61,057 nt of DNA, from the NCBI GenBank assembly GCA_026390935.1, contig JAPLEZ010000037.1, forward strand, positions 7,983 through 69,039, given 5' to 3'. Numbering within the stretch: the first letter of the stretch is position 1; each line of letters starts with the position of its first letter. Shown one piece after another: positions 1 through 61,057 of the stretch. Both the position numbers and the translations under genes were made by a program. Source of the stretch: Bacteroidota bacterium (lineage in GTDB: Bacteria > Bacteroidota > Bacteroidia > Flavobacteriales_C > GCA-002722245). The notes below the pieces were generated by a model, which saw nothing but the letters and a program-made list of their open reading frames with translations, did not search any database and was not told the origin of the DNA.

Positions 1-496
1 GGGTAAGTATGCTGAAGCCGACTCTATTTTTAAAACGATTGAAACGCGCTACAACGCAGTGAAAGCCACCGCTAAGAAAAATGGAGTAAAAGTTATTGCT
101 GGTGAATACTACGATGGCTTTTGGTCGGTGCCGGGTTCATCAAGCTATGTTGCCATAATGGTAGAGGATGCTGGAGGAGAATATCTGGTGAAAAACAGTG
201 CTCCATCCACCATTCAAATGAACAAAGAAGCTTTTGCTGAATTATTTAAAAACGCGCAATATTGGCGAAAGTTAACGCCTATGAATTGGAAAGCACAAAG
301 TTTGCGCAAAGAAGATGTTGAAGCTGAGTTTGCTGTTTTTCCTGTTCATTTGAAAGGAATACTTTATTGTGATGTAAATAAAACATCTTACTTTGAGCAG
401 GCGCTTTTGCATCCCGATTTGGAGTTGCAGGATTTGATAACAGAGCTCAGTGGCGGCGAAGGAAAAAACTTTTATAGATTAATTCCGGTTGACTAG
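1..496 (+). CDS. ABC importer substrate-binding protein, FecB/BtuF-like (5' truncated)
   Basis: This is the C-terminal part of a periplasmic or lipid-anchored binding protein for an iron-siderophore or cobalamin ABC importer. The reading frame is open from base 2, so the start lies outside the window. About 165 residues are visible, with the GEYYDGFWSVPGSSSY stretch and the C-terminal WRKLTPMNW region typical of Bacteroidota FecB-like proteins. It overlaps the permease gene by 8 bp, and permease and ATPase follow in the same frame order expected of a three-gene importer operon. The ligand cannot be told from this fragment. The family is assigned from recalled sequence features plus context. 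Confidence 0.8.
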   Translation, partial: GKYAEADSIFKTIETRYNAVKATAKKNGVKVIAGEYYDGFWSVPGSSSYVAIMVEDAGGEYLVKNSAPSTIQMNKEAFAELFKNAQYWRKLTPMNWKAQSLRKEDVEAEFAVFPVHLKGILYCDVNKTSYFEQALLHPDLELQDLITELSGGEGKNFYRLIPVD

Positions 497-1502
497 CATA
501 AAAGACATATTGCTCAAGGAGAAACGGAAATTCCGTTTGTGGATGCTGATTTTGCTGTTGGTGATTACAGTGTTTTCTATTTTGGAACTGAGCTTAGGAA
601 GCGCTGGAATTTCTTTTGTTGAAGTATTTAGTCCGCAAAACGAATACGCTGAATTTGTTTTGCGTGAAATAAGAATTCCACGTTTGCTAACAGCCATTCT
701 GATTGGTGCAGCATTGTCTTTTTCGGGATTGGTACTGCAAACTGTTTTTCGCAATCCTTTAGTTGGTCCGTCGGTATTGGGTATTTCAAGTGGTGCTAGT
801 TTAGGCGTGGCGCTGGTGACCATGGCCGGATTTTCTTTAGGTCATTCCGATATTCCTAAAGTATTTGCGGCCATCCTATTCTCGATGTCGGTGCTATTGC
901 TTTTGTTTTCAGTGGCAGGGCGCTTTCGCGATAATGCTTCGGTACTAATTGTTGGAATGCTCATCAGTTATCTTGCAGGAGCTGTGGTGGATATTTTGAT
1001 TTTCGTGAGTGATAATGATGCTTTGAAAGAATATACTTTATGGGGTATGGGGAGTTTTTCCCGAATGAATTATGGTGAAATTTTAGTAGTTGCTACCTTG
1101 TTGTTGGTGGCATATATAATTGTTTATAAAAACCGTCATTTGATGAATTTGTATTTGATTGGTGAGTTGGATGAAGTGAATGAAAAAAGAAAAAAACGTT
1201 TGATTTTTTTACTCATCATAGTCGCAGGTATCATCACTGCTTTTGTCACTGCGTTCTGCGGCCCGATAGCATTTATCGGAATTGCAATTCCTAACTTAAT
1301 GCGCTTTGTTCTAAAAATTTCCGATCATAAATATTTGTTGCCTGGAACAGTTTTACTTGGCGCTGCGGTGGCGGTGATGTGCGACTTGCTGTCGGCAATG
1401 CCTTGGTCGGACCACTCGTTGCCGGTAAACGCGGTGACTTCACTTTTTGGGATTCCAATTATTGTATTCATGATTTTTAAATCGCGACACAAATCTTTAT
1501 GA
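489..1502 (+). CDS. FecCD-family ABC transporter permease
   Basis: Inner-membrane permease of the BtuC/FhuB/FecCD family, which moves ferric siderophores, haem or vitamin B12 from the periplasm. The 337 residues contain the expected series of hydrophobic helices, the LREIRIPRLLTAILIGAALS N-terminal motif and the CGPIAFIGIAIPNLMR motif that contacts the ATPase. Length is normal for the family. The start is a TTG that overlaps the binding-protein stop by 8 bp; an in-frame ATG exists about 50 bp further in but would remove the N-terminal cytoplasmic segment. The stop overlaps the ATPase start as ATGA. Confidence 0.92.
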   Translation: MTSIKDILLKEKRKFRLWMLILLLVITVFSILELSLGSAGISFVEVFSPQNEYAEFVLREIRIPRLLTAILIGAALSFSGLVLQTVFRNPLVGPSVLGISSGASLGVALVTMAGFSLGHSDIPKVFAAILFSMSVLLLLFSVAGRFRDNASVLIVGMLISYLAGAVVDILIFVSDNDALKEYTLWGMGSFSRMNYGEILVVATLLLVAYIIVYKNRHLMNLYLIGELDEVNEKRKKRLIFLLIIVAGIITAFVTAFCGPIAFIGIAIPNLMRFVLKISDHKYLLPGTVLLGAAVAVMCDLLSAMPWSDHSLPVNAVTSLFGIPIIVFMIFKSRHKSL

Positions 1503-2185
1503 GTTTATCAGGAGAAAATATTGTGTTTGGGTACCATAAAAAACCTTTAGTGGTGCCTTTTAGCTTTTCTGTTGAATCGGGTAAAATCATAGCGTTAATA
1601 GGTTTGAATGGTAGCGGGAAAACTACATTTTTTAAAACACTGATGGGCGGAGTTCCACTGTTGAGTGGTACTATAAAATGGGAGGGAAGAGACTTAAAAG
1701 ATTTGTCGTTTGCGGAGCGCCACAAAATATTTTCATGGCTTCCAGCGCGAAAAGTCATTGAAGAGCGCTTGAAAGTCTTTGAAATTCTTACATTTTCCAT
1801 TTCTTCCGACAGTTTCCGTGAGGATGTGCTTTCGCAAATGGATGAAGTAATTCGCTTGCTTAACCTTGAAGAATTTTTGGAGCTGCCTTACCACCTGTTA
1901 AGTGAAGGACAAAAAAAGAAGGTAGAGATAGCAGCATTGTTGATGAAAAAATCACCTGTGATCTTATTTGATGAGCCATCTGTTTTTTTGGATGTTTCCA
2001 ATCAGCTTGAGTTGGTGAAAGTCATAAAAAACTTAAGTCTTGAGAAAGGAAAAACCATTTTTATAAGTTCGCATAATTTGGATTTTTTACGAGCCTGTGC
2101 CGATGTTTGTTGGGAAATTTCGGACACCAATATTTTTATCGACAAAGATATTCAGTCGGCTTTTGCTAGGTACTTTGATAAGTAA
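1499..2185 (+). CDS. ABC transporter ATP-binding protein, FepC/FecE-like
   Basis: Cytoplasmic ATPase that powers the FecCD permease encoded just upstream. Visible motifs are Walker A GLNGSGKTT near residue 35, the signature LSEGQKKK near 137, Walker B VILFDEPS near 160 and the switch histidine in ISSHN near 190. The signature has SEGQ where most members have SGGQ, a mild variation. At 228 residues it is slightly short for FepC/FecE proteins (about 250). The ATGA overlap with the permease gene indicates translational coupling. Confidence 0.92.
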   Translation: MSLSGENIVFGYHKKPLVVPFSFSVESGKIIALIGLNGSGKTTFFKTLMGGVPLLSGTIKWEGRDLKDLSFAERHKIFSWLPARKVIEERLKVFEILTFSISSDSFREDVLSQMDEVIRLLNLEEFLELPYHLLSEGQKKKVEIAALLMKKSPVILFDEPSVFLDVSNQLELVKVIKNLSLEKGKTIFISSHNLDFLRACADVCWEISDTNIFIDKDIQSAFARYFDK

Positions 2186-2267
2186 TTCTCCATTGTTAAA
2201 AAAAAATGTTTTCGTTTCTGTTCATGGGAAAAATAAATATCTATATTGCATCATCTAAAATATACTG

Positions 2268-2639
2268 GTGATTAAAACAACAACTAGCTCCATTGAGCTT
2301 GATTCATTTGGAATTATTCAAAATACGTTTAAAACGCGATCTGCCTTTAAGCCAGTTTATGTTTTAGAACAAGCCAACACCATTCGTCAGATATTACAAG
2401 GAAAAAAAGCTCCGATCATTGTCGATGCATCAAAAGTTGATCAAATAAAGTTATCGCACTATGCTCACCTTCTAAAGGTAGAAAATATTGAATATGCTAC
2501 AGCGATAGCAGTTTTTGTGGACTCCTCTTTTCAAAGGAATTTGCTTAATTTCCTTTATGGGATCAAAAAACCGGCATGTCCGTTCAAAGTTTTTACTTCA
2601 AGGGATGAAGCAATAATTTGGCTGCAAAAATATGCGTAG
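2268..2639 (+). CDS. STAS/SpoIIAA-like small cytoplasmic protein
   Basis: A 123-residue soluble protein with no signal peptide or membrane segment. The alternation of strands and helices and the motif APIIVDASKVDQIK followed by AIAVFVDSSFQRN resembles small Bacteroidota proteins with a SpoIIAA/STAS-like fold, but no catalytic motif is visible. It begins with GTG and its last codons overlap the start of the esterase gene by 8 bp, so the two are probably co-translated. The function is not known; the fold assignment is tentative. Confidence 0.6.
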   Translation: MIKTTTSSIELDSFGIIQNTFKTRSAFKPVYVLEQANTIRQILQGKKAPIIVDASKVDQIKLSHYAHLLKVENIEYATAIAVFVDSSFQRNLLNFLYGIKKPACPFKVFTSRDEAIIWLQKYA

Positions 2640-3441
2640 TGCATTCTTGTTATTTGCTTTTGTTTTTTCCTTTTTTCACTCTTTTTCTGCCAACATTGAT
2701 CAGCGCATTGTTAAAAGTGCTTTTTTAGGAAAGGATGCTCCCGTAAGTGTTGTGCTGCCTGATTCTTATGCTAATACCGATTCATTGCCAGTAATTTTTT
2801 TATTGCATGGTTACGGTGGTGACAACAATAATTACATTGATAAAGTCAAAGATTTATTATCTATTGTGGATACTCTTGATGTGGTGCTGGTTTGCGTGAA
2901 TGGAGAAAATGCATGGTACATGGACAGTCCGTTAAAAATGGAATCTGCCTATGAGTCCTATATCATAAAAGAATTGATTCCTTTTATTTCTAAAAATTAC
3001 AAAGTATTGAAATCTGGAAGTAGTAGGGGCATTGCAGGGTTGAGCATGGGGGGCTTCGGGTCATTATACCTTAGCTTGAAGAATCTGGGTGTGTTTGGTT
3101 ACGTGGGCAGTACCAGCGGAGGGGTTGATATTTTGCCTTTCCCACGCAGTTGGGGCTTGTCGGCATTGCTTGGTGAATCTTCCGATGTTAAAACATGGAA
3201 AAATCATTCTCCTTACTATATGTTGGATCAAGTGGATGTGAAACAATTGAAATTCAAATTGGTGCTGGATTGCGGTAGCGAAGATTTCTTTTTTAAAGTG
3301 AACAACGATTTTGATGCGAAGCTCACAGAGCTGGGAGTTCAGCATGAATACTTTGTGTCGAAGGGAGCACACGACTGGATATACTGGAACAAAAGCATTC
3401 CAGTGCATTTGAATAAGTTTTGTGAAGCGGTAAAGAAATAA
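2632..3441 (+). CDS. Secreted esterase, EstD/antigen-85-like alpha/beta hydrolase
   Basis: A 269-residue hydrolase of the putative esterase family (PF00756 type). It has a signal peptide (about residues 1-19), the oxyanion-side motif FLLHGYGGDNNNY near residue 55, the nucleophile elbow GLSMGG near residue 136, a likely acid in LVLDCGSEDFFF and the histidine in GAHDWIYW near 248. This family cleaves acyl esters such as acetylated sugars, S-formylglutathione-like thioesters or siderophore esters. Following an iron-type importer, a role in releasing iron from a siderophore ester is conceivable, but that is inference only. The start overlaps the upstream gene by 8 bp. Confidence 0.85.
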   Translation: MRSAFLLFAFVFSFFHSFSANIDQRIVKSAFLGKDAPVSVVLPDSYANTDSLPVIFLLHGYGGDNNNYIDKVKDLLSIVDTLDVVLVCVNGENAWYMDSPLKMESAYESYIIKELIPFISKNYKVLKSGSSRGIAGLSMGGFGSLYLSLKNLGVFGYVGSTSGGVDILPFPRSWGLSALLGESSDVKTWKNHSPYYMLDQVDVKQLKFKLVLDCGSEDFFFKVNNDFDAKLTELGVQHEYFVSKGAHDWIYWNKSIPVHLNKFCEAVKK

Positions 3442-3468
3442 TCCTAAAAGTACTATCGTTGTTGGAAT

Positions 3469-4410
3469 ATGATGAAGCTGCTTCTTTTGTTAATCTTACT
3501 CTTTCCTAAAAGCATCGCGGCTCAAGGGGATTCCTTGTTTTTGCATTATAAAAAACTCAACGACAGCGAAACTCGACTTCCTGAATTTAAAGATTCTGAC
3601 AGCCATTTAAAGTTGAAACTACAGCAGTTGCAGGTCATTAATCAAAGTCGACAAAAATTTAAAGTGGCCAATGTTCAGTTAGATATTTTGGCTTCACGTG
3701 CAGCGAACAAAATGAGTAAAGAGGCAGCTGAAAATAATTTCAATGGGCATTTTAATCAAGCTGGCGAAAAACCATATCATCGTTATGCCTTTGCTGGTGG
3801 AAAAGATCACGTGTCGGAAAATGCTGCTGGCTATTGGACTACAGGACAATTGGATGCTGATGACGCTACGGTTTCGAGACTGATGAAGGAAATGCACGGA
3901 GAGTTCATGGCGGAAAAATCACCCAATGATGGGCACAAGAAAAACTGCATCGAGAAAATTCATAATTATGTTGGCATCGGATTTTATTTGGTAAATGGAC
4001 AGTTTCGTTACTATGAGGAGTTCGTTGATAGGTACTATACTTTTATTAGTGTTCTAGATACTATTAAGGCGAAAAAGGAATTTATTCTGAAATTAAAACC
4101 ACAGCAAGGACAGTACTTTTACTGCTTGTTCGCCTATTATGAAAAGGCATTAAAGCCAATGAGTGCCGCAGCAATTAACAGAACAAGCTCGTATGCTGAT
4201 TTTACTTCCAATATGGCCCTCGACTTGTGGCCTGCTGATCTCGCTAAATTTAGAAAAGGGGAGCAGTATGAAATCAAATTGAAGTTCACTAAACCCGGAA
4301 TTTATTATATCCAAATTTGTCAGGATGGCAAAGAGTATACTAAAGCGCCTCGCCGTGCTGCAAGCAATGGTAAATTGCAAGCCAGCGGTATTGTAATTGT
4401 GGTGGAATAG
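3469..4410 (+). CDS. CAP (SCP/PR-1) domain secreted protein
   Basis: A 313-residue exported protein with a signal peptide ending near AAQG (residue 19). The middle part carries CAP-domain features: residues of the first helix (LQQLQVINQSRQKF, LDILASRAAN), the HVSENAAGYW motif, and HGEFMAEKSPNDGHKKN followed by the VGIGFY strand. The C-terminal 120 residues look like a beta-rich accessory domain. CAP proteins are usually extracytoplasmic and bind ions, lipids or act as weak nucleases; a definite role here is unknown. It lies 27 bp after the esterase gene and may share its transcript. Confidence 0.75.
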   Translation: MMKLLLLLILLFPKSIAAQGDSLFLHYKKLNDSETRLPEFKDSDSHLKLKLQQLQVINQSRQKFKVANVQLDILASRAANKMSKEAAENNFNGHFNQAGEKPYHRYAFAGGKDHVSENAAGYWTTGQLDADDATVSRLMKEMHGEFMAEKSPNDGHKKNCIEKIHNYVGIGFYLVNGQFRYYEEFVDRYYTFISVLDTIKAKKEFILKLKPQQGQYFYCLFAYYEKALKPMSAAAINRTSSYADFTSNMALDLWPADLAKFRKGEQYEIKLKFTKPGIYYIQICQDGKEYTKAPRRAASNGKLQASGIVIVVE

Positions 4411-4425
4411 TTCCCTCTTTTTTCT

Positions 4426-4437
4426 TATTTTAGCGCC
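4426..4437 (+). promoter_or_regulatory. Possible Bacteroidota -7 promoter element upstream of ffh
   Basis: The 12-mer TATTTTAGCGCC begins 27 bp before the ffh start codon. An identical 12-mer lies at 27005-27016, 26 bp before another housekeeping-type gene. TATTTTAG differs at one position from the Bacteroidota -7 consensus TAnnTTTG. No convincing -33 TTG at the correct spacing was found, so this is a weak call supported mainly by recurrence. Confidence 0.35.
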
Positions 4438-4452
4438 TTTCAAATTTCAATT

Positions 4453-5784
4453 ATGTTCGATAGTTTATCAGATAAGTTAGATAGAGCCCTTAAAGTCCTT
4501 AAAGGGCAAGGGAAAATCACCGATATCAACGTTGCGGAAACGCTAAAGGAAGTTCGTAAAGCTTTGCTCGATGCCGACGTTAGTTTTAAGGTAGCCAAGG
4601 AATTTTGCGACAGGGTGAAGGATAAAGCGATGGGTCAAAATGTATTGACTGCCGTAAGTCCTAGTCAGTTGCTCGTAAAAATTGTTCACGACGAACTCAC
4701 CGAATTGATGGGTGGTAGCGAAAGCGACATTAACCTCAAAGGAAATCCTGCCATCATTTTAATTGCAGGTTTACAAGGTTCGGGTAAAACTACTTTCACA
4801 GGAAAATTTGCTAATTTCTTAAAAACCAAAAAAGGAAAAAACCCTTTGTTGGTGGCTGGCGACGTGTATCGTCCGGCGGCAATTGATCAATTAGAAGTGC
4901 TGGGCGCGCAAATAGGATGTAAGGTTTTCACCAATCGCGAAAGCAAAGATCCTGTTGCCATTGCTAAAGCAGCCATTGATTTTGCAAAACAAAACAATCA
5001 TAATGTAGTCATCATTGATACCGCTGGTCGTTTGGCTGTGGATGAAATGATGATGGATGAAATTGCCAATGTTAAAAAGGCGGTTTCTCCAGGAGAGATC
5101 TTGTTTGTGGTGGATTCCATGACAGGACAAGATGCTGTTCATACTGCAAAAGCATTCAATGACCGATTGAATTTTGATGGGGTTGTGCTCACTAAATTAG
5201 ACGGTGATACTCGTGGTGGTGCTGCGTTGTCAATTCGCGAAGTGGTGAACAAACCAATAAAGTTTGTTGGTACTGGTGAAAAGATGGAGGCGCTGGATGT
5301 TTTCTATCCTAAACGTATGGCCGACAGAATCCTCGGAATGGGGGATATCGTGAGTTTGGTGGAGAAAGCGCAAGAGCAATTTGATGAAGAATCGGCGCGT
5401 AAACTTCAAAAGAAAATCCACAAAAATGAATTCAACTTTAACGACTTTATAGAGCAAATCCAACAAATCAAAAAGATGGGAAACATCAAAGATTTGATGG
5501 GTATGATTCCAGGAGTTGGTAAAGCTTTGAAAGGAGTTGACATCAATGATGATGCATTCAAAGGGATTGAGGCCATCATTCAAAGTATGACGCCTAAAGA
5601 AAGGGAAAATCCAGCTTTGTTGAATGGCAATAGAAAAAAGAGAATTGCTAGTGGTAGCGGACAATCAATACAGGAAGTGAACAAATTGATCAAGCAGTTT
5701 GAAGACACTTCTAAAATGATGAAGATGATGTCCAACAAGTCTAATATGATGAAAATGATGAAAAATTTCCCTGGAATGGGGTAA
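4453..5784 (+). CDS. ffh: Signal recognition particle protein Ffh
   Basis: SRP54-type GTPase that binds signal sequences on the ribosome and delivers nascent membrane proteins to FtsY. The 443 residues show the N domain, the G domain with GLQGSGKTT (near 104), DTAGR (near 190), TKLDGD (near 246) and the closing GTGE, and the methionine-rich M domain ending in KMMKMMSNKSNMMKMMK. Length is normal. The ATG start fits the usual MFDSLSDKL beginning. It is transcribed away from the CAP gene after a 42-bp gap with a promoter-like element and is followed by folD. Confidence 0.98.
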   Translation: MFDSLSDKLDRALKVLKGQGKITDINVAETLKEVRKALLDADVSFKVAKEFCDRVKDKAMGQNVLTAVSPSQLLVKIVHDELTELMGGSESDINLKGNPAIILIAGLQGSGKTTFTGKFANFLKTKKGKNPLLVAGDVYRPAAIDQLEVLGAQIGCKVFTNRESKDPVAIAKAAIDFAKQNNHNVVIIDTAGRLAVDEMMMDEIANVKKAVSPGEILFVVDSMTGQDAVHTAKAFNDRLNFDGVVLTKLDGDTRGGAALSIREVVNKPIKFVGTGEKMEALDVFYPKRMADRILGMGDIVSLVEKAQEQFDEESARKLQKKIHKNEFNFNDFIEQIQQIKKMGNIKDLMGMIPGVGKALKGVDINDDAFKGIEAIIQSMTPKERENPALLNGNRKKRIASGSGQSIQEVNKLIKQFEDTSKMMKMMSNKSNMMKMMKNFPGMG

Positions 5785-5799
5785 TATAAATGATGAATG

Positions 5800-5857
5800 T
5801 TGAATTGTGAATGTTGAATATTCATGATTCAAAATTCAAAATTCAAAATTAAAATTT
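5800..5857. repeat. A+T-rich degenerate palindrome between ffh and folD
   Basis: The gap contains repeated words of the type GAATGTTGAAT/ATTCAAAATTC facing each other, forming an imperfect inverted repeat. The same vocabulary occurs at 28240-28306 between the carboxynorspermidine genes, so the two are probably related intergenic elements. Confidence 0.5.
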
Positions 5858-6739
5858 ATGATCTTACTCGACGGCAAAAAAATATCGGCAGAAGTTAAAG
5901 CTGAAATCAAAATTGAGGTGGATAAACTCCGCGAATCGGGAGGGAAAATCCCGCATTTGGCGGCTGTGTTAGTAGGTAACGACGGTGCAAGTGAAACCTA
6001 CGTGGGCAGTAAAGTTCGTTCTTGTGAAGAGGTGGGATTCCGCTCTTCATTAATCCGCATGGAAGCTGCTACCACTGAGGATGAGCTAATGATCGTTATC
6101 AATGATTTGAATAATAATGCGGATGTGGATGGCTTTATCGTTCAATTGCCTTTGCCGAAACATATCAACGAAGAAAATGTGACCAAAGCTATTTTGCCTA
6201 ACAAAGATGTTGACGGATTTCATCCGGTGAATGTTGGTAGAATGACCCTCGGACAACCATCTTACATTTCGGCAACGCCTTACGGTATTGTTCAAATGCT
6301 GGAGAAATATAATATTGAAACTTCAGGAAAACATTGTGTGGTAGTAGGAAGAAGCAATATCGTTGGAAGACCTATGAGTATCCTGATGTCGCAAACTTCT
6401 AAATTCGCTAACTGCACTGTTACGCTTTGTCACAGCAGAACCAAGGATTTAGCAAGCTTCACACGCATGGCTGATATATTAATTGTGGCTTTAGGTAAAG
6501 CTGAATTCGTTACGGCTGATATGGTGAAAGATGGCGCAATTGTGATTGATGTTGGCATTACCCGTGTTGCCGATGCTTCTAAAAAAAGCGGATACGCGAT
6601 CAAAGGTGATGTTAAGTTTGATGAGGTGGCTCCTAAATGTTCTTACATCACGCCGGTTCCAGGTGGAGTAGGTTTGATGACGGTGGCTTCGTTGATGAAA
6701 AACACCTTGTTGTCGGCAAAAAAAGAGATTTACAAATAG
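5858..6739 (+). CDS. folD: Bifunctional methylenetetrahydrofolate dehydrogenase/cyclohydrolase FolD
   Basis: Cytoplasmic enzyme that interconverts 5,10-methylene- and 10-formyl-tetrahydrofolate, using NADP. The 293 residues include the YVGSK motif with the catalytic lysine near residue 53, the [12 protein letters not shown] motif near 117, the nucleotide-binding [11 protein letters not shown] near 163 and [10 protein letters not shown] near 270. Length and start are standard. The TPR lipoprotein gene starts 1 bp after its stop, suggesting co-transcription. Confidence 0.97.
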
Positions 6740-6740
6740 A

Positions 6741-7631
6741 ATGAAAGGCCTTTGGTTTTTAGCTGCTGTCCTTCTCTTTTCTTGCGCCGAACCAAATGCT
6801 GCTGCTGATGAAAATAAAATTCAATCACTAATAAAAACCGGCGATTGGTTGAAGGCAGAAGAGGCTATTCGATTTCAGTTACAAAGCGATTCCTCCAATA
6901 TTAAACTCCATATTTTGCTGGCAGATGTGTTGCTGAAAAAAGAAAATTTCAGCGAGTCGTTTTCATACCTGGAAAAAGCCAGAACACTTGATTCTACAAA
7001 TGTTGAAGTAAATTTAAAACTGAGTCAGTTTTATTTGTTTTTAAAAAAATGGGATCCTGCTATCGCTCGAGCCAACGATGTTTTAAAAGTAGATAGAGCC
7101 AATGCAAAGGCATATTTTTTAAAGGGAATGGCTTTCAAAGATTTTGGAGATACAACAAAAGCGGTTTCTAACTTCCAGACTTCCATTGAGCAAGATGCTG
7201 CTTTTTATGAGGCTTTTATTCAACTCGGATTGATTAGCGCTGCCAAACACGATTCCAGCGCGATTGCTTATTTCAATAATGCCTTGTCGGTAAAACCCGA
7301 ATCTTCAGAAGCCTTGTATGGCAAAGCCTGGTTTTATCAAAGTCACGGAAAATGGAATCAAGCATTGGAATTTTATCAAATGATTGAACCTGGACAAACG
7401 CACTATTTCAATGCTCAATACAATTCTGGCTATTTGTTTTTCAACGCGAAAGATTATGTTAATGCGTTGAAGTTTTTCAACGAAGCAGCTCAGCATAAAA
7501 TTCCAAAGGCGCTATATATGACCGGACTTACTTTTGAAGCGATGGGTAAAAGTGATTCAGCGCAGATTTATTATCGACGTTGCCTGTCGATGGACGCAGG
7601 ATATGCAGAGGCTAAAAAACGACTGCATTAG
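6741..7631 (+). CDS. TPR-repeat lipoprotein
   Basis: A 296-residue protein with a lipoprotein signal (lipobox LLFSC, Cys15) followed almost entirely by tetratricopeptide repeats, roughly seven, e.g. around residues 40-70, 73-105, 107-140, 142-175, 176-208, 210-243 and 244-277. TPR lipoproteins act as scaffolds at the inner or outer membrane; no enzyme motif is present. It begins 1 bp after folD. The specific partner is unknown. Confidence 0.8.
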   Translation: MKGLWFLAAVLLFSCAEPNAAADENKIQSLIKTGDWLKAEEAIRFQLQSDSSNIKLHILLADVLLKKENFSESFSYLEKARTLDSTNVEVNLKLSQFYLFLKKWDPAIARANDVLKVDRANAKAYFLKGMAFKDFGDTTKAVSNFQTSIEQDAAFYEAFIQLGLISAAKHDSSAIAYFNNALSVKPESSEALYGKAWFYQSHGKWNQALEFYQMIEPGQTHYFNAQYNSGYLFFNAKDYVNALKFFNEAAQHKIPKALYMTGLTFEAMGKSDSAQIYYRRCLSMDAGYAEAKKRLH

Positions 7632-7927
7632 TTGTAGCTTGTCAATTCTATTTCTTTTAGTTTTCATTCTTCTATTTAACATGTAGTGAAATATTCTCTC
7701 TTATTTTTTACTTCTACTTAGTGTTTTATTTACAAAAACTATTTAATATTGTAAAAAATACACGTAAATTGACGTAGAGTACGAGTATTCGCTTAGTTTG
7801 TTTATAATTTTAATTCTTTCATTTCAAGCAATTTAGGTCGTTGTTTTTTGAAAACATTGAAATTTACTTGACTTCAAACAAACTTAGTGTTATATTTACA
7901 CTTATAGAATCGCAAATAACAAAAGAT
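7632..7927. promoter_or_regulatory. Regulatory gap upstream of xylB
   Basis: This 296-bp A+T-rich gap has no gene. It holds two related operator-like sequences starting with TTAGTGT (7718 and 7884) and a weak promoter-like pair (TTG at 7769 and TAGTTTG at 7794). An open frame running from 7841 into xylB is only an upstream extension of the kinase frame and is not counted as coding. Confidence 0.55.
7884..7904. promoter_or_regulatory. Candidate sugar-responsive operator (palindrome)
   Basis: TTAGTGT, a 7-bp spacer TATATTT, then ACACTTA form an imperfect inverted repeat 24 bp before the xylB start codon. A second, half-degenerate copy (TTAGTGT then TTTATTT then ACA) lies at 7718-7734. Placement before the first gene of a pentose cluster that encodes its own Nudix-like regulator suggests an operator for that regulator. 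This is inference; no binding data are available. Confidence 0.5.
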
Positions 7928-9418
7928 ATGTTTCTACTAGGATACGATATAGGAAGTTCATCAATTAAAGCTTCTCTCTTGAATGCTGAAACAGGAGAAG
8001 CTTTAGGATCTGCATTTTTTCCGAAAAAGGAAATGGAGATGCAGGCGGTTCAACCGGGATGGGCTGAACAACATCCAGATACCTGGTGGGAAAATTTAAA
8101 GGCGGCAACTGCTGAGGTGCTTTCTAAAGCGCAGGTGGATGTGAAACAAATTAAAGCCATTGGTATCTCTTATCAGATGCATGGATTGGTGATCGTAGAT
8201 AAAAATCAAAAAGTATTGCGACCTTCTATTATATGGTGCGATAGCAGAGCTGTAAACATTGGAAATACAGCTTTTGAAAATATAGGAAAAAGCAAATGTT
8301 TGGATCATTTGTTGAATTCTCCAGGAAATTTCACCGCTTCTAAATTGAAATGGGTGAAAGATAATGAGTCTGAAACTTATGCTAAAATACATAAAGCAAT
8401 GTTGCCTGGTGATTTTATAGCTATGAAGATGACTGGCGAAATTACTACTACTTCCACAGGTTTGTCGGAAGGGATTTTGTGGGATTTTAAAGAAGAAAAA
8501 GTAGCTTCAATATTATTGGATCAATATGGAATCTCTGCAGATTTAATTCCGACGATCGTTCCGGTGTTTTCAAATCAGGGAACATTAACTGCTGATGCAG
8601 CTAAAGAATTGGGCTTGAATCCCGGAACGGTAATCGCTTATCGTGGTGGTGATCAGCCAAACAACGCCTTTTCTTTAAATGTTTTAAAAACAGGAGAAGT
8701 GGCTGCAACGGCTGGTACATCAGGTGTTATTTATGGTGTAAGCGACAAAGCTAAATACGATGAGCAATCAAGAGTAAATACTTTTGTGCACGTTAATCAC
8801 ACGGCTGAAGCTCCAAAATACGGTGTGTTGTTGTGTGTGAATGGAACTGGGATTTTAAACAGTTGGACTAAAAACAATTTGCTCGGATACAACAAGGAAT
8901 TGACTTATCCTGAAATGAATGATTTGGCTGCGAAAGCGCCAATTGGTTCCAATGGCTTGAGTATGCTGCCTTTTGGAAATGGTGCCGAAAGAATTTTAGG
9001 CAATAAAGAAATCGGTGCGCAATTATCGGGATTGAGGTTCAACTCTCATAATTTATCTCATGTATTGAGAGCTGCGCAGGAAGGAATTGTTTTCTCTTTG
9101 AATTACGGATTGGAGATCATGAAAGGTGTGGGTGTGAGTGCCTCTACGATAAAAGCTGGAGAGGGAAATATGTTTTTGAGTCCGATATTCAGCGAAGCCT
9201 TTGCAACATTAACAGGCGCTGTGGTTGAATTGTACAAAACCGATGGTTCTCAAGGCGCAGCAAGAGCCGCAGGATATGGTGCAGGAATCTACAAAAGCTT
9301 AAATGAGGCTTTTATCGGATTGAATTCGGTGCGAAAAATTGAGCCGAAGGAAAATCTCAAACAACAATATCAGGACGCATACAACAACTGGCTACAGGCT
9401 TTAACTAAACATATATAA
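7928..9418 (+). CDS. xylB: Xylulokinase
   Basis: FGGY-family kinase that phosphorylates D-xylulose to xylulose 5-phosphate. From the ATG at 7928 the protein has 496 residues, normal for xylulokinase. It starts with the ATP-fold motif LLGYDIGSSSIKASL and has QPGWAEQHPDTWW, the substrate-site MHG in GISYQMHGLV, WCDSRA, and the C-terminal GAARAAGYGAG. A longer frame opens at 7841 but would bury the conserved GYDIGSS start behind 29 non-conserved residues and cross the operator, so 7928 is preferred. The xylose isomerase gene follows after 30 bp. Confidence 0.95.
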   Translation: MFLLGYDIGSSSIKASLLNAETGEALGSAFFPKKEMEMQAVQPGWAEQHPDTWWENLKAATAEVLSKAQVDVKQIKAIGISYQMHGLVIVDKNQKVLRPSIIWCDSRAVNIGNTAFENIGKSKCLDHLLNSPGNFTASKLKWVKDNESETYAKIHKAMLPGDFIAMKMTGEITTTSTGLSEGILWDFKEEKVASILLDQYGISADLIPTIVPVFSNQGTLTADAAKELGLNPGTVIAYRGGDQPNNAFSLNVLKTGEVAATAGTSGVIYGVSDKAKYDEQSRVNTFVHVNHTAEAPKYGVLLCVNGTGILNSWTKNNLLGYNKELTYPEMNDLAAKAPIGSNGLSMLPFGNGAERILGNKEIGAQLSGLRFNSHNLSHVLRAAQEGIVFSLNYGLEIMKGVGVSASTIKAGEGNMFLSPIFSEAFATLTGAVVELYKTDGSQGAARAAGYGAGIYKSLNEAFIGLNSVRKIEPKENLKQQYQDAYNNWLQALTKHI

Positions 9419-9448
9419 ATACATTACTAACAACTTAAATCAATCGTT

Positions 9449-10813
9449 ATGACTACTGTAACTAAAGAACAAAAAAACGGTGCTGTGCACGTGACTACGG
9501 GAGATAAAGAGTATTTTCCGGGGATCAGCAAAATCAAGTATGAAGGGAAGGAATCAAAAAATCCGATGGCCTTCAAATACTATGATGAAAATAAAGTGGT
9601 GGCTGGAAAAACCATGAAGGAGCATTTTCGATTTGCTATCGCCTACTGGCACACGCTGTGCGGAACTGGTGGAGATCCATTCGGTCCGGGAACAAAAGAT
9701 TTCCCTTGGTTGCAAAAAGCCGATCCTATCCAAATGTCGAAAGAAAAAATGGATGCTGCTTTTGAATTCATCACGAAAATAGGTGCGCCTTACTACTGCT
9801 GGCATGATTTCGATATGGCTCCGGAAGGAAGAACTGTATTGGAATCTGAAAAAAATCTGCAAATCATGACGGAGTACGCCAAACAAAAACAAGCGGCTTC
9901 AGGTGTGAAATTGTTGTGGGGAACTGCCAACTGTTTTTCTAATCCGAGATACATGAATGGTGCTTCTACAAATCCTGATTTCTCTGTGGTTTCCTACGCG
10001 GCTTCTCAAATCAAAGCAGCTTTAGATGCAACGGTTGCATTGGGTGGAGAGAACTATGTTTTTTGGGGTGGAAGAGAAGGGTATATGTCCTTATTGAATA
10101 CCAATACCAAACGCGAGTTGGAACACATGGGTCGCTTTTTGCAAATGGCTAGAGATTACGGAAGAAAAATCGGATTCAAAGGTTCTTTCTTAATTGAACC
10201 AAAACCAATGGAACCATCAAAACATCAATACGATTTCGATTGCGCAACGGTAATCGGTTTCTTAAGAGAATACGATTTGTTGAATGATTTTAAATTGAAT
10301 ATTGAGGTGAATCACGCTACTTTGGCTTTACATACTTTCTCTCATGAGTTGCAAATTGCTGCCGATCATGGTTTGCTGGGAAGTATTGACGCCAACAGAG
10401 GTGACTATCAAAACGGTTGGGATACCGACCAGTTCCCGAACAACATCGGAGAGATCACTGAAGCCATGTTGGTAATTTTAGAGAACGGTGGAATCAAAGG
10501 AGGTGGTGTAAACTTCGATGCTAAAACCAGAAGAAACTCAACTGACTTGGAAGATATTTTCATCGCACACATTGGTGGTATGGATGTTTTCGCAAGAGCG
10601 TTGTTGATTGCCAACAACATTTTAGTAGACTCTGATTACAAAAAAATGCGTGCCGATAGATATGCTTCTTTCGACAGTGGTGACGGAGCAAAATTTGAAA
10701 AAGGTCAGTTGACTTTTGAAGATTTGAGAAACATTGCCGCTAAAAATGGTGAGCCGAAATTGAAAAGCGGTAAGCAAGAATTGTTTGAAAATTTAATCAA
10801 CCAATATATTTAA
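9449..10813 (+). CDS. xylA: Xylose isomerase
   Basis: Converts D-xylose to D-xylulose using two divalent metal ions. The 454 residues match the longer group II xylose isomerases. Seen are the catalytic histidine region [13 protein letters not shown] near residue 110, [14 protein letters not shown] near 199, the metal ligand stretch [13 protein letters not shown] near 251, [15 protein letters not shown] near 285 and the metal-binding SIDANRGD near 312. It sits directly after xylB, together giving the isomerase route into the pentose phosphate pathway. Confidence 0.98.
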
Positions 10814-10824
10814 TAATTAATATT

Positions 10825-10871
10825 GTCGGAGCTCCGTCCCTCTACATCCTCATTTACCCTGGAGCTCCGAC
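10825..10871. repeat. Inverted repeat after xylA
   Basis: Perfect 11-bp arms GTCGGAGCTCC (10825-10835) and GGAGCTCCGAC (10861-10871) around a 25-bp spacer. There is no T-run after it, so it is not a classic terminator; it may stabilise the xylA mRNA end or be a member of the intergenic palindromes common in this window. Confidence 0.7.
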
Positions 10872-10884
10872 TAATATAAAACTT

Positions 10885-11844
10885 ATGTATAAAATTGAAC
10901 ACAACACCTTTGGTGCTCTTACGGAGATTAAAATAAAAAATGAATTAAGCGGAGAGTATGTTTCTATTATCCCCGGATTTGCAGCCACTATCAATGGTTT
11001 GGTGTTGAATGCGGGAAATAAAAAGTATGAAGTTGTTGATGGATGTAAGTCGTACGATGAATTAATGTCGGAAGGGAAAAATAAATTTAAAGGAACCAAA
11101 TTGTTCCCCTTTCCAAATAGAATTAACAAAGGAGAATACCTATTTGAAGGTAAGAGTTATCAATTGAACGTGAACTTTCCAAACGAAGGAAATGCTATAC
11201 ATGGACTGGTATGCGAAAGTGCTTTTGAAATTTTGAGTGAATCAAACAACAACAAAGAAGCAAGTGTCACCTTGCAATACATCAGCAATGGAAAAGATAA
11301 GGGCTATCCTTTCAAATACAAATTAACTGTTGTATATGTACTGAACGATAAGGGATTTTCTTGCAAGACTATTGCTGAAAATATTGATGCTGTTGCAATT
11401 CCAATTGGTGATGGTTGGCATCCTTATTTCAAATTAGGTGGAAAGGTTGATGAGTTATCTGTTCAAATTCCTTCTGCCCAAATTGTTTTGGTGAATGATA
11501 AAATGATTCCAAACGGATTAACTTCTGAATCGGATCAGTTTACCAAATCAACAAAAATTGCAAATCATCAATTCGATACCTGCTATAAGTTGGAAGAAAA
11601 AGAAGGAATTCAAAAAGTTGAATTGATTAATGAAAGTGAAAAAATAAAGTTGCAAGTGTGGCAGGAAAGCGGAAAAAACAAATACAATTTTGTGCAAATT
11701 TATACGCCTCCTTCCCGCGATAGTATTGCAGTGGAGCCAATGACTTGCATGCCCGATGCTTTCAATAATAAACACGGATTAATAACTCTGCAACCCAGTG
11801 AAATTGTGAATTTTTCCTTTGGTGTAGAATTAACAATGAAATAA
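10885..11844 (+). CDS. Aldose 1-epimerase family protein
   Basis: A 319-residue cytoplasmic galactose-mutarotase-like protein (PF01263 type). Recognisable features are PFPNRINKGEY near residue 73, the histidine in NAIHGLV near residue 107 and the second histidine in GDGWHPYFK near residue 174; these correspond to the catalytic histidines of mutarotases. It probably interconverts anomers of xylose or another aldose before the isomerase. Position inside the pentose cluster supports this; substrate range cannot be read from sequence. It lies 71 bp after xylA and 72 bp before the regulator gene. Confidence 0.88.
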   Translation: MYKIEHNTFGALTEIKIKNELSGEYVSIIPGFAATINGLVLNAGNKKYEVVDGCKSYDELMSEGKNKFKGTKLFPFPNRINKGEYLFEGKSYQLNVNFPNEGNAIHGLVCESAFEILSESNNNKEASVTLQYISNGKDKGYPFKYKLTVVYVLNDKGFSCKTIAENIDAVAIPIGDGWHPYFKLGGKVDELSVQIPSAQIVLVNDKMIPNGLTSESDQFTKSTKIANHQFDTCYKLEEKEGIQKVELINESEKIKLQVWQESGKNKYNFVQIYTPPSRDSIAVEPMTCMPDAFNNKHGLITLQPSEIVNFSFGVELTMK

Positions 11845-11916
11845 TTTCAATAGTGATTGAAAACAAAGTATCTTTCGCGTGAGAATAAATAGTAATAATG
11901 TTTAAAATCTACTAGT

Positions 11917-12600
11917 ATGTCGCACGCGGAGTATGTAAGTTCAATTTCAATTGACTGTGTCATTTTCGGATTTGATGAAGGAGAATTAAAAGTTTTATTG
12001 ATCAAAAGAGCTAAAGATCCATCCAAAGGAGGATGGGCATTGCCTGGTGGTTTTGTTGGCCAGGAAGAAGATTTGGATGTGGCAGCAAAAACGATCCTTG
12101 AAGAATTGACTGGCTTGAAAAAAATATACATGGAACAGTTGCACACCTTTGGCGATGTTAACCGATATCCCTTGGCTCGTGTAATTTCAATAGTGTATGC
12201 TTCTTTGATAAAAGTAGGTGATTATGAATTGCGTGCTGCCGATAATGCGCAGGAAGCAGTGTGGCACCCGGTTTCAGAAGTACCTCAATTGGTGTTTGAC
12301 CACTCAAAAATGTTGGCCGTTGCATTGGAAAGATTGAAAAGAGATGTGCAATATCAACCCATTGGATTTGAATTGTTGCCAAAGAAATTCACTTTAACGC
12401 AGTTGCAAACTTTATATGAAACCGTTCTTGAAACAACATTGGACAAAAGAAATTTCCGCAAAAAAATATTGGGAATGGATTTGTTAATTGCTTTGGATGA
12501 ATTTCAAAGAGGTGCGCCAAATCGCGCAGCGCGACTCTTTAAATTCGATACGCAGAAATACAAAGAATTGAAATCGAAAGGTTTCATGTTTGAATTGTAA
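11917..12600 (+). CDS. Nudix-like transcriptional regulator (NrtR/AraR-type) of the pentose cluster
   Basis: A 227-residue protein with an N-terminal Nudix fold (about residues 5-135) and a C-terminal winged-helix-like part (about 150-225, LTQLQTLYETVLETTLDKRNFRKK). The Nudix box from GGFVGQEEDLDVAAK onward ends TILEELTGL, so the REUXEE core has lost the arginine and two of the catalytic acidic positions; it is probably not a hydrolase. Such degenerate Nudix proteins with this C-terminal region act in Bacteroidota as sugar-responsive regulators of arabinose and xylose genes. Its place between epimerase and transaldolase genes supports a regulator of this cluster; the ligand is likely a pentose or its phosphate (inference). 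Confidence 0.85.
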   Translation: MSHAEYVSSISIDCVIFGFDEGELKVLLIKRAKDPSKGGWALPGGFVGQEEDLDVAAKTILEELTGLKKIYMEQLHTFGDVNRYPLARVISIVYASLIKVGDYELRAADNAQEAVWHPVSEVPQLVFDHSKMLAVALERLKRDVQYQPIGFELLPKKFTLTQLQTLYETVLETTLDKRNFRKKILGMDLLIALDEFQRGAPNRAARLFKFDTQKYKELKSKGFMFEL

Positions 12601-12626
12601 AATAAAATTTTAACCTAAATACCCCT

Positions 12627-12678
12627 GAATATGAAATATCCATCTCCCGAAAAGAGATAAATATGAAATGGATATTCC
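12627..12678. repeat. Inverted repeat upstream of the transaldolase gene
   Basis: AATATCCAT (12635-12643) faces ATGGATATT (12668-12676), with a nested ATCTC/GAGAT pair inside. It lies 33 bp before the start codon and may be a 5' leader hairpin or attenuator-like structure. No T-run follows. Confidence 0.55.
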
Positions 12679-12708
12679 ATAGGACCTTAAAAATTAAAAC
12701 AGAAACCT

Positions 12709-13365
12709 ATGAAATTTTTTATCGACACCGCAAACCTCAAAGACATCAAAGAAGCTTACGAACTGGGCGTACTGGATGGTGTTACCACCAACCCGTCATT
12801 GATGGCTAAGGAAGGCATTAAAGGTCAGGCAAACGTGCTGGCACATTACAAAGCAATTTGCGAAATTGTGGATGGTGATGTGAGTGCTGAGGTAATTGCT
12901 ACCGACTATGCCGGAATGATAAAAGAAGGTGAGGAGCTGGTGAAAATTGATCCAAAAATTGTGGTTAAAATCCCAATGATCAAAGACGGAGTAAAAGCTT
13001 TAAAATATTTTTCTGATCATGGAATAAGGACCAATTGCACTTTGGTTTTTTCTTCCGGACAGGCTTTGTTGGCTGCCAAAGCTGGCGCTACCTATGTTTC
13101 TCCTTTTGTTGGAAGATTGGATGATATTTCTCAGGATGGATTATTATTGATTCAGGACATCGTGAAAATTTATTCTAACTACGGATTCAAAACGCAAGTG
13201 CTCGCAGCTTCGGTTCGACACTCTATGCACTTGTTGAAATGCGCCGAAATTGGTGCTGATGTAGTGACTTGTCCCCTTGGAGTCATCACATCTTTGTTGA
13301 AACATCCATTAACTGATAGTGGTTTGGCAACATTTTTAAATGATCATAAAAAAGTAAATGCATAA
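12709..13365 (+). CDS. fsa: Fructose-6-phosphate aldolase / small transaldolase
   Basis: A 218-residue protein of the short transaldolase family (TalC/MipB/Fsa). The motifs [20 protein letters not shown] near residue 26, the Schiff-base lysine in VVKIPM near residue 86 and the phosphate-site [15 protein letters not shown] near 125 are present. The enzyme is a transaldolase or a fructose-6-phosphate aldolase; sequence alone does not separate these. With the split transketolase just downstream it completes the non-oxidative pentose phosphate route for xylulose 5-phosphate. Confidence 0.93.
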
Positions 13366-13372
13366 TATATGG

Positions 13373-13410
13373 TTCTTGTAGAGACGCAAAATTTTGCGTC
13401 TCTACAAGAA
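13373..13410. repeat. Perfect 38-bp palindrome
   Basis: Two 19-bp arms (TTCTTGTAGAGACGCAAAA and its exact complement) meet with no spacer between the aldolase and transketolase genes. The core GTAGAGACGCAAAATTTTGCG is a type of REP-like palindrome found between genes in many Bacteroidota. A protein frame opening at 13369 reads through it and is not considered real. Confidence 0.9.
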
Positions 13411-13434
13411 AAAAACAAAAAAAACAAAAACAAT

Positions 13435-14304
13435 ATGGAAGTCGAAAACGCAGTAAAAACAGGAGAGGTAGCCGAAATGGAAAAAATGGCTTCTCAAGTA
13501 AGAAGGGATATTTTAAGAATGGTACATGCGTGCAGCTCCGGTCATCCGGGCGCTTCCCTGGGGTGTACAGAATTTTTTGTAGCGCTCTATTCAAAAATAT
13601 TAAAGCACAACACCAAGTTCACGATGGAAGGTAAAAATGAAGATTTGTTCTTTTTATCCAACGGACATATCTCACCAGTGTGGTACAGTGTTTTGGCGCG
13701 ATCAGGATATTTTCCTGTTTCTGAATTGAAAACTTTTCGCAAATTGGATTCTCGCTTGCAAGGGCATCCTGCAACAGCTGAACACTTGGAAGGTATTCGC
13801 ATTGCAAGTGGTTCTCTCGGACAAGGTTTATCGGTTGCGCTTGGTGCAGCTCAAGCAAAAAAACTAAACAAGGAAGACAATTTGGTGTATGTATTAATGG
13901 GCGACGGCGAGCAACAAGAGGGTCAGGTTTGGGAAGCTGCAATGTATGCTGCACACAATAAATTGGATAATGTTATTGCCACTATTGATTACAACGGACA
14001 ACAAATCGACGGTCCGATAGCAAAGGTTTTAGATCTTATGGATTTGGCTGCCAAATACAGATCTTTCGGTTGGGTGGTGATTGAAGAGCCAAAAGGCAAT
14101 GACATGCAATCAGTATTGAATGTTATGAAAAAAGCAAAATCCCTCACAGGTAAAAAACAACCAGTGATGATTTTACTGAAAACAGATATGGGTTACGGAG
14201 TCGACTTCATGGTAGGTACACACAAATGGCATGGACAAGCGCCTAATGATGAGCAGCTCGCCAATGCGCTTTCTCAATTGGAACAAACTTTAGGAGATTA
14301 CTAG
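13435..14304 (+). CDS. Transketolase, N-terminal subunit
   Basis: The thiamine-diphosphate (PP) half of a split transketolase, 289 residues from the ATG at 13435. Motifs are the substrate histidine in SSGHPGASLG near residue 32, GSLGQGLSVALG near 119 and the TPP motif GDGEQQEGQVWEA near 152 to the following IDYNGQQIDG. The upstream frame from 13369 adds 22 residues encoded partly by the 38-bp palindrome and is rejected. The C-terminal subunit follows after a 122-bp gap. Together they move two-carbon units between sugar phosphates. Confidence 0.95.
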   Translation: MEVENAVKTGEVAEMEKMASQVRRDILRMVHACSSGHPGASLGCTEFFVALYSKILKHNTKFTMEGKNEDLFFLSNGHISPVWYSVLARSGYFPVSELKTFRKLDSRLQGHPATAEHLEGIRIASGSLGQGLSVALGAAQAKKLNKEDNLVYVLMGDGEQQEGQVWEAAMYAAHNKLDNVIATIDYNGQQIDGPIAKVLDLMDLAAKYRSFGWVVIEEPKGNDMQSVLNVMKKAKSLTGKKQPVMILLKTDMGYGVDFMVGTHKWHGQAPNDEQLANALSQLEQTLGDY

Positions 14305-14321
14305 CGAATGTACTGCGGGCA

Positions 14322-14386
14322 TGTCCTCCTGACGAAGGAAGTATCTATCACCCATTACGTTAGATCCTTCCTTCGTCAGGAGGACA
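14322..14386. repeat. 20-bp inverted repeat between the transketolase halves
   Basis: Perfect 20-bp arms at 14322-14341 and 14367-14386 (starting TGTCCTCCTGACG and ending CGTCAGGAGGACA) with a 25-bp spacer. It is G+C-richer than the surroundings and separates two genes whose products must be made in equal amounts. It could be a mobile palindromic element or an mRNA processing hairpin. Confidence 0.85.
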
Positions 14387-14426
14387 GCCAGAGTAGAAAA
14401 AAAACATTAACATAAAATTAAGAGAT

Positions 14427-15386
14427 ATGAAAAAATATACATTCACTGAAAAATTCGATACCAGATCAGGATTTGGTGCAGGATTGCTGGAGTTAGGAAG
14501 AACAAATCCGAACGTTGTTGGACTGTGTGCCGATTTAATTGGCTCTTTAAAAATGGGCGATTTCCAAAAAGAATTTCCGGAAAGATTTTTTCAGATGGGC
14601 ATCTCTGAAGCCAATATGATGGGCGTTGCTGCTGGTTTAACCATTGGTGGAAAAATTCCGTTCACCGGAACTTTCGCGAATTTTTCTACTGGAAGGGTGT
14701 ATGATCAAATCCGTCAATCTATTGCTTACTCAGGAAAAAATGTAAAAATATGTGCATCTCACGCCGGATTGACTTTGGGTGAAGATGGTGCTACTCATCA
14801 AATATTAGAGGATTTAGGTTTGATGAAAATGTTGCCAGGAATGGCGGTGATCAATACTTGCGATTTCAATCAAACGAAAGCTGCGACGATTGCCATCGCG
14901 AAATATGAGGGTCCGGTTTACTTGCGATTTGGTAGACCAGTGGTTCCCAATTGGACTCCAAAAGATCAAGTGTTTGAAGTTGGAAAAGCAGTATTGCTCA
15001 ACGAAGGAAAAGATGTAACGATCGTAGCTACCGGTCACTTGGTTTGGGAAGCCATCAAAGCAGGAGAAATTCTGGAACAAAAAGGAATTGATGCTGAAAT
15101 CATCAACATCCACTCAATAAAACCATTTGATGAAAAAGCAGTTCTTGCTTCTGTAAACAAAACACGTTGTGTGGTATCGGCTGAAGAGCATCAAATGAAT
15201 GGCGGATTGGGCGACAGTGTTGCGCAGTTGCTGGCAAGAACAAATCCGGCTCCGCTAGAAATGGTGGCGGTTAACGACTCTTTCGGAGAAAGTGGAACGC
15301 CCGAACAACTGATGATAAAATACGGATTAAGCGCGCAAAACATTGTTGACGCTGCATTAAAAGCTATTGCGAGAAAATCAAAATAG
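14427..15386 (+). CDS. Transketolase, C-terminal subunit
   Basis: The pyrimidine-binding and C-terminal half of a split transketolase, 319 residues. It has the glutamate-containing motif FFQMGISEANMMGVAAGL near residue 54 (general base for TPP activation), the SHAGLTLGEDGATHQ substrate region near 111 and the conserved VVSAEEHQMNGGLG near 250. Paired with the upstream N-terminal subunit gene. Confidence 0.95.
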   Translation: MKKYTFTEKFDTRSGFGAGLLELGRTNPNVVGLCADLIGSLKMGDFQKEFPERFFQMGISEANMMGVAAGLTIGGKIPFTGTFANFSTGRVYDQIRQSIAYSGKNVKICASHAGLTLGEDGATHQILEDLGLMKMLPGMAVINTCDFNQTKAATIAIAKYEGPVYLRFGRPVVPNWTPKDQVFEVGKAVLLNEGKDVTIVATGHLVWEAIKAGEILEQKGIDAEIINIHSIKPFDEKAVLASVNKTRCVVSAEEHQMNGGLGDSVAQLLARTNPAPLEMVAVNDSFGESGTPEQLMIKYGLSAQNIVDAALKAIARKSK

Positions 15387-15402
15387 TTATTATATTTGAT
15401 TC

Positions 15403-15496
15403 GTTGTGTCATAATGACGCAACTAAATACTAGGAGAATAATTTGCAATTATCAGAGTGGTACCTGAAATGGAGAAAATCTCCATTACTGGCCACT
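15403..15496. repeat. Two hairpins upstream of the sugar transporter
   Basis: First, GTTGTGTCAT and ATGACGCAAC (15403-15423, one mismatch, 1-bp spacer). Second, an 8-bp stem AATGGAGA/TCTCCATT closed by AAA at 15468-15486, flanked by an outer AGTGG/CCACT pair (15456-15460 and 15492-15496). Either may end the upstream transcript or act as leader structure for the transporter gene. Confidence 0.6.
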
Positions 15497-15530
15497 GCAT
15501 GGAAAAAAGTTAAACTAAAAAATTAAAATT

Positions 15531-16886
15531 ATGGCTGCAGGACTTCCTTCATCAAACCTTAAAAGCACCTACGTGGAAGGGCAAAGTTACAAGATGCCTT
15601 TGATTGTGGTGACCAATTTATTTTTCATTTGGGCCTTCGTGACCAACTTGAATGATGTGTTGATTCCGTATTTGAAAAAGGCTTGTGATCTTAGCGATTT
15701 TCAATCATCGTTGGTTCAGTTTTCTTTTTTCATTGCATACTTTATTATGTCGATTCCTTCAGCGTCGATCATAAAAAGAGTGGGCTACAAAAGAGCGATG
15801 CTAATTGGCTTGTTGTGTATGTTGCTGGGTGCCTTGCTTTTCATTCCTGCTGCAATAACAGGGATTTATTTTATTTTTTTAGCTGCCTTATTTATTTTGG
15901 CTTCTGGAGTTACCTTGTTGCAAGTAGCGGCAAATCCTTACGTTGCCATTTTAGGAAAACCAGAAACTGCTTCTGCGCGCTTGAACTTAACGCAGGCTTT
16001 TAATTCACTGGGAGCCACAATCGGACCGTGGATAGGAGGCACCTTAATTTTATCAGCCTTAACAGATGAAGAGTTCAACCTTCTTTCCGAAGCACAAAAA
16101 TTAGCGATACAGGATGAACAATCTTCAATGGTCGTTCTGACTTACGTGGGTTTAGCAGCTGTGATTTTACTGATTTCTGCCATCATTTACTTTTCTAAAT
16201 TACCCGAAATTGGTGTTGAAGAAGAAGAAACAACAGCAGATGTTGCTGATGATAAAACCACCATTTTTACACACAAACATTTGCTGTTGGGCGTCATTTC
16301 TATTTTTTTATACGTTGGAGCAGAAGTAGCGATTGGAAGCTTTATTATTCGCTTGGCGGGAGATCCTGCCATTGGCGGATTGACGGAGCTGGAAGGAAAG
16401 AATTTCGTGAGTTACTACATGTTCTTTGCGATGGTGGGACGATTTGCGGGTTCTTATTTCTTGAGTAAAATCAGTCCGAGCAAAGTAGTTGGTTTTAATG
16501 CTTTAGTAGCTGTTGCGCTTTTATTCGTGGGAGTATTTACTAGCGGAAGTCTGGCATTGTATTCCATAGTTTTAATTGGCTTATGCAATTCCATTATGTT
16601 CCCAACCATTTTCACATTAGCTATTAAAGACTTGGGATCTTTCGCAAAGCAAGGTTCTTCTTATTTAGTGATGGCTATTGTTGGTGGTGCATTTGTTCCG
16701 CCGCTGATGGGCTATGTTTCAGGAATCAAAGGCATTCAAATGGCATTTTTAGTTCCAGTGGCTTGTTACATTTTTATCGCTTATTATGGATTTAAAGGTA
16801 GTAAAGTGACTACGCTTCCTGCGCATGAAGGATCACCACTTGATTTGGAAAATGCGGAGAGTATGGCGAAGGAAATTTCGTTGTAG
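15531..16886 (+). CDS. FHS-family sugar:H+ symporter (FucP/GluP-like)
   Basis: A 451-residue MFS transporter with 12 predicted membrane helices. The beginning (FFIWAFVTNLNDVLIPYLK) and the stretch LLQVAANPYVAILGKPETASARLNLTQAFNS-region typify the fucose/glucose/galactose symporter group. As the last gene of the pentose cluster it is the obvious candidate for xylose uptake across the inner membrane; this substrate is inferred from context because FHS members take several sugars. Confidence 0.88.
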   Translation: MAAGLPSSNLKSTYVEGQSYKMPLIVVTNLFFIWAFVTNLNDVLIPYLKKACDLSDFQSSLVQFSFFIAYFIMSIPSASIIKRVGYKRAMLIGLLCMLLGALLFIPAAITGIYFIFLAALFILASGVTLLQVAANPYVAILGKPETASARLNLTQAFNSLGATIGPWIGGTLILSALTDEEFNLLSEAQKLAIQDEQSSMVVLTYVGLAAVILLISAIIYFSKLPEIGVEEEETTADVADDKTTIFTHKHLLLGVISIFLYVGAEVAIGSFIIRLAGDPAIGGLTELEGKNFVSYYMFFAMVGRFAGSYFLSKISPSKVVGFNALVAVALLFVGVFTSGSLALYSIVLIGLCNSIMFPTIFTLAIKDLGSFAKQGSSYLVMAIVGGAFVPPLMGYVSGIKGIQMAFLVPVACYIFIAYYGFKGSKVTTLPAHEGSPLDLENAESMAKEISL

Positions 16887-16909
16887 AAAATTTTAAGAAT
16901 TGTTTTTCG

Positions 16910-17055
16910 GGTATGGGTTTCCCTCTCGGAGGAGAGGGGTGCGTTGGAAAGTGCGAAGGCAGGGAGATGGAATAAATATAATTAATTAATCCATCTCCCT
17001 CCTTCCCGCGAAAAGGCCTTCACACCCCTCTCCTCCGAGAGGGAAGCCCATACCC
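16910..17055. repeat. Long foldback element, copy 1
   Basis: About 145 bp that folds back on itself: GGTATGGG...CCCATACC at the ends, then CCCTCTCGGAGGAGAGGGG opposite CCCCTCTCCTCCGAGAGGG, and AGGGAGATGG opposite CCATCTCCCT inside, with mismatched segments between. A second copy of the same element is at 26774-26915. No open frame of its own. It separates the sugar transporter gene from an antitoxin remnant. Confidence 0.88.
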
Positions 17056-17099
17056 AAATCATTCTCTGTTATTATTTTCTCTTGCTTAGTTTTTGAAGT

Positions 17100-17258
17100 A
17101 TCGATTGGATAATAGATGTTTTCATATTTTTCAATTTGAATTGATAATATTTCCGCTTCATCACCTTCTTTGGTTTCTGGAAGAGCATCAAAAATAATAT
17201 TAATACGCTTCAATGCGTCTTCATAATTTTTTTCTGTTTTGATAAGTATAATTCTTGT
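17100..17258 (-). pseudogene. HigA-like antitoxin fragment
   Basis: On the minus strand an open stretch without a proper start reads LIKTEKNYEDALKRINIIF and continues through residues ending EKYENIYYPID. This matches the N-terminal half of HigA-type antitoxins (IKTEEDYxxALxRI..LFxAxPGTxExDExExLxxLVxxYExxHYPI). A stop codon lies just before the fragment at 17259-17261, there is no ATG, and the helix-turn-helix half is missing: the frame runs instead into foldback copy 1. No HigB toxin is near. I read it as a decayed antitoxin truncated at or near the foldback element. Confidence 0.7.
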
Positions 17259-17295
17259 TTAGTTACCCGAAAAAATAAAAATTATTCTTAAAGAA

Positions 17296-20200
17296 TCACC
17301 TAATACAACTCACTTTTCCCACCTCCTGATGTTTCTTTCCAAATATATCCGTGAGGTAAGCTTTGTAAACATATGTATCTATTTGAACAAGGTTGCCTTG
17401 GTACAATCCGTTCCATCCCTGATTGACGTCGTAAGAGGTGAACAGTAATTCTCCCCAGCGGTCGAAGATGTACATTTTAAATTCTATGATGTTATAAGTG
17501 TAAGCGTAAAAAATATCATTGTCGCCATCGGCATTTGGGGTGAATGCATTGGGAAAATAGTAGGAGTAAATTGGTTTTAGCTTAATTGTTTTGGTAATCG
17601 AGTCAAGGCAATTGTAATCGTTATTTGCAATGAGTGTAATGTCATAGTCGCCTACTATTTTGTATTGATGCACAGGATTTTCAAGCTTCGATGAATCCTT
17701 GTCTCCGAAATTCCATTTCCATAAATTGGAGCGAGAAGATTCGTTGGTGAAATTGGCAATATTGTCGTTTTCATCCAATTGCTCTGGAGTGAAAGAAAAA
17801 TCGGCGTGGGCAACAGGATTTGCAGTGATCATGTTTTTAATTGACGTATCATTTTTGCAACCAAAATTAGAAGTCAAAGCTAAGGAGATGTTGAATTTCT
17901 CAGGCAGATTTCCTGGGTTTTCAAAACAATGTTTAGGGTTTTTGCTGGTGGAAAAAGATCCGTCGCCAAAATCCCATGCATACGAAGAAATTACATCGGG
18001 GAATACAGTACTGCTGTCGTTAAAATCAACACACCATGATGCGCATCCTTCGGGATCACTTGTGATGAATTTTGGTTTTGGAAGTGGATGGATCACAACA
18101 GTTTTTTTGATGGAATCAATACAGTTGTGATTTGATTTTAAAATCAATTGTACAGGGTGAGATCCTGGTGAATCAAAGCTGTGTTCAGGTTCGCGTGCAG
18201 TGGAAATTTGATTGTCGCCAAATTTCCAGTTGTATGAAACAATGCTGTTGATGCTGTTTGCATTGGAGATGGAGCTGGCGTCAATAAAAATATTTTTTTC
18301 TTTGAGACAAACATCTTCGCTTGAAAAATCAGGACTTGGCAATGGCCAAATATTACTTGGCGATGAAATGGTGTCTTTACAATTTTTATCAGAAGTAACG
18401 ATGAGCTGTACATTGTAAGTTCCTTCTGCAGAAAATTTGTGTTTTGAATTTTTTGAGAAAGCACTTTTTCCATCACCGAAATTCCATTTGTATGAAGCTA
18501 TGTTTCCGCTGGAAATGGTGGAGGCATCCAAAAAAATAGCCGAGTCGGAAACACAAGTGTCTTTTTGTGTGAAAGCAGCAAGAGGTAAAGGATAAACAGT
18601 CATGGTTTTGCTAATGGTATCCGAACAACCCTGAGCGGTTTTCACAATCAATTTTATTGATTTGCTACCCGGTGTAGTGAATTTATGTGTGCTGTTTTGT
18701 GAAGTGTAATCAATGGTGGAATTTGCGTCAATGTCCCAGCTCCATTTTGTAATGCTAGAGGTGCTGACGGTTGATGTGTTGACAAAACTTGCGTCGTTGT
18801 TGCTGCATTCATCATTCACTGTGAATTTGGCAACAGGTTTTTCGTAATATGTCACAGGTTTTGTAATACTGTCGGCACAACCGCTATCGGAAAGCACCAA
18901 TAGTTTAACGTTGTAATTGCCGTGGGTACTGAAAATATTGGTGGGATTTGTAAGGTCGCTGCTTTTGTTTTCAAAACTCCATTTTGTGGATTTAATACTT
19001 CCAGGATTAACTGTAGAAGCATTGGTAAATTGAACAGGCAAAGGATTACAAACAGTAGTGTTGCTAAATGCGGCGACAGGCAATGGATTTACCAAAACAT
19101 TTTTTGTGATGGAATCCATGCAACCTTTATCGCTTGTGATTTTAAGTTTGGCGCTAAAGTTTCCGTGAGATGGATAGATGTATGTGGGGCTGTTGACGCT
19201 ACTTTCAATAGTTCCATTATTATCGAAATCCCATTTCCAGGTTGAAATGGTTCCTGTTGATTGGTCGGTGAAAGAAGTTGCGTTGCCTTTACATTTAATC
19301 GTTGAAATAAATTTTGCCGTAGGTTGAGGATACACGGTTAGGCTTTTTGACAACGTATCCCAGCAGGTTTCCGAAGTAATTCCTTTTAAAAGAATTCTGT
19401 ACGTACCTGCATTAGCAAAAAGATGACTAGCATTTTTGGTAGTATATTCAATGGAGCCATCGTTTAAAACATCCCATTGCCAAGTTGCGAATGTTGCTGA
19501 GGATGTTAAAGCAGAACTGTTGTTTAGTGCAGCAGAAGCGCCCTTGCAAATATTTGTTGCAGCGAAAATCATTTTCGGTTTTTCAAAAACAGTCACAGCT
19601 TTGGTGATGCTGTCTACGCAATTTTGATCGCTAATGACTTTAAGTTTTACGTTGCGACTTCCATATCTAACATAAGTATATGAAGCGCTTGTGCCAGATG
19701 CTGTGCCTACAGTATCTCCAAAGTTCCACAGAGATTGGTTTATACTTCCGGCACTAACTGTTGAAGTGCTATTGAAATTCATTGCAGACGGAAAGCAAAC
19801 ATTTGTTTGTGTGAAACTAGCCACTGGCATTGGGTGGTAGACAATAGGGTGAATGATAGAATCTACGCAGCCGAAATCGGAAGTGACTTTCAATTTAGCA
19901 CTTGCTGCAATCTGGTTCGGGTATAAAAATTTCGGATTTTTAAGCGCTGATGAATTTGTTCCGTTGTTATAAAAATCCCATTTTCTGCTGGTTATAGTAC
20001 CAGTGGATAAGTCGGTAAACAAAGTGGAATCATTTTTACAAGTCAACGTGGATGAAAAATCCGCCACAGGTTTTGGAGCAACAAAAACGGTACGAACGGT
20101 ATCGTCAACACAACCCCATTTATTGGTAACAGTAAGTTTGGCGGAGAATGAACCTGCCGCTGCGTAGGTGTTGGCAGAGTTTTTTGAAGTAGAGCCTGTA

Positions 20201-21627
20201 ACTCCAGTATTCAAATAATCCCATTTCCATGCAGTGATAGTGTTGGCCGGAAAACTCTTGTCGGTAAATGTATTTGCTTTTCCAAAACAAGCGGAATCAA
20301 CTGTGAAATTTGCAGTGCTCATTGCATAGGTGCCAATGTGAATAGTGTCATACGCAAAGCAACCGCCAGCAGTGCCTTCCATTCGTACCCAATATTCTCC
20401 AGGTAATTCGGTTGTTAGCGAAGCAGTGGTTGCACCCGTTGACCATAAATAAGTTTTAGCTCCGGCAGGGGCAGTGATGGTTACAGGTTTTCCAACGCAG
20501 GTAGCGGTGTCGCTTAATTTTGTAGGTATGTTACATTCGCCTTCCACGTAGGCATATCCGTAATGTCCACCTCTGCTGCAGTCGCCAGTTGTAAATTCAA
20601 TGGTTAAATTTTGTCCGATATAAGCTTGAAGAGGAATAAATGCTGAAGTCCAATCCATATAGTTTACTGTATTTGCGCCAGTACCAATCGTTTGCCATTT
20701 GGGATCGCCATTACCACCATATACATCATAGGAAGCACAGTCGATGTAATTCCCAAAGGGATCTTTGAGTCGAACACGGAAATAAGGTTGTTCATTAAAA
20801 TTATGACCAGGGTTTTGCAATACCACCGCATAGCTGTAATAGAAATTGTAATTATTGTTGGTTACAGCGAAAGTTCTTCGTAAGCTGGCAGCCTTTCCAC
20901 CTCTAGCTTTTCCGTCGCCCACCATTGCCGAACAAGTTCTGCCTGGTTTAATTTGTTGAATTGGCACTATTGGGTCCAATGCGGGAGTGATGATGATGCT
21001 GTGTTGCATACCGCTATCGGGATAATTGATGTTGCTAAGCGCACTAGGAACAATGTTCACATATCCGAAAGGAGTGCCATCCACATTACCTCGAAGCATT
21101 TGCCAATTGGAGAAATCGCATTTATCAAAAGTAAGGTTGTCGCATTCTGGCGCGATCGGAGAGGGAACAGGGATAGGGCCAAACAAGGCCGATTTTTCAA
21201 CAACTAATCGGTAGGAATGCAGTTTTTCAATAGAAGCGCTCAGTACTTGCTCTTTGAATTTTTGTAATTCAATGGGATCAATTTTTCCATTCGCAATGCA
21301 TTTGTCCATGAATGCACTTTCCTGCTCGTATAGAAATCCTATTAATTTCTCGCGAGCGAAAACATAGTCTTTTGCTCGACCACTCCAATTTAATTTAATG
21401 TTGTCCCAGAACGCAGCACTATTCAAATTATCGGCGAAATAATTCTCCAAATCATTAATGATGTCGTTTTCCGACACATGATCATGACTGTAATTCGTGG
21501 GAGTACTGTTTTGAGCGACAGAAAACATTGGCAACGTCATTAACACGCCAACAATTAATATTAATTTATTTAAGATTTCCCTCGCCTGAACCCCTACGAA
21601 TTTGAATATGTATTCAAACTCGTTCAT
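17296..21627 (-). CDS. Giant PKD-repeat cell-surface protein with T9SS type B sorting domain
   Basis: From the ATG at 21627 the protein has about 1443 residues. It has an N-terminal signal (hydrophobic LNKLILIVGVLMTLPMFSVA), an unassigned region of about 350 residues with a jelly-roll-like NISYPDSGMQHS-type segment, then eleven tandem PKD-like domains of 80-90 residues (each with W-x-[WF]-D-F-G/N-like cores and a closing GCxDSI), and a C-terminal gliding-motility type B domain (YYFPNAFTPNADGDNDIF ... FDRWGELLF ... WNGLYQG). Type B domains direct secretion through the type IX system. Likely an adhesin or gliding-related surface protein. It is divergent from the small secreted protein gene at 21796. 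Confidence 0.92.
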   Translation of the reverse strand: MNEFEYIFKFVGVQAREILNKLILIVGVLMTLPMFSVAQNSTPTNYSHDHVSENDIINDLENYFADNLNSAAFWDNIKLNWSGRAKDYVFAREKLIGFLYEQESAFMDKCIANGKIDPIELQKFKEQVLSASIEKLHSYRLVVEKSALFGPIPVPSPIAPECDNLTFDKCDFSNWQMLRGNVDGTPFGYVNIVPSALSNINYPDSGMQHSIIITPALDPIVPIQQIKPGRTCSAMVGDGKARGGKAASLRRTFAVTNNNYNFYYSYAVVLQNPGHNFNEQPYFRVRLKDPFGNYIDCASYDVYGGNGDPKWQTIGTGANTVNYMDWTSAFIPLQAYIGQNLTIEFTTGDCSRGGHYGYAYVEGECNIPTKLSDTATCVGKPVTITAPAGAKTYLWSTGATTASLTTELPGEYWVRMEGTAGGCFAYDTIHIGTYAMSTANFTVDSACFGKANTFTDKSFPANTITAWKWDYLNTGVTGSTSKNSANTYAAAGSFSAKLTVTNKWGCVDDTVRTVFVAPKPVADFSSTLTCKNDSTLFTDLSTGTITSRKWDFYNNGTNSSALKNPKFLYPNQIAASAKLKVTSDFGCVDSIIHPIVYHPMPVASFTQTNVCFPSAMNFNSTSTVSAGSINQSLWNFGDTVGTASGTSASYTYVRYGSRNVKLKVISDQNCVDSITKAVTVFEKPKMIFAATNICKGASAALNNSSALTSSATFATWQWDVLNDGSIEYTTKNASHLFANAGTYRILLKGITSETCWDTLSKSLTVYPQPTAKFISTIKCKGNATSFTDQSTGTISTWKWDFDNNGTIESSVNSPTYIYPSHGNFSAKLKITSDKGCMDSITKNVLVNPLPVAAFSNTTVCNPLPVQFTNASTVNPGSIKSTKWSFENKSSDLTNPTNIFSTHGNYNVKLLVLSDSGCADSITKPVTYYEKPVAKFTVNDECSNNDASFVNTSTVSTSSITKWSWDIDANSTIDYTSQNSTHKFTTPGSKSIKLIVKTAQGCSDTISKTMTVYPLPLAAFTQKDTCVSDSAIFLDASTISSGNIASYKWNFGDGKSAFSKNSKHKFSAEGTYNVQLIVTSDKNCKDTISSPSNIWPLPSPDFSSEDVCLKEKNIFIDASSISNANSINSIVSYNWKFGDNQISTAREPEHSFDSPGSHPVQLILKSNHNCIDSIKKTVVIHPLPKPKFITSDPEGCASWCVDFNDSSTVFPDVISSYAWDFGDGSFSTSKNPKHCFENPGNLPEKFNISLALTSNFGCKNDTSIKNMITANPVAHADFSFTPEQLDENDNIANFTNESSRSNLWKWNFGDKDSSKLENPVHQYKIVGDYDITLIANNDYNCLDSITKTIKLKPIYSYYFPNAFTPNADGDNDIFYAYTYNIIEFKMYIFDRWGELLFTSYDVNQGWNGLYQGNLVQIDTYVYKAYLTDIFGKKHQEVGKVSCIR

Positions 21628-21795
21628 TGTCTTTAAGATACACAAAAAGTTTTAAAAATCAGAGTGTTGCATATCAATTTTTTTTCAAGGAATTTGAAAT
21701 ACGGAAAAAAACTTATGTTTGGCAGGTATAATGATGTATTAGGAAATATTCATCAACTTATCTACTTTGTGTCTGCAATATTAAAATAACTTAGT

Positions 21796-22299
21796 TTGAA
21801 AACACAACTCATTTTAATTCTGGTTAGTCTATCCTATTCTGTGATATTTGGCCAAGTTGACACCACAAAATCGGTATACAAAAATTTAGAAGTTAAGAAG
21901 TTTTATAGTGGAGGGTCATCAATGGTTACTTTGAAAGGAAAAACAATTTATAAAGTAGATGATAAGGTTGTAGATGAGTCTTCATACACTCTGTATAACG
22001 AATCCTGGAAAAATATGGAAACATGTAAGCCTTGTGTTTTGGAGACTTACGATGGCAATGGAGTACTTCAGCACAAAGCTGAACAGTATACAGATTGTGC
22101 AGTAGGGCAATGGATTGAATATTATTCTGATGGAAAGATTAAAGTGATCGGGCATTTCAAAGAAAATGATACGGGTAACTGGGATAAGGCCTACGAAAGA
22201 GGTTATTGCTCATCAAAAAACGGTGTATGGAATTACTACGATAAAGATGGCACCATCAAAAAAACAGAAACATATTTAAACAATAAGCTACTCGAATAA
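21796..22299 (+). CDS. Small secreted MORN/YwqK-like repeat protein
   Basis: A 167-residue protein with a signal peptide (residues 1-19, ending IFGQ) and repeated short beta motifs such as LETYDGNGVLQHK, QWIEYYSDGKIKVIGHF and GVWNYYDKDGTIKKTETY, which resemble MORN_2/YwqK-type repeats. It starts with TTG. The function is unknown; comparable proteins are common surface or periplasmic proteins in Bacteroidota. Convergent with the HerA-like gene, leaving 30 bp between stops. Confidence 0.7.
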   Translation: MKTQLILILVSLSYSVIFGQVDTTKSVYKNLEVKKFYSGGSSMVTLKGKTIYKVDDKVVDESSYTLYNESWKNMETCKPCVLETYDGNGVLQHKAEQYTDCAVGQWIEYYSDGKIKVIGHFKENDTGNWDKAYERGYCSSKNGVWNYYDKDGTIKKTETYLNNKLLE

Positions 22300-22329
22300 A
22301 TAGTGGTTTGCTTTGTCAATTTAAATTCT

Positions 22330-23895
22330 CTAAAAAAAACTATTCTTCTTTTTTCTAGTACTTCTTTTCGGAGTGCCGAAAAGCACGCCAAACAATCCTC
22401 TTGTTAATTCTCGTACAATGGTTTTCGTTATGCTGCTTCCAGCAACGGCTTTAATAGTATCGCTAATTCCCGAAGAACTTTCTTTTTCTGGTTTTTCTTC
22501 TTCCACTACCTTGTCTTCTTGTTCGGGCATTTCTTCATTGGCGGGTTCCAGTTTGCCTTTTAAGATTTCGTAGGCGCTTTTGCGATCAATGACTTCGTTG
22601 TATTTTGCGGCGATTTCCGATGCAGCTATGATCTCATCCTGTTCAGTAGGAGTGAGCACATCCATGCGCGATTGTGGTGCGCACATAATGGTGTGCACTA
22701 GTGGAGTAGGAGTTCCTTTTTCGCTCAGCACGGTGACCAGTGCTTCTCCAATTCCCAATTCGGTAATGAGTTCGTCGGTTTTGTAAAAATCGGAAGACGG
22801 AAAATTTTCGGCCACTAGCTTGATGTCTTTTCTGTCCTTGGCGGTAAATGCGCGCAAAGCATGTTGCACTTTTGCGCCTAGCTGACTCAATATAACATCG
22901 GGAATATCGGCAGGAGATTGGGTGCAGAAGAAAATGCCAACGCCTTTACTTCTGATCAATTTAATGATGGTTTCCAATTGCTGCATCAAACTTTTTGAAG
23001 CCTCTTTGAAAATCAAATGCGCCTCGTCGATGAAGATCACCAGCTTTGGTTCGCCTTTATCGCCCACTTCGGGAAACTTGTTGTAAATCTCGGCCAGCAG
23101 GCACAACATGAAGGTGGAAAATAATTTCGGACGGTCTTGAATATCCGTTAAGCGCAAAATGTTGATGTATCCATTTCCTTTGCCGTCTTTTTGCAAAAGA
23201 TCTTCCACTTCAAAAGATTTTTCTCCGAAAAATTGATCGCCACCCTGCATTTCCACTTCCAGTAGCTTGCGCATGATAACGCCTGATGAGGCAGTGGAAA
23301 TTGCGCCGTAATTTTGAGTAATTTCTTTTTTGCCGTCGCCTTCCGCCAAATGTTGCAGGGCTGCTCGGAAATCTTTGATATCTAAAAGAGGTAATTTCTT
23401 ATCGTCGCAATATTTAAAAACAATGGCTACGGCGCCTTCCTGACTCTCATTCAGTTCCAATACTTTTGAAAACAGTACCGGTCCGAATTCAGAAACTGTA
23501 GCGCGCATCCGCAATCCTTTTTCATTGGAAATAGTCATGAGTTCTGTAGGATATTGGCGTGGCGACCAATCAACACCAATGCTTTCCATTCTTTCTTTGA
23601 TCTTCGGATTTTCGCTGCCGGCTTTTGAAATTCCACTGATATCGCCTTTAATATCCATAAGGAGTACATTCACTCCTTGTTCTGATAATGCTTCGGCGAT
23701 GCGTTGAATGGATTTGGTTTTTCCGGTTCCAGTAGCTCCGGCTATGAGTCCGTGGCGATTAATTGTGGCCAGCGGAATTTTTACTGATGATCCCTTTAGT
23801 GTGTTTTTATCAAAAGTAGCACCACCAAGTACGATGCTTTTTCCTGTAAAGTTGAATGAAGAGGTTACTTGTTCTTTAAACTGTTCAATGTTCAT
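22330..23895 (-). CDS. HerA-like ATPase, DUF853/YjgR family
   Basis: A 521-residue P-loop ATPase of the FtsK-HerA group. Visible are Walker A GATGTGKTKS near residue 53, the MDIKGDISGI segment, the Walker B VIFIDEAH near 287 and the downstream FFCTQSPADIPD, which are typical of the DUF853 family. The last 60 residues are charged (EEEKPEKESSS, basic end RSTRKKK). Function of YjgR proteins is not well established; a DNA-translocase or helicase role is inferred from relatives. The gene for a small membrane protein lies 12 bp upstream. Confidence 0.9.
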   Translation of the reverse strand: MNIEQFKEQVTSSFNFTGKSIVLGGATFDKNTLKGSSVKIPLATINRHGLIAGATGTGKTKSIQRIAEALSEQGVNVLLMDIKGDISGISKAGSENPKIKERMESIGVDWSPRQYPTELMTISNEKGLRMRATVSEFGPVLFSKVLELNESQEGAVAIVFKYCDDKKLPLLDIKDFRAALQHLAEGDGKKEITQNYGAISTASSGVIMRKLLEVEMQGGDQFFGEKSFEVEDLLQKDGKGNGYINILRLTDIQDRPKLFSTFMLCLLAEIYNKFPEVGDKGEPKLVIFIDEAHLIFKEASKSLMQQLETIIKLIRSKGVGIFFCTQSPADIPDVILSQLGAKVQHALRAFTAKDRKDIKLVAENFPSSDFYKTDELITELGIGEALVTVLSEKGTPTPLVHTIMCAPQSRMDVLTPTEQDEIIAASEIAAKYNEVIDRKSAYEILKGKLEPANEEMPEQEDKVVEEEKPEKESSSGISDTIKAVAGSSITKTIVRELTRGLFGVLFGTPKRSTRKKKNSFF

Positions 23896-23907
23896 GAGCT
23901 ATAAATT

Positions 23908-24336
23908 TTATTCAGGCGGCGCTGTTTCCGCAAATTCTTTTCTTGCTTTTCTATGGTCGATAATATTAAATGCTCTGCGTGTGAAAAACATACTTATTGC
24001 GCCTAAGGCAAAACATAAGTAGATGTACCACCATTCAAATAAATCAAAAATTAAGCTGATCACAAAATATAGATTCACATGAAGTACCAGTCCGAGTATA
24101 ATTTGCAAGTACAATCTTGTTTTAAAACCTTTTTCAACTATCATTCTTTCGTCCTCTATATCGCGCTGTACTTTTTTATCCTTGCTAATGGAATACTGAA
24201 TGGCGAAATGCCTTTTCACTTTCTTATAAACTTTAAAGCTAATGGCTGTTAAAAGGAAATAACCGACAGAAATGAGGAAAGCAAGAGCTAGCAACCACCA
24301 CAAATTTGTGCGATCTGTTGTTAGCGTTAAATACAT
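23908..24336 (-). CDS. Small integral membrane protein of unknown function
   Basis: A 142-residue protein with three hydrophobic segments (about residues 12-33, 76-98 and 101-118) and charged loops. I do not recognise the family. It lies 12 bp upstream of the HerA-like gene on the same strand, so the two are probably one transcript. Confidence 0.65.
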   Translation of the reverse strand: MYLTLTTDRTNLWWLLALAFLISVGYFLLTAISFKVYKKVKRHFAIQYSISKDKKVQRDIEDERMIVEKGFKTRLYLQIILGLVLHVNLYFVISLIFDLFEWWYIYLCFALGAISMFFTRRAFNIIDHRKARKEFAETAPPE

Positions 24337-24443
24337 AGTGTCTTTTATTTTAAAGAGAGCTTATAATAAAATATCGTACTTAAATACTGAAATTCGAGAA
24401 AAAAGTTCGATTTTCATACGACGAATAAATTAATCAAGTCAAT

Positions 24444-25934
24444 ATGTTAACAAAAGCCATACACACAATACTCATAGCCAATCGCGGAGAAATAGCGCTA
24501 CGAGTGATTCGCTCGGCAAAAGAGATGGGTATTCGCACCGTGGCTATCTACTCCGATGTTGATAAAAATATGCCTTTTGTAAAGTTGGCCGATTTGGCGG
24601 TGGGCATTGGCGGACAAAGTTCAAAGGAGTCGTATTTGGATATGGACAAGGTGATGAAAGTGTGTTTGGAGCAAAAGGTGGATGCGGTTCATCCGGGTTA
24701 TGGATTTTTATCAGAAAATCCTGTGTTTGCTGAACGTTTGGAGAAAGAAGGTATTCGTTTGATCGGACCCTCTTCATACTCAATGAAAATTATGGGCGAT
24801 AAACTTTCTTCGAAAGAGGCAGTGAAAAAGTTTGATGTTCCGGTTATTCCTGGCTCAGCAGGAGCTGTTACACATTACAACGAAGTAAAGGAAATAGCTA
24901 AAAAAACGGGGTATCCTGTTTTGATTAAGGCTTCGGCAGGAGGTGGTGGAAAGGGAATGCGGGTGGTGAATAGCGATGATGAGCTGGAATCGGCTTTTGA
25001 GCGTGCTACCGGTGAAGCTGAAGCTTCTTTTGGCAATGGGGCGGTGTTTGTAGAGAAATATGTCATTAATCCCAAACACATCGAGTTTCAAATTATGGCC
25101 GATATGCATGGCTCAGTGGTGCATCTTTTTGAGAGGGATTGCTCGGTTCAACGTCGTCACCAAAAGGTGGTGGAAGAAGCTCCTTCTATGGTGCTGGATG
25201 AAGCGCTTAGAAAAAAAATGGGGGAATGCGCAGTGAATGTAGCTAAGGCATGCAATTATGTTGGGGCTGGAACGGTGGAATTCATGCTAGATAGCGACAA
25301 GAACTTTTATTTTCTGGAGATGAACACGCGTTTGCAGGTGGAGCATCCTGTAACGGAAATGATCACAGGATTGGATTTGGTGAAAGAGCAAATCAAAGTG
25401 GCACGTGGTGAAAAACTGAGTTTTAGTCAGGAGGATTTAAAAATTAACGGTCACGCTATTGAAGTACGGGTTTGTGCTGAAGACGTAGCCAATGATTTTG
25501 CTCCCGACAACGGAATTATCAAATATTACAATACTCCAAAAGGGCTGGGAATTAGAGTGGATGATGGTTTTGAGCAGGGCGGTGAGGTTTCCATGTTTTA
25601 CGATTCCATGATAGCCAAGTTGATTGTGCATGGCAAAACTAGGGAAGAAGCGATAGCTAAAATGCAATCGGCTATCTCTCAATATACCATTGTGGGCGTA
25701 AAAACTACCTTAAATTTTGCTCAGTTTGTGTTGAAGCACGAAGAGTTTTTAAATGGCAGTTATGGCACATCGTTCATCGCTAATAACTTTAAAAAAGAAG
25801 ATCTTCTCGACGGGAAAAACAACGAGGCAGTGGCTTTGCTTGCAGCGTGGTTGCAAAGTCGGAATAAGTCGGATGTGAAAAAATATGCTTCTTTAACATA
25901 TCAAAAGGCATGGAAGCAACGTATTAAGGAGTAA
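24444..25934 (+). CDS. accC: Biotin carboxylase subunit
   Basis: ATP-grasp enzyme that carboxylates biotin on the carrier protein. The 496 residues start ILIANRGEIALRVIR and include KASAGGGGKGMR near residue 160, ERDCSVQRRHQKVVEEAPS near 229, EMNTRLQVEHPVTE near 290 and the biotin carboxylase C-terminal domain. No biotin-carrier domain is fused. It may serve acetyl-CoA carboxylase or a propionyl-CoA-type carboxylase; the slightly long C-terminus (about 50 residues beyond AccC) and the absence of accB next to it leave this open. Confidence 0.92.
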   Translation: MLTKAIHTILIANRGEIALRVIRSAKEMGIRTVAIYSDVDKNMPFVKLADLAVGIGGQSSKESYLDMDKVMKVCLEQKVDAVHPGYGFLSENPVFAERLEKEGIRLIGPSSYSMKIMGDKLSSKEAVKKFDVPVIPGSAGAVTHYNEVKEIAKKTGYPVLIKASAGGGGKGMRVVNSDDELESAFERATGEAEASFGNGAVFVEKYVINPKHIEFQIMADMHGSVVHLFERDCSVQRRHQKVVEEAPSMVLDEALRKKMGECAVNVAKACNYVGAGTVEFMLDSDKNFYFLEMNTRLQVEHPVTEMITGLDLVKEQIKVARGEKLSFSQEDLKINGHAIEVRVCAEDVANDFAPDNGIIKYYNTPKGLGIRVDDGFEQGGEVSMFYDSMIAKLIVHGKTREEAIAKMQSAISQYTIVGVKTTLNFAQFVLKHEEFLNGSYGTSFIANNFKKEDLLDGKNNEAVALLAAWLQSRNKSDVKKYASLTYQKAWKQRIKE

Positions 25935-25973
25935 TCGCTTTTGGAATATTTTTTTCGACTTCGTATCTTAATC

Positions 25974-26582
25974 ATGAAAATGCAAATTAAAAACGCACAT
26001 ATATTTTTTCTTTTATTGAGCTTGGTGCTGGGTTCAAACGCGTTTTCACAAACAGAAGATTTTTTATACACCGAAATGAGAATCGACAGTAATGGCGATA
26101 CTCTGCTGGTTTCTTATGCCAGGGAAATTCCAATTAAACTTAGTAAAAAGGCGGCCAAAAAAGTAAGTGCTCAATACCGCGAGCAGCAAAGACTTCAGAA
26201 GTATGTGAAAAAAGTGTACCCTTACGCATTGCTGGCATCACAAAAGCTAAAAGAATACGAGAAGGATTTGGCAGCAGCGAAAAACGATTACGAGCGCCGC
26301 AAAATAATGAAGAAGGTGGAAAAGGCTTTAGTAGATCAATACGGTGACGAGTTGAAAAACCTCACCATCAATCAGGGAAAAATCCTCTTAAAATTAATTG
26401 ATCGTGAAACAGGGCACTCTTCCTACGAGTTGGTGAGTGAAATGCGTGGTTCCTTCCCAGCTGCCTGCTGGCAGGGCTTGGCGAGTTTGTTTGGCCAAAA
26501 TTTAAAATCTACTTACGATGCCTACGGTGAAGACAAGGATATTGAGCAGATCGTAAAAAAAATCCAGAGAGGACAGATTTAA
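25974..26582 (+). CDS. DUF4294 secreted protein
   Basis: About 202 residues from the ATG at 25974 (an upstream ATG at 25941 adds 11 residues before the signal peptide). It has an N-terminal signal ending NAFSQ and a conserved C-terminal region (VKKVYPYALLASQKLKEYE ... LINQGKILLKLIDRETG-type stretch) matching the DUF4294 family of Bacteroidota. Function unknown. It follows accC at a short distance. Confidence 0.85.
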   Translation: MKMQIKNAHIFFLLLSLVLGSNAFSQTEDFLYTEMRIDSNGDTLLVSYAREIPIKLSKKAAKKVSAQYREQQRLQKYVKKVYPYALLASQKLKEYEKDLAAAKNDYERRKIMKKVEKALVDQYGDELKNLTINQGKILLKLIDRETGHSSYELVSEMRGSFPAACWQGLASLFGQNLKSTYDAYGEDKDIEQIVKKIQRGQI

Positions 26583-27004
26583 TCTTCTCTTGACCATGTG
26601 AGTGCTGTCGGGTGTAACTGTTATTGTATTTTCAATTTCTACAATTCTGACAACTTTTTCGCTTGGACTTTTAATCGTGACAATTTCGAAAAATAAAATC
26701 TACTCGAAGCAACTTTAAACTTATTGATTAGTGTTTTAAGCCATTGCGAACACTATTGTAAATATGGTTTTTCGAGTATGGAATTCCCTCTCGGAGGAGA
26801 GGGGTGCTGCGGAAAAGCGCGAAGGAGGGAGATGGAATAAATAAACAACATCCATCTCCCTCCTCCCCACGAAAAGCTTTCACACCCCTCTCCTCCGAGA
26901 GGGAAGCCCATACTCATCCACACCCATCCATATTCTAATCATACTCAATACCTTATTTTTATCTCAAGTTTTTAACAACATTCTCTCCACGAAATTTTAA
27001 TTTA
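26583..27004. other. Intergenic region with foldback copy 2
   Basis: About 420 bp without a convincing gene. It contains the long foldback element (26774-26915). A 40-codon protein-like stretch on the minus strand (26583-26697) lacks a start codon and matches no family I know, so it is not called. Confidence 0.6.
26774..26915. repeat. Long foldback element, copy 2
   Basis: About 142 bp, ends GAGTATG/CATACTC, with CCCTCTCGGAGGAGAGGGG opposite CCCCTCTCCTCCGAGAGGG and GGAGGGAGATGG opposite CCATCTCCCTCC. Clearly the same family as 16910-17055, with the arms better preserved than the middle. Confidence 0.88.
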
Positions 27005-27016
27005 TATTTTAGCGCC
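27005..27016 (+). promoter_or_regulatory. Possible Bacteroidota -7 promoter element
   Basis: TATTTTAGCGCC, identical to the 12-mer before ffh, and 26 bp before the next start codon. Only one position differs from TAnnTTTG. No clear -33 element. Confidence 0.35.
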
Positions 27017-27030
27017 ATAAATCATAAAAG

Positions 27031-28230
27031 ATGGCTAAAATATTAATTATCGGAGCGGGTGGTGTGAGTAACGTGGTTACTAAAAAATGTGCCCGTTTAA
27101 CCAACGTTTTTACAGAGATAGTTCTCGCTAGCAGAACAAAATCGAAATGTGATGCAATTGCTGCTGAAATTGGCGGTAATCGCATTAAAACTGAACAAGT
27201 AGATGCTGATTACGCTGAAAATGTAATCGCATTAATCAAAAAATATACTCCAGATATCGTGTTGAATATTGCGCTTCCTTACCAGGATTTGGCAATTATG
27301 GACGCTTGTTTGGCTACAAAGACGCACTATTTAGATACTGCCAACTACGAGCCGAAAGATGTTGCTAAGTTTGAATACAGTTGGCAATGGGCTTACAAAA
27401 AGCGTTTTGAAGATGCTGGTATCATGGCTTTGTTGGGCTGCGGATTTGATCCGGGTGTAACAGGTGTGTTTACTGCCTATGCAGCGAAACATTACTTTGA
27501 TGAAATTCATTATTTAGATATTATCGATTGTAACGCTGGTGATCATGGAAAAGCTTTTGCTACCAACTTCAATCCTGAAATCAACATCCGTGAAATTACA
27601 CAAAGAGGAAGATACTGGGAGAATGGCGAGTGGAAAGAAACTGATCCTTTGTCGGTTCACAAACCAGTAAGCTATCCTGAAGTTGGACCGAAAGAAAGCT
27701 ACCTTCTTTTTCACGAGGAGTTGGAGTCATTGGTGAAAAACTTCCCTACTTTAAAAAGAGCTCGTTTCTGGATGACTTTCGGACAAGAGTACCTCACACA
27801 CTTAAGAGTTATGGAAAACATTGGAATCACTGGTATCAAACCAATTAAATTCCAAGGTCACGATATCGTTCCTATCGAATTCCTAAAGGCATTGTTGCCT
27901 GAGCCGGGATCATTAGGAGAAAATTATACTGGAACAACCTCTATCGGTTGTCAAATTCGTGGTGTGAAAGATGGCAAAGAAGTGACTTACTTCATCTGGA
28001 ACAACTGTAAACACCAAGATGCATACAACGATGTACAAGGTCAGGGAGTTGCCTACACAACAGGCGTTCCTGCGATGATTGGTGCGTTGTTGATGGCTAC
28101 AGGAAAATGGATGAAACCAGGTGTTTGGAACGTGGAGGATTTCAATCCGGATCCATTCTTGGAAGTGTTGGGTGAATACGGTTTGCCTTGGCATGAAGAG
28201 TTAAACAAACCATTGGAATTCGAGAAATAA
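27031..28230 (+). CDS. Carboxynorspermidine dehydrogenase-like (saccharopine dehydrogenase family)
   Basis: A 399-residue NAD(P)-dependent enzyme. It begins with the nucleotide-binding ILIIGAGGVSNVVTKKCA and has the CGFDPGVTGVF and YNDVQGQGVAYTTGVPA motifs of the LYS9-like family that includes carboxynorspermidine synthase. The enzyme condenses an amine with aspartate semialdehyde. The next gene encodes the matching decarboxylase, which strongly supports the polyamine role over lysine metabolism. Confidence 0.9.
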   Translation: MAKILIIGAGGVSNVVTKKCARLTNVFTEIVLASRTKSKCDAIAAEIGGNRIKTEQVDADYAENVIALIKKYTPDIVLNIALPYQDLAIMDACLATKTHYLDTANYEPKDVAKFEYSWQWAYKKRFEDAGIMALLGCGFDPGVTGVFTAYAAKHYFDEIHYLDIIDCNAGDHGKAFATNFNPEINIREITQRGRYWENGEWKETDPLSVHKPVSYPEVGPKESYLLFHEELESLVKNFPTLKRARFWMTFGQEYLTHLRVMENIGITGIKPIKFQGHDIVPIEFLKALLPEPGSLGENYTGTTSIGCQIRGVKDGKEVTYFIWNNCKHQDAYNDVQGQGVAYTTGVPAMIGALLMATGKWMKPGVWNVEDFNPDPFLEVLGEYGLPWHEELNKPLEFEK

Positions 28231-28239
28231 ATTCTTCTT

Positions 28240-28306
28240 TTAATGTTGAATTTTGAATGTTGAGTTTTGAATATTCAGCACTCAAAATTCAACATTCAAC
28301 ATTAAA
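28240..28306. repeat. A+T-rich palindrome before nspC
   Basis: TTTTAATGTTGAAT faces ATTCAACATTAAAA with several related words between; the same sequence vocabulary as at 5800-5857. It lies inside the apparent 5' extension of the nspC frame, which argues against the earlier start codon. Confidence 0.6.
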
Positions 28307-28316
28307 ACCTCAAGCA

Positions 28317-29450
28317 TTGAACTTAAAAGAACTTCCCAATCCCTGCTACATCCTCGATGAAAAAAAATTCATTGGGAACATGGAGAAACTGAAATATGTG
28401 CAGGACGCCAGCGGCGCTAAAATTTTGTGTGCGTTGAAAGGCTTCGCGATGTGGAGCACTTTCCCAATCATGAAAAAATACTTGTCGGGTTGCACCGCCA
28501 GTTCTCTTTTTGAAAGCAGATTGTGTTATGATGAAATGGGTGTCGACTCTCATGCTTGCGCGGTGATTTATCCCGAAAATGAAATCAACGATTTTATTAA
28601 ATACAACTCTCATCTTACCTTCAATTCCGTTTCTCAATGGGATGCGCTGAAAGGAAAAGTATTGAAAAATAAAAAGAAGGTGAAGTGTGCATTGCGCATC
28701 AATCCTGAATATTCTGATGTCGGCACGGCCATTTACAATCCTTGTTCACCGGGTTCACGTTTAGGAATTACGGCTGAGCACATGCCAAAACATTTACCAA
28801 AAGGAATTACTGGTTTGCATTTTCATGCTTTGTGTGAAAGCAATTCCGATTCTTTGGAAAGAGTGTTGGAAGCGGTGGAAAGCAAATTCGGACATTTATT
28901 GCACGAAGCAGAGTGGGTGAATTTTGGTGGCGGACACCATATCACTCGCGATGATTACGATACGGAGTTGTTGATTGAACTCATCAAAAATTTCAAAAAC
29001 AATTACAACGTTGAGGTTTTTCTGGAACCGGGAGAAGCAGTGGGTTGGAAAACCGGATTTTTATTGTCGCGTGTTGACGACATCGTTGAAGCCAACAATC
29101 AAAAAACGGTGGTGATGAACGTGTCGTTCACATGTCACATGCCCGACTGTTTAGAAATGCCATACAAACCCGCAGTTCGTGGAGAATCACAAGAAAAAAA
29201 ACCAAAACATATTTACACTTTCGGCGGACCAACTTGTTTGTCGGGTGATTTCATCAAAGGCTTCGGATTTGATAAAGCATTAAAAATTGGCGATCCTCTT
29301 ATTTTTGAAGATATGATGCATTACACTTTTGTAAAAACAACGATGTTTAACGGAGTGAATCATCCTTCTTTGGGGATATTGAAAAGCAACGGGAAATTTA
29401 AAATGGTGCGTAAATTCAACTATGAGGATTATAAGGGGAGGATGTCGTAG
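28317..29450 (+). CDS. nspC: Carboxynorspermidine decarboxylase
   Basis: PLP-dependent fold-III decarboxylase making spermidine or norspermidine from the carboxylated precursor. From the TTG at 28317 it has 377 residues, the normal family length. Seen are NPCYILDEKKF at the start, the PLP lysine in ILCALKGFAMW near residue 40, HFHALCES near 175, NFGGGHHI near 215, EPGEAVGW near 247 and FTCHMPD near 282. The open frame begins at 28257, but its first 20 residues come from the palindrome and are not conserved. It acts on the product of the upstream dehydrogenase. Confidence 0.93.
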   Translation: MNLKELPNPCYILDEKKFIGNMEKLKYVQDASGAKILCALKGFAMWSTFPIMKKYLSGCTASSLFESRLCYDEMGVDSHACAVIYPENEINDFIKYNSHLTFNSVSQWDALKGKVLKNKKKVKCALRINPEYSDVGTAIYNPCSPGSRLGITAEHMPKHLPKGITGLHFHALCESNSDSLERVLEAVESKFGHLLHEAEWVNFGGGHHITRDDYDTELLIELIKNFKNNYNVEVFLEPGEAVGWKTGFLLSRVDDIVEANNQKTVVMNVSFTCHMPDCLEMPYKPAVRGESQEKKPKHIYTFGGPTCLSGDFIKGFGFDKALKIGDPLIFEDMMHYTFVKTTMFNGVNHPSLGILKSNGKFKMVRKFNYEDYKGRMS

Positions 29451-29454
29451 ATAT

Positions 29455-29543
29455 AGATCCTGAAACAAGTTCAGGATGACAAATGTGAACCATGCTCTTC
29501 AGGTAATGACAACCAATGTCATCCTGAACTTGTTTCAGGATCT
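29455..29543. repeat. 27-bp perfect inverted repeat
   Basis: Arms 29455-29481 and 29517-29543, centred on the word ATCCTGAAACAAGTTCAGGAT. The left arm itself is partly self-complementary (CCTGAA..TTCAGG). Confidence 0.9.
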
Positions 29544-29597
29544 AATCACCGCTTCGCAAAGTTTAGCGAAGCGAACTTTGCGAAATAGGGATTGGGC

Positions 29598-29706
29598 GTA
29601 GAAGCTTTCAGCTTCTTTTTTCCGCAGATTTGATATTAAGAGGAGAAGCGCAGCTTCGGTCTTCAGTTTGTTTTTCTTTCAGAAAAAAGAAGCTGAAAGC
29701 TTCTAC
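29598..29706. repeat. 25-bp perfect inverted repeat
   Basis: Arms 29598-29622 and 29682-29706 containing GTAGAAGCTTTCAGCTTC and its complement; 59-bp spacer. Confidence 0.9.
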
Positions 29707-29756
29707 TTGCATTTCGAAAATCTCCAAGTTCGCTGTGCTAAACTTGGAGAGGCTAG

Positions 29757-29832
29757 GAACCTTGATTCACTTGATTAAAAGATTATCTTGATTGCACATC
29801 CTTTAATCCTTTCATCAAGTGAATCAGGGTTC
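29757..29832. repeat. 19-bp inverted repeat next to the AddB-like stop codon
   Basis: Arms 29757-29775 and 29814-29832 (one mismatch), words CTTGATTCACTTGAT and its complement. Its right end is 4 bp from the stop codon of the minus-strand nuclease gene. Confidence 0.85.
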
Positions 29833-29836
29833 AGAC

Positions 29837-32608
29837 TTAACAATACTGACAATACTTCGCTTCGCTATTATGCGTATAGCGCACATTTCCCGAAAAGAGA
29901 TTTTCAAAAACCAATTTCAATTGCTCTTTAAATTCCACACAGGTTGTTCTATTTACTGTATCGGAGTTGTTGAATTTGATGCCGATAATTCCTTTGCTCA
30001 GTGAACGGAAAGAAATAATACCTGGAGTTACCATTTTAACTTCGGGATTTTGTTCCAGGTACAACATGCTGTACCATAACAATTGCAGGGCTTTTCCTTT
30101 GTTTTTGGATGTGATGTCGTCCATGGTGAAAGAAAGTTCGCTATCTTTAACGCTTCCCGTTTTATAATCCACCAAGCGAATACTGTCGCCCACTTTATCA
30201 ATCCTGTCGGCAATACCTTTGAGCTTTATTTTGTGCGTTTTTCCCCGGACTTCAATCTCCAATTCGCCTTCAATTTTTTGTTCCAGACTCACTATCGTCA
30301 AATATTTATTTTCGCTTTTGCGCTCTTCTATGAAGGTGATTTCATTGCGCAAAAACTGAGTGACAACATCCACTGCAATATTGAAAGTAAGGTGATTTTT
30401 GCCTTGCGCGATCTCACTAATTTTTACTTCTTCAAAAGATTCTTTCAAATAGCTTTCTACCAGCGATAGCATTTTTTGGACATCGGTGGCTGATAAAATT
30501 TTACCAACAAAAGGATTGTACATTCTCTCCAAAGTGCTGTGAATGGCGGTTCCCATGCTGCTAGCCTCAATATCTTCTTCTACTTCGTCGAGTTCTCCCA
30601 AACCTAAAACATAGCGGTAGTAAAAATCGAGCGGACAGGCAATGAGCTTGTTGATGGCCGATGGAGAAAATCCTTTTTCGGCTATAGTATTGAGTCGCTC
30701 AATGATGTTTACAGAACTTTCAATATCGATATCGGTTTTGTTGCCCGAGGTGGAAGGCAATGCAGCCTGAGTGGAAGTAAGGTGAACATTCGGATTCTTT
30801 TTTCCGAAGTATTCCATTTCAATTTGTTTTAAAAATCTGCTTTTTTCTCCTTGAGCGCCCATTCCATCTCCAGCTGATGTATAAAGCAGATAAATGTTTT
30901 TGGCTCGTTGCAATATGCGATAAAAATGATAAGCGAAAATAGCATCGTTCTCCTGATGCGTATGCAAACCAAATTCTTTTTTTATGTCGAAGGGAATAAA
31001 CGATTGCTGGTGCTTGTCTTTAGGAATTACACCTTCGTTGACAGAAAGCAAAACAATGTTTTCAAAGTCCAGAGTTCTGCTTTCCAGCATTCCCATGATT
31101 TGCAAGCCGCGCAGAGGTTCTCCGTAAAAGGCTAGTTTTTCCTGTTTGATGAGTTTGATGCAAACGCGTTTCAGCGACTTTAAATCATTTAGTTCTTCCA
31201 GCTCGTACTTGAGCACCAAATTGGATAATTTTTGTAAAAAGGTGTAGAAGGTAAATAGGTACTCGCTTTCTATCGGACGGCTGTCGCCGTAGTTTTCCTT
31301 CAGTACCAAGGCCAGTTGCAGCGCATTTTTCAAAAAGCCTTTGCCTTGTTTGTTTTCGGCGGAAAGAATAAATCGCATGTCTTCACCAAGGAAGGAGATG
31401 CATCTTTCCAATGTAATATAAACCTTATTGTTGGTGGTGATCCATTGTCGCAGTTCATTGAATTTTTCGCTGCTGGTAAGGATTTGCATTTTTTCGTGAG
31501 CCAGCAATAAAAGTAAATCCTGATGGTAAAACAAATAATCTTTTCCTTTCAATAAGGCGTTGTCGTGGAGAGAAAACAACTGAATGATCAAAGGATATAA
31601 ATCCGTTTGTTTCAATGGAAATCCCATAGTGATGTTCACTGCCGTTGTTGCTTCGGGCAAATGATTTAGGAATGGAAGCAGCAGGTTCTCATCACATAAA
31701 ATCACCGCAGAGTTGGGGGAATTTAGGGGGAATTTAGTTTGAATAATTTCTCCAGCAACTTTGGCTTGTATGATGTTTTGCGGACAAGCAACGATGTGAA
31801 TATTTTTTTCGTCGCTTTGCAATAAATCTTCTTTCCATAGGAAGTTAGACGAGTTCCAGCTGTTTAAATATTTACGTAAAAATGTACCAGCTTCCTGACT
31901 TTTATTGAACAAATAATATTCATCGCTATCAAATAAAATTTCACTCCATCCGGCTTTGAGGGACGATGAAATTATTTTTTCTTCAGCAGGTGTGAGTGCG
32001 TTCAATCCTGCAAAAATTACTTTAGTCCATTTGGATTCGAAATCGTTTTTCGCAATGATTTCCGATGCAATTCTATAAGCTTGTCCGCGCGTAATCAGCT
32101 GATGTTCCTGTAAAGAAGTATTGAGTGCTGTATAATATTGGTATAAATTTTTCCAGAAGCGGAGATAGTTTTTTTGGAAATCGGAGAGGGGCTGACCGTC
32201 AACATTCCACACTTCCAAAGCTCTTGATTCATTGATATAACCAAAGAATTTCTTAGGATCAATCAAATGCCGGTCGATGGAATCAAAATCGCTCAATAAG
32301 GATGGAGCCCAATTTAAAAACTCATTGAAATCATCTTTTTCTTCTTCGGCAGGCAGGTTTTTATAAACGCTATAGAAATGTAAAGTCAGCTCAAAAGAGG
32401 AAATGATTTTCGCTTTGCAAATTTCCTGAATGAAATCGTCCTGTGCTAAAATGATAGGTGACCAAATGGTTTTTTCAAAGGCATTGGCGATTTCTTTTTT
32501 AAGGAACAAGCCCGCACGCTTACTTGGCAAAACAACACAAAGGTTTTCTGTGGTGCTGGCGTAATTTTCGTGAATGTGTTGGGCTACTTTGCCTAGAAAA
32601 GAAATCAT
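29837..32608 (-). CDS. AddB-like PD-(D/E)XK nuclease/inactivated helicase
   Basis: A 923-residue protein resembling AddB/RexB. The N-terminal part has helicase-like features but no clean Walker A (LPSKRAGLFLKKE), and the C-terminal part is a RecB-type nuclease with GTAIHSTLERMY and the catalytic LVDYKTGS. AddB nucleases hold an iron-sulfur cluster with one cysteine before (here CPLDFYYRY near residue 668) and three at the C-terminus in a CxxC..C pattern. Here the protein stops exactly after YCQYC, so the last cysteine of the usual pattern is missing. No addA-like helicase gene is in the window. Probably acts in double-strand break repair. Confidence 0.85.
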   Translation of the reverse strand: MISFLGKVAQHIHENYASTTENLCVVLPSKRAGLFLKKEIANAFEKTIWSPIILAQDDFIQEICKAKIISSFELTLHFYSVYKNLPAEEEKDDFNEFLNWAPSLLSDFDSIDRHLIDPKKFFGYINESRALEVWNVDGQPLSDFQKNYLRFWKNLYQYYTALNTSLQEHQLITRGQAYRIASEIIAKNDFESKWTKVIFAGLNALTPAEEKIISSSLKAGWSEILFDSDEYYLFNKSQEAGTFLRKYLNSWNSSNFLWKEDLLQSDEKNIHIVACPQNIIQAKVAGEIIQTKFPLNSPNSAVILCDENLLLPFLNHLPEATTAVNITMGFPLKQTDLYPLIIQLFSLHDNALLKGKDYLFYHQDLLLLLAHEKMQILTSSEKFNELRQWITTNNKVYITLERCISFLGEDMRFILSAENKQGKGFLKNALQLALVLKENYGDSRPIESEYLFTFYTFLQKLSNLVLKYELEELNDLKSLKRVCIKLIKQEKLAFYGEPLRGLQIMGMLESRTLDFENIVLLSVNEGVIPKDKHQQSFIPFDIKKEFGLHTHQENDAIFAYHFYRILQRAKNIYLLYTSAGDGMGAQGEKSRFLKQIEMEYFGKKNPNVHLTSTQAALPSTSGNKTDIDIESSVNIIERLNTIAEKGFSPSAINKLIACPLDFYYRYVLGLGELDEVEEDIEASSMGTAIHSTLERMYNPFVGKILSATDVQKMLSLVESYLKESFEEVKISEIAQGKNHLTFNIAVDVVTQFLRNEITFIEERKSENKYLTIVSLEQKIEGELEIEVRGKTHKIKLKGIADRIDKVGDSIRLVDYKTGSVKDSELSFTMDDITSKNKGKALQLLWYSMLYLEQNPEVKMVTPGIISFRSLSKGIIGIKFNNSDTVNRTTCVEFKEQLKLVFENLFSGNVRYTHNSEAKYCQYC

Positions 32609-32836
32609 TTTATGTTTTAAGATGTGTGAATTTACTCATTTTATGTTAGTATGGTAAGCGATGTGGTTGCTAACTAACTCTCCTCCTTTTCAAGGAGGAG
32701 TACCCGAAGGGGGAGGTGGTTAATTAAAAAGAAAAAACAATTGAATTTATTTGTCTATAACCACCTCGCCTTTCAGGCACTCCTCCTTGAAAAGGAGGAG
32801 AGTTAGTTAGCGACCGATTCTTAAAAAACCTATATT
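32609..32836. other. Gap with a long inverted repeat
   Basis: About 230 bp lying between the AddB-like and glycosyltransferase genes. Apart from the foldback at 32669-32811 nothing else was seen. Confidence 0.7.
32669..32811. repeat. Long foldback element, 35-bp arms
   Basis: Arms 32669-32703 and 32777-32811, one mismatch, beginning GCTAACTAACTCTCCTCC. Inside, GGAGGTGGTTA faces TAACCACCTC. Different sequence from the 16.9/26.8-kb family but the same design. Confidence 0.9.
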
Positions 32837-34135
32837 TCAATATCCATACCCCCAATCATCCGTCCTTCTTTTTCCTAAAATCTTGTAATCTTTTTTATCA
32901 ATGGCTTCCTGCACTTTTGCTCTGTCTTTGTAAAGAGATTTGTTGTGGTAGCTATCGATCCCCAATCCAATATGAAAAAATATTCCGCTAATGGCTGCTG
33001 CTTTAATTATCATTCCCCACACTTTGTGCTTGTGCATCAACCATCGGTAACAATAGAAAGAGTAAATCATGGCCACTGGTAACATAATGTAAAAAGTGTG
33101 TGGTGACGGACCTTTGATAGAAAAAAAGAAACTTAGGAAAATTAAAATGTAAGAGAAGAAAGTCATCCATTTTATTTTTTTCCAATCGTTGTTTTCGTTT
33201 TTTTGAAAGAAGCCGAAAATGTAAAGTGCTACTTGCGCAAAGCCCACTAAATATAAAAATGCAGCGAAGGGAGCCATCCACAGTTGGTTTTCCACCACGG
33301 CCATTCTCGCTTTGGTGCTGGTGCCCATCATGTATGGGATTTCATAAGCAGCAAACGACAAAAAGCGGGTTAAGATCACAGGAATATTCAGGATGTTTTT
33401 CCAAACGAAAACGATATTTGATCCTACACTTCCCATTCTTGCATCAGGAAATAACAAGGTGGGCAATAAGGTGAGTACTCCAATGGAAGCTCCTAACAAA
33501 TAATACAATCCGTATTTAATGAAGTTTTTTCTGCCGCTTTTTAAAATGTACAAAAACGCAAATCCGGTAAATGGTAAAAACAAAACCCACGACATGTGTA
33601 TTTGCATCACCATTGTGGTTGCAATTCCCAGCACAAAAAAGCACAATCCTTTTTTGATCAAATTGTTTTTGTAAACATCAATGATTTCAATGAAGCAAAC
33701 AAAGAAGGGAACTGAAAAAAGTATGACGTACGAGGGGTTAACCACTCTCGTTGAAAAGTGCATCACCCAAGTACTGGTGAGTACTATCGTCCATATTAAC
33801 CATTTGGGAATATCAGTAAATCTTTTGGATAAATACAAGGCGAAAAAGCCGAGGACTACACAAGATAAAATTCCTAAAAAAATCAATGGGGCTTCAGGAA
33901 TGGCGACAATGTACAGAGGTGCGCTTACCAGCAAGCCTTGCAATGCGCCAGGAATTTGTGTTTGGGTGTAAACGATATCCGGACCGTAAAATGGCCAGGT
34001 TTGAGTGGTGTACGATTTTAAGCCAATCAAATAAATTTGCTCTTCGTCTTCTCCCCAAAATTCAGAAACCACTCCGTATGCAATGCGCAACGCAAACAAT
34101 CCGAATATTAAAAGCAGAAAGTATTTTTGCTTCAT
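32837..34135 (-). CDS. GT-C fold membrane glycosyltransferase (ArnT/PMT-like)
   Basis: A 432-residue protein with about ten hydrophobic segments. The acidic motif GEDEEQIY in the first periplasmic loop (near residue 29) is the usual position of the catalytic aspartate in GT-C/GT39-like enzymes that take sugars from polyprenyl carriers. Substrate unknown. Start ATG; no operon partner nearby, separated from the AddB-like gene by the foldback. Confidence 0.75.
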   Translation of the reverse strand: MKQKYFLLLIFGLFALRIAYGVVSEFWGEDEEQIYLIGLKSYTTQTWPFYGPDIVYTQTQIPGALQGLLVSAPLYIVAIPEAPLIFLGILSCVVLGFFALYLSKRFTDIPKWLIWTIVLTSTWVMHFSTRVVNPSYVILFSVPFFVCFIEIIDVYKNNLIKKGLCFFVLGIATTMVMQIHMSWVLFLPFTGFAFLYILKSGRKNFIKYGLYYLLGASIGVLTLLPTLLFPDARMGSVGSNIVFVWKNILNIPVILTRFLSFAAYEIPYMMGTSTKARMAVVENQLWMAPFAAFLYLVGFAQVALYIFGFFQKNENNDWKKIKWMTFFSYILIFLSFFFSIKGPSPHTFYIMLPVAMIYSFYCYRWLMHKHKVWGMIIKAAAISGIFFHIGLGIDSYHNKSLYKDRAKVQEAIDKKDYKILGKRRTDDWGYGY

Positions 34136-34196
34136 GTTTCAATTTTGACCGAAGATAAGGATTTATCCAGATGCTTGTAATCGAAGAGGAGTGAGT

Positions 34197-34256
34197 TTAT
34201 TGAACAACCAATCGCTCAATAAAAATGGAGCCTTCGCTGGTGTGAATTTTAAGTAA
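34197..34256 (-). pseudogene. Remnant of a T9SS type A sorting domain
   Basis: On the minus strand a frame reads LLKIHTSEGSIFIERLVVQ then stops at 34197-34199. This is nearly the same, also at the DNA level, as the last residues of the 581-residue protein at 36323 (LLKIHTSEDAIFIERLLAQ). Upstream of it homology ends abruptly at 34257, where the terminator of the astacin-tectonin gene begins. It is a leftover 3' end of a T9SS-secreted protein gene. Confidence 0.8.
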
Positions 34257-34257
34257 A

Positions 34258-34289
34258 AAAAATCCCCAATTTTCATTGGGGATTTTTAT
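34258..34289 (-). terminator. Terminator of the first astacin-tectonin gene
   Basis: AATCCCCAA..TTGGGGATT stem with an A/T-rich tail on both sides, 16 bp past the stop on the minus strand. The other members of this gene family have the same kind of AATCCC...GGGATT hairpin. Confidence 0.8.
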
Positions 34290-34304
34290 TGTTGAATTTA
34301 TTGT

Positions 34305-35780
34305 CTAGTTGTTATATCTATATAAACTTCCACTGGTGGTCACTGCATAAGGTCCTCCAGCATCACTAACATCCAATTTGATCGCCCCTCCATTGAAGTC
34401 AATCCATCCGTTTTCTGTGAATTTTTTGATCGTATAATTACCGTTTACAGAAGTTTTTGTTGTGATGAAAGTACTTCCATCAGCACCGCAACCAATATCT
34501 GTAGCTGGTCCACCTACATTAATAAATGTTCCATTGGTCAATCTGAAAACATTTCCATAACTATTTACAACCCATGGATTACCTTGGTTATCCACTGAAA
34601 TTCGAGTTGCAGCACCTGAGATTGTAGTCCAACCTGTGCCATTGTATCTAGCAATATTATAACCTCCATACTTTGGGTCTGTACCTATAATGTATACAAT
34701 TCCGTTAGCTCCAACACCAATGTCTTTCGCTGAACCTTGTATCCTTGTCCACACCCCTTGAGGTGTCCCTCGAAAAATATTTCCATAGCTATTTACAACC
34801 CATGGATTTCCTTCACCATCAACATCGATCGCTATCGCACCACCAGGTATTAATTTAAATGAAGAACCATTGTATTTATAGATTGTGTAACCACCATTTG
34901 TAGGAGTTTTGCTCAACGCCCAAACAGTACCTTTAGTTCCAACACCAACATCAGATGCATTGGTGAATAATTGCTGCCAAGTATCGGTAGGGAAAGGATA
35001 ATTTCTTCCAATGTATTTTTTGTCATTGTAAGATAATTCAGTGTTATATGGAGCTGAATAACCGTTGGTAGTTAAAGAATCTGGAAATGAATACAACATA
35101 ATTGAAGAGTTGTCATAAGCAGTATAATTTGTTGTTGACGCAGTTTCTTTGTTCAATACAACACGATCAACCTTTGCTTTGTCCCAATTACTTGGCGAGG
35201 CACCAAAATACGCGTATGCTTTAGGTTTGTCCCAAGAAATATTTGCACTCGGACTCATATGCTCATGAATTAAGCCTAAAGCATGACCAAATTCATGAAG
35301 AACTACCCGTCTAATTCTTGTTTCACTAGTAGTTGCGGTCCAACTAAAATTCATTGATCCTTTAGTTTGCGCTATATCTTTGCATTGCGTTCCAAGGACT
35401 GACCAATCTCCATCATTTGGATCAAAAGTTATTTTAATATCTGATCTAAAAAATGGATTAGGCAAAGTGGGCACTGTGCTAAAAAATTCAAATTTCAAGT
35501 TAGCTTCCTTCGTCCACTGTGCTGCGTATTCCTTGACTTTATTTTGCTGAAAAGTTGTACCACCAATAAACTTTATCCTTATTGTTTGCCCAGGAGTCCA
35601 CAATACATTTTTTCTGATTGCGGCATCTGTTTTAAAAGTCCCCTCGCTGGTGGTATCCAAAAATGTACAATTAAAGTGATCCTCTTGCTTTTGTGAGGAT
35701 GTTTTTTCTAGGTCTTTCTTGCAAGAGGCCATAAACATTAAAGTTCCTGCGGCCCCTAACAACACATAATTCTTAATCAT
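34305..35780 (-). CDS. Astacin-like protease with tectonin propeller, surface lipoprotein (copy 1)
   Basis: 491 residues. Lipoprotein signal MFMASC with Cys20, followed by KKD, resembling the Bacteroidota surface-export signal. Residues about 50-265 form an astacin-like zinc protease: HEFGHALGLIHEH gives zinc ligands His162, His166, His172 and base Glu163, with the Met-turn SIMLY (Met228). Residues about 268-491 hold six short blades each with [AV]xD[IV]xVGxxGxVW-like cores (ASDVGVG, AIAIDVD, AKDIGVG, ATRISVD, ATDIGCG, AIKLDVS): a tectonin-type propeller, a fold that often binds glycans. Likely a cell-surface lectin-protease. Unlike copies 3 and 4 it has no adjacent kinase/regulator genes. 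The shared operator-like repeat lies 23 bp upstream. Confidence 0.88.
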   Translation of the reverse strand: MIKNYVLLGAAGTLMFMASCKKDLEKTSSQKQEDHFNCTFLDTTSEGTFKTDAAIRKNVLWTPGQTIRIKFIGGTTFQQNKVKEYAAQWTKEANLKFEFFSTVPTLPNPFFRSDIKITFDPNDGDWSVLGTQCKDIAQTKGSMNFSWTATTSETRIRRVVLHEFGHALGLIHEHMSPSANISWDKPKAYAYFGASPSNWDKAKVDRVVLNKETASTTNYTAYDNSSIMLYSFPDSLTTNGYSAPYNTELSYNDKKYIGRNYPFPTDTWQQLFTNASDVGVGTKGTVWALSKTPTNGGYTIYKYNGSSFKLIPGGAIAIDVDGEGNPWVVNSYGNIFRGTPQGVWTRIQGSAKDIGVGANGIVYIIGTDPKYGGYNIARYNGTGWTTISGAATRISVDNQGNPWVVNSYGNVFRLTNGTFINVGGPATDIGCGADGSTFITTKTSVNGNYTIKKFTENGWIDFNGGAIKLDVSDAGGPYAVTTSGSLYRYNN

Positions 35781-35802
35781 TTGTTTTGAGTTATTAAATT
35801 TT

Positions 35803-35832
35803 ACCTACTCTTAAAGATTTTCGGCTTCCTCT
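35803..35832 (-). promoter_or_regulatory. LytTR-like direct-repeat element, copy 1
   Basis: Read on the minus strand: AGAGGAAGC (35824-35832), 12 bp CGAAAATCTTTA, then AGAGTAGGT (35803-35811). Period 21 bp. Ends 22 bp before the start codon of the astacin-tectonin gene. The same arrangement is found before the three other family members. Confidence 0.75.
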
Positions 35833-36322
35833 GGAAATTCATCTTTTAAAATATTTATTAAATACCATCGAGCTTTTATTGAAATTAAAAGTCAGTGGAA
35901 ATACTTTTTAAACTTATATCCCTTCATAAACAGCACAGTCTGCGATATGACACAATAGGACAAAAAAAAGTTACAAACGCTGCTAGGTCCGATTACAAGT
36001 GTTTTGTACGTAATACTCGCTACAGAAAATGCCTGTCACATCATTGTAAATTATTGTGGTGAATGTTCTGTTTGCTTTGTTATTTGGGGGATTTTTAGAT
36101 GTTGTGTTAATCGATGTAGGCAAAAATAGATGTCATCAAAGAAGAAAACAATGCGTGATATTCGGTCTTTTATTGGTGTAAATTTGACGGAATATCTAAA
36201 GAAATTTTTGTGAAAAAAATCAGGTGTTGATCAAGTTATTTCTTGGTCAAGAAAAACTTCTTTGAATGTTTGATTATGAAAAAATGGAATGTGCAAGTGC
36301 ATGTAATTGATGAAGATCGTTT
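35833..36322. other. Intergenic region without recognised gene
   Basis: About 490 bp, A+T-rich, between copy 1 of the protease family and the beta-helix protein gene. No convincing frame, hairpin with T-run or known RNA was seen. Confidence 0.5.
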
Positions 36323-38068
36323 TTACTGCGCAAGCAATCGCTCAATAAAAATTGCGTCTTCACTAGTGTGAATTTTAAGTAAATAAATACCCGAGGAGCT
36401 ATGGTTGATTTCATAAATGCGCTCGCCTAAAAGGTTAAATATTTCAATTTGACGGATAGAATGATTGTTGCTGCTAACGCTGAATTCACCTGAAGTTGGA
36501 TTAGGATAGATAGTGAAATCATTTTCCTGTTTGATACTGTTTTGAAGCTGCAGCGGTGATTGCTTTTCGTAAGCACCAATGTCGAAAATGCCATTGTCGG
36601 GTCTTATGTCGTTATTGAAGTCATTGCTGATAGATACAGTGGCACCAGCGTCAATGCAGGGAGAATTGGATTGTAAATGAAAATCAAAGTTAGCCGGATT
36701 TACAAGCAGTGGATTTGTAAATAAGCTATTCGCATCTTTTTTGCTTATTGTTTTAAAAGTGCTGATGTCGGCAGGTGAGTAATGAAAAAGAACATAAGGA
36801 TCAATGGTAGAATCGTTGGTGTACAAGATGGCTAAATAGTTCAAAGGATCTTCGTGATAAACGGCATTGTTGTTTAAGGTTAACGAAGCAATGTCTTTGT
36901 TGTATTTATAAATTAAATAGCTTGGGTAGTTTTTGCTGATTTTAGAAGAACTATAAAAAAGATTGTTTTGAAAAAAGATGTTGGTGTTGGAAATGTTGGT
37001 GAAAGAAAAAGCCAGTTGTGCGCCGTGCTTGTCGGGACGCTCTTCATAACCCCATCCAGCTCCTGCATCGTAGCAAGTGTTGTTTTCAAAATGAATGTTG
37101 TTGTAGGTAGAGGTGAGGGTGTTGTCTCTACCAAAAAAATCCAGTGAAGCCAAACCGCTGTTGTAAATAATGTTGTTGTAGAACGAAATGTTGTACATAG
37201 ATACATTGGCCACAAACAGTTCGCAACCAACTCCACAATCGTACATTTCACCAATTTCGTTGTTGCGCACAATCATGTCGTGAGAATTACCGTTGAATTC
37301 AATAGCATTTCCCCAGCGAATGTTTCTATTGGGCGTGTAGTTTTGAGCGTGATCCATATCGCCTCCGCCCATATAAGTTATTTTTAAATTCTGAAAAATA
37401 AGGTTGTTCGCTTCATGGCCTTTGATGCAATAACTTCCACCATATTTAAATTCTAAATTTTCAACCACCATGTATTGTTGTCCCGAAAAAGTGACCATGT
37501 AGTTGTTTAAAGCACATTCAATGTCGGTATAAGTAAGTGCGGGGTTTTGCGTGGAGAACATCATTACATAGTTGGCGCCTGAACGATCGTACCAAAAGTC
37601 GCCTTGATTTTTTAAATCGGCTTTTGTCCATTTTTTATGTCCCATGGAAATGTTGTTGCTTTGGGTGACAATGATGTTACCGATATCAGATGTAAAAGGA
37701 GTGGTGCATTTCCAAATGTTGGTGCTGTCGTTCACCCAATCGGAAGTTTTGTTTTTATTCACCGACCCTAAAAACAAAGGTTTAGCTCCCGATCCATAAC
37801 TGGTAAATACAATATAATTTCCCGCACTTCCACCTTTGCCTTTAATTGAGCCACGCCAAGATTGTCCGCATTTAAATTTTATAGAATCACCGGCTGTGAA
37901 CCAAATGGAATTTAGCTTATCAAGAGTTTTCCACGCTAGGGCAGGTGATTTTCCCGAGTTTAAATCATTGCCTAAGGTATCTATGTAGTAGGAGGTGGCG
38001 CTGGCCAATAATGGCGACAGGAGAAAAAATAGAAAAAATGTTTTTTTAAAATTACTCAACTCGTTCAT
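36323..38068 (-). CDS. Parallel beta-helix protein with T9SS type A sorting domain
   Basis: 581 residues. Signal peptide (to about residue 25, ASATS), then a right-handed parallel beta-helix region (about 150-400) with repeated VVENLEFKYGG, LIFQNLKITYMGG, MIVRNNEIGEM, ISFYNNIIYNSG, IHFENNTCYDAG motifs as in pectate lyase-like proteins, and PCIDAG...DNGIFDIGAYE just before the linker. The last 75 residues are a Por-type A sorting domain (TIYPNPTSGEFSV ... GIYLLKI). Probably a secreted polysaccharide lyase or binding protein; no catalytic residues can be assigned. Transcribed in the same direction as, and 27 bp after, the glycosidase-like gene. Confidence 0.88.
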   Translation of the reverse strand: MNELSNFKKTFFLFFLLSPLLASATSYYIDTLGNDLNSGKSPALAWKTLDKLNSIWFTAGDSIKFKCGQSWRGSIKGKGGSAGNYIVFTSYGSGAKPLFLGSVNKNKTSDWVNDSTNIWKCTTPFTSDIGNIIVTQSNNISMGHKKWTKADLKNQGDFWYDRSGANYVMMFSTQNPALTYTDIECALNNYMVTFSGQQYMVVENLEFKYGGSYCIKGHEANNLIFQNLKITYMGGGDMDHAQNYTPNRNIRWGNAIEFNGNSHDMIVRNNEIGEMYDCGVGCELFVANVSMYNISFYNNIIYNSGLASLDFFGRDNTLTSTYNNIHFENNTCYDAGAGWGYEERPDKHGAQLAFSFTNISNTNIFFQNNLFYSSSKISKNYPSYLIYKYNKDIASLTLNNNAVYHEDPLNYLAILYTNDSTIDPYVLFHYSPADISTFKTISKKDANSLFTNPLLVNPANFDFHLQSNSPCIDAGATVSISNDFNNDIRPDNGIFDIGAYEKQSPLQLQNSIKQENDFTIYPNPTSGEFSVSSNNHSIRQIEIFNLLGERIYEINHSSSGIYLLKIHTSEDAIFIERLLAQ

Positions 38069-38095
38069 GGTTTCCTTTAGATATAGTTTGTTGTG

Positions 38096-39406
38096 TTAAA
38101 ACAAAACTAATCTTTCGGAAGCATAAAACGATTTTTCGTTTTGTAGCACAACAAAATATAAGCCGGCAGATAAGTCTTGTTTTTCTATAGACACATTATT
38201 GCCGCTGAGGTTGCTAACTTGACGAACAATTTTTCCGTCGCTATTGTAAATTGTTAATGTTAAGGTTTTGTTATTCGGATTGTTAAATTCAAGCAGAGTG
38301 TTGTTTTGAGCGGGATTTGGAAAAAAATTCATTTTCCTTTCAGCGCCTACTTCTACGTTGAGGGTTAAGCAATCTCCAAAAGTTTGTAGTACTTGATAGG
38401 ATGGTTTTATATTCAAATTTTCATCTATCACTCCCGATTTAAGATGAGCTGCCACAGCACTTCCACCTTCCACTAATTTGAAATAGTAAGCTTCTGTGAT
38501 TTTCAAACTGTCGAGTTTTTTAATGTAATGATACAAGCGATTGGCTTGAAAAGCATCGGAGTAGGGGAGTTCGTAGTTTACGTTCGGCCCCCCAAATTCC
38601 GAAACCAATATGGGTTTTGTAATGGTGTCTTTAAAGTTGTTGTAATACACTTCCCAATTTTCAACATCGTCATAAAAATGCAGATCAATGATATCGTATT
38701 GAGCAAATTTTAAAACGGAGTCGATTCTACTTTTTGTTTTGACAAACAAAGTGTTACTGCAATTTGGTGTAGCATAGTAAATTCCGTCGTCGTCTCTAAA
38801 CGTATTGATTTTACCATTGCACATCGCTAAGGCGCGCAATGAAAAAGTGGTGAATCCACCCAAAACCACTTTGGTAGATGGCGAAAATTGCTTTGCTGAA
38901 TTGTACAAAATATTGTTTGCAGCTATGAACTGCTCTGCATTTCCTTTGTACCAATAATCGGCTTGCCATTCGTTGCCAAATTGAATTTTTGCAATTTTCC
39001 CATTGTATCTTTTGAGTAACGAATCAATGTAAGTTTTAAAATCGTTGTTGTTGCTGAACACACATGATTGATCGTTTTTGATGGAAGAACAAGCCCAAGC
39101 AGCAGCATTGGATTGAATGGTTAGCAGCACTTCGTAGTTGTTGCTGTTGGCCCAGTTAATACGATCGTCGAGAGGTCCCCAATTGTAAACGCCCTTCGAC
39201 GGTTCTCGCAAAGCCCAATCTTCTGCAAAGCGAATTTTATTGATGTGCAGTTGATCCAAATGCGTTTTTGCAAAAGTTCTTTGCGAATTGTCGGCTACAG
39301 GAGGAAAGGAAATTCCAATCGACAATCCCTTTGCGCAAGTATCTTGAGCATTTACTGTGTTAATGCTGATGATGAAAAATGTGAATAAGGAAAATAATAT
39401 ACGCAT
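38096..39406 (-). CDS. Clan GH-A glycoside hydrolase-like protein with T9SS type A domain
   Basis: 436 residues. Signal peptide ending NTVNA, a TIM-barrel domain (about 25-345) with NKIRFAEDWALREPSKGVYNW near residue 55, the acid/base glutamate in IQFGNEWQ near 144 and the nucleophile glutamate in LVSEFGGP near 272, and a type A sorting domain (NFFPNPAQNNTLLEF ... GLYFVVLQ). The two-glutamate layout fits clan GH-A (GH5/GH39/GH53-like) enzymes cleaving beta-linked polysaccharides. The beta-helix gene follows, suggesting a two-gene glycan-degrading unit. Confidence 0.85.
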   Translation of the reverse strand: MRILFSLFTFFIISINTVNAQDTCAKGLSIGISFPPVADNSQRTFAKTHLDQLHINKIRFAEDWALREPSKGVYNWGPLDDRINWANSNNYEVLLTIQSNAAAWACSSIKNDQSCVFSNNNDFKTYIDSLLKRYNGKIAKIQFGNEWQADYWYKGNAEQFIAANNILYNSAKQFSPSTKVVLGGFTTFSLRALAMCNGKINTFRDDDGIYYATPNCSNTLFVKTKSRIDSVLKFAQYDIIDLHFYDDVENWEVYYNNFKDTITKPILVSEFGGPNVNYELPYSDAFQANRLYHYIKKLDSLKITEAYYFKLVEGGSAVAAHLKSGVIDENLNIKPSYQVLQTFGDCLTLNVEVGAERKMNFFPNPAQNNTLLEFNNPNNKTLTLTIYNSDGKIVRQVSNLSGNNVSIEKQDLSAGLYFVVLQNEKSFYASERLVLF

Positions 39407-39956
39407 GAATTTTTATTTAAAGTGCTGAGATCAATTGTTTTGGTTGGCGTTGTAAACTTTGTACAATGATATCTTTAAAATTTATTGATCCCAAAAGAAA
39501 ATTCGAATTTATTTTGTTTGTTAATATATTGATTACAAGTGGTATACGCTTGTTGTTTTTACGCTTAGAGATCAATCGTTTGTCGTTGTAATAGGTTCTT
39601 TTGCAAATGAATTTGCAAAATCTATTTCATTTTATTTTGCGTTTAAATCCTATGTGTTTATGCATGATAATTTTTTTTGATGCATTTATTTTACTTAAAG
39701 AGAGAATGCTTTTGTGAAAATTTTGAGAAAAGAGGACTGCTAATAATACAAGAGCAAAATCAAAGAGCTTCAATTTTTTAACGAATTTCAACTCATTAGC
39801 ATCACTCGTTAATTGAATTTTACCTGGAGAAAAGATTTTGCGATTTCGCACGTTAATTAACCAATCATTAATGTTTGGGAAATCGACAATTGCTTTGTTT
39901 TGAATAATATCTAATGTGTAAACAGGAATTTTATATAGCCATTATAAAAATTAATT
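39407..39956. other. 550-bp gap without recognised gene
   Basis: A+T-rich gap between divergently arranged genes. A 74-codon minus-strand frame at 39627-39851 has one hydrophobic stretch but no family resemblance or ribosome-binding site and is not called. No clear repeats. Confidence 0.5.
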
Positions 39957-40524
39957 ATGAAAGCTAAAATTTTAACAGCACTTAGTTTTTTTACTACTGA
40001 TTGCCAATACCTATGCTCAAGAAGATACTAGATCCTTACATAGTGTTTTCGGGGAGTTTTTAGGTCCTGGCAGATTGTATTCTGTGGGATACGAGCGAAA
40101 AATTCCTGTTGGGGAAAATTTTGGATTTAAGATTGGGGTGGGAGTTAGCGGTTACTGGGATCGCTATTCTTTTTATGTGAATTGGTCTGCGTACACATTT
40201 AATCCTGAAATTAAAACCTATTATAGCGTCAACAAAAGAGTTGACATAGAGCTGGGGTTGATCTATACCATTTATGAGAATGGAGACAATATTGTTACAC
40301 TTATGGAATATGGACTGCTGGGGCATATCGGCTATAGGTACAACTTTGCCAATAGCCGCATGTATTTAGGTTTGTCATACACTCCTCTCATCTATCCTGA
40401 TCTTGAGCATTGGGGAGCCATTCGTATTGGTTTTAAATTCGGGGAGGTTGAAAAATCAAATGAAAAATCGAGGATGCGGTTTTTACCAAGGAAAAAGTAC
40501 AATTTAAACATTGGAGATAAATAA
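39957..40524 (+). pseudogene. Small outer-membrane beta-barrel-like protein, frameshifted in the signal peptide
   Basis: An ATG at 39957 starts MKAKILTALSF and then runs into a stop; the main frame becomes open at 39991 and gives LLLIANTYAQEDTRSLHSVFG and on to the stop at 40524. The two join to a perfect signal peptide (MKAKILTALSFLLLIANTYAQ) if one T is removed from the run of seven T at 39986-39992. The mature part (about 168 residues) has alternating aromatic strands (VGVSGYWDRYSFYVNW, SRMYLGLSYTPLIY) like small outer-membrane barrels. Either a recent frameshift mutation, slip-strand phase variation or a sequencing error. Confidence 0.7.
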
Positions 40525-40752
40525 AGTGAAGCTGAGCTTTTTAAGCATTGAGGGAAGATGATTTTGTAAAAAAAATGCTGTAAAAAAATAGTTCTGAGCA
40601 CGAATATTTCTGACTAAGGAAGTCAATTTTTCAATTGTGCCTCAATGTTTTTACTCTGCAAAGAAGGAATGACATCTGCTGAAATTGATTTGAAATTCGA
40701 GCGAGAGCACTCTTGGTAATTTAGCTAAGCGAACGAATTAAAATTCAATTGT
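40525..40752. other. Gap without recognised gene
   Basis: About 230 bp, A+T-rich, between the barrel-like gene and a terminator-like hairpin. Nothing else recognised. Confidence 0.5.
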
Positions 40753-40783
40753 AAATCCCCGGTTGTCGCCGGGGATTTTTTTT
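40753..40783 (+). terminator. Terminator-like hairpin without its own gene
   Basis: AATCCCCGG..CCGGGGATT stem followed by nine T. It is nearly identical to the terminator after copy 2 of the protease family (42522-42552), yet no family member lies directly upstream of it here. Confidence 0.8.
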
Positions 40784-40953
40784 TATTGATGCAGGCGATT
40801 TTTCTCCAAATGTTGGCGCTTATGAAAATTACACGAGCGGATATAAAGAGAGCGATTTGTTGTTGTATGTTTTGTTGAATTTCGTTGTAAGAGTTGATGC
40901 TGTAAGTTGCATGCAGCGACTCTAGAGTAAGCCGAAAATCTATAAGAGTAAGC
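40784..40953 (+). repeat. Duplicated leader segment, copy A
   Basis: With the preceding hairpin, 40753-40953 is about 90% identical to 42522-42718. Both include a potential RNA hairpin (AGAGTT/C-GAT-GCTG ... CAGC-GACTCT) in which the one difference in the stem keeps pairing through G-U, and both end in the LytTR-like direct repeats. Confidence 0.85.
40924..40953 (+). promoter_or_regulatory. LytTR-like direct-repeat element, copy 2
   Basis: AGAGTAAGC (40924-40932), 12 bp CGAAAATCTATA, AGAGTAAGC (40945-40953): a perfect 9-bp direct repeat with 21-bp period, ending 19 bp before the ATG at 40973. Confidence 0.8.
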
Positions 40954-40972
40954 AGAAATAAAATTGAGTAAT

Positions 40973-42499
40973 ATGTTAAAAAGTAAAATGGTCTCAGGTG
41001 TGGCACTGGGTTTAGTTCTGCTTGCCTCGTGTAAAAAGGAAGTGCCTGAAAATACCAATGTGAGTAATGAAAGTAACAAAGGGTATTGCTTGTTTATTAA
41101 TCCAATAGATTCGCTTAGTTATAAAACAGAAGCTGCAATAACTAAGACAAGTATTTGGATTCCGGGGCAAACAATCAAAATAAAGTTTTTAGACGGAACT
41201 AGCTTTCAGCAGGAAAAAGTGAAACTTTATTCTTCTGAATGGCTTAAGTATGCAAACCTTAAATTTCAATGGGTGGCAACTACTGAAATTGCAGATATTA
41301 AAATTTCCTTTGATGCCACTAAGGGTTCTTGGTCGCACTTAGGAACAAGGTGTACATGGACTTCACAAACTTCGGCTTCCATGAATTATGATTTAATAAC
41401 TCCAACTACTTCTGAGAGTTTGATTAAAAGGGGGGTGTTACATGAATTCGGTCATGCATTGGGGCTAATTCATGAGCATCAGAGTCCGGCTTCCACTATT
41501 TCATGGAATAAACAGGCAGTTTATGATGCGCATAAAAGTTCGCCAAATTATTCGAAAGCTGACATTGATCAAAATTTTTTTTACCCTGCTTCTGCAAGCA
41601 ATTATTCTGAGTTTGATAAATACTCGGTAATGATTTATGAAATCCCGAGTGCCTGGACTACTGATGGTTTTTTTACCACGGCAAATTCTGAATTATCTAC
41701 AATGGATAAGAAGTACATAGCGATTAATTATCCGTTTCCAGGAGTGCCTTGGTCAACAATTTTTTTTGGAGCAAGTGATGTAGGTGTTGGGGCAAATGGT
41801 ACCGTTTGGACATTGGGTAATGTGCCTGAACCAGGAGGTGCTGGATTTGGTATTTATAAGAGCGTTAATGGAGGAGCCTTTAATAAAGTTTATGGTGCTG
41901 CAGTAAAAGTGGATGTGGATCCTTCTGGAATTCCTTGGGTGATTAATAGTAATGGAACTATTTATCGTGGAAATGAAAAAGGACAATTCTATTATGTTGA
42001 TGGAAATGCAAAAGACATTGGTATTGGATCTAATGGCAGTGTATATATGGTAGGAACAGTTGGTGCATCAGGCTATGGTGTTTATAAATGGGGGGGTGTT
42101 TCTTGGATAAAATTAACTGGAGCTACAACAGCATTTAATGGGTCATCATCAATACCTGCTGATGTTTTAACGCCTTCTGTAGTTAGAATATCTGTTGATA
42201 ATAGAGGTATACCATGGGTGGTTGACGTTAATGGGAATGTTTTTTATTCTACAAGAGGCGGTGGTGAATGGTATCCGATAAAAGGTGCTTTAGCCACTGA
42301 CATTGGTTGTGGGCCAGATGGAAGTGTTTACATTACAACAAGAACAGCAACCAATGGAGGTTATACAATAATGAAATTACACAATAATCAAACTTGGATA
42401 TCATATAGTGGTGCAGCGGTCAATGTGGATGTTGGGCCAAATGGTGTACCCTATGTGATAAACGATAGGGGATCATTATATAAGTATTTAATAAATTGA
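40973..42499 (+). CDS. Astacin-like protease with tectonin propeller, surface lipoprotein (copy 2)
   Basis: 508 residues from the ATG at 40973 (a TTG at 40964 would add three). Lipobox VLLASC (Cys20) followed by KKE. The protease part has HEFGHALGLIHEH and the Met-turn SVMIY. The C-terminal tectonin blades are ASDVGVG, AVKVDVD, AKDIGIG, VVRISVD, ATDIGCG, AVNVDVG; one blade has an insertion of about 20 residues (near 400) compared with the other copies. Predicted to be anchored in the outer membrane facing out. Directly followed by copy 3 in the same direction with a terminator between. Confidence 0.88.
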   Translation: MLKSKMVSGVALGLVLLASCKKEVPENTNVSNESNKGYCLFINPIDSLSYKTEAAITKTSIWIPGQTIKIKFLDGTSFQQEKVKLYSSEWLKYANLKFQWVATTEIADIKISFDATKGSWSHLGTRCTWTSQTSASMNYDLITPTTSESLIKRGVLHEFGHALGLIHEHQSPASTISWNKQAVYDAHKSSPNYSKADIDQNFFYPASASNYSEFDKYSVMIYEIPSAWTTDGFFTTANSELSTMDKKYIAINYPFPGVPWSTIFFGASDVGVGANGTVWTLGNVPEPGGAGFGIYKSVNGGAFNKVYGAAVKVDVDPSGIPWVINSNGTIYRGNEKGQFYYVDGNAKDIGIGSNGSVYMVGTVGASGYGVYKWGGVSWIKLTGATTAFNGSSSIPADVLTPSVVRISVDNRGIPWVVDVNGNVFYSTRGGGEWYPIKGALATDIGCGPDGSVYITTRTATNGGYTIMKLHNNQTWISYSGAAVNVDVGPNGVPYVINDRGSLYKYLIN

Positions 42500-42521
42500 T
42501 TTTTGGAAAATAGTTATGAAT

Positions 42522-42552
42522 CCCCGGTTATCGCCGGGGATTTTTTTTTATT
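42522..42552 (+). terminator. Terminator after astacin-tectonin copy 2
   Basis: AATCCCCGG..CCGGGGATT stem with a run of T, 23 bp past the stop codon. Confidence 0.85.
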
Positions 42553-42718
42553 GATGCAGGCGATTATTTGCCAAATGGTGGCGCTTATAAAAATTACACG
42601 AGCGGATATCAAGAGAGCGATTTGTTGTTGTGTGTTTTGTTGAATTTCGTTGTAAGAGTCGATGCTGTAAGTTGCGTGCAGCGACTCTAGAGTAAGCCGA
42701 AAATCTTGAAGGGTAGGC
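42553..42718 (+). repeat. Duplicated leader segment, copy B
   Basis: Near-identical counterpart of 40784-40953; see there. It lies between copies 2 and 3 of the protease genes and shows that terminator plus leader were duplicated as a unit. Confidence 0.85.
42689..42718 (+). promoter_or_regulatory. LytTR-like direct-repeat element, copy 3
   Basis: AGAGTAAGC (42689-42697), 12 bp CGAAAATCTTGA, AGGGTAGGC (42710-42718); ends 19 bp before the ATG at 42738. Confidence 0.78.
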
Positions 42719-42737
42719 ATTATTTTAATTTACTATT

Positions 42738-44192
42738 ATGAAAAAAAAATTATTGTTTGGATCGTTAGGATGTTTTCTGATGTTTGCATCCTGCCAAAAG
42801 AAAGAAGTTGAAGAAGTTCAGGTTAAAGATTCCCAAGATTATTATTGTTCTTTCGCTGACGAAGGTGATCAAGAAAGTTTTAAAACCGATGCAGCGATAA
42901 ATAAATACGCGCTATGGAAGCCAGGTGCAACAATTAAAATTAAGTTTTTAGGAGGAACTACCTTTCAGCAGGGTAAAGTGAAATTATATGCTGTGGAATG
43001 GCTAAAGTATGCCAATTTGGTATTTCAATGGGTAGGAGCTTCGGAAGTAGCGGATATAAAAATTGCATTTAATTCATCGGATGCTTCTTGGTCTTATTTG
43101 GGCACAAGGTGCACTTATTACGGACAAACAACTCCAACCATGAATTTTTCTTCAATCAATACAACTATAGGGGATGTAAGTATTAAAAGTGCAGTATTGC
43201 ATGAATTTGGTCATGCTTTGGGTTTAGTACATGAGCACCAGAGTCCAAGCGCTCAAATTTCCTGGAACACTGATGCTGTATATAAGGAATTCACGTCTGC
43301 GCCTTACAATTGGTCGAAGTGGAAGGTGGATTCATTGATTCTGAAAAAAGAACTACGCCAATCAACCAACTACACTAGTTTTGACCAGAATTCTATAATG
43401 CTTTATAAATATCCATCCTATTTAACTACAAACGGTTGGTCAGCTCCTAATAATACTGTACTCTCTGATTTAGATAAAAAATACATTGGCATTAATTATC
43501 CTTTTTCGACATTCCCACCATCGAAAATTTTGTATAATGGTGCTTCGGATATTGGTGTAGGTGCAAATGGAACAGTATGGGTGTTAAGTAATGTTCTTGA
43601 GCCAGGAGGGGGCTATGGAATTTATAAATACAATGGAATTTCTTTTAATAAAGTGTCTGGTGCTGCAATAGCTATTGATGTTGATCCCGAAGGAAATGCC
43701 TGGATAGTATACAGAGATGGATCTATTTTTAAGTCAAATAGCTTAAATCAATTTACTAGAATTCCTGGAACGGCAAAAGATATTGGTGTTGGGGCGGATG
43801 GAAAGGTTTTTATAATAGGTACAAATGTAGAAGTTGGTGGTTATGGGATTTATCAATGGAGTGGTAGTTCATGGATAAAAATTCCAGGTGCCGCAGTTCG
43901 TATTTCGGTTGATAATGAAGGTTATCCTTGGGTAGTAAATAATGCAGGGGATATTTATAGGTACAATGGTAGCAAGTGGAGTGGTCTTTCTAGCTATGGA
44001 TACGATATCGGATGTGGAGCAGATGGAAGTGTTTATGCGTCAACTAGATTAGCCGCAATTAATGGGTACATAATTATGAAGTATACCGCGAATGGTTGGA
44101 TCAAATTTGGTGAAGCTGCTACAAAAATTGATGCTGGTCCTAATGGTGTGCTTTATGCATTAAGAAGCGATGGTAGCGTAGTTCAGTATTAA
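42738..44192 (+). CDS. Astacin-like protease with tectonin propeller, surface lipoprotein (copy 3)
   Basis: 484 residues. Lipobox MFASC (Cys19) then QKKE, close to a surface-export signal. Zinc motif HEFGHALGLVHEH, Met-turn SIMLY. Six tectonin blades (ASDIGVG, AIAIDVD, AKDIGVG, AVRISVD, GYDIGCG, ATKIDAG). Its terminator is shared with the convergent sensor kinase gene at 44244, whose partner regulator follows; with them it forms the first protease/two-component module. Confidence 0.88.
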   Translation: MKKKLLFGSLGCFLMFASCQKKEVEEVQVKDSQDYYCSFADEGDQESFKTDAAINKYALWKPGATIKIKFLGGTTFQQGKVKLYAVEWLKYANLVFQWVGASEVADIKIAFNSSDASWSYLGTRCTYYGQTTPTMNFSSINTTIGDVSIKSAVLHEFGHALGLVHEHQSPSAQISWNTDAVYKEFTSAPYNWSKWKVDSLILKKELRQSTNYTSFDQNSIMLYKYPSYLTTNGWSAPNNTVLSDLDKKYIGINYPFSTFPPSKILYNGASDIGVGANGTVWVLSNVLEPGGGYGIYKYNGISFNKVSGAAIAIDVDPEGNAWIVYRDGSIFKSNSLNQFTRIPGTAKDIGVGADGKVFIIGTNVEVGGYGIYQWSGSSWIKIPGAAVRISVDNEGYPWVVNNAGDIYRYNGSKWSGLSSYGYDIGCGADGSVYASTRLAAINGYIIMKYTANGWIKFGEAATKIDAGPNGVLYALRSDGSVVQY

Positions 44193-44206
44193 TTATTAAT
44201 TTTTGA

Positions 44207-44238
44207 GAATACACAATCCCGGGCACTAGCCTGGGATT
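44207..44238. terminator. Bidirectional terminator between protease copy 3 and the kinase gene
   Basis: AATCCCGGGC..GCCTGGGATT stem with A and T runs on the two sides, placed between convergent stops. Confidence 0.8.
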
Positions 44239-44243
44239 TTTTT

Positions 44244-46334
44244 TTAATTGTTTTCAAAGGAAGGCAGACTGAGAGTCACTTTTGTTCCATTACCTTCGGC
44301 ATCTGAAATGGTGATATTTGTTAAGGGTTTGTTTTGCTTTCTTAAAAAATCAATACGCTCATTGGTGATTTTGGTAGCTAGTGATTTGTGTTGTCCGTTC
44401 ACTTTGTTTTCTTCCGATTTTTTTCGTCCTATGCCATTGTCAACAATTACAATTTGCACATAATCTTGCTCGATCAAAGAAATTGAAATGTCGATATTCC
44501 ACTTTTTGCTCACTCCAGAAAAACCATGTTCAATGCTGTTTTCTAAAAAGGGTTGCACAAACATGGGGGGGAGTTGAATGCTTTCGGAATCAATATCCGC
44601 GCTGAGTTGAATGGAGTAGGTGAAAGAATTGTTGAAGCGCAATTGCTGTAGCTCCAGATAATACTTAACGGTGCTTAGTTCATTTTCAAGCGACACATAT
44701 TCTTCTCTGGAATTCTCCAGAATGTTGCGCATCAATTTTGAAAATTTAGCCAGATAACTTCCAGCATCCAATGCATTGTTGTTGATAATGTATTGTTGAA
44801 TAGAGGAAAGAGAATTAAAGATGAAATGCGGATTTAACTGTGAGATGAGGAAGCGCTGTTCAATTGCAATTTTATCTCTTTCGGTTTTAAGTTTTTTACG
44901 TTGTAAAAATAAATATATCACAACAAATAGCACAAGTAATAATGCGGAGATGGTGATGAAAATTATTTTTCCCCTGCTAATTTCCAAAGATTTCACAGCA
45001 TTTTCCTGAGCTAATAAATTTTTTTCTTTTTTTAAATTTTCAGTATCAAACGCAGTTTGCAAACGATCAATCTCCTTGATGCGATTTTCTTGCGTAAGTG
45101 AATCGTGATATAGAAATTTTATTTTTTCATACTCTAATGATTTTTTGTAATCGTTTAAAGTCTGATATATGCTGGAAAGAAGTTCGCTCTCTTCAATGAT
45201 TTCTGATTTCCGATAGGATCTTTTTGAAATTTCAAAAGCGTACAAAATATTTTTTTTTGCTTTTTCAATTTCTCCGGTTTTGAAGAGGGCGCGAGAATAT
45301 GGAATTAATACGCGAGGCAATCCTTTTAATTCATAGTTGTTGTATTTTGTTTTATATGTAAAAGAACTGTCGCCAATGGATAAATATTCCTCAGCATATT
45401 GAATGGTTTTTGGGTAATCACCTGCTTTTTCGTAGATAATGGTTTGCATCCAGGTTCGATTCATCGTGCGCACCTGAATAGGTTGATCCATGCAGATGTC
45501 ATTTTCGGTGATTAGGTTTAGGTAGTGTAGCGACTTCTGGAATTGTTTGGTTTTGTTATAAAATTGAAGTAAGTAAAAGTAGTTGATGCCTCGGGCAATG
45601 CAATACGTTGTGCTGGCAAGCGCTTTTTCGGCGAGTAAATAATTTTTTTCGGCTGCAGCGTCGTCATTTAATTTATCTTTTACTCGTCCTAAAATCATGT
45701 AAGCAAATCCGAGGTCATGTGCATTGTTTTGCTGTTGGGCATATTTCAATGCTTGCTGACCGTACAGCAATCCCTTGTCGTATTGATCCAAGTCCATGTA
45801 CACAGAGGCTAAATTGTACGAAGCCAATGAAAGATGTTGTTGAGTTTTATTTATTAAAAAGTATTCGTAGGATTTGTAGGCGTTGTTTTCTGCTTCACTG
45901 TATAGAAGGGTTCTTCGTTTGGTAATGGACCATTCTGACAAGGTGAGAAAATAGTTCAGTGAATCGTTGTTTCTTAAAAACAATTGAGCGGCTTCATTGA
46001 GCGATTTTTCAGCATTGGCGTATTCGCCTTTGTAATTTTCGCACCATCCTTTGCTTAAAAGAGCGATGGCCATTGCGTTGCTGTTGCTTACTAATTTCGC
46101 CTTGTCATAAAGCATTTGCGCAGCATCGTGTTTTTCGGTGAGCAAATTATGATAGAGTTGATTGATGATCAACAATTGTTCAACTTCTTTATGAAGGTTT
46201 TTGAACTGTTGTAACTCTTGCTTTTTCTGCTGAATAAGTCTTACGTTATCCTGGGCCTGTGCTGTGAAATAGCCAACAAGTAGGAGAAAGAAAGTAATTA
46301 TTTTTTTTGCGAAGGTCATTGTTAATGTTGTCAA
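44244..46334 (-). CDS. LytS-type sensor histidine kinase with TPR sensor region (module 1)
   Basis: 696 residues. Signal-like N-terminus (FFLLLVGYFTAQAQ), a large extracytoplasmic part built of TPR-like helical repeats (about residues 40-430), one membrane segment near 454-476 and a His_kinase (PF06580-type) domain: phosphoacceptor His near 503 in LNPHFIFNSL, N-box PFLENSIEHGF near 595 and G-box VDNGIGRKKS near 631. It phosphorylates a LytTR regulator. The regulator gene overlaps its start by 4 bp (ATGA), so the two are translationally coupled. Closely related to the kinase at 48857. Confidence 0.93.
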   Translation of the reverse strand: MTTLTMTFAKKIITFFLLLVGYFTAQAQDNVRLIQQKKQELQQFKNLHKEVEQLLIINQLYHNLLTEKHDAAQMLYDKAKLVSNSNAMAIALLSKGWCENYKGEYANAEKSLNEAAQLFLRNNDSLNYFLTLSEWSITKRRTLLYSEAENNAYKSYEYFLINKTQQHLSLASYNLASVYMDLDQYDKGLLYGQQALKYAQQQNNAHDLGFAYMILGRVKDKLNDDAAAEKNYLLAEKALASTTYCIARGINYFYLLQFYNKTKQFQKSLHYLNLITENDICMDQPIQVRTMNRTWMQTIIYEKAGDYPKTIQYAEEYLSIGDSSFTYKTKYNNYELKGLPRVLIPYSRALFKTGEIEKAKKNILYAFEISKRSYRKSEIIEESELLSSIYQTLNDYKKSLEYEKIKFLYHDSLTQENRIKEIDRLQTAFDTENLKKEKNLLAQENAVKSLEISRGKIIFITISALLLVLFVVIYLFLQRKKLKTERDKIAIEQRFLISQLNPHFIFNSLSSIQQYIINNNALDAGSYLAKFSKLMRNILENSREEYVSLENELSTVKYYLELQQLRFNNSFTYSIQLSADIDSESIQLPPMFVQPFLENSIEHGFSGVSKKWNIDISISLIEQDYVQIVIVDNGIGRKKSEENKVNGQHKSLATKITNERIDFLRKQNKPLTNITISDAEGNGTKVTLSLPSFENN

Positions 46335-47083
46335 ATCGACTTAAGCATTTCCAAGAATTCCTGTTTTTTACGGGTTGATACAGGAATTTCCGAACCGTCT
46401 TTTAAGCAAATATATCCACCATCATTTTTTTTGAAGGAATCAAAATGCTGCATGTTGATTAAGTGTGATTGATGCGGACGGTAAAAGCCGGCTGTAGATA
46501 AAATATCATCAAACTCTTTTATGTTTTTGGATGCAGTAATTTTCTTTTTGCCCATGATGTATATGTCCGAATAACTTCCGTCGGCAGTTACGTGCACAAT
46601 ATCTTTAATGTCAATGGCACTTATAGAATCCTGTGTTTTCACAAAAATTCTTTCCGATTTTTTGTTGTGTTTTACAGTGTTCATCAACTCCTGTAACTGT
46701 TCTGAGAAAATTTCTTTCGACAAAGATTTTTTTGCCTTTTCCACCGCTGTTTTTAACTCGTCGGGATCAACCGGTTTTAATAGATAGTCGACGGCGCAAT
46801 ATTTAAATGCTTTAATGGCATGTGTGTTATGAGCAGTGATGAAGATGACTTTGTGCAAGGAATGATTGATGGCATTTAAAATATCAAAACCCGATTTGTT
46901 GTTTCGCAAATCAATATCTAAAAAAAGAATATCGGGGTTTAAATCGTTAATGATTTTCACGCCGTTGTCAAAGTCGTTTGCTTCGCCAATGATTTGTATA
47001 TCAGGGGAAACAGTAAGAAGATATTTTTTAATAATATCAATAGCCGACTGCTCGTCGTCAATAATAATTCCGCTTAGGTTCAT
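46331..47083 (-). CDS. LytTR-family response regulator (module 1)
   Basis: 250 residues. Receiver domain with acidic pair Asp9-Asp10, phosphoacceptor Asp56 in ILFLDID, Thr83 and Lys103 in YLLKPVDP. The C-terminal LytTR DNA-binding domain runs from about 145 (ERIFVKTQDSISAIDIKDIV ... FYRPHQSHLINMQHFDSF ... GSEIPVSTRKKQEFLEML). LytTR proteins bind pairs of 9-bp direct repeats about 21 bp apart centre to centre. Its start faces the start of protease copy 4 across a 274-bp gap carrying such a repeat pair. Confidence 0.95.
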   Translation of the reverse strand: MNLSGIIIDDEQSAIDIIKKYLLTVSPDIQIIGEANDFDNGVKIINDLNPDILFLDIDLRNNKSGFDILNAINHSLHKVIFITAHNTHAIKAFKYCAVDYLLKPVDPDELKTAVEKAKKSLSKEIFSEQLQELMNTVKHNKKSERIFVKTQDSISAIDIKDIVHVTADGSYSDIYIMGKKKITASKNIKEFDDILSTAGFYRPHQSHLINMQHFDSFKKNDGGYICLKDGSEIPVSTRKKQEFLEMLKSI

Positions 47084-47307
47084 AATTAGGTCAAAGAGTG
47101 AAGTTATGAAAAAGAGTTAAGATTTAAATATTCAGATTTTTGATTTCAAAAAGTAAAGGATTACCATATGCACTTGGTGTATAACGGATTAATTCAAAAA
47201 TATTACGGATTTATGTAATTAAGTTACGCTTTTAAAATCTCCCCTTATAGCCTGGAATTATCTGTGAATTTTTGCCTTGGATTTAATGCCAACATCGCTT
47301 TAAATCC
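47084..47307. other. Divergent intergenic region
   Basis: Between the module 1 regulator (minus) and protease copy 4 (plus). A looser repeat pair AGAGTGAAG (47096-47104) and AGAGTTAAG (47114-47122), 18-bp period, is found near the regulator start; its meaning is unclear. No gene. Confidence 0.4.
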
Positions 47308-47337
47308 AGAGGTAGCCGAAAATCTATAAGAGTAGGC
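47308..47337 (+). promoter_or_regulatory. LytTR-like direct-repeat element, copy 4
   Basis: AGAGGTAGC (47308-47316), 12 bp CGAAAATCTATA, AGAGTAGGC (47329-47337); ends 20 bp before the ATG at 47358. Confidence 0.78.
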
Positions 47338-47357
47338 GAAACTTAAATCTAACTCCA

Positions 47358-48812
47358 ATGATTAAAAATTACGTTTTGTTGGGGGCCGCAGGAACTTTAA
47401 TGTTCATGGCCTCTTGCAAGAAAGATGAAGTGAAAGAGCCTGAAAATGATCTTCACAAAGTTCACACTTGTTCTTTTATTGATTCTTCAAGCACAGAGAG
47501 TTTTAAAACCGATGCATCAATTAGCAAAGCTGGGTTGTGGACTCCAGGCCAAACTATAAGAATAAAATTTTTAAGTGGTACTGATTATCAGAAAAATAAA
47601 GTGAAGCAATATGCACCACTTTGGTTGAATTCAGCCTACTTAAAATTTCAATGGGTGACTACAGCTGAAAATGCTGATATTAAAATTGATTTTGATGAAA
47701 ATGACGGTTCATGGTCATATTTGGGAACTGCTTGCAGAAATTTTGGTCAAACCACACGTACAATGAATTTGGGTTGGGTCGTAAGTACAGAAACAGAGGC
47801 CAGTATTAAAAATGTAATTCTGCATGAGTTTGGACATGCTTTGGGATTGAAGCATGAACATTTGAGTCCAAGTTCAAATATTTCTTGGGATAAAGAGAAA
47901 GTGTATGCTGCTTGTGCTCTCCCACCTAATAGTTGGGACAAAGCAACTGTTGATTTTAATATTTTGAACAAGGAAACAGCGGCAACAACCAATTATACTG
48001 CTTTTGATAACTCTTCAGTAATGCTGTATTCCTTTCCAAGTACATGGACTACAAATGGCTACTCGGCTCCTTTCAATAGTGAGCTTTCGGCTATTGATAA
48101 AAAATATATTGAAATAAATTATCCTTATCCAAGCGGCAAATGGTCGAACATATTTAGTCGTGTATCTGACGTAGGTGTTGGTAAAGATGGTTCTGTTTGG
48201 GTATTGAGTAACATTGCTGAAGCTGGGGGGTACGGTATTTACAAATATAATGGATATTCGTTTAATAAAATTGCAGGAGGTGCTGTTGCTATCGACGTTG
48301 ATCCAAATGGAAATCCGTGGGTTGTTAATAGTGCGGGTAGTATTTTTAGAGGAACTCCTCAAGGGGCTTGGACATTGATGCCAGGTTCGGCGAAAGACAT
48401 TAGTGTTGGAGCCGATGGAAGCGTGTACATGGTGGGCACAGATGTTTACAGAGGTGGAAATGGTATTTATAAGTTTGATGGTGCATACTGGGTTAGACAA
48501 ACGGGTGTTGGAGTGCGGATTTCAGTGGATAACCAAGGTAGTCCTTGGATAATAAATGATATGGGAACTGTTTGGAGATTAGCTAACGGAACATGGACTA
48601 ACATGGCTGCATCAGCTACCGATATTGGTTGTGGAGCCGACGGAAGTACTTTCATCACAACAAAAACTGCAGTGAATGGTGGTTATACGATTCAAAAATT
48701 CAGAGACAATGGGTGGATGAAGTACAGTGGTGGGGCGTATAGAGTGGATGTGGGTCCAAGCGGAGAAGCTTTTGTGGTAAACACATCAGGTTATTTGTAC
48801 AAATATTATTAG
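47358..48812 (+). CDS. Astacin-like protease with tectonin propeller, surface lipoprotein (copy 4)
   Basis: 484 residues. The first 23 residues are identical to copy 1 (lipobox MFMASC, Cys20, KKD), although the DNA differs at several third positions. Zinc motif HEFGHALGLKHEH, Met-turn SVMLY, six tectonin blades (VSDVGVG, AVAIDVD, AKDISVG, GVRISVD, ATDIGCG, AYRVDVG). Convergent with the second kinase gene, completing the second protease/two-component module. Confidence 0.88.
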   Translation: MIKNYVLLGAAGTLMFMASCKKDEVKEPENDLHKVHTCSFIDSSSTESFKTDASISKAGLWTPGQTIRIKFLSGTDYQKNKVKQYAPLWLNSAYLKFQWVTTAENADIKIDFDENDGSWSYLGTACRNFGQTTRTMNLGWVVSTETEASIKNVILHEFGHALGLKHEHLSPSSNISWDKEKVYAACALPPNSWDKATVDFNILNKETAATTNYTAFDNSSVMLYSFPSTWTTNGYSAPFNSELSAIDKKYIEINYPYPSGKWSNIFSRVSDVGVGKDGSVWVLSNIAEAGGYGIYKYNGYSFNKIAGGAVAIDVDPNGNPWVVNSAGSIFRGTPQGAWTLMPGSAKDISVGADGSVYMVGTDVYRGGNGIYKFDGAYWVRQTGVGVRISVDNQGSPWIINDMGTVWRLANGTWTNMAASATDIGCGADGSTFITTKTAVNGGYTIQKFRDNGWMKYSGGAYRVDVGPSGEAFVVNTSGYLYKYY

Positions 48813-48826
48813 ATAGAAATCAATGT

Positions 48827-48858
48827 AGAAATCCCCAACGAAAGTTGGGGATTTTTTT
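48827..48858. terminator. Bidirectional terminator between protease copy 4 and the second kinase
   Basis: AATCCCCAAC..GTTGGGGATT with a T run after it, between convergent genes. Confidence 0.85.
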
Positions 48859-50947
48859 ATTCCCTACTAGGAATGTAAGGAAGAATCAATTTCACTTTGG
48901 TTCCTGTGCTATCGCCATTGTCTATGTCTTCAATGATTATTTGGCTTTTTGAATTGCGTTGGTTTTGTAAAATTTCAATTCTGTCGTTGATGATTTTTGT
49001 GGCCAAAGATTTATGTTCAGTATCGGCTGGAGCACTAAAGTCATTTGATTTCTTGCGTCCCACGCCATTGTCGATGATTTCAATGCAAATGTTTGCATTG
49101 TCAATTTTACTCACGTTAATTTCTATTTGCCATTTTCTAGCTTCACCTCTAAAACCATGTTCAATACTGTTTTCTAAAAAGGGTTGAACAAACATCGGTG
49201 GAATTTCAATTTCGTTGGTATCGATGGAGGAAGGTATATTTAATTTGTACGAGAATGAATTATTAAAACGCAACTGTTGAAGCTCAAGATAATATTCAAT
49301 GGTATTTATTTCTTGCTGGAGTGCAATAAATTCTTCCCTTGAATTTTCTAAAATATTGCGAATCAATTTTGAAAATTTCGCCAAATATTTTCCTGCATCC
49401 AGCTGATTGCTGGTGAGAATATAACTTTGAATTGCAATCAAAGAATTAAAAATAAAGTGGGGATTTAATTGTGATAATAAGAAGCGTTGTTCTACTTCTA
49501 GTCTGTCTTTTTCATTTTTTATTTTCTTACGTTGGAAGTATAGATATATACTGATCGATACAACAATCAGCAATATTATTGCGGCAATTGTAAGCATTTT
49601 GCTTTGTGAAACTTGTAATTCTTTTACTTTGTTTTCTTTGCTTAAAATATTTTTTTCATTTTTTAAATTCTCTGTTTTATAAACGGTTTCCAAGCGTTGT
49701 ACTTCACGTGTGCTTTTTTCTGCCAACAAAGAATCGTGGTACAGATTTCTTGTTTTTTCAAACTCATATGCTTTTTTATAATCTTTATTAAGTGTGTATA
49801 TGCTTGCTAAAACTTCTGTGATTTCTACAATTTCCAATTTTCTGCCATACCTTTTCGACAGTGATAGAGAGTACAAAGCTTTTTCTTCTGCTTGCTTTAC
49901 ATTCCCCGATTTAACAAGCGCTTTAGATAGGGGAATTAATACTCGGGGGTAGCTTTTGTATTCCTGACTTTCATGTGTGGTTTTTGCGGCGATAGCGCTA
50001 TCGTGCTGTGCCAAATAGGTTTCGGCACATGCAATGGCCTCCTTGTAATTCCCTTGTTTCTCATAAATTGACGCCAACATCATGTTTTTAAAAAAGGCAA
50101 TTTGTTGAGGGGGATGACCTTGCTTGATGTTGTTGGCTACTATCAAATCCAGGTATAACAGTGTTTTCAGATAGTTTGCTGTTTTGTCGTACAACTGAAT
50201 TAAATAATAGTAATTGATTCCTTTAGTAACACATTTGTTTGTTTTGTCGAGTTCTTTTTCGCCCAATAAAAAATATTCTTCTGCTTTTTTATTGTTGTTG
50301 TATTTCTCACTTACTCGGCCTAAAATCATGTACGCAAATCCTGCGTATTCAAAGTTTCTTTGTTTGTTGGCGCTTTTCAAAGCAATTTGTCCGTAATACA
50401 ATGCTTTGTCGAAAAGCTCCATATCTAGGTATACAGATGCAATGTTGTAGCAGATGATTGGCAGATAAGCCTCTGCTTTTTTGCGTTGAACATATTCAAA
50501 AGTTAGTGCGGAAATGCTTTCAGCTTCATTGTAAAGAAAGCTTCTCCGTTTTGAAATGGACAATTCGGAAAGCGTTAGAATGTAGTGTAAAGAGTCGTTT
50601 TCGTTTAAAAAAAGCTGACACGCTTCATTCAGCGATTGTGTGGCGATGACATACGTGCCGTTGTTGTTTTCGCAATAGCCCATCGTTGCTAAAGCCATCG
50701 CCATTTGATGTTTGTTATTGGTTTGCTTGGCTTTTGCAAACCATGCTTTGGCATTTACATACTTGTCGCTTAATAAATTTTGGTATAAATCATTGATGCG
50801 ACTGTGTTGTTGAACTTGTTTTTCTAAACTCGTGATTGCAGTTAGTTCAACTTTGCATTTGTTGATTTCTTGCACATTGTCTTGTGCATATACCTGAGCA
50901 GAGGAATAAAGAAAAGCAAAAAGGAAAAGTATACGAATGCTTTTCAT
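48857..50947 (-). CDS. LytS-type sensor histidine kinase with TPR sensor region (module 2)
   Basis: 696 residues, same length and architecture as the module 1 kinase: signal-like start (ILFLFAFLYSSAQVYAQ), TPR-like sensor region, one membrane segment (about 452-474), LNPHFIFNSL with the phosphoacceptor His, PFLENSIEHGF and IDNGVGRKKS. The sensor part has diverged more than the kinase core. The regulator gene starts 10 bp upstream of it on the same strand. Confidence 0.93.
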   Translation of the reverse strand: MKSIRILFLFAFLYSSAQVYAQDNVQEINKCKVELTAITSLEKQVQQHSRINDLYQNLLSDKYVNAKAWFAKAKQTNNKHQMAMALATMGYCENNNGTYVIATQSLNEACQLFLNENDSLHYILTLSELSISKRRSFLYNEAESISALTFEYVQRKKAEAYLPIICYNIASVYLDMELFDKALYYGQIALKSANKQRNFEYAGFAYMILGRVSEKYNNNKKAEEYFLLGEKELDKTNKCVTKGINYYYLIQLYDKTANYLKTLLYLDLIVANNIKQGHPPQQIAFFKNMMLASIYEKQGNYKEAIACAETYLAQHDSAIAAKTTHESQEYKSYPRVLIPLSKALVKSGNVKQAEEKALYSLSLSKRYGRKLEIVEITEVLASIYTLNKDYKKAYEFEKTRNLYHDSLLAEKSTREVQRLETVYKTENLKNEKNILSKENKVKELQVSQSKMLTIAAIILLIVVSISIYLYFQRKKIKNEKDRLEVEQRFLLSQLNPHFIFNSLIAIQSYILTSNQLDAGKYLAKFSKLIRNILENSREEFIALQQEINTIEYYLELQQLRFNNSFSYKLNIPSSIDTNEIEIPPMFVQPFLENSIEHGFRGEARKWQIEINVSKIDNANICIEIIDNGVGRKKSNDFSAPADTEHKSLATKIINDRIEILQNQRNSKSQIIIEDIDNGDSTGTKVKLILPYIPSRE

Positions 50948-50957
50948 AATCCCAAAT

Positions 50958-51710
50958 TTATATGGATTTCAACATTTCAAGGAATTCAGGTTTTTTTCTA
51001 ACAGATACCGGAATGCTTGTTCCATTTTTCATTTTGATGTATCCGCCATCATTTTTCTTAAACGATTCAAAATACTCCATGTTGATTAAATAGGATTGGT
51101 GCGGACGGAAGAAGTTGCATACCGCTAAGGTTTCTTCAAAATCTTTTATGTTTTTGGTGACGGTAATTTTATTTCCGCTTTTTAAATAGATATCCGAGTA
51201 CGCGCCTTCAGAGATAATGTGCATTATATCCCCAACGTCGATGGCGCTTATAGCATCCATTGTTTTTACAAATATGCGTTCGGGTTTTTTCTTAAGGTTT
51301 ACCGAATTTACCAGCTCTTTTAATTGTTGTGGAAAAAGTTCACTGGAAACCATTGACTTTACTTTGTTGATGGCTGTGAGCAATTCATCGGGGTCAATGG
51401 GTTTTAAAAGATAGTCGATGGCGCAATATTTAAATGCCTTAATGGCGTAGTCGTTATGGCCGGTTAAAAAAATTATTTTTGATTTTTTGTAATCTACTTC
51501 ATTCAATAAATCAAAGCTTGTTTTGTTGTCTTTAAGTTCAACATCTAAAAAAAGAATGTCGGGTTTGTAGGTGTTGATTAAGCGAATTCCTTCCTTAATT
51601 TCTGTGGATTCACCAACAATAGAAATTTCCGGACAAAGTGCTTGTACGTATGATTTAACTGCGTTAATTGCAGTTTGTTCATCATCAATAAAAAGGCAAG
51701 TGAGGGTCAA
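50958..51710 (-). CDS. LytTR-family response regulator (module 2)
   Basis: 250 residues from the TTG at 51710, matching the length of the module 1 regulator; an upstream TTG at 51755 would add 15 poorly conserved residues. Receiver domain with IDDEQ, phosphoacceptor Asp in ILFLDVELKD and Lys in YLLKPIDP; LytTR domain with ERIFVKTMDAISAIDVGDI and FFRPHQSYLINMEYFESF. The nearly identical DNA-contact region suggests it may bind the same sites as the module 1 regulator (inference). Confidence 0.94.
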   Translation of the reverse strand: MTLTCLFIDDEQTAINAVKSYVQALCPEISIVGESTEIKEGIRLINTYKPDILFLDVELKDNKTSFDLLNEVDYKKSKIIFLTGHNDYAIKAFKYCAIDYLLKPIDPDELLTAINKVKSMVSSELFPQQLKELVNSVNLKKKPERIFVKTMDAISAIDVGDIMHIISEGAYSDIYLKSGNKITVTKNIKDFEETLAVCNFFRPHQSYLINMEYFESFKKNDGGYIKMKNGTSIPVSVRKKPEFLEMLKSI

Positions 51711-51786
51711 TGTATCTTGGTTTAAAAATAATTTGTCAAAAATTAAATTGCGCAATGTTGCATTAAATATCCTTGATGAAAATGGT

Positions 51787-54282
51787 TTACCTTATTAATG
51801 TAACGTGTCCTATCAATTGTTTTTGTTTATTTATTCCGCTTTTTTGTTTGACGGAACAGTTTAGTTTATAAACGTAAACATCATCGGGACAACGAAGGCC
51901 ATTGAAGTTTCCATTCCAGCCTTCTTCTGCATTGTTGCTTTCATAAATTAATTGTCCCCACTTATTAAAAATTAGCAAGTGGTAGTCGCTGATGTTTTCT
52001 TGTTCAACTTTAAAAACGTCATTTTTATTATCGCCATTCGGACTAAAAGCACTTGGCACATATAAAGATGAGGAGCAAATACTCTGAGTGATTTCAAATT
52101 TAGTATCACTGGAACAGCCATTTGCATTGCTCATTGTTAGTAGATAATCTCCAGCTTTTGTAATGGTGATTGTATTGGTGCTGTCTCCTGTGTTCCAGAA
52201 GTAGTGCAATTGTGAATCGTTATGTAAATGTCCGATGGCAAATTTAAAGTCGGAACAAAAATCGGTTTCCGCCAAAGGTTCAATCTGCGGAAGGAAACTC
52301 ATTGCAACTTTAATAGTGTCGGCAGCGGCGCAATTAAAGGTGTTGGTCGCCTTTAAAATGTATTCTCCACTTTTATCAACGGTAATCGTTTGTTTTGTCG
52401 ACTGGTTATTCCACAAATATGAAAGTGAATTGTCATCTATTACAGGACTTAAGTTAATACTCTGATTTTCGCAAATGATGGTGTCTGCTCCAAGTTTAAC
52501 AGTCGGATTTTCATGTACAACAACTGTAGCAGAAGCTTCAGCAGTGCATGAATCAGTGGAGATAAAAGAGATGTCGTCAAGTATAAAATCATTTCCTCCA
52601 TAGTCAATACTCTTATTGAGGATACAAACATCTGCGCTGGTGACAGTGCTGGATTGCCAGTATTCATCGGCTCTTTCCCAAACACAGGTGCTGCTATTTG
52701 CTTTAAAGGTTGATCCAACTGTATTTCCGTTGATGGTGAAATACAGTTCCGAGGGATTGCTGTAATAGGCTGATCCTATGCTGGCAGAAAGGTGATAAGT
52801 TGTATTGGGTTTCACACTGATATTTTGACACCATATTTTTGTGTTTTCTATGGTGGGGCCATTTACAAAAAGCATATTGCCGAATCCCGAAGTATGATCG
52901 GCACAGGCCGAATAAGCTGGCGCTATTGATTGAGGATCGTCAACAACGTAGTAAAGTCCTTCAGGATAAAAGGTTGTAGTTTCGTTGTATCTGCACTCTG
53001 AAACAAAATCAGTATTCCCTTTTTCAAAGTCGCCATTCAACACTTTATTTGCTCCTTCAAACGAATGAGATCCTTTAACGGAATATTTTCCAGCTGAATT
53101 AACAGTGATTGTTGGAGTTGTTTCACCTGTATTCCACAAATAATTATCAAAATCACCACTGGCTGAAAGGGTAGTGCTTTTGCCTTCGCAAAAAGATGTA
53201 TTTCCGCTAATAGAAATGCTAGCTGATGATTTGCTTACTTTAATGTCGTCGTTGGCTTTGCAGCCATTGGCATCGGTAAGCGTTAGGGAATAAGTGCCTT
53301 CATCGGAAACATCAATTGAATTGGTGATTTTACTGTTGCTCCATAAGTATTTAAGGTTAGGATCATTGCTGGGTAAACCAATGGCAATGCTTTGATTATT
53401 ACAAATACTAATGTCGTTGCCTAAATTACAAATGGGATTTTTGTTCACAGTAACTGTAATGCTGTTGGTAGCGACGCAAATATCTTTTTTTTGAAAGCTG
53501 ATGTCATCCAAAATAAAATCATTTCCCATTGAACTGGTGTTTATCGTGACAAGGCACAGTTCTGCACTTGTTTCGCTTTTTGATTCCCACTCCTCAACAA
53601 ATTTCTTCCAGTTACATTCACTTTCGTCGGCTGTGAAACTTGCTCCCAATGTTTTGTTGTTTACTGTGAATTGCAGTTCTGCCGGACTGTATAGATAAGC
53701 CGAACCTAAACTAGCAGAAATTTGATATTCTGATTTTGGCTCTACAGCCAGTGTTTGGCACCATACTTTTTGATTGTAAACAGCAGCTCCGTTGCCAATG
53801 AACATATTGCCCGTTCCACTGGTGTTATCGGCGCAAGGAAAGTAACCGTAATGCACATTTTTTGCATTGTTGGAGATAGAGTATATGCCGCAATCGTAAA
53901 GATAAACGGCGTCGTATATATATTCGGTAGTAAAATCTTTTACCCCTTGTTCGAAGTCGCCATTTAATACCATGTTTTTCCCATCACTTAATGATGAACC
54001 TTGCACGCTGTATGTGCCCGACGACTTCACTGTTATTATTGGTCCGGTTTCGCCCGTGCTCCAAATAAAATTATCGTAGGGTCCCACGGCGCTCAGGATG
54101 GTGCTATCGCCTTCGCAAATTGATTTTTTTCCACTAATGGAAATAGGGTCGCATTGACCTAGTACAACACCAGACAGCAATAGATGAAAACACAACAATA
54201 GAACCGAGTATGCCCGGTTGGAAAATGACAATATCAATGTAGTTAGATTTAGGTGTAGCGAAAAGCATTGAACCTTTTGCAA
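51787..54282 (-). CDS. Large T9SS type B protein with duplicated lectin-like modules
   Basis: About 831 residues with a hydrophobic N-terminal signal (VLLLCFHLLLSGVVLGQ); the exact start (TTG at 54282 or a later one) is uncertain. An Ig-like segment (ISGKKSICEGDSTILSA) followed by a jelly-roll-like module (LNGDFEQG ... WCQTLAVEP ... GNDFILDDISF) occurs twice (about 45-275 and 355-590), each followed by Ig/PKD-like strands (LGNDISICNNQSIAI; LGADTIICENQSINL). The C-terminus is a type B T9SS domain (VPSAFSPNGDNKNDVF ... FNKWGQLIY ... WNGNFNG). The NGDFE modules resemble carbohydrate-binding domains. Same strand as, and 31 bp beyond, the module 2 regulator. Confidence 0.87.
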   Translation of the reverse strand: MQKVQCFSLHLNLTTLILSFSNRAYSVLLLCFHLLLSGVVLGQCDPISISGKKSICEGDSTILSAVGPYDNFIWSTGETGPIITVKSSGTYSVQGSSLSDGKNMVLNGDFEQGVKDFTTEYIYDAVYLYDCGIYSISNNAKNVHYGYFPCADNTSGTGNMFIGNGAAVYNQKVWCQTLAVEPKSEYQISASLGSAYLYSPAELQFTVNNKTLGASFTADESECNWKKFVEEWESKSETSAELCLVTINTSSMGNDFILDDISFQKKDICVATNSITVTVNKNPICNLGNDISICNNQSIAIGLPSNDPNLKYLWSNSKITNSIDVSDEGTYSLTLTDANGCKANDDIKVSKSSASISISGNTSFCEGKSTTLSASGDFDNYLWNTGETTPTITVNSAGKYSVKGSHSFEGANKVLNGDFEKGNTDFVSECRYNETTTFYPEGLYYVVDDPQSIAPAYSACADHTSGFGNMLFVNGPTIENTKIWCQNISVKPNTTYHLSASIGSAYYSNPSELYFTINGNTVGSTFKANSSTCVWERADEYWQSSTVTSADVCILNKSIDYGGNDFILDDISFISTDSCTAEASATVVVHENPTVKLGADTIICENQSINLSPVIDDNSLSYLWNNQSTKQTITVDKSGEYILKATNTFNCAAADTIKVAMSFLPQIEPLAETDFCSDFKFAIGHLHNDSQLHYFWNTGDSTNTITITKAGDYLLTMSNANGCSSDTKFEITQSICSSSLYVPSAFSPNGDNKNDVFKVEQENISDYHLLIFNKWGQLIYESNNAEEGWNGNFNGLRCPDDVYVYKLNCSVKQKSGINKQKQLIGHVTLIR

Positions 54283-54413
54283 GGCAAATATAGTAAATCA
54301 ATCGATAGGATAGGAGGAAACATAGTTTCCGTTTTCGGTCAGGAATTTTGTGTTGCCGACTGAAAATCCTGACAATTTATAATGGAGTTGTGGTGGATTT
54401 ATTCAGCTGTTGA

Positions 54414-55013
54414 TCAAAGTATTGCGCTGCCATGCGGACCTTCATTGAATAAAAGATCAATAATGCTGAGGTTGGGAATGAATCCCATTTTACTTGAAAA
54501 AACTTGCATGTATTCGGCATGGGTAAAAGTCGCTCCTTTTTTTGGATGAATACCGGTGCGGAAATCAATGATGTTGTCGTACGACTTATGATATTCGGTA
54601 GTAGGAGTGAAGTTGTTTTCTAACTTGAGCTTGGTGCAAATCCATTGGTGCAGTGCACTGTTGTAATCTATCAACAGTTCAGGTTTAGCATAAATCAATT
54701 TTTCCAGCTCGCCTTCATAATATTCAAAAAATGGGGAAGAACGGTAAGCTGCAGTGATCGATCGCCACAAAATATTTTGCCATGATTCATCGTAGGAAAT
54801 CAACATTTTGGAAATGGAGGTGTGTTCTGTATTTCTGCGTTGAAGCGGAATAGAGATGTTGAGCTTTCCATTTGCGCCATATATTTCGGTGCGACTCCTA
54901 AATGTTTGTTTAGGGAAATGTTCGTGCACTTCCAACAGCGCGTTGGGATGTTTTTTCAAATGGGCGTAATATTCAATTGGCCCCAAAAAAGCGGTAGGGA
55001 AAATTGCCGTCAC
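54414..55013 (-). CDS. WbqC-family protein
   Basis: 199 residues from the GTG at 55013, which overlaps the lepB stop as GTGA; a frame from 55046 would overlap lepB by 37 bp. The sequence AIFPTAFLGPIEYYAHL and YDESWQNILWRSITAAYRSSPFFEYYE is typical of WbqC-like proteins, a family seen near sugar or lipopolysaccharide genes and of uncertain biochemical role. Coupled to lepB. Confidence 0.88.
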   Translation of the reverse strand: MTAIFPTAFLGPIEYYAHLKKHPNALLEVHEHFPKQTFRSRTEIYGANGKLNISIPLQRRNTEHTSISKMLISYDESWQNILWRSITAAYRSSPFFEYYEGELEKLIYAKPELLIDYNSALHQWICTKLKLENNFTPTTEYHKSYDNIIDFRTGIHPKKGATFTHAEYMQVFSSKMGFIPNLSIIDLLFNEGPHGSAIL

Positions 55014-56767
55014 TGTTTTTTCTCTTTTGATTTTTTGTTTTTCCACATCTTATTCGCCAACCAAAGTATCACGCCGCCAATTAAAAAATGGAAGAGGTAT
55101 GATTTGGAAACACCCTTTGAAGTCACGAAAGAAAACCATCTGTCGAAATGAAATTCACCATTAAAAAATGACATCCAAATAAACACCGGAGTTCCTACAA
55201 TGTGGTCTTCTGGTACATAACCCCACGCACGTGAATCGGCCGATTCTCCGCGGTTATCACCCATGGCGAAATAATAGTCTTGTTTAAAAGTGTACTCGTT
55301 TGAAAGAACATCATTAATCAAAAACAAATTTTTGCCAGCACTTAGGTACTCTTTCACTTTAGGTATATTGATGGATTTTCCTCCATCAATCAAAGCTGGA
55401 TTTATTTTTTGAATGGTAGCAATTATTTTTTCAATCTCGCCTGGAAGCACGTTGGTGCAGAAGTCTTGATAATCCTTTTCGTAGTCGTTAAAGTTATTGG
55501 TGAATTTATCTAGATTCCCTTCGCCATTTTGCACAAAAAAACCATCGCCAATTTCAGCCAATTTAAATGGGAGTTTATTGAATTGGAGTCGGTCTTGCAT
55601 TTGCCCCATCACAGCCATCAATCGATTAATGTTGGTGAAGTCTTCCTGATTTTTTAAGTAAGAGAGTTCAATGTAGCTATTGATCAAATCCTTTAGATAC
55701 AATACTTTTCCATCTTCATAGTAGCGGAAAATACGGCGGTATTGGTAATAAGAATTTTCATCAAGAATTACTTTTGTGTTTTCTTTTGGAATCCAAATCG
55801 GACCGTTATTCAACATCGTCCAATTGTCGTGAGGATAAGTAAAAAAGTCTTTTCCTGAGTGCGACCAAATATTATTGCTGTGCAAATAGCCAATGATCTC
55901 TTTTCTTTGCTGATAATATTCAAAAGGATAAACAGGGGTTGCGTCAATGCCTGCTTGCGGAATACCATTTTTAGGGAAATCTTCCTTAACGCCGTTGATG
56001 TACACGTAACCTGATTTCACCTGCAAGCTGTCTCCCGGAATACCCACACAACGTTTTACGTAGTTGGTTTTTTTGTCGACTGGGCGATAGGGTTCGTAAG
56101 GATAATTGAAAACAATAATGTCTCTGCGTTCCACATCTTTCAATCCAGGAAGTCGGAAAGAAGGCAGTTCAATCCAATCCAAATACGATGATATTTCAAG
56201 TACAGGAATGGTTTGATGGGTAAAAGGAATGGAAAGTGGAGTGACAGGTGTTTTTGCACCGTAATGAAATTTACTCACAAAAAGGAAATCGCCTCGCAGC
56301 AAAGTATTTTCCATGGATTGGGTTGGAATTTTAAATGCTTCCAATCCGAAAGATCTGATTATAGTAGCTGCAATCACGGCGAAGAAAATTGCTTCCGACC
56401 ATTCGCGAGGTGTTGATTTTTTTGCTTTGGTATAATCTATAGTGCCTTGAAATTCTACATTTTCGTAAAAGGCGATGTAGGGTAGGTAGATGAATCCGGC
56501 CACAGCACCAATCACATGTTCATATACTTTTCTTTTTCCGAAGCAATTGAGTAATTCAACGGTTAAACCTATAATCAACACAATGTTTACCACAGGAATA
56601 AGAGCAAGTACGAGCCACCACGTTGGACGTTTCACTATTTTCAACCACACATATACATTGAAAAAAGGAATGAAAGCTTTCCACGCTTTTTCTCCTGCTT
56701 TGCTGAAGAGTTTAGCCAATCCGGCCAAAAATAAAATTGTGAGGAGAATTAAGATGTATGTATTCAT
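55010..56767 (-). CDS. lepB: Signal peptidase I
   Basis: 585-residue Bacteroidota-type signal peptidase with an N-terminal multi-helix membrane region (about residues 1-110) before the S26 domain. The catalytic Ser151 lies in IPTQSMENTLL and the Lys238 in NYVKRCVGIPGD; the box E motif is GDNRGESADSRAWG near 525, and a large insertion (about 260-480) separates the two halves. A C-terminal hydrophobic segment ends in a basic tail. It removes signal peptides from exported proteins at the inner membrane. dapB lies 12 bp upstream. Confidence 0.96.
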   Translation of the reverse strand: MNTYILILLTILFLAGLAKLFSKAGEKAWKAFIPFFNVYVWLKIVKRPTWWLVLALIPVVNIVLIIGLTVELLNCFGKRKVYEHVIGAVAGFIYLPYIAFYENVEFQGTIDYTKAKKSTPREWSEAIFFAVIAATIIRSFGLEAFKIPTQSMENTLLRGDFLFVSKFHYGAKTPVTPLSIPFTHQTIPVLEISSYLDWIELPSFRLPGLKDVERRDIIVFNYPYEPYRPVDKKTNYVKRCVGIPGDSLQVKSGYVYINGVKEDFPKNGIPQAGIDATPVYPFEYYQQRKEIIGYLHSNNIWSHSGKDFFTYPHDNWTMLNNGPIWIPKENTKVILDENSYYQYRRIFRYYEDGKVLYLKDLINSYIELSYLKNQEDFTNINRLMAVMGQMQDRLQFNKLPFKLAEIGDGFFVQNGEGNLDKFTNNFNDYEKDYQDFCTNVLPGEIEKIIATIQKINPALIDGGKSINIPKVKEYLSAGKNLFLINDVLSNEYTFKQDYYFAMGDNRGESADSRAWGYVPEDHIVGTPVFIWMSFFNGEFHFDRWFSFVTSKGVSKSYLFHFLIGGVILWLANKMWKNKKSKEKKQ

Positions 56768-56779
56768 TCGGTTTTTTTA

Positions 56780-57496
56780 TTAAAATTTAATGAGGTCTTT
56801 CATGCCGTAAAACCCGCTTTTTCCTTTCATGAATTCTGCCGCGATCACCGCACCCAACGCGAAGCCTTTTCTGTTTTTGGCAGTGTGGCGGATGAAGATT
56901 TCGTCAATTTCAGAGTTGTAGGAAACGGTATGTGTTCCAGGTATATTTTCAATGCGCAATGAAATAATTTCCAGTTCGTCTTGTTGAGACGATTTGTCGT
57001 TCACCCATTTGGTTTTTCTGTCGGTATTTTCAATAATTCCTTCAGCAAGTGTAATGGCTGTTCCGCTAGGCGCATCCAATTTTTGAGTGTGATGAATTTC
57101 TTCCATTTCAATTTTGTACGATGGATAGTTGTTCATCAATTTAGCGAGGTGTTTATTGATTTCAAAAAACACATTCACGCCAATGCTGTAGTTGGAGGAA
57201 TAGAAAAATCCTTTTCCATTTTTTTGAGCGGCATTTTGCACTTCTTCCATTTTGTGCAACCAGCCTGTTGTACCAACCACTATGGGTACGTTCAGTTCAA
57301 AGCATTTTTGTATGTTGCTGTAGGCTGTTTCAGGTGTGCTGAACTCAATGGCTACATCGGCTTTTTTAAGATTTTCGTTGGTGAGGTCGTGGGCATTGTC
57401 GATATTGATTTTCAAAACAATTTCATGTCCTCTCTCAATGGCGATTTTCTCTATCTCTTGGCCCATTTTGCCGTAACCTAGTAATGCGATTTTCAT
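56780..57496 (-). CDS. dapB: 4-hydroxy-tetrahydrodipicolinate reductase
   Basis: NAD(P)H-dependent enzyme of lysine and diaminopimelate synthesis. The 238 residues include the nucleotide-binding IALLGYGKMGQEI at the start, VVGTTGW near residue 98, the catalytic EEIHHTQKLDAPSGTA near 151 and the C-terminal RKGFALGAV. Length is normal for the shorter Bacteroidota form. Lies upstream of lepB, 12 bp apart. Confidence 0.96.
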   Translation of the reverse strand: MKIALLGYGKMGQEIEKIAIERGHEIVLKINIDNAHDLTNENLKKADVAIEFSTPETAYSNIQKCFELNVPIVVGTTGWLHKMEEVQNAAQKNGKGFFYSSNYSIGVNVFFEINKHLAKLMNNYPSYKIEMEEIHHTQKLDAPSGTAITLAEGIIENTDRKTKWVNDKSSQQDELEIISLRIENIPGTHTVSYNSEIDEIFIRHTAKNRKGFALGAVIAAEFMKGKSGFYGMKDLIKF

Positions 57497-57545
57497 GTGT
57501 TTCTAATTTGAAAAGAAGCAAATATAGGATATTTTAGAGTGATTC

Positions 57546-57612
57546 TTTCCCACAGATTTCACAGATTTACACAGAAGGGAAATCTGTGCAAATCTGTGAA
57601 ATCTGTGGGAAA
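57546..57612. repeat. 30-bp inverted repeat with ATTTCACAGATTT words
   Basis: Arms 57546-57575 and 57583-57612, one mismatch, 7-bp spacer. Each arm contains three repeats of CAGATTT/CACAGA. A REP-like element lying between dapB and the SRPBCC gene. Confidence 0.9.
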
Positions 57613-57626
57613 AAATTTAAAACAAA

Positions 57627-57662
57627 AAAAGCCGGAGAAAACTCTCCGGCTTTTCAAAAAAA
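57627..57662 (-). terminator. Terminator of the SRPBCC gene
   Basis: AAAAGCCGGAGA..TCTCCGGCTTTT stem with A and T runs on both sides, 11 bp beyond the stop of the minus-strand gene; can work in both directions. Confidence 0.9.
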
Positions 57663-57672
57663 AAGTAAAATA

Positions 57673-58701
57673 TTATTTCACCAGATAGAAGATATTGGTT
57701 ACCCATTTGCTGGAATCTTGCTCCATCATAGGATTTACAACATATTCCTCAATCACCATTCCGCCCATAGTGAGTTTATGTTCGGTCATGTATTGATAAA
57801 AACCTTTGTGCGCAGCTTCCATTTTCGAATAGTCGCCGGTGTACACCATTTTCAAAGCTTTTGAAGCTTCAGATTTCCACTCTTTTCCTTTTTTGATTTT
57901 GGTGATGTTTGCAGCAGAATCAATTGGCATAGCGTCAGCCAACTTGGTGGTTTTGTTAGCCATGTCCCAGCTGAAGTACACTCCTACAGGATTTCCTGTT
58001 GGTTGAATTTTAGCTTTTCCAAGTTCAGCACCTAGCGTAGCAAAAGTTTTTTTGTGGAATGACATGATAGAATCCATCGGTATAGAATCAGTAATCGCTA
58101 AATATCGCTGAGCGGGGAAAGTAGCTTCATTAATTTCAAATCCGCCGTATAATTTAGGAAGAGCAGTTTTTGCTTCGATGATGGTTTTTACGCTTGCCAA
58201 TCCTTTTTCATATTCACCTCCTAACATTTTGTCCATATCAACAAACAACATCATTACTATTGATTGAACAAAACCGTAGTGAGAAGTGTATCCCCATGTT
58301 AATTTAGTGCTATCACCGTTAGCTGCATATTTGTAATATACCTTAGATTCACTTTCAAAGGGTTTCGTGAAAACTAAATCAATAGAAACCATAGAGTCGG
58401 TAATCGCCGAAATTGTTTGATGTCCAGTTCCTGTTACAGGGCCATCCCATATAAATTTAGAACCAACAGTACCATCAGTGCCTTCCATCGATTGTTTAAC
58501 GGCAGAATCCTGATCGTCGAATGGATTCCAAACAGTAAAAGATTTGAAAGAAGAAACTTCTGCTTTCACCATTTCAACAGGTGCATTAATTGAAATTGAT
58601 CTTTCAACTAAACCTTCTTTTGGAGCAATAAGACCGATGACAACAACAGCCAATACAATTACCCCCAGAAGAATTCCAATAATTTTAAGTGCTTTTTTCA
58701 T
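57673..58701 (-). CDS. SRPBCC domain plus GyrI-like domain protein
   Basis: 342 residues with one N-terminal membrane segment (IIGILLGVIVLAVVVIGLI), an SRPBCC (START-like) region about 30-175 (VERSISINAPVEMVKAEVSS, VWNPFDDQD) and a C-terminal GyrI-like ligand-binding region about 185-342. Proteins of this layout are common in Bacteroidota and bind small hydrophobic molecules; the function is unknown. Preceded by miaA after 30 bp on the same strand. Confidence 0.8.
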   Translation of the reverse strand: MKKALKIIGILLGVIVLAVVVIGLIAPKEGLVERSISINAPVEMVKAEVSSFKSFTVWNPFDDQDSAVKQSMEGTDGTVGSKFIWDGPVTGTGHQTISAITDSMVSIDLVFTKPFESESKVYYKYAANGDSTKLTWGYTSHYGFVQSIVMMLFVDMDKMLGGEYEKGLASVKTIIEAKTALPKLYGGFEINEATFPAQRYLAITDSIPMDSIMSFHKKTFATLGAELGKAKIQPTGNPVGVYFSWDMANKTTKLADAMPIDSAANITKIKKGKEWKSEASKALKMVYTGDYSKMEAAHKGFYQYMTEHKLTMGGMVIEEYVVNPMMEQDSSKWVTNIFYLVK

Positions 58702-58731
58702 TGAATAATAAGTTTTTAGTTTTTGTGATCG

Positions 58732-59643
58732 CTAATGTAAAGAATCTTTGATGAATTTTTCAATAGCTTCTTTATCAGTAGGTTCAAACCATTTTGCTTC
58801 TTTATTTTTTTTGAACCAGGTGATTTGGCGTTTGGCATAACGTCGACTGTTTTGCTTGATGTTTTCTATTGCGGTGTCTAGCGTGCAATTACCTTCTAAG
58901 TGCTCAAAAAGTTCTTTGTAGCCAACAGTATTCAATGCATTGTTGGATTTGTGAGGCAATAAGTTTTTTACTTCTTCCACCAATCCATTTTTCATCATTT
59001 GATCTACCCTGCGATTGATGCGATCATACAATTTTTCTCTATCGGTATTCAACACAATAAAGATGGTTTTAAAATCGCGTTTCGTTGTTTTTTTATTGAG
59101 TTGTTGAGAGTAGGGGATGCCAGTAATTAACGAGACTTCAATAGCTCGCATAATGCGGTTGGTGTTGTTGATTTCTGCGGATTTAAAATACTCAGGATCC
59201 ACTTCTTTTAGTTTTTCCTGAAGCCACGATAAACCAAATTCCTGGTAGTTTTTTTCGAGCTCGGCTCTTATTTCAGGATCGTTTTTCGGAAGATCATCCA
59301 TGCCGTACAATACCGCGTTGATGTACAATCCAGAGCCACCCACCATAATGGCGATCGACTTTTGTTTGAAAATTTCATGCAGAAGTGCAATGGCTTCCTC
59401 CTCAAATTTCCCTACGTTGTAGGACTCCTCAATGGAAATATTGTCGATAAAATGATGAGGAACACCTTGCATATCTTCTATGGAAGGCTTTGCAGTACCA
59501 ATGCACATTTCCTTGTAAAACTGACGCGAATCGGCGGAAATAATTTCGCAGTCGAATTCTTTCGCGAGGGCAACGCTTAAATCGGATTTGCCAATAGCTG
59601 TAGGGCCAGCAACGACAATTAAGTATTTGTCGCTGCTTTGCAT
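58732..59643 (-). CDS. miaA: tRNA dimethylallyltransferase
   Basis: Adds dimethylallyl to A37 of tRNAs reading UNN codons. 303 residues, with the P-loop VVAGPTAIGKSDLS near 10, ISADSRQFYKEMCIGTAKPS near 35, MVGGSGLYINAVLYG near 98 and the C-terminal SRRYAKRQITWFKK. Normal length. The upstream pRiA4b ORF-3-like gene ends 1 bp before it. Confidence 0.97.
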   Translation of the reverse strand: MQSSDKYLIVVAGPTAIGKSDLSVALAKEFDCEIISADSRQFYKEMCIGTAKPSIEDMQGVPHHFIDNISIEESYNVGKFEEEAIALLHEIFKQKSIAIMVGGSGLYINAVLYGMDDLPKNDPEIRAELEKNYQEFGLSWLQEKLKEVDPEYFKSAEINNTNRIMRAIEVSLITGIPYSQQLNKKTTKRDFKTIFIVLNTDREKLYDRINRRVDQMMKNGLVEEVKNLLPHKSNNALNTVGYKELFEHLEGNCTLDTAIENIKQNSRRYAKRQITWFKKNKEAKWFEPTDKEAIEKFIKDSLH

Positions 59644-59644
59644 T

Positions 59645-60226
59645 TTATAAATCGTGATCGTCTATGTTGTCGAATTGATCAGATTCAAATGAGAAATCAT
59701 CGTCTCCTTCAGGATTGAAGTTGTCGTCATCGAAGCTGTTTTTTGAAAACTCATCGTCTTCATCGCCACCATCACTGTCGTAAGTGTCTTCAAATTCGCT
59801 TGCAAAATCATCATCTTCATCAGATAAGAATTCTCCTGCTGCTGCAATGCATAAAGGATACATTTCATCCTTTTTGACTTTGGTTTCGCCGGTTTTGATG
59901 ACGTGGAAAGTTTTATAATGTAGGAAATCGTAAACGTATAATAAGTGATCCACTTTTTCCGTAGCAGTTTTTGTAATTGGAATTTCATTCATGATCAAAT
60001 GAACCACTTCATGTTCTTTCACTGCCATGTCGAACAAAGTAATTTCAACACCTTTGTTCCAAGTTTCGTCGCTTAGGTAAAAGCTGGCCATTTCGCCCGG
60101 AGTAATTTCATAGGCATCCAAAATAGCATAATGCAGATCTTCAAAAGTTTGATCTTCCTTAATGACTATGTCTCTGTAAATTGCGTCTTCGTTTTCAGGG
60201 GTTACTCGGTAGGTATAAGCTTTCAT
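59645..60226 (-). CDS. pRiA4b ORF-3-like protein with acidic tail
   Basis: 193 residues. The first 125 residues resemble the plasmid pRiA4b ORF-3-like fold (TFEDLHYAILDAYEI, LYVYDFLHYKTFHVI), and the last 60 are very acidic (many DDD/EDE runs, DEDDDFASEFEDTYDSD). Function unknown. It lies between miaA (1 bp downstream) and the CCA-adding enzyme gene (8 bp upstream), implying a shared transcript with tRNA maturation genes. Confidence 0.7.
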   Translation of the reverse strand: MKAYTYRVTPENEDAIYRDIVIKEDQTFEDLHYAILDAYEITPGEMASFYLSDETWNKGVEITLFDMAVKEHEVVHLIMNEIPITKTATEKVDHLLYVYDFLHYKTFHVIKTGETKVKKDEMYPLCIAAAGEFLSDEDDDFASEFEDTYDSDGGDEDDEFSKNSFDDDNFNPEGDDDFSFESDQFDNIDDHDL

Positions 60227-60234
60227 ATTCTAGG

Positions 60235-61057
60235 TCAATGAGTGATTGTGTTTTTCGGGTTCAAACCTAATTCTTTTCCTTTTAAAATCATAAAATTTAA
60301 TGCTTCTTTTCTATCATTTTTTATGTTGCCTTCAATGATAGCTTCCTTAATTGCTTCCTTAATTATTCCAATGTGTTTCCCTGGAAGCAAGTCGAATGCA
60401 TCCATAATATCATCACCAGTTACCGGAGGTTTCCAATTTCGCAGATGATCTTTTTCTTCAACTTCCTTTAGTTTAGTTCTAACGAGTTGAAAGTTTTGCA
60501 TATATCGAGAAACCTTGTCTTTGTTTTTAGAAGTGATATCTGCATCGCACAAGGTCATAAGATCATCAATATCATCACCCGCCTCATAAAGTAATCTTCT
60601 AATTGCTGAATCCGTGACAGTGTCTTTCACTAGTGATATGGGACGCAGATGCAAAAGCACTAATTTTTGAACGTATTTCATTTTTTCGTTCAGTGGTAAT
60701 TTCAAATTTTCAAAAATCTTAGGCACCATCAATGATCCTTTGTGCTCGTGGCCATGAAAAGTCCAGCCCACTTCTTTATAATATTTTTGAGTGGCAGGTT
60801 TCGCTATGTCGTGTAAAATCGCTGCCCAGCGCAACCACAGGTCTTTAGTGTTTTCGCAAATATTGTCGAGTACTTTTAAAGTGTGGTAAAAATTATCTTT
60901 ATGTGATTTGCCATCTACAACCTGTACGCCATGTAAATTGGCCATTTCAGGGAAAATAAGATGAAGCATTCCGGTATCAAAAAGCAATGTGAATCCTACA
61001 GAAGGTAAAGGTGATAAAATGATTTTATTCAATTCATCGGCAATTCTTTCTTTGGAA
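60235..61057 (-). CDS. cca: CCA-adding enzyme / HD-domain tRNA nucleotidyltransferase (5' truncated by window end)
   Basis: The frame is open to the right edge, so only the C-terminal 270 or so residues are seen (the TTG at 61032 is not a real start). Visible are an HD domain (KDNFYHTLKVLDNI; AAILHDIAKPATQKY; HGHEHKGS) and the following helical RNA-binding part with DADITSKNKDK. The missing N-terminal part should hold the nucleotidyltransferase head. Such HD-containing enzymes add or repair the 3' CCA end of tRNAs. Confidence 0.88.
   Translation of the reverse strand, partial: SKERIADELNKIILSPLPSVGFTLLFDTGMLHLIFPEMANLHGVQVVDGKSHKDNFYHTLKVLDNICENTKDLWLRWAAILHDIAKPATQKYYKEVGWTFHGHEHKGSLMVPKIFENLKLPLNEKMKYVQKLVLLHLRPISLVKDTVTDSAIRRLLYEAGDDIDDLMTLCDADITSKNKDKVSRYMQNFQLVRTKLKEVEEKDHLRNWKPPVTGDDIMDAFDLLPGKHIGIIKEAIKEAIIEGNIKNDRKEALNFMILKGKELGLNPKNTITH

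Follow-up and report, generated by a model that had tools for sequence, protein, structure and literature searches.

Which element could coordinate four related proteases encoded close together in one Bacteroidota genome, and how did two similar sensor pairs come to lie among them? The stretch analysed (61,057 nt of contig JAPLEZ010000037.1, hereafter the window) contains two tandem paralogous blocks, in each of which a protease gene on the plus strand converges on minus-strand genes for a TPR-LytS kinase and a LytTR regulator. Block 1 comprises protease copy 3 (P3; 42738..44192, +, 484 aa), the kinase HK1 (44244..46334, -) and the regulator RR1 (46331..47083, -, 250 aa), the last two overlapping by 4 nt. 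Block 2 comprises P4 (47358..48812, +, 484 aa), HK2 (48857..50947, -) and RR2 (50958..51710, -). RR1 and P4 diverge across 274 bp. Both convergent gaps hold a terminator-like hairpin: an intrinsic-terminator-like hairpin between P3 and HK1 (44215..44238, +), and AAATCCCCAAC-GAAA-GTTGGGGATTT, read directly in the sequence, between P4 and HK2 (48829..48854, no strand assigned). Two further proteases, P1 (34305..35780, -, 491 aa) and P2 (40973..42499, +, 508 aa), complete the set, all four copies lying within 15 kb. The order of protease copy 3, terminator and kinase/regulator, followed by copy 4 and the same elements, had been proposed by an earlier sequence-only reading and was confirmed by the open reading frames and Pfam domains. 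Its figure of 696 aa for both kinases holds only with a TTG start for HK1 (the ATG at codon 6 gives 691), and its equal 250-aa regulators require that RR2 start at the TTG that aligns with the RR1 start, as chosen here (upper end 51710, otherwise 51755). Immediately upstream of RR2, and in the same orientation, is a gene for a CHU_C (type IX secretion) repeat protein (51787-54282). It may form one operon with RR2 and HK2, and HK2 may therefore have a target other than P4.

The four proteases have a common plan. Each carries a lipobox cysteine, a cysteine near residue 38, a zinc motif, a Met-turn and a C-terminal tectonin domain. The zinc motif HEFGHALGLxHEH, which conforms to the astacin signature HExxHxxGxxHE, and the Met-turn SxMxY were found in 4/4 copies, and Pfam recognises an astacin/matrixin-like metzincin domain together with Tectonin (PF19193) in the C-terminal halves. 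Relative to the Pfam Astacin cut-off of 22.5, P4 (33.4) and P1 (25.0) score over and P2 (21.4) and P3 (20.9) just under. The solved structures nearest to P4 by sequence are myroilysin (4e-47, residues 54-256) and Tectonin 2 (1e-11). Myroilysin is kept latent by a cysteine switch (PMC9848320), and the conserved precursor cysteine at residue 37-39 of all copies is a candidate for the same role. Surface-exported lipoproteins of Bacteroidota carry X-K-(D/E)2-X after the lipobox cysteine (PMC5080379); the predicted mature N-terminus of P4 (CKKDEV) fits this rule exactly, those of P1 (CKKDLE), P2 (CKKEVP) and P3 (CQKKEV) partly. These motifs make it probable that the four proteases are displayed at the cell surface, are kept latent by a cysteine switch like that of myroilysin and are held to glycans by the tectonin domain.

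The kinases combine TPR repeats, His_kinase (PF06580, with NPHF and an N box) and HATPase, and the regulators a Response_reg receiver and a LytTR domain, which assigns both pairs to the LytS/LytTR class. Each kinase begins with a signal-like segment followed by TPR repeats, one transmembrane segment (near residues 452-480 of HK1 by hydrophobicity) and a LytS-type transmitter, a layout in which the TPR region is most likely periplasmic. HK1 and HK2 score 703 bits against each other, the next best score being 164 in their own genome and 223 in 390 genomes of the class. Between the blocks, the LytTR domains are better conserved than the receivers (64% vs. 52%) and the kinase DHp regions better than the TPR regions (74% vs. 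48%). The better conservation of the regulators' DNA-binding domains is expected if the two sensors keep a common output, and the whole pattern is suggestive of altered input with common output and possible cross-talk. We infer that the adjacent pairs control the proteases; the kinases may, as the sequence-only reading suggested, sense protease products. The search for an independent operator of RR1/RR2 found none. A period-18 imperfect direct repeat (AAAGAGTGAAG / AAAGAGTTAAG) lies just upstream of the RR1 start (47093-47121); as an autoregulatory site it was set aside, such a repeat being expected by chance, on a rough estimate, about once per ten such regions.

The sequence-only reading had called the blocks a duplicated cassette, and paralogy bears this out: identity is 51% for P3/P4, 51% for HK1/HK2 and 57% for RR1/RR2, and 61% for P1/P4. 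A search of the same genome placed its only four proteases of the astacin-tectonin family in the window; since, moreover, HK1 and HK2 are by far each other's closest relatives, the tandem order is not due to chance. The window proteases form one group (93/86) in the tree built from 31 catalytic domains; within it, P4 joins P1 (95/86) and P3 joins P2, the latter weakly (88/53). This branching, ((P4,P1),(P3,P2)), would be expected from a duplication of the whole cassette followed by protease-only copies. The coding DNA of the proteases is ~62-76% identical in most aligned pieces. Ahead of P2 and P3, two stretches of ~200 bp (40753-40972 and 42518-42737), each with a strong terminator hairpin, are near-identical. 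These leaders are much more alike than the P2 and P3 coding regions, possibly through gene conversion or a recent duplication of the leader.

We then looked for the same linkage in other genomes. The proteases and kinase pair were not found in four congeners. Conserved synteny of the whole module was rejected, as it was not found in 60 relatives (searched with the protease) or in 390 genomes of the class (searched with the kinase). Nevertheless, in 5 out of 7 Bacteroidota loci found by protease similarity, a TPR kinase and a NarL-type regulator adjoin an astacin-like protease. These five loci (L016, L017, L019, L020 and L022) group with Chitinophagales. The kinases of the five loci are mutually related and the flanks differ among most of them. 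Because their pairs are of another class (HisKA_3/NarL), they represent a recurrent pairing rather than conserved synteny. The linkage expected in relatives was retrieved as a protease-TPR kinase-regulator neighbourhood in five Chitinophagales genomes, but with the other class of pair, the module itself being found in none of the 390 class genomes or of the congeners searched. No protease was found beside other members of this TPR-HisKA_3 kinase group. In Chitinophagales genomes and one uncultured Cytophagales genome, several members of the group were seen (L017:6051-12767, L074, L077-L082), one beside an astacin-like protease and others elsewhere, and the family seems to be multiplying. A sensor pair was also rejected as a general companion of the protease family: a directly adjacent LytS or TPR-NarL kinase was found in 0 out of 17 other Bacteroidota protease neighbourhoods (L040-L048, L058-L065), L063 having an unlinked LytS/LytTR pair some 4 kb or more from the protease. 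From these surveys, the combination of protease and periplasmic-TPR sensor therefore arose in two or more forms that differ in the class of regulator, and it is not the rule.

The comparison of upstream regions revealed a 30-bp motif ahead of 4/4 proteases. It is present four times in the window and never in 100 shuffles, and its 27-mer core, searched with ≤3 mismatches, occurs at four places in the 3.76-Mb genome, all of them protease leaders; nine genomes sharing the genus or the family lacked the 27-mer motif. Between P1/P4 and P2/P3, this motif is all that is conserved upstream. It corresponds to Rfam RF02914 (DUF805b; clan CL00115), a candidate cis-regulatory RNA, which matches end to end in all four leaders (E 4e-7 to 0.04). 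The sites lie at 35802..35834 (-, P1; 36.5 bits), 40922..40954 (+, P2; 34.3 bits), 42687..42719 (+, P3; 21.8 bits) and 47306..47338 (+, P4; 35.1 bits, in the RR1-P4 divergent region), so that, with a gathering score of 35.6, P1 is over, P4 and P2 just under and P3 clearly under. Our model R1, built partly from these same sites, gives them 42.9, 40.8, 38.7 and 39.0 bits, respectively. The RNA ends 21 nt (P1), 18 nt (P2 and P3) and 19 nt (P4) before the ATG, a position appropriate to a cis-element. The CCGAAAA loop and the GAGTARG/GGGTAGG tail are conserved in all four leaders, and the hairpin, CCGAAAA loop and AGAGUAGG tail that define DUF805b are all found, with 3-4 of the 4 hairpin pairs formed in the window copies. 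The element tying all four proteases together, as judged from sequence comparison, is thus the DUF805b RNA, which the sequence-only reading had missed, rather than the sensor pair. To our knowledge, DUF805b is an orphan candidate RNA, and nothing on it was found in the literature collection searched. Five RF02914 matches were counted for the window's genome, of which one is additional to the four protease leaders.

To what extent does DUF805b behave as a structured RNA elsewhere? Of 149 genomes searched, 95 contain an RF02914 match, and in 59 of them a match exceeds the cut-off. From 43 aligned sites of many genomes, we derived an H-type pseudoknot, in which the NCC that precedes GAAAA in the loop pairs with the GGN of the AGAGUAGGN tail, adding a second helix to the Rfam hairpin. 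Over these sites, 89.9% of the cells in the hairpin helix and 96.9% in the second helix are paired (92.9% overall). Covariation reaches 0.549, vs. 0.153 +/- 0.019 for shuffled partners and ≤0.099 for slid partners. At the first pair of the second helix, GC, AU, UA, GU and CG are all seen; in a separate count, 39 of the 42 non-window sites pair at this position, a value reached by 0/20,000 shuffles. The window copies keep both helices and are AU-richer, P2 keeping 2/3 pseudoknot pairs. Covariation lends indirect support to DUF805b acting as an RNA in vivo. The motif ends 15-25 nt before the ATG in 54/60 sites, most often 19-21, and the search for a fixed promoter distance or a Bacteroidota -7 box upstream of the motif gave no clear positional peak. 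With the distance to the ATG fixed and no fixed one to a promoter seen, DUF805b would act on translation initiation.

The genes behind DUF805b were then compared. Out of 50 downstream proteins, 13 have a type IX sorting tail and several others are lipoprotein-like. By a crude hydrophobicity test, 37/60 downstream proteins are signal-like vs. 251/585 neighbours, hence a moderate bias to exported proteins. In three genomes of another class (family f84), DUF805b lies 19-21 nt before the ATG of an astacin-like protease, with no two-component pair apparent in the two neighbourhoods read. In the tree, these proteases sit on a branch distant from the window copies, which makes two origins of the pairing of RNA and protease probable. 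No DUF805b match was obtained for the Chitinophagales proteases with sensor pairs; as these have a pair without DUF805b, and the f84 proteases have DUF805b without a pair, the RNA and sensor layers are separable. Elsewhere, four DUF805b matches, one of them weak (20.8 bits), lie within ~2.2 kb (L172:7614-9759, genome G085), several before small genes, and at L158:7632-8441 a DUF805b site immediately follows a gene for a NarL-type regulator, another regulator of this type being encoded downstream.

LytTR genes are linked to DUF805b in part of the genomes. In the first eight other genomes, 6 out of 43 DUF805b sites are within 2.5 kb of a LytTR gene vs. 0.85 expected (P = 2.5e-4, the sites being treated as independent, which those of related genomes are not). 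In all six cases, a LytS kinase, a LytTR partner and a DUF805b-led exported protein are found together, the sensor being TPR (L154, L170), propeller (L150, L157, L160) or LamG-like (L171). The arrangement of L150 is convergent, as in the window. In ten more genomes, with the distance prespecified, 0/32 sites were near LytTR vs. 0.39 expected. A general linkage was thus rejected: the combined count (6/75 vs. 1.24 expected, P = 1.8e-3 under the same assumption of independent sites) is carried by families f41 and f38. The association is at most real in some lineages, namely f41, f38 and the window's genome.

As the best explanation, to which we give about even credence, we propose duplicated cassettes with two-tier control, LytTR acting on transcription and then DUF805b on translation. 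An ancestral cassette would have consisted of a myroilysin-like, tectonin-tailed surface lipoprotein protease and a TPR-LytS/LytTR pair. After its duplication, each protease would have been recopied without the pair, P4 giving P1 and P3 giving P2. With its TPR domain, each kinase would read a cue in the periplasm or outside the cell, and the LytTR regulator paired with it would set the transcription of the protease genes. Finally, the DUF805b pseudoknot, ~20 nt before the AUG, would gate or tune translation initiation in response to a factor. The locus suggests a protease family under an RNA switch as well as under neighbouring sensors. What speaks against this model is that no RR1/RR2 operator apart from the motif was found, that none of the 32 sites in the second set of genomes was near LytTR, and that the RNA and sensor layers occur one without the other.

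Three other explanations have to be weighed against these duplicated, doubly controlled cassettes. In the one that survives best, which we regard as possible but doubtful, DUF805b alone governs the proteases and the pairs are bystanders in the duplicated block that regulate other genes, e.g. the CHU_C gene, shortly downstream of which RR2 lies on the same strand. The linkage of DUF805b to proteases without a pair in the f84 genomes, the presence of the RNA but of no own pair at P1 and P2, and the 69 out of 75 DUF805b sites with no LytTR within 2.5 kb all agree with it. Nevertheless, bystanders would hardly account for both pairs having been retained beside a protease after the duplication, for RR1 diverging from P4 over a single intergenic region, or for the independent pairing of protease and sensor in Chitinophagales.

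An improbable explanation is that the motif functions as DNA rather than as RNA, being an operator of the LytTR direct-repeat type (AGAGTAAGC-N12-AGAGTAAGC) to which RR1/RR2 bind. LytTR targets are repeats of 9-11 nt with spacers of 11-13 nt (PMC4847170). The motif was initially read as a LytTR site because it holds two 9-bp units 21 bp apart that fit this rule in length and spacing; at this period, 28/36 positions match, vs. ≤15 at the other shifts tried, and 28 is reached by 13/5000 column shuffles. LytTR genes are, in addition, enriched near DUF805b in some genomes. The repeat is thus real, but it coincides with the RNA motif, the pseudoknot explains its conservation better, and by our reasoning an activator site would hardly be expected at so short a distance from the ATG. 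Among the 43 sites, changes in the first unit are compensated so that pairing is kept, and the helices show covariation; a duplex DNA site needs neither. It is the ATG from which the distance is fixed, no clear constant spacing to a promoter having been seen; the replicate genomes have no LytTR-adjacent site among 32, and in one genome (G142) 9 DUF805b matches were counted alongside just 2 LytTR genes. Rfam and covariation therefore point to RNA, and a LytTR operator was rejected as the cause of the shared leader motif.

An ordinary tandem amplification, in which a secreted-protease locus multiplied with its leaders merely inherited and with no coordinated circuit, would suit the clustering of the copies and the ~200 bp, terminator included, common to P2 and P3, but it is very improbable given that P1/P4 and P2/P3 keep only the 30-bp motif upstream of coding DNA that has diverged as described above, and that the motif also precedes distant proteases and occurs in over 90 other genomes.

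Beyond the window, we put forward, as a rather speculative extension, that DUF805b is an H-type pseudoknot acting, ~20 nt from the start codon, on translation initiation of exported Bacteroidota proteins and that, in some lineages, it is wired to LytS/LytTR for joint control, possibly with the LytTR regulon making the factor read by the RNA. Bacteroidia ribosomes fail to recognise Shine-Dalgarno sequences (PMC9976891). With the pseudoknot and the fixed AUG distance, an RNA of unknown function gains a specific hypothesis on translation control in Bacteroidia that can be tested, and the locus offers a compact natural test bed for DUF805b, with four paralogous targets and plausible adjacent regulators in one genome. 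On the protease side, it indicates that surface astacins can multiply together with their sensors.

Several known systems resemble parts of this locus. Myroilysin (astacin family M12A, Myroides; PDB 5gwd, 5czw, 5zjk) is similar in its catalytic domain (compared with P4), zinc motif and Met-turn, and the cysteine near residue 38 of the window copies could be its cysteine switch; however, it is a secreted elastase (PMC4377995), whereas the window copies are lipoproteins with a C-terminal tectonin domain and are four in number. Their C-terminal halves match PF19193, and P4 also matches Tectonin 2 (PDB 5fsb), but the domain is here fused to a protease. The Chitinophagales loci likewise have a protease beside a periplasmic-TPR two-component pair, but these pairs are HisKA_3/NarL-LuxR, mostly divergent and with no DUF805b found, whereas those of the window are LytS/LytTR and convergent. 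For DUF805b itself, the Rfam RF02914 model as printed is a single hairpin; the second helix is added here, although it may already be drawn in the original description. Also added here is an association with surface proteases and, in some cases, with LytS/LytTR pairs.

In the Fsr system of Enterococcus faecalis (FsrC kinase, FsrA LytTR regulator, gelE), a LytTR pair lies beside a secreted metalloprotease gene that is under its control. The sequence-only reading knew of no described system with this combination, which is too strong in principle since Fsr already puts a secreted protease under the control of a neighbouring LytTR pair; the exact combination is nevertheless not one that we know. 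Binding by FsrA is cited in PMC4847170. Fsr has no TPR sensor, no 5' RNA element known to us and a protease of another family, and no peptide pheromone gene was seen at the window locus. The likeness is that a LytTR pair adjoins a secreted metalloprotease gene, which in the window would be under the control of that pair.
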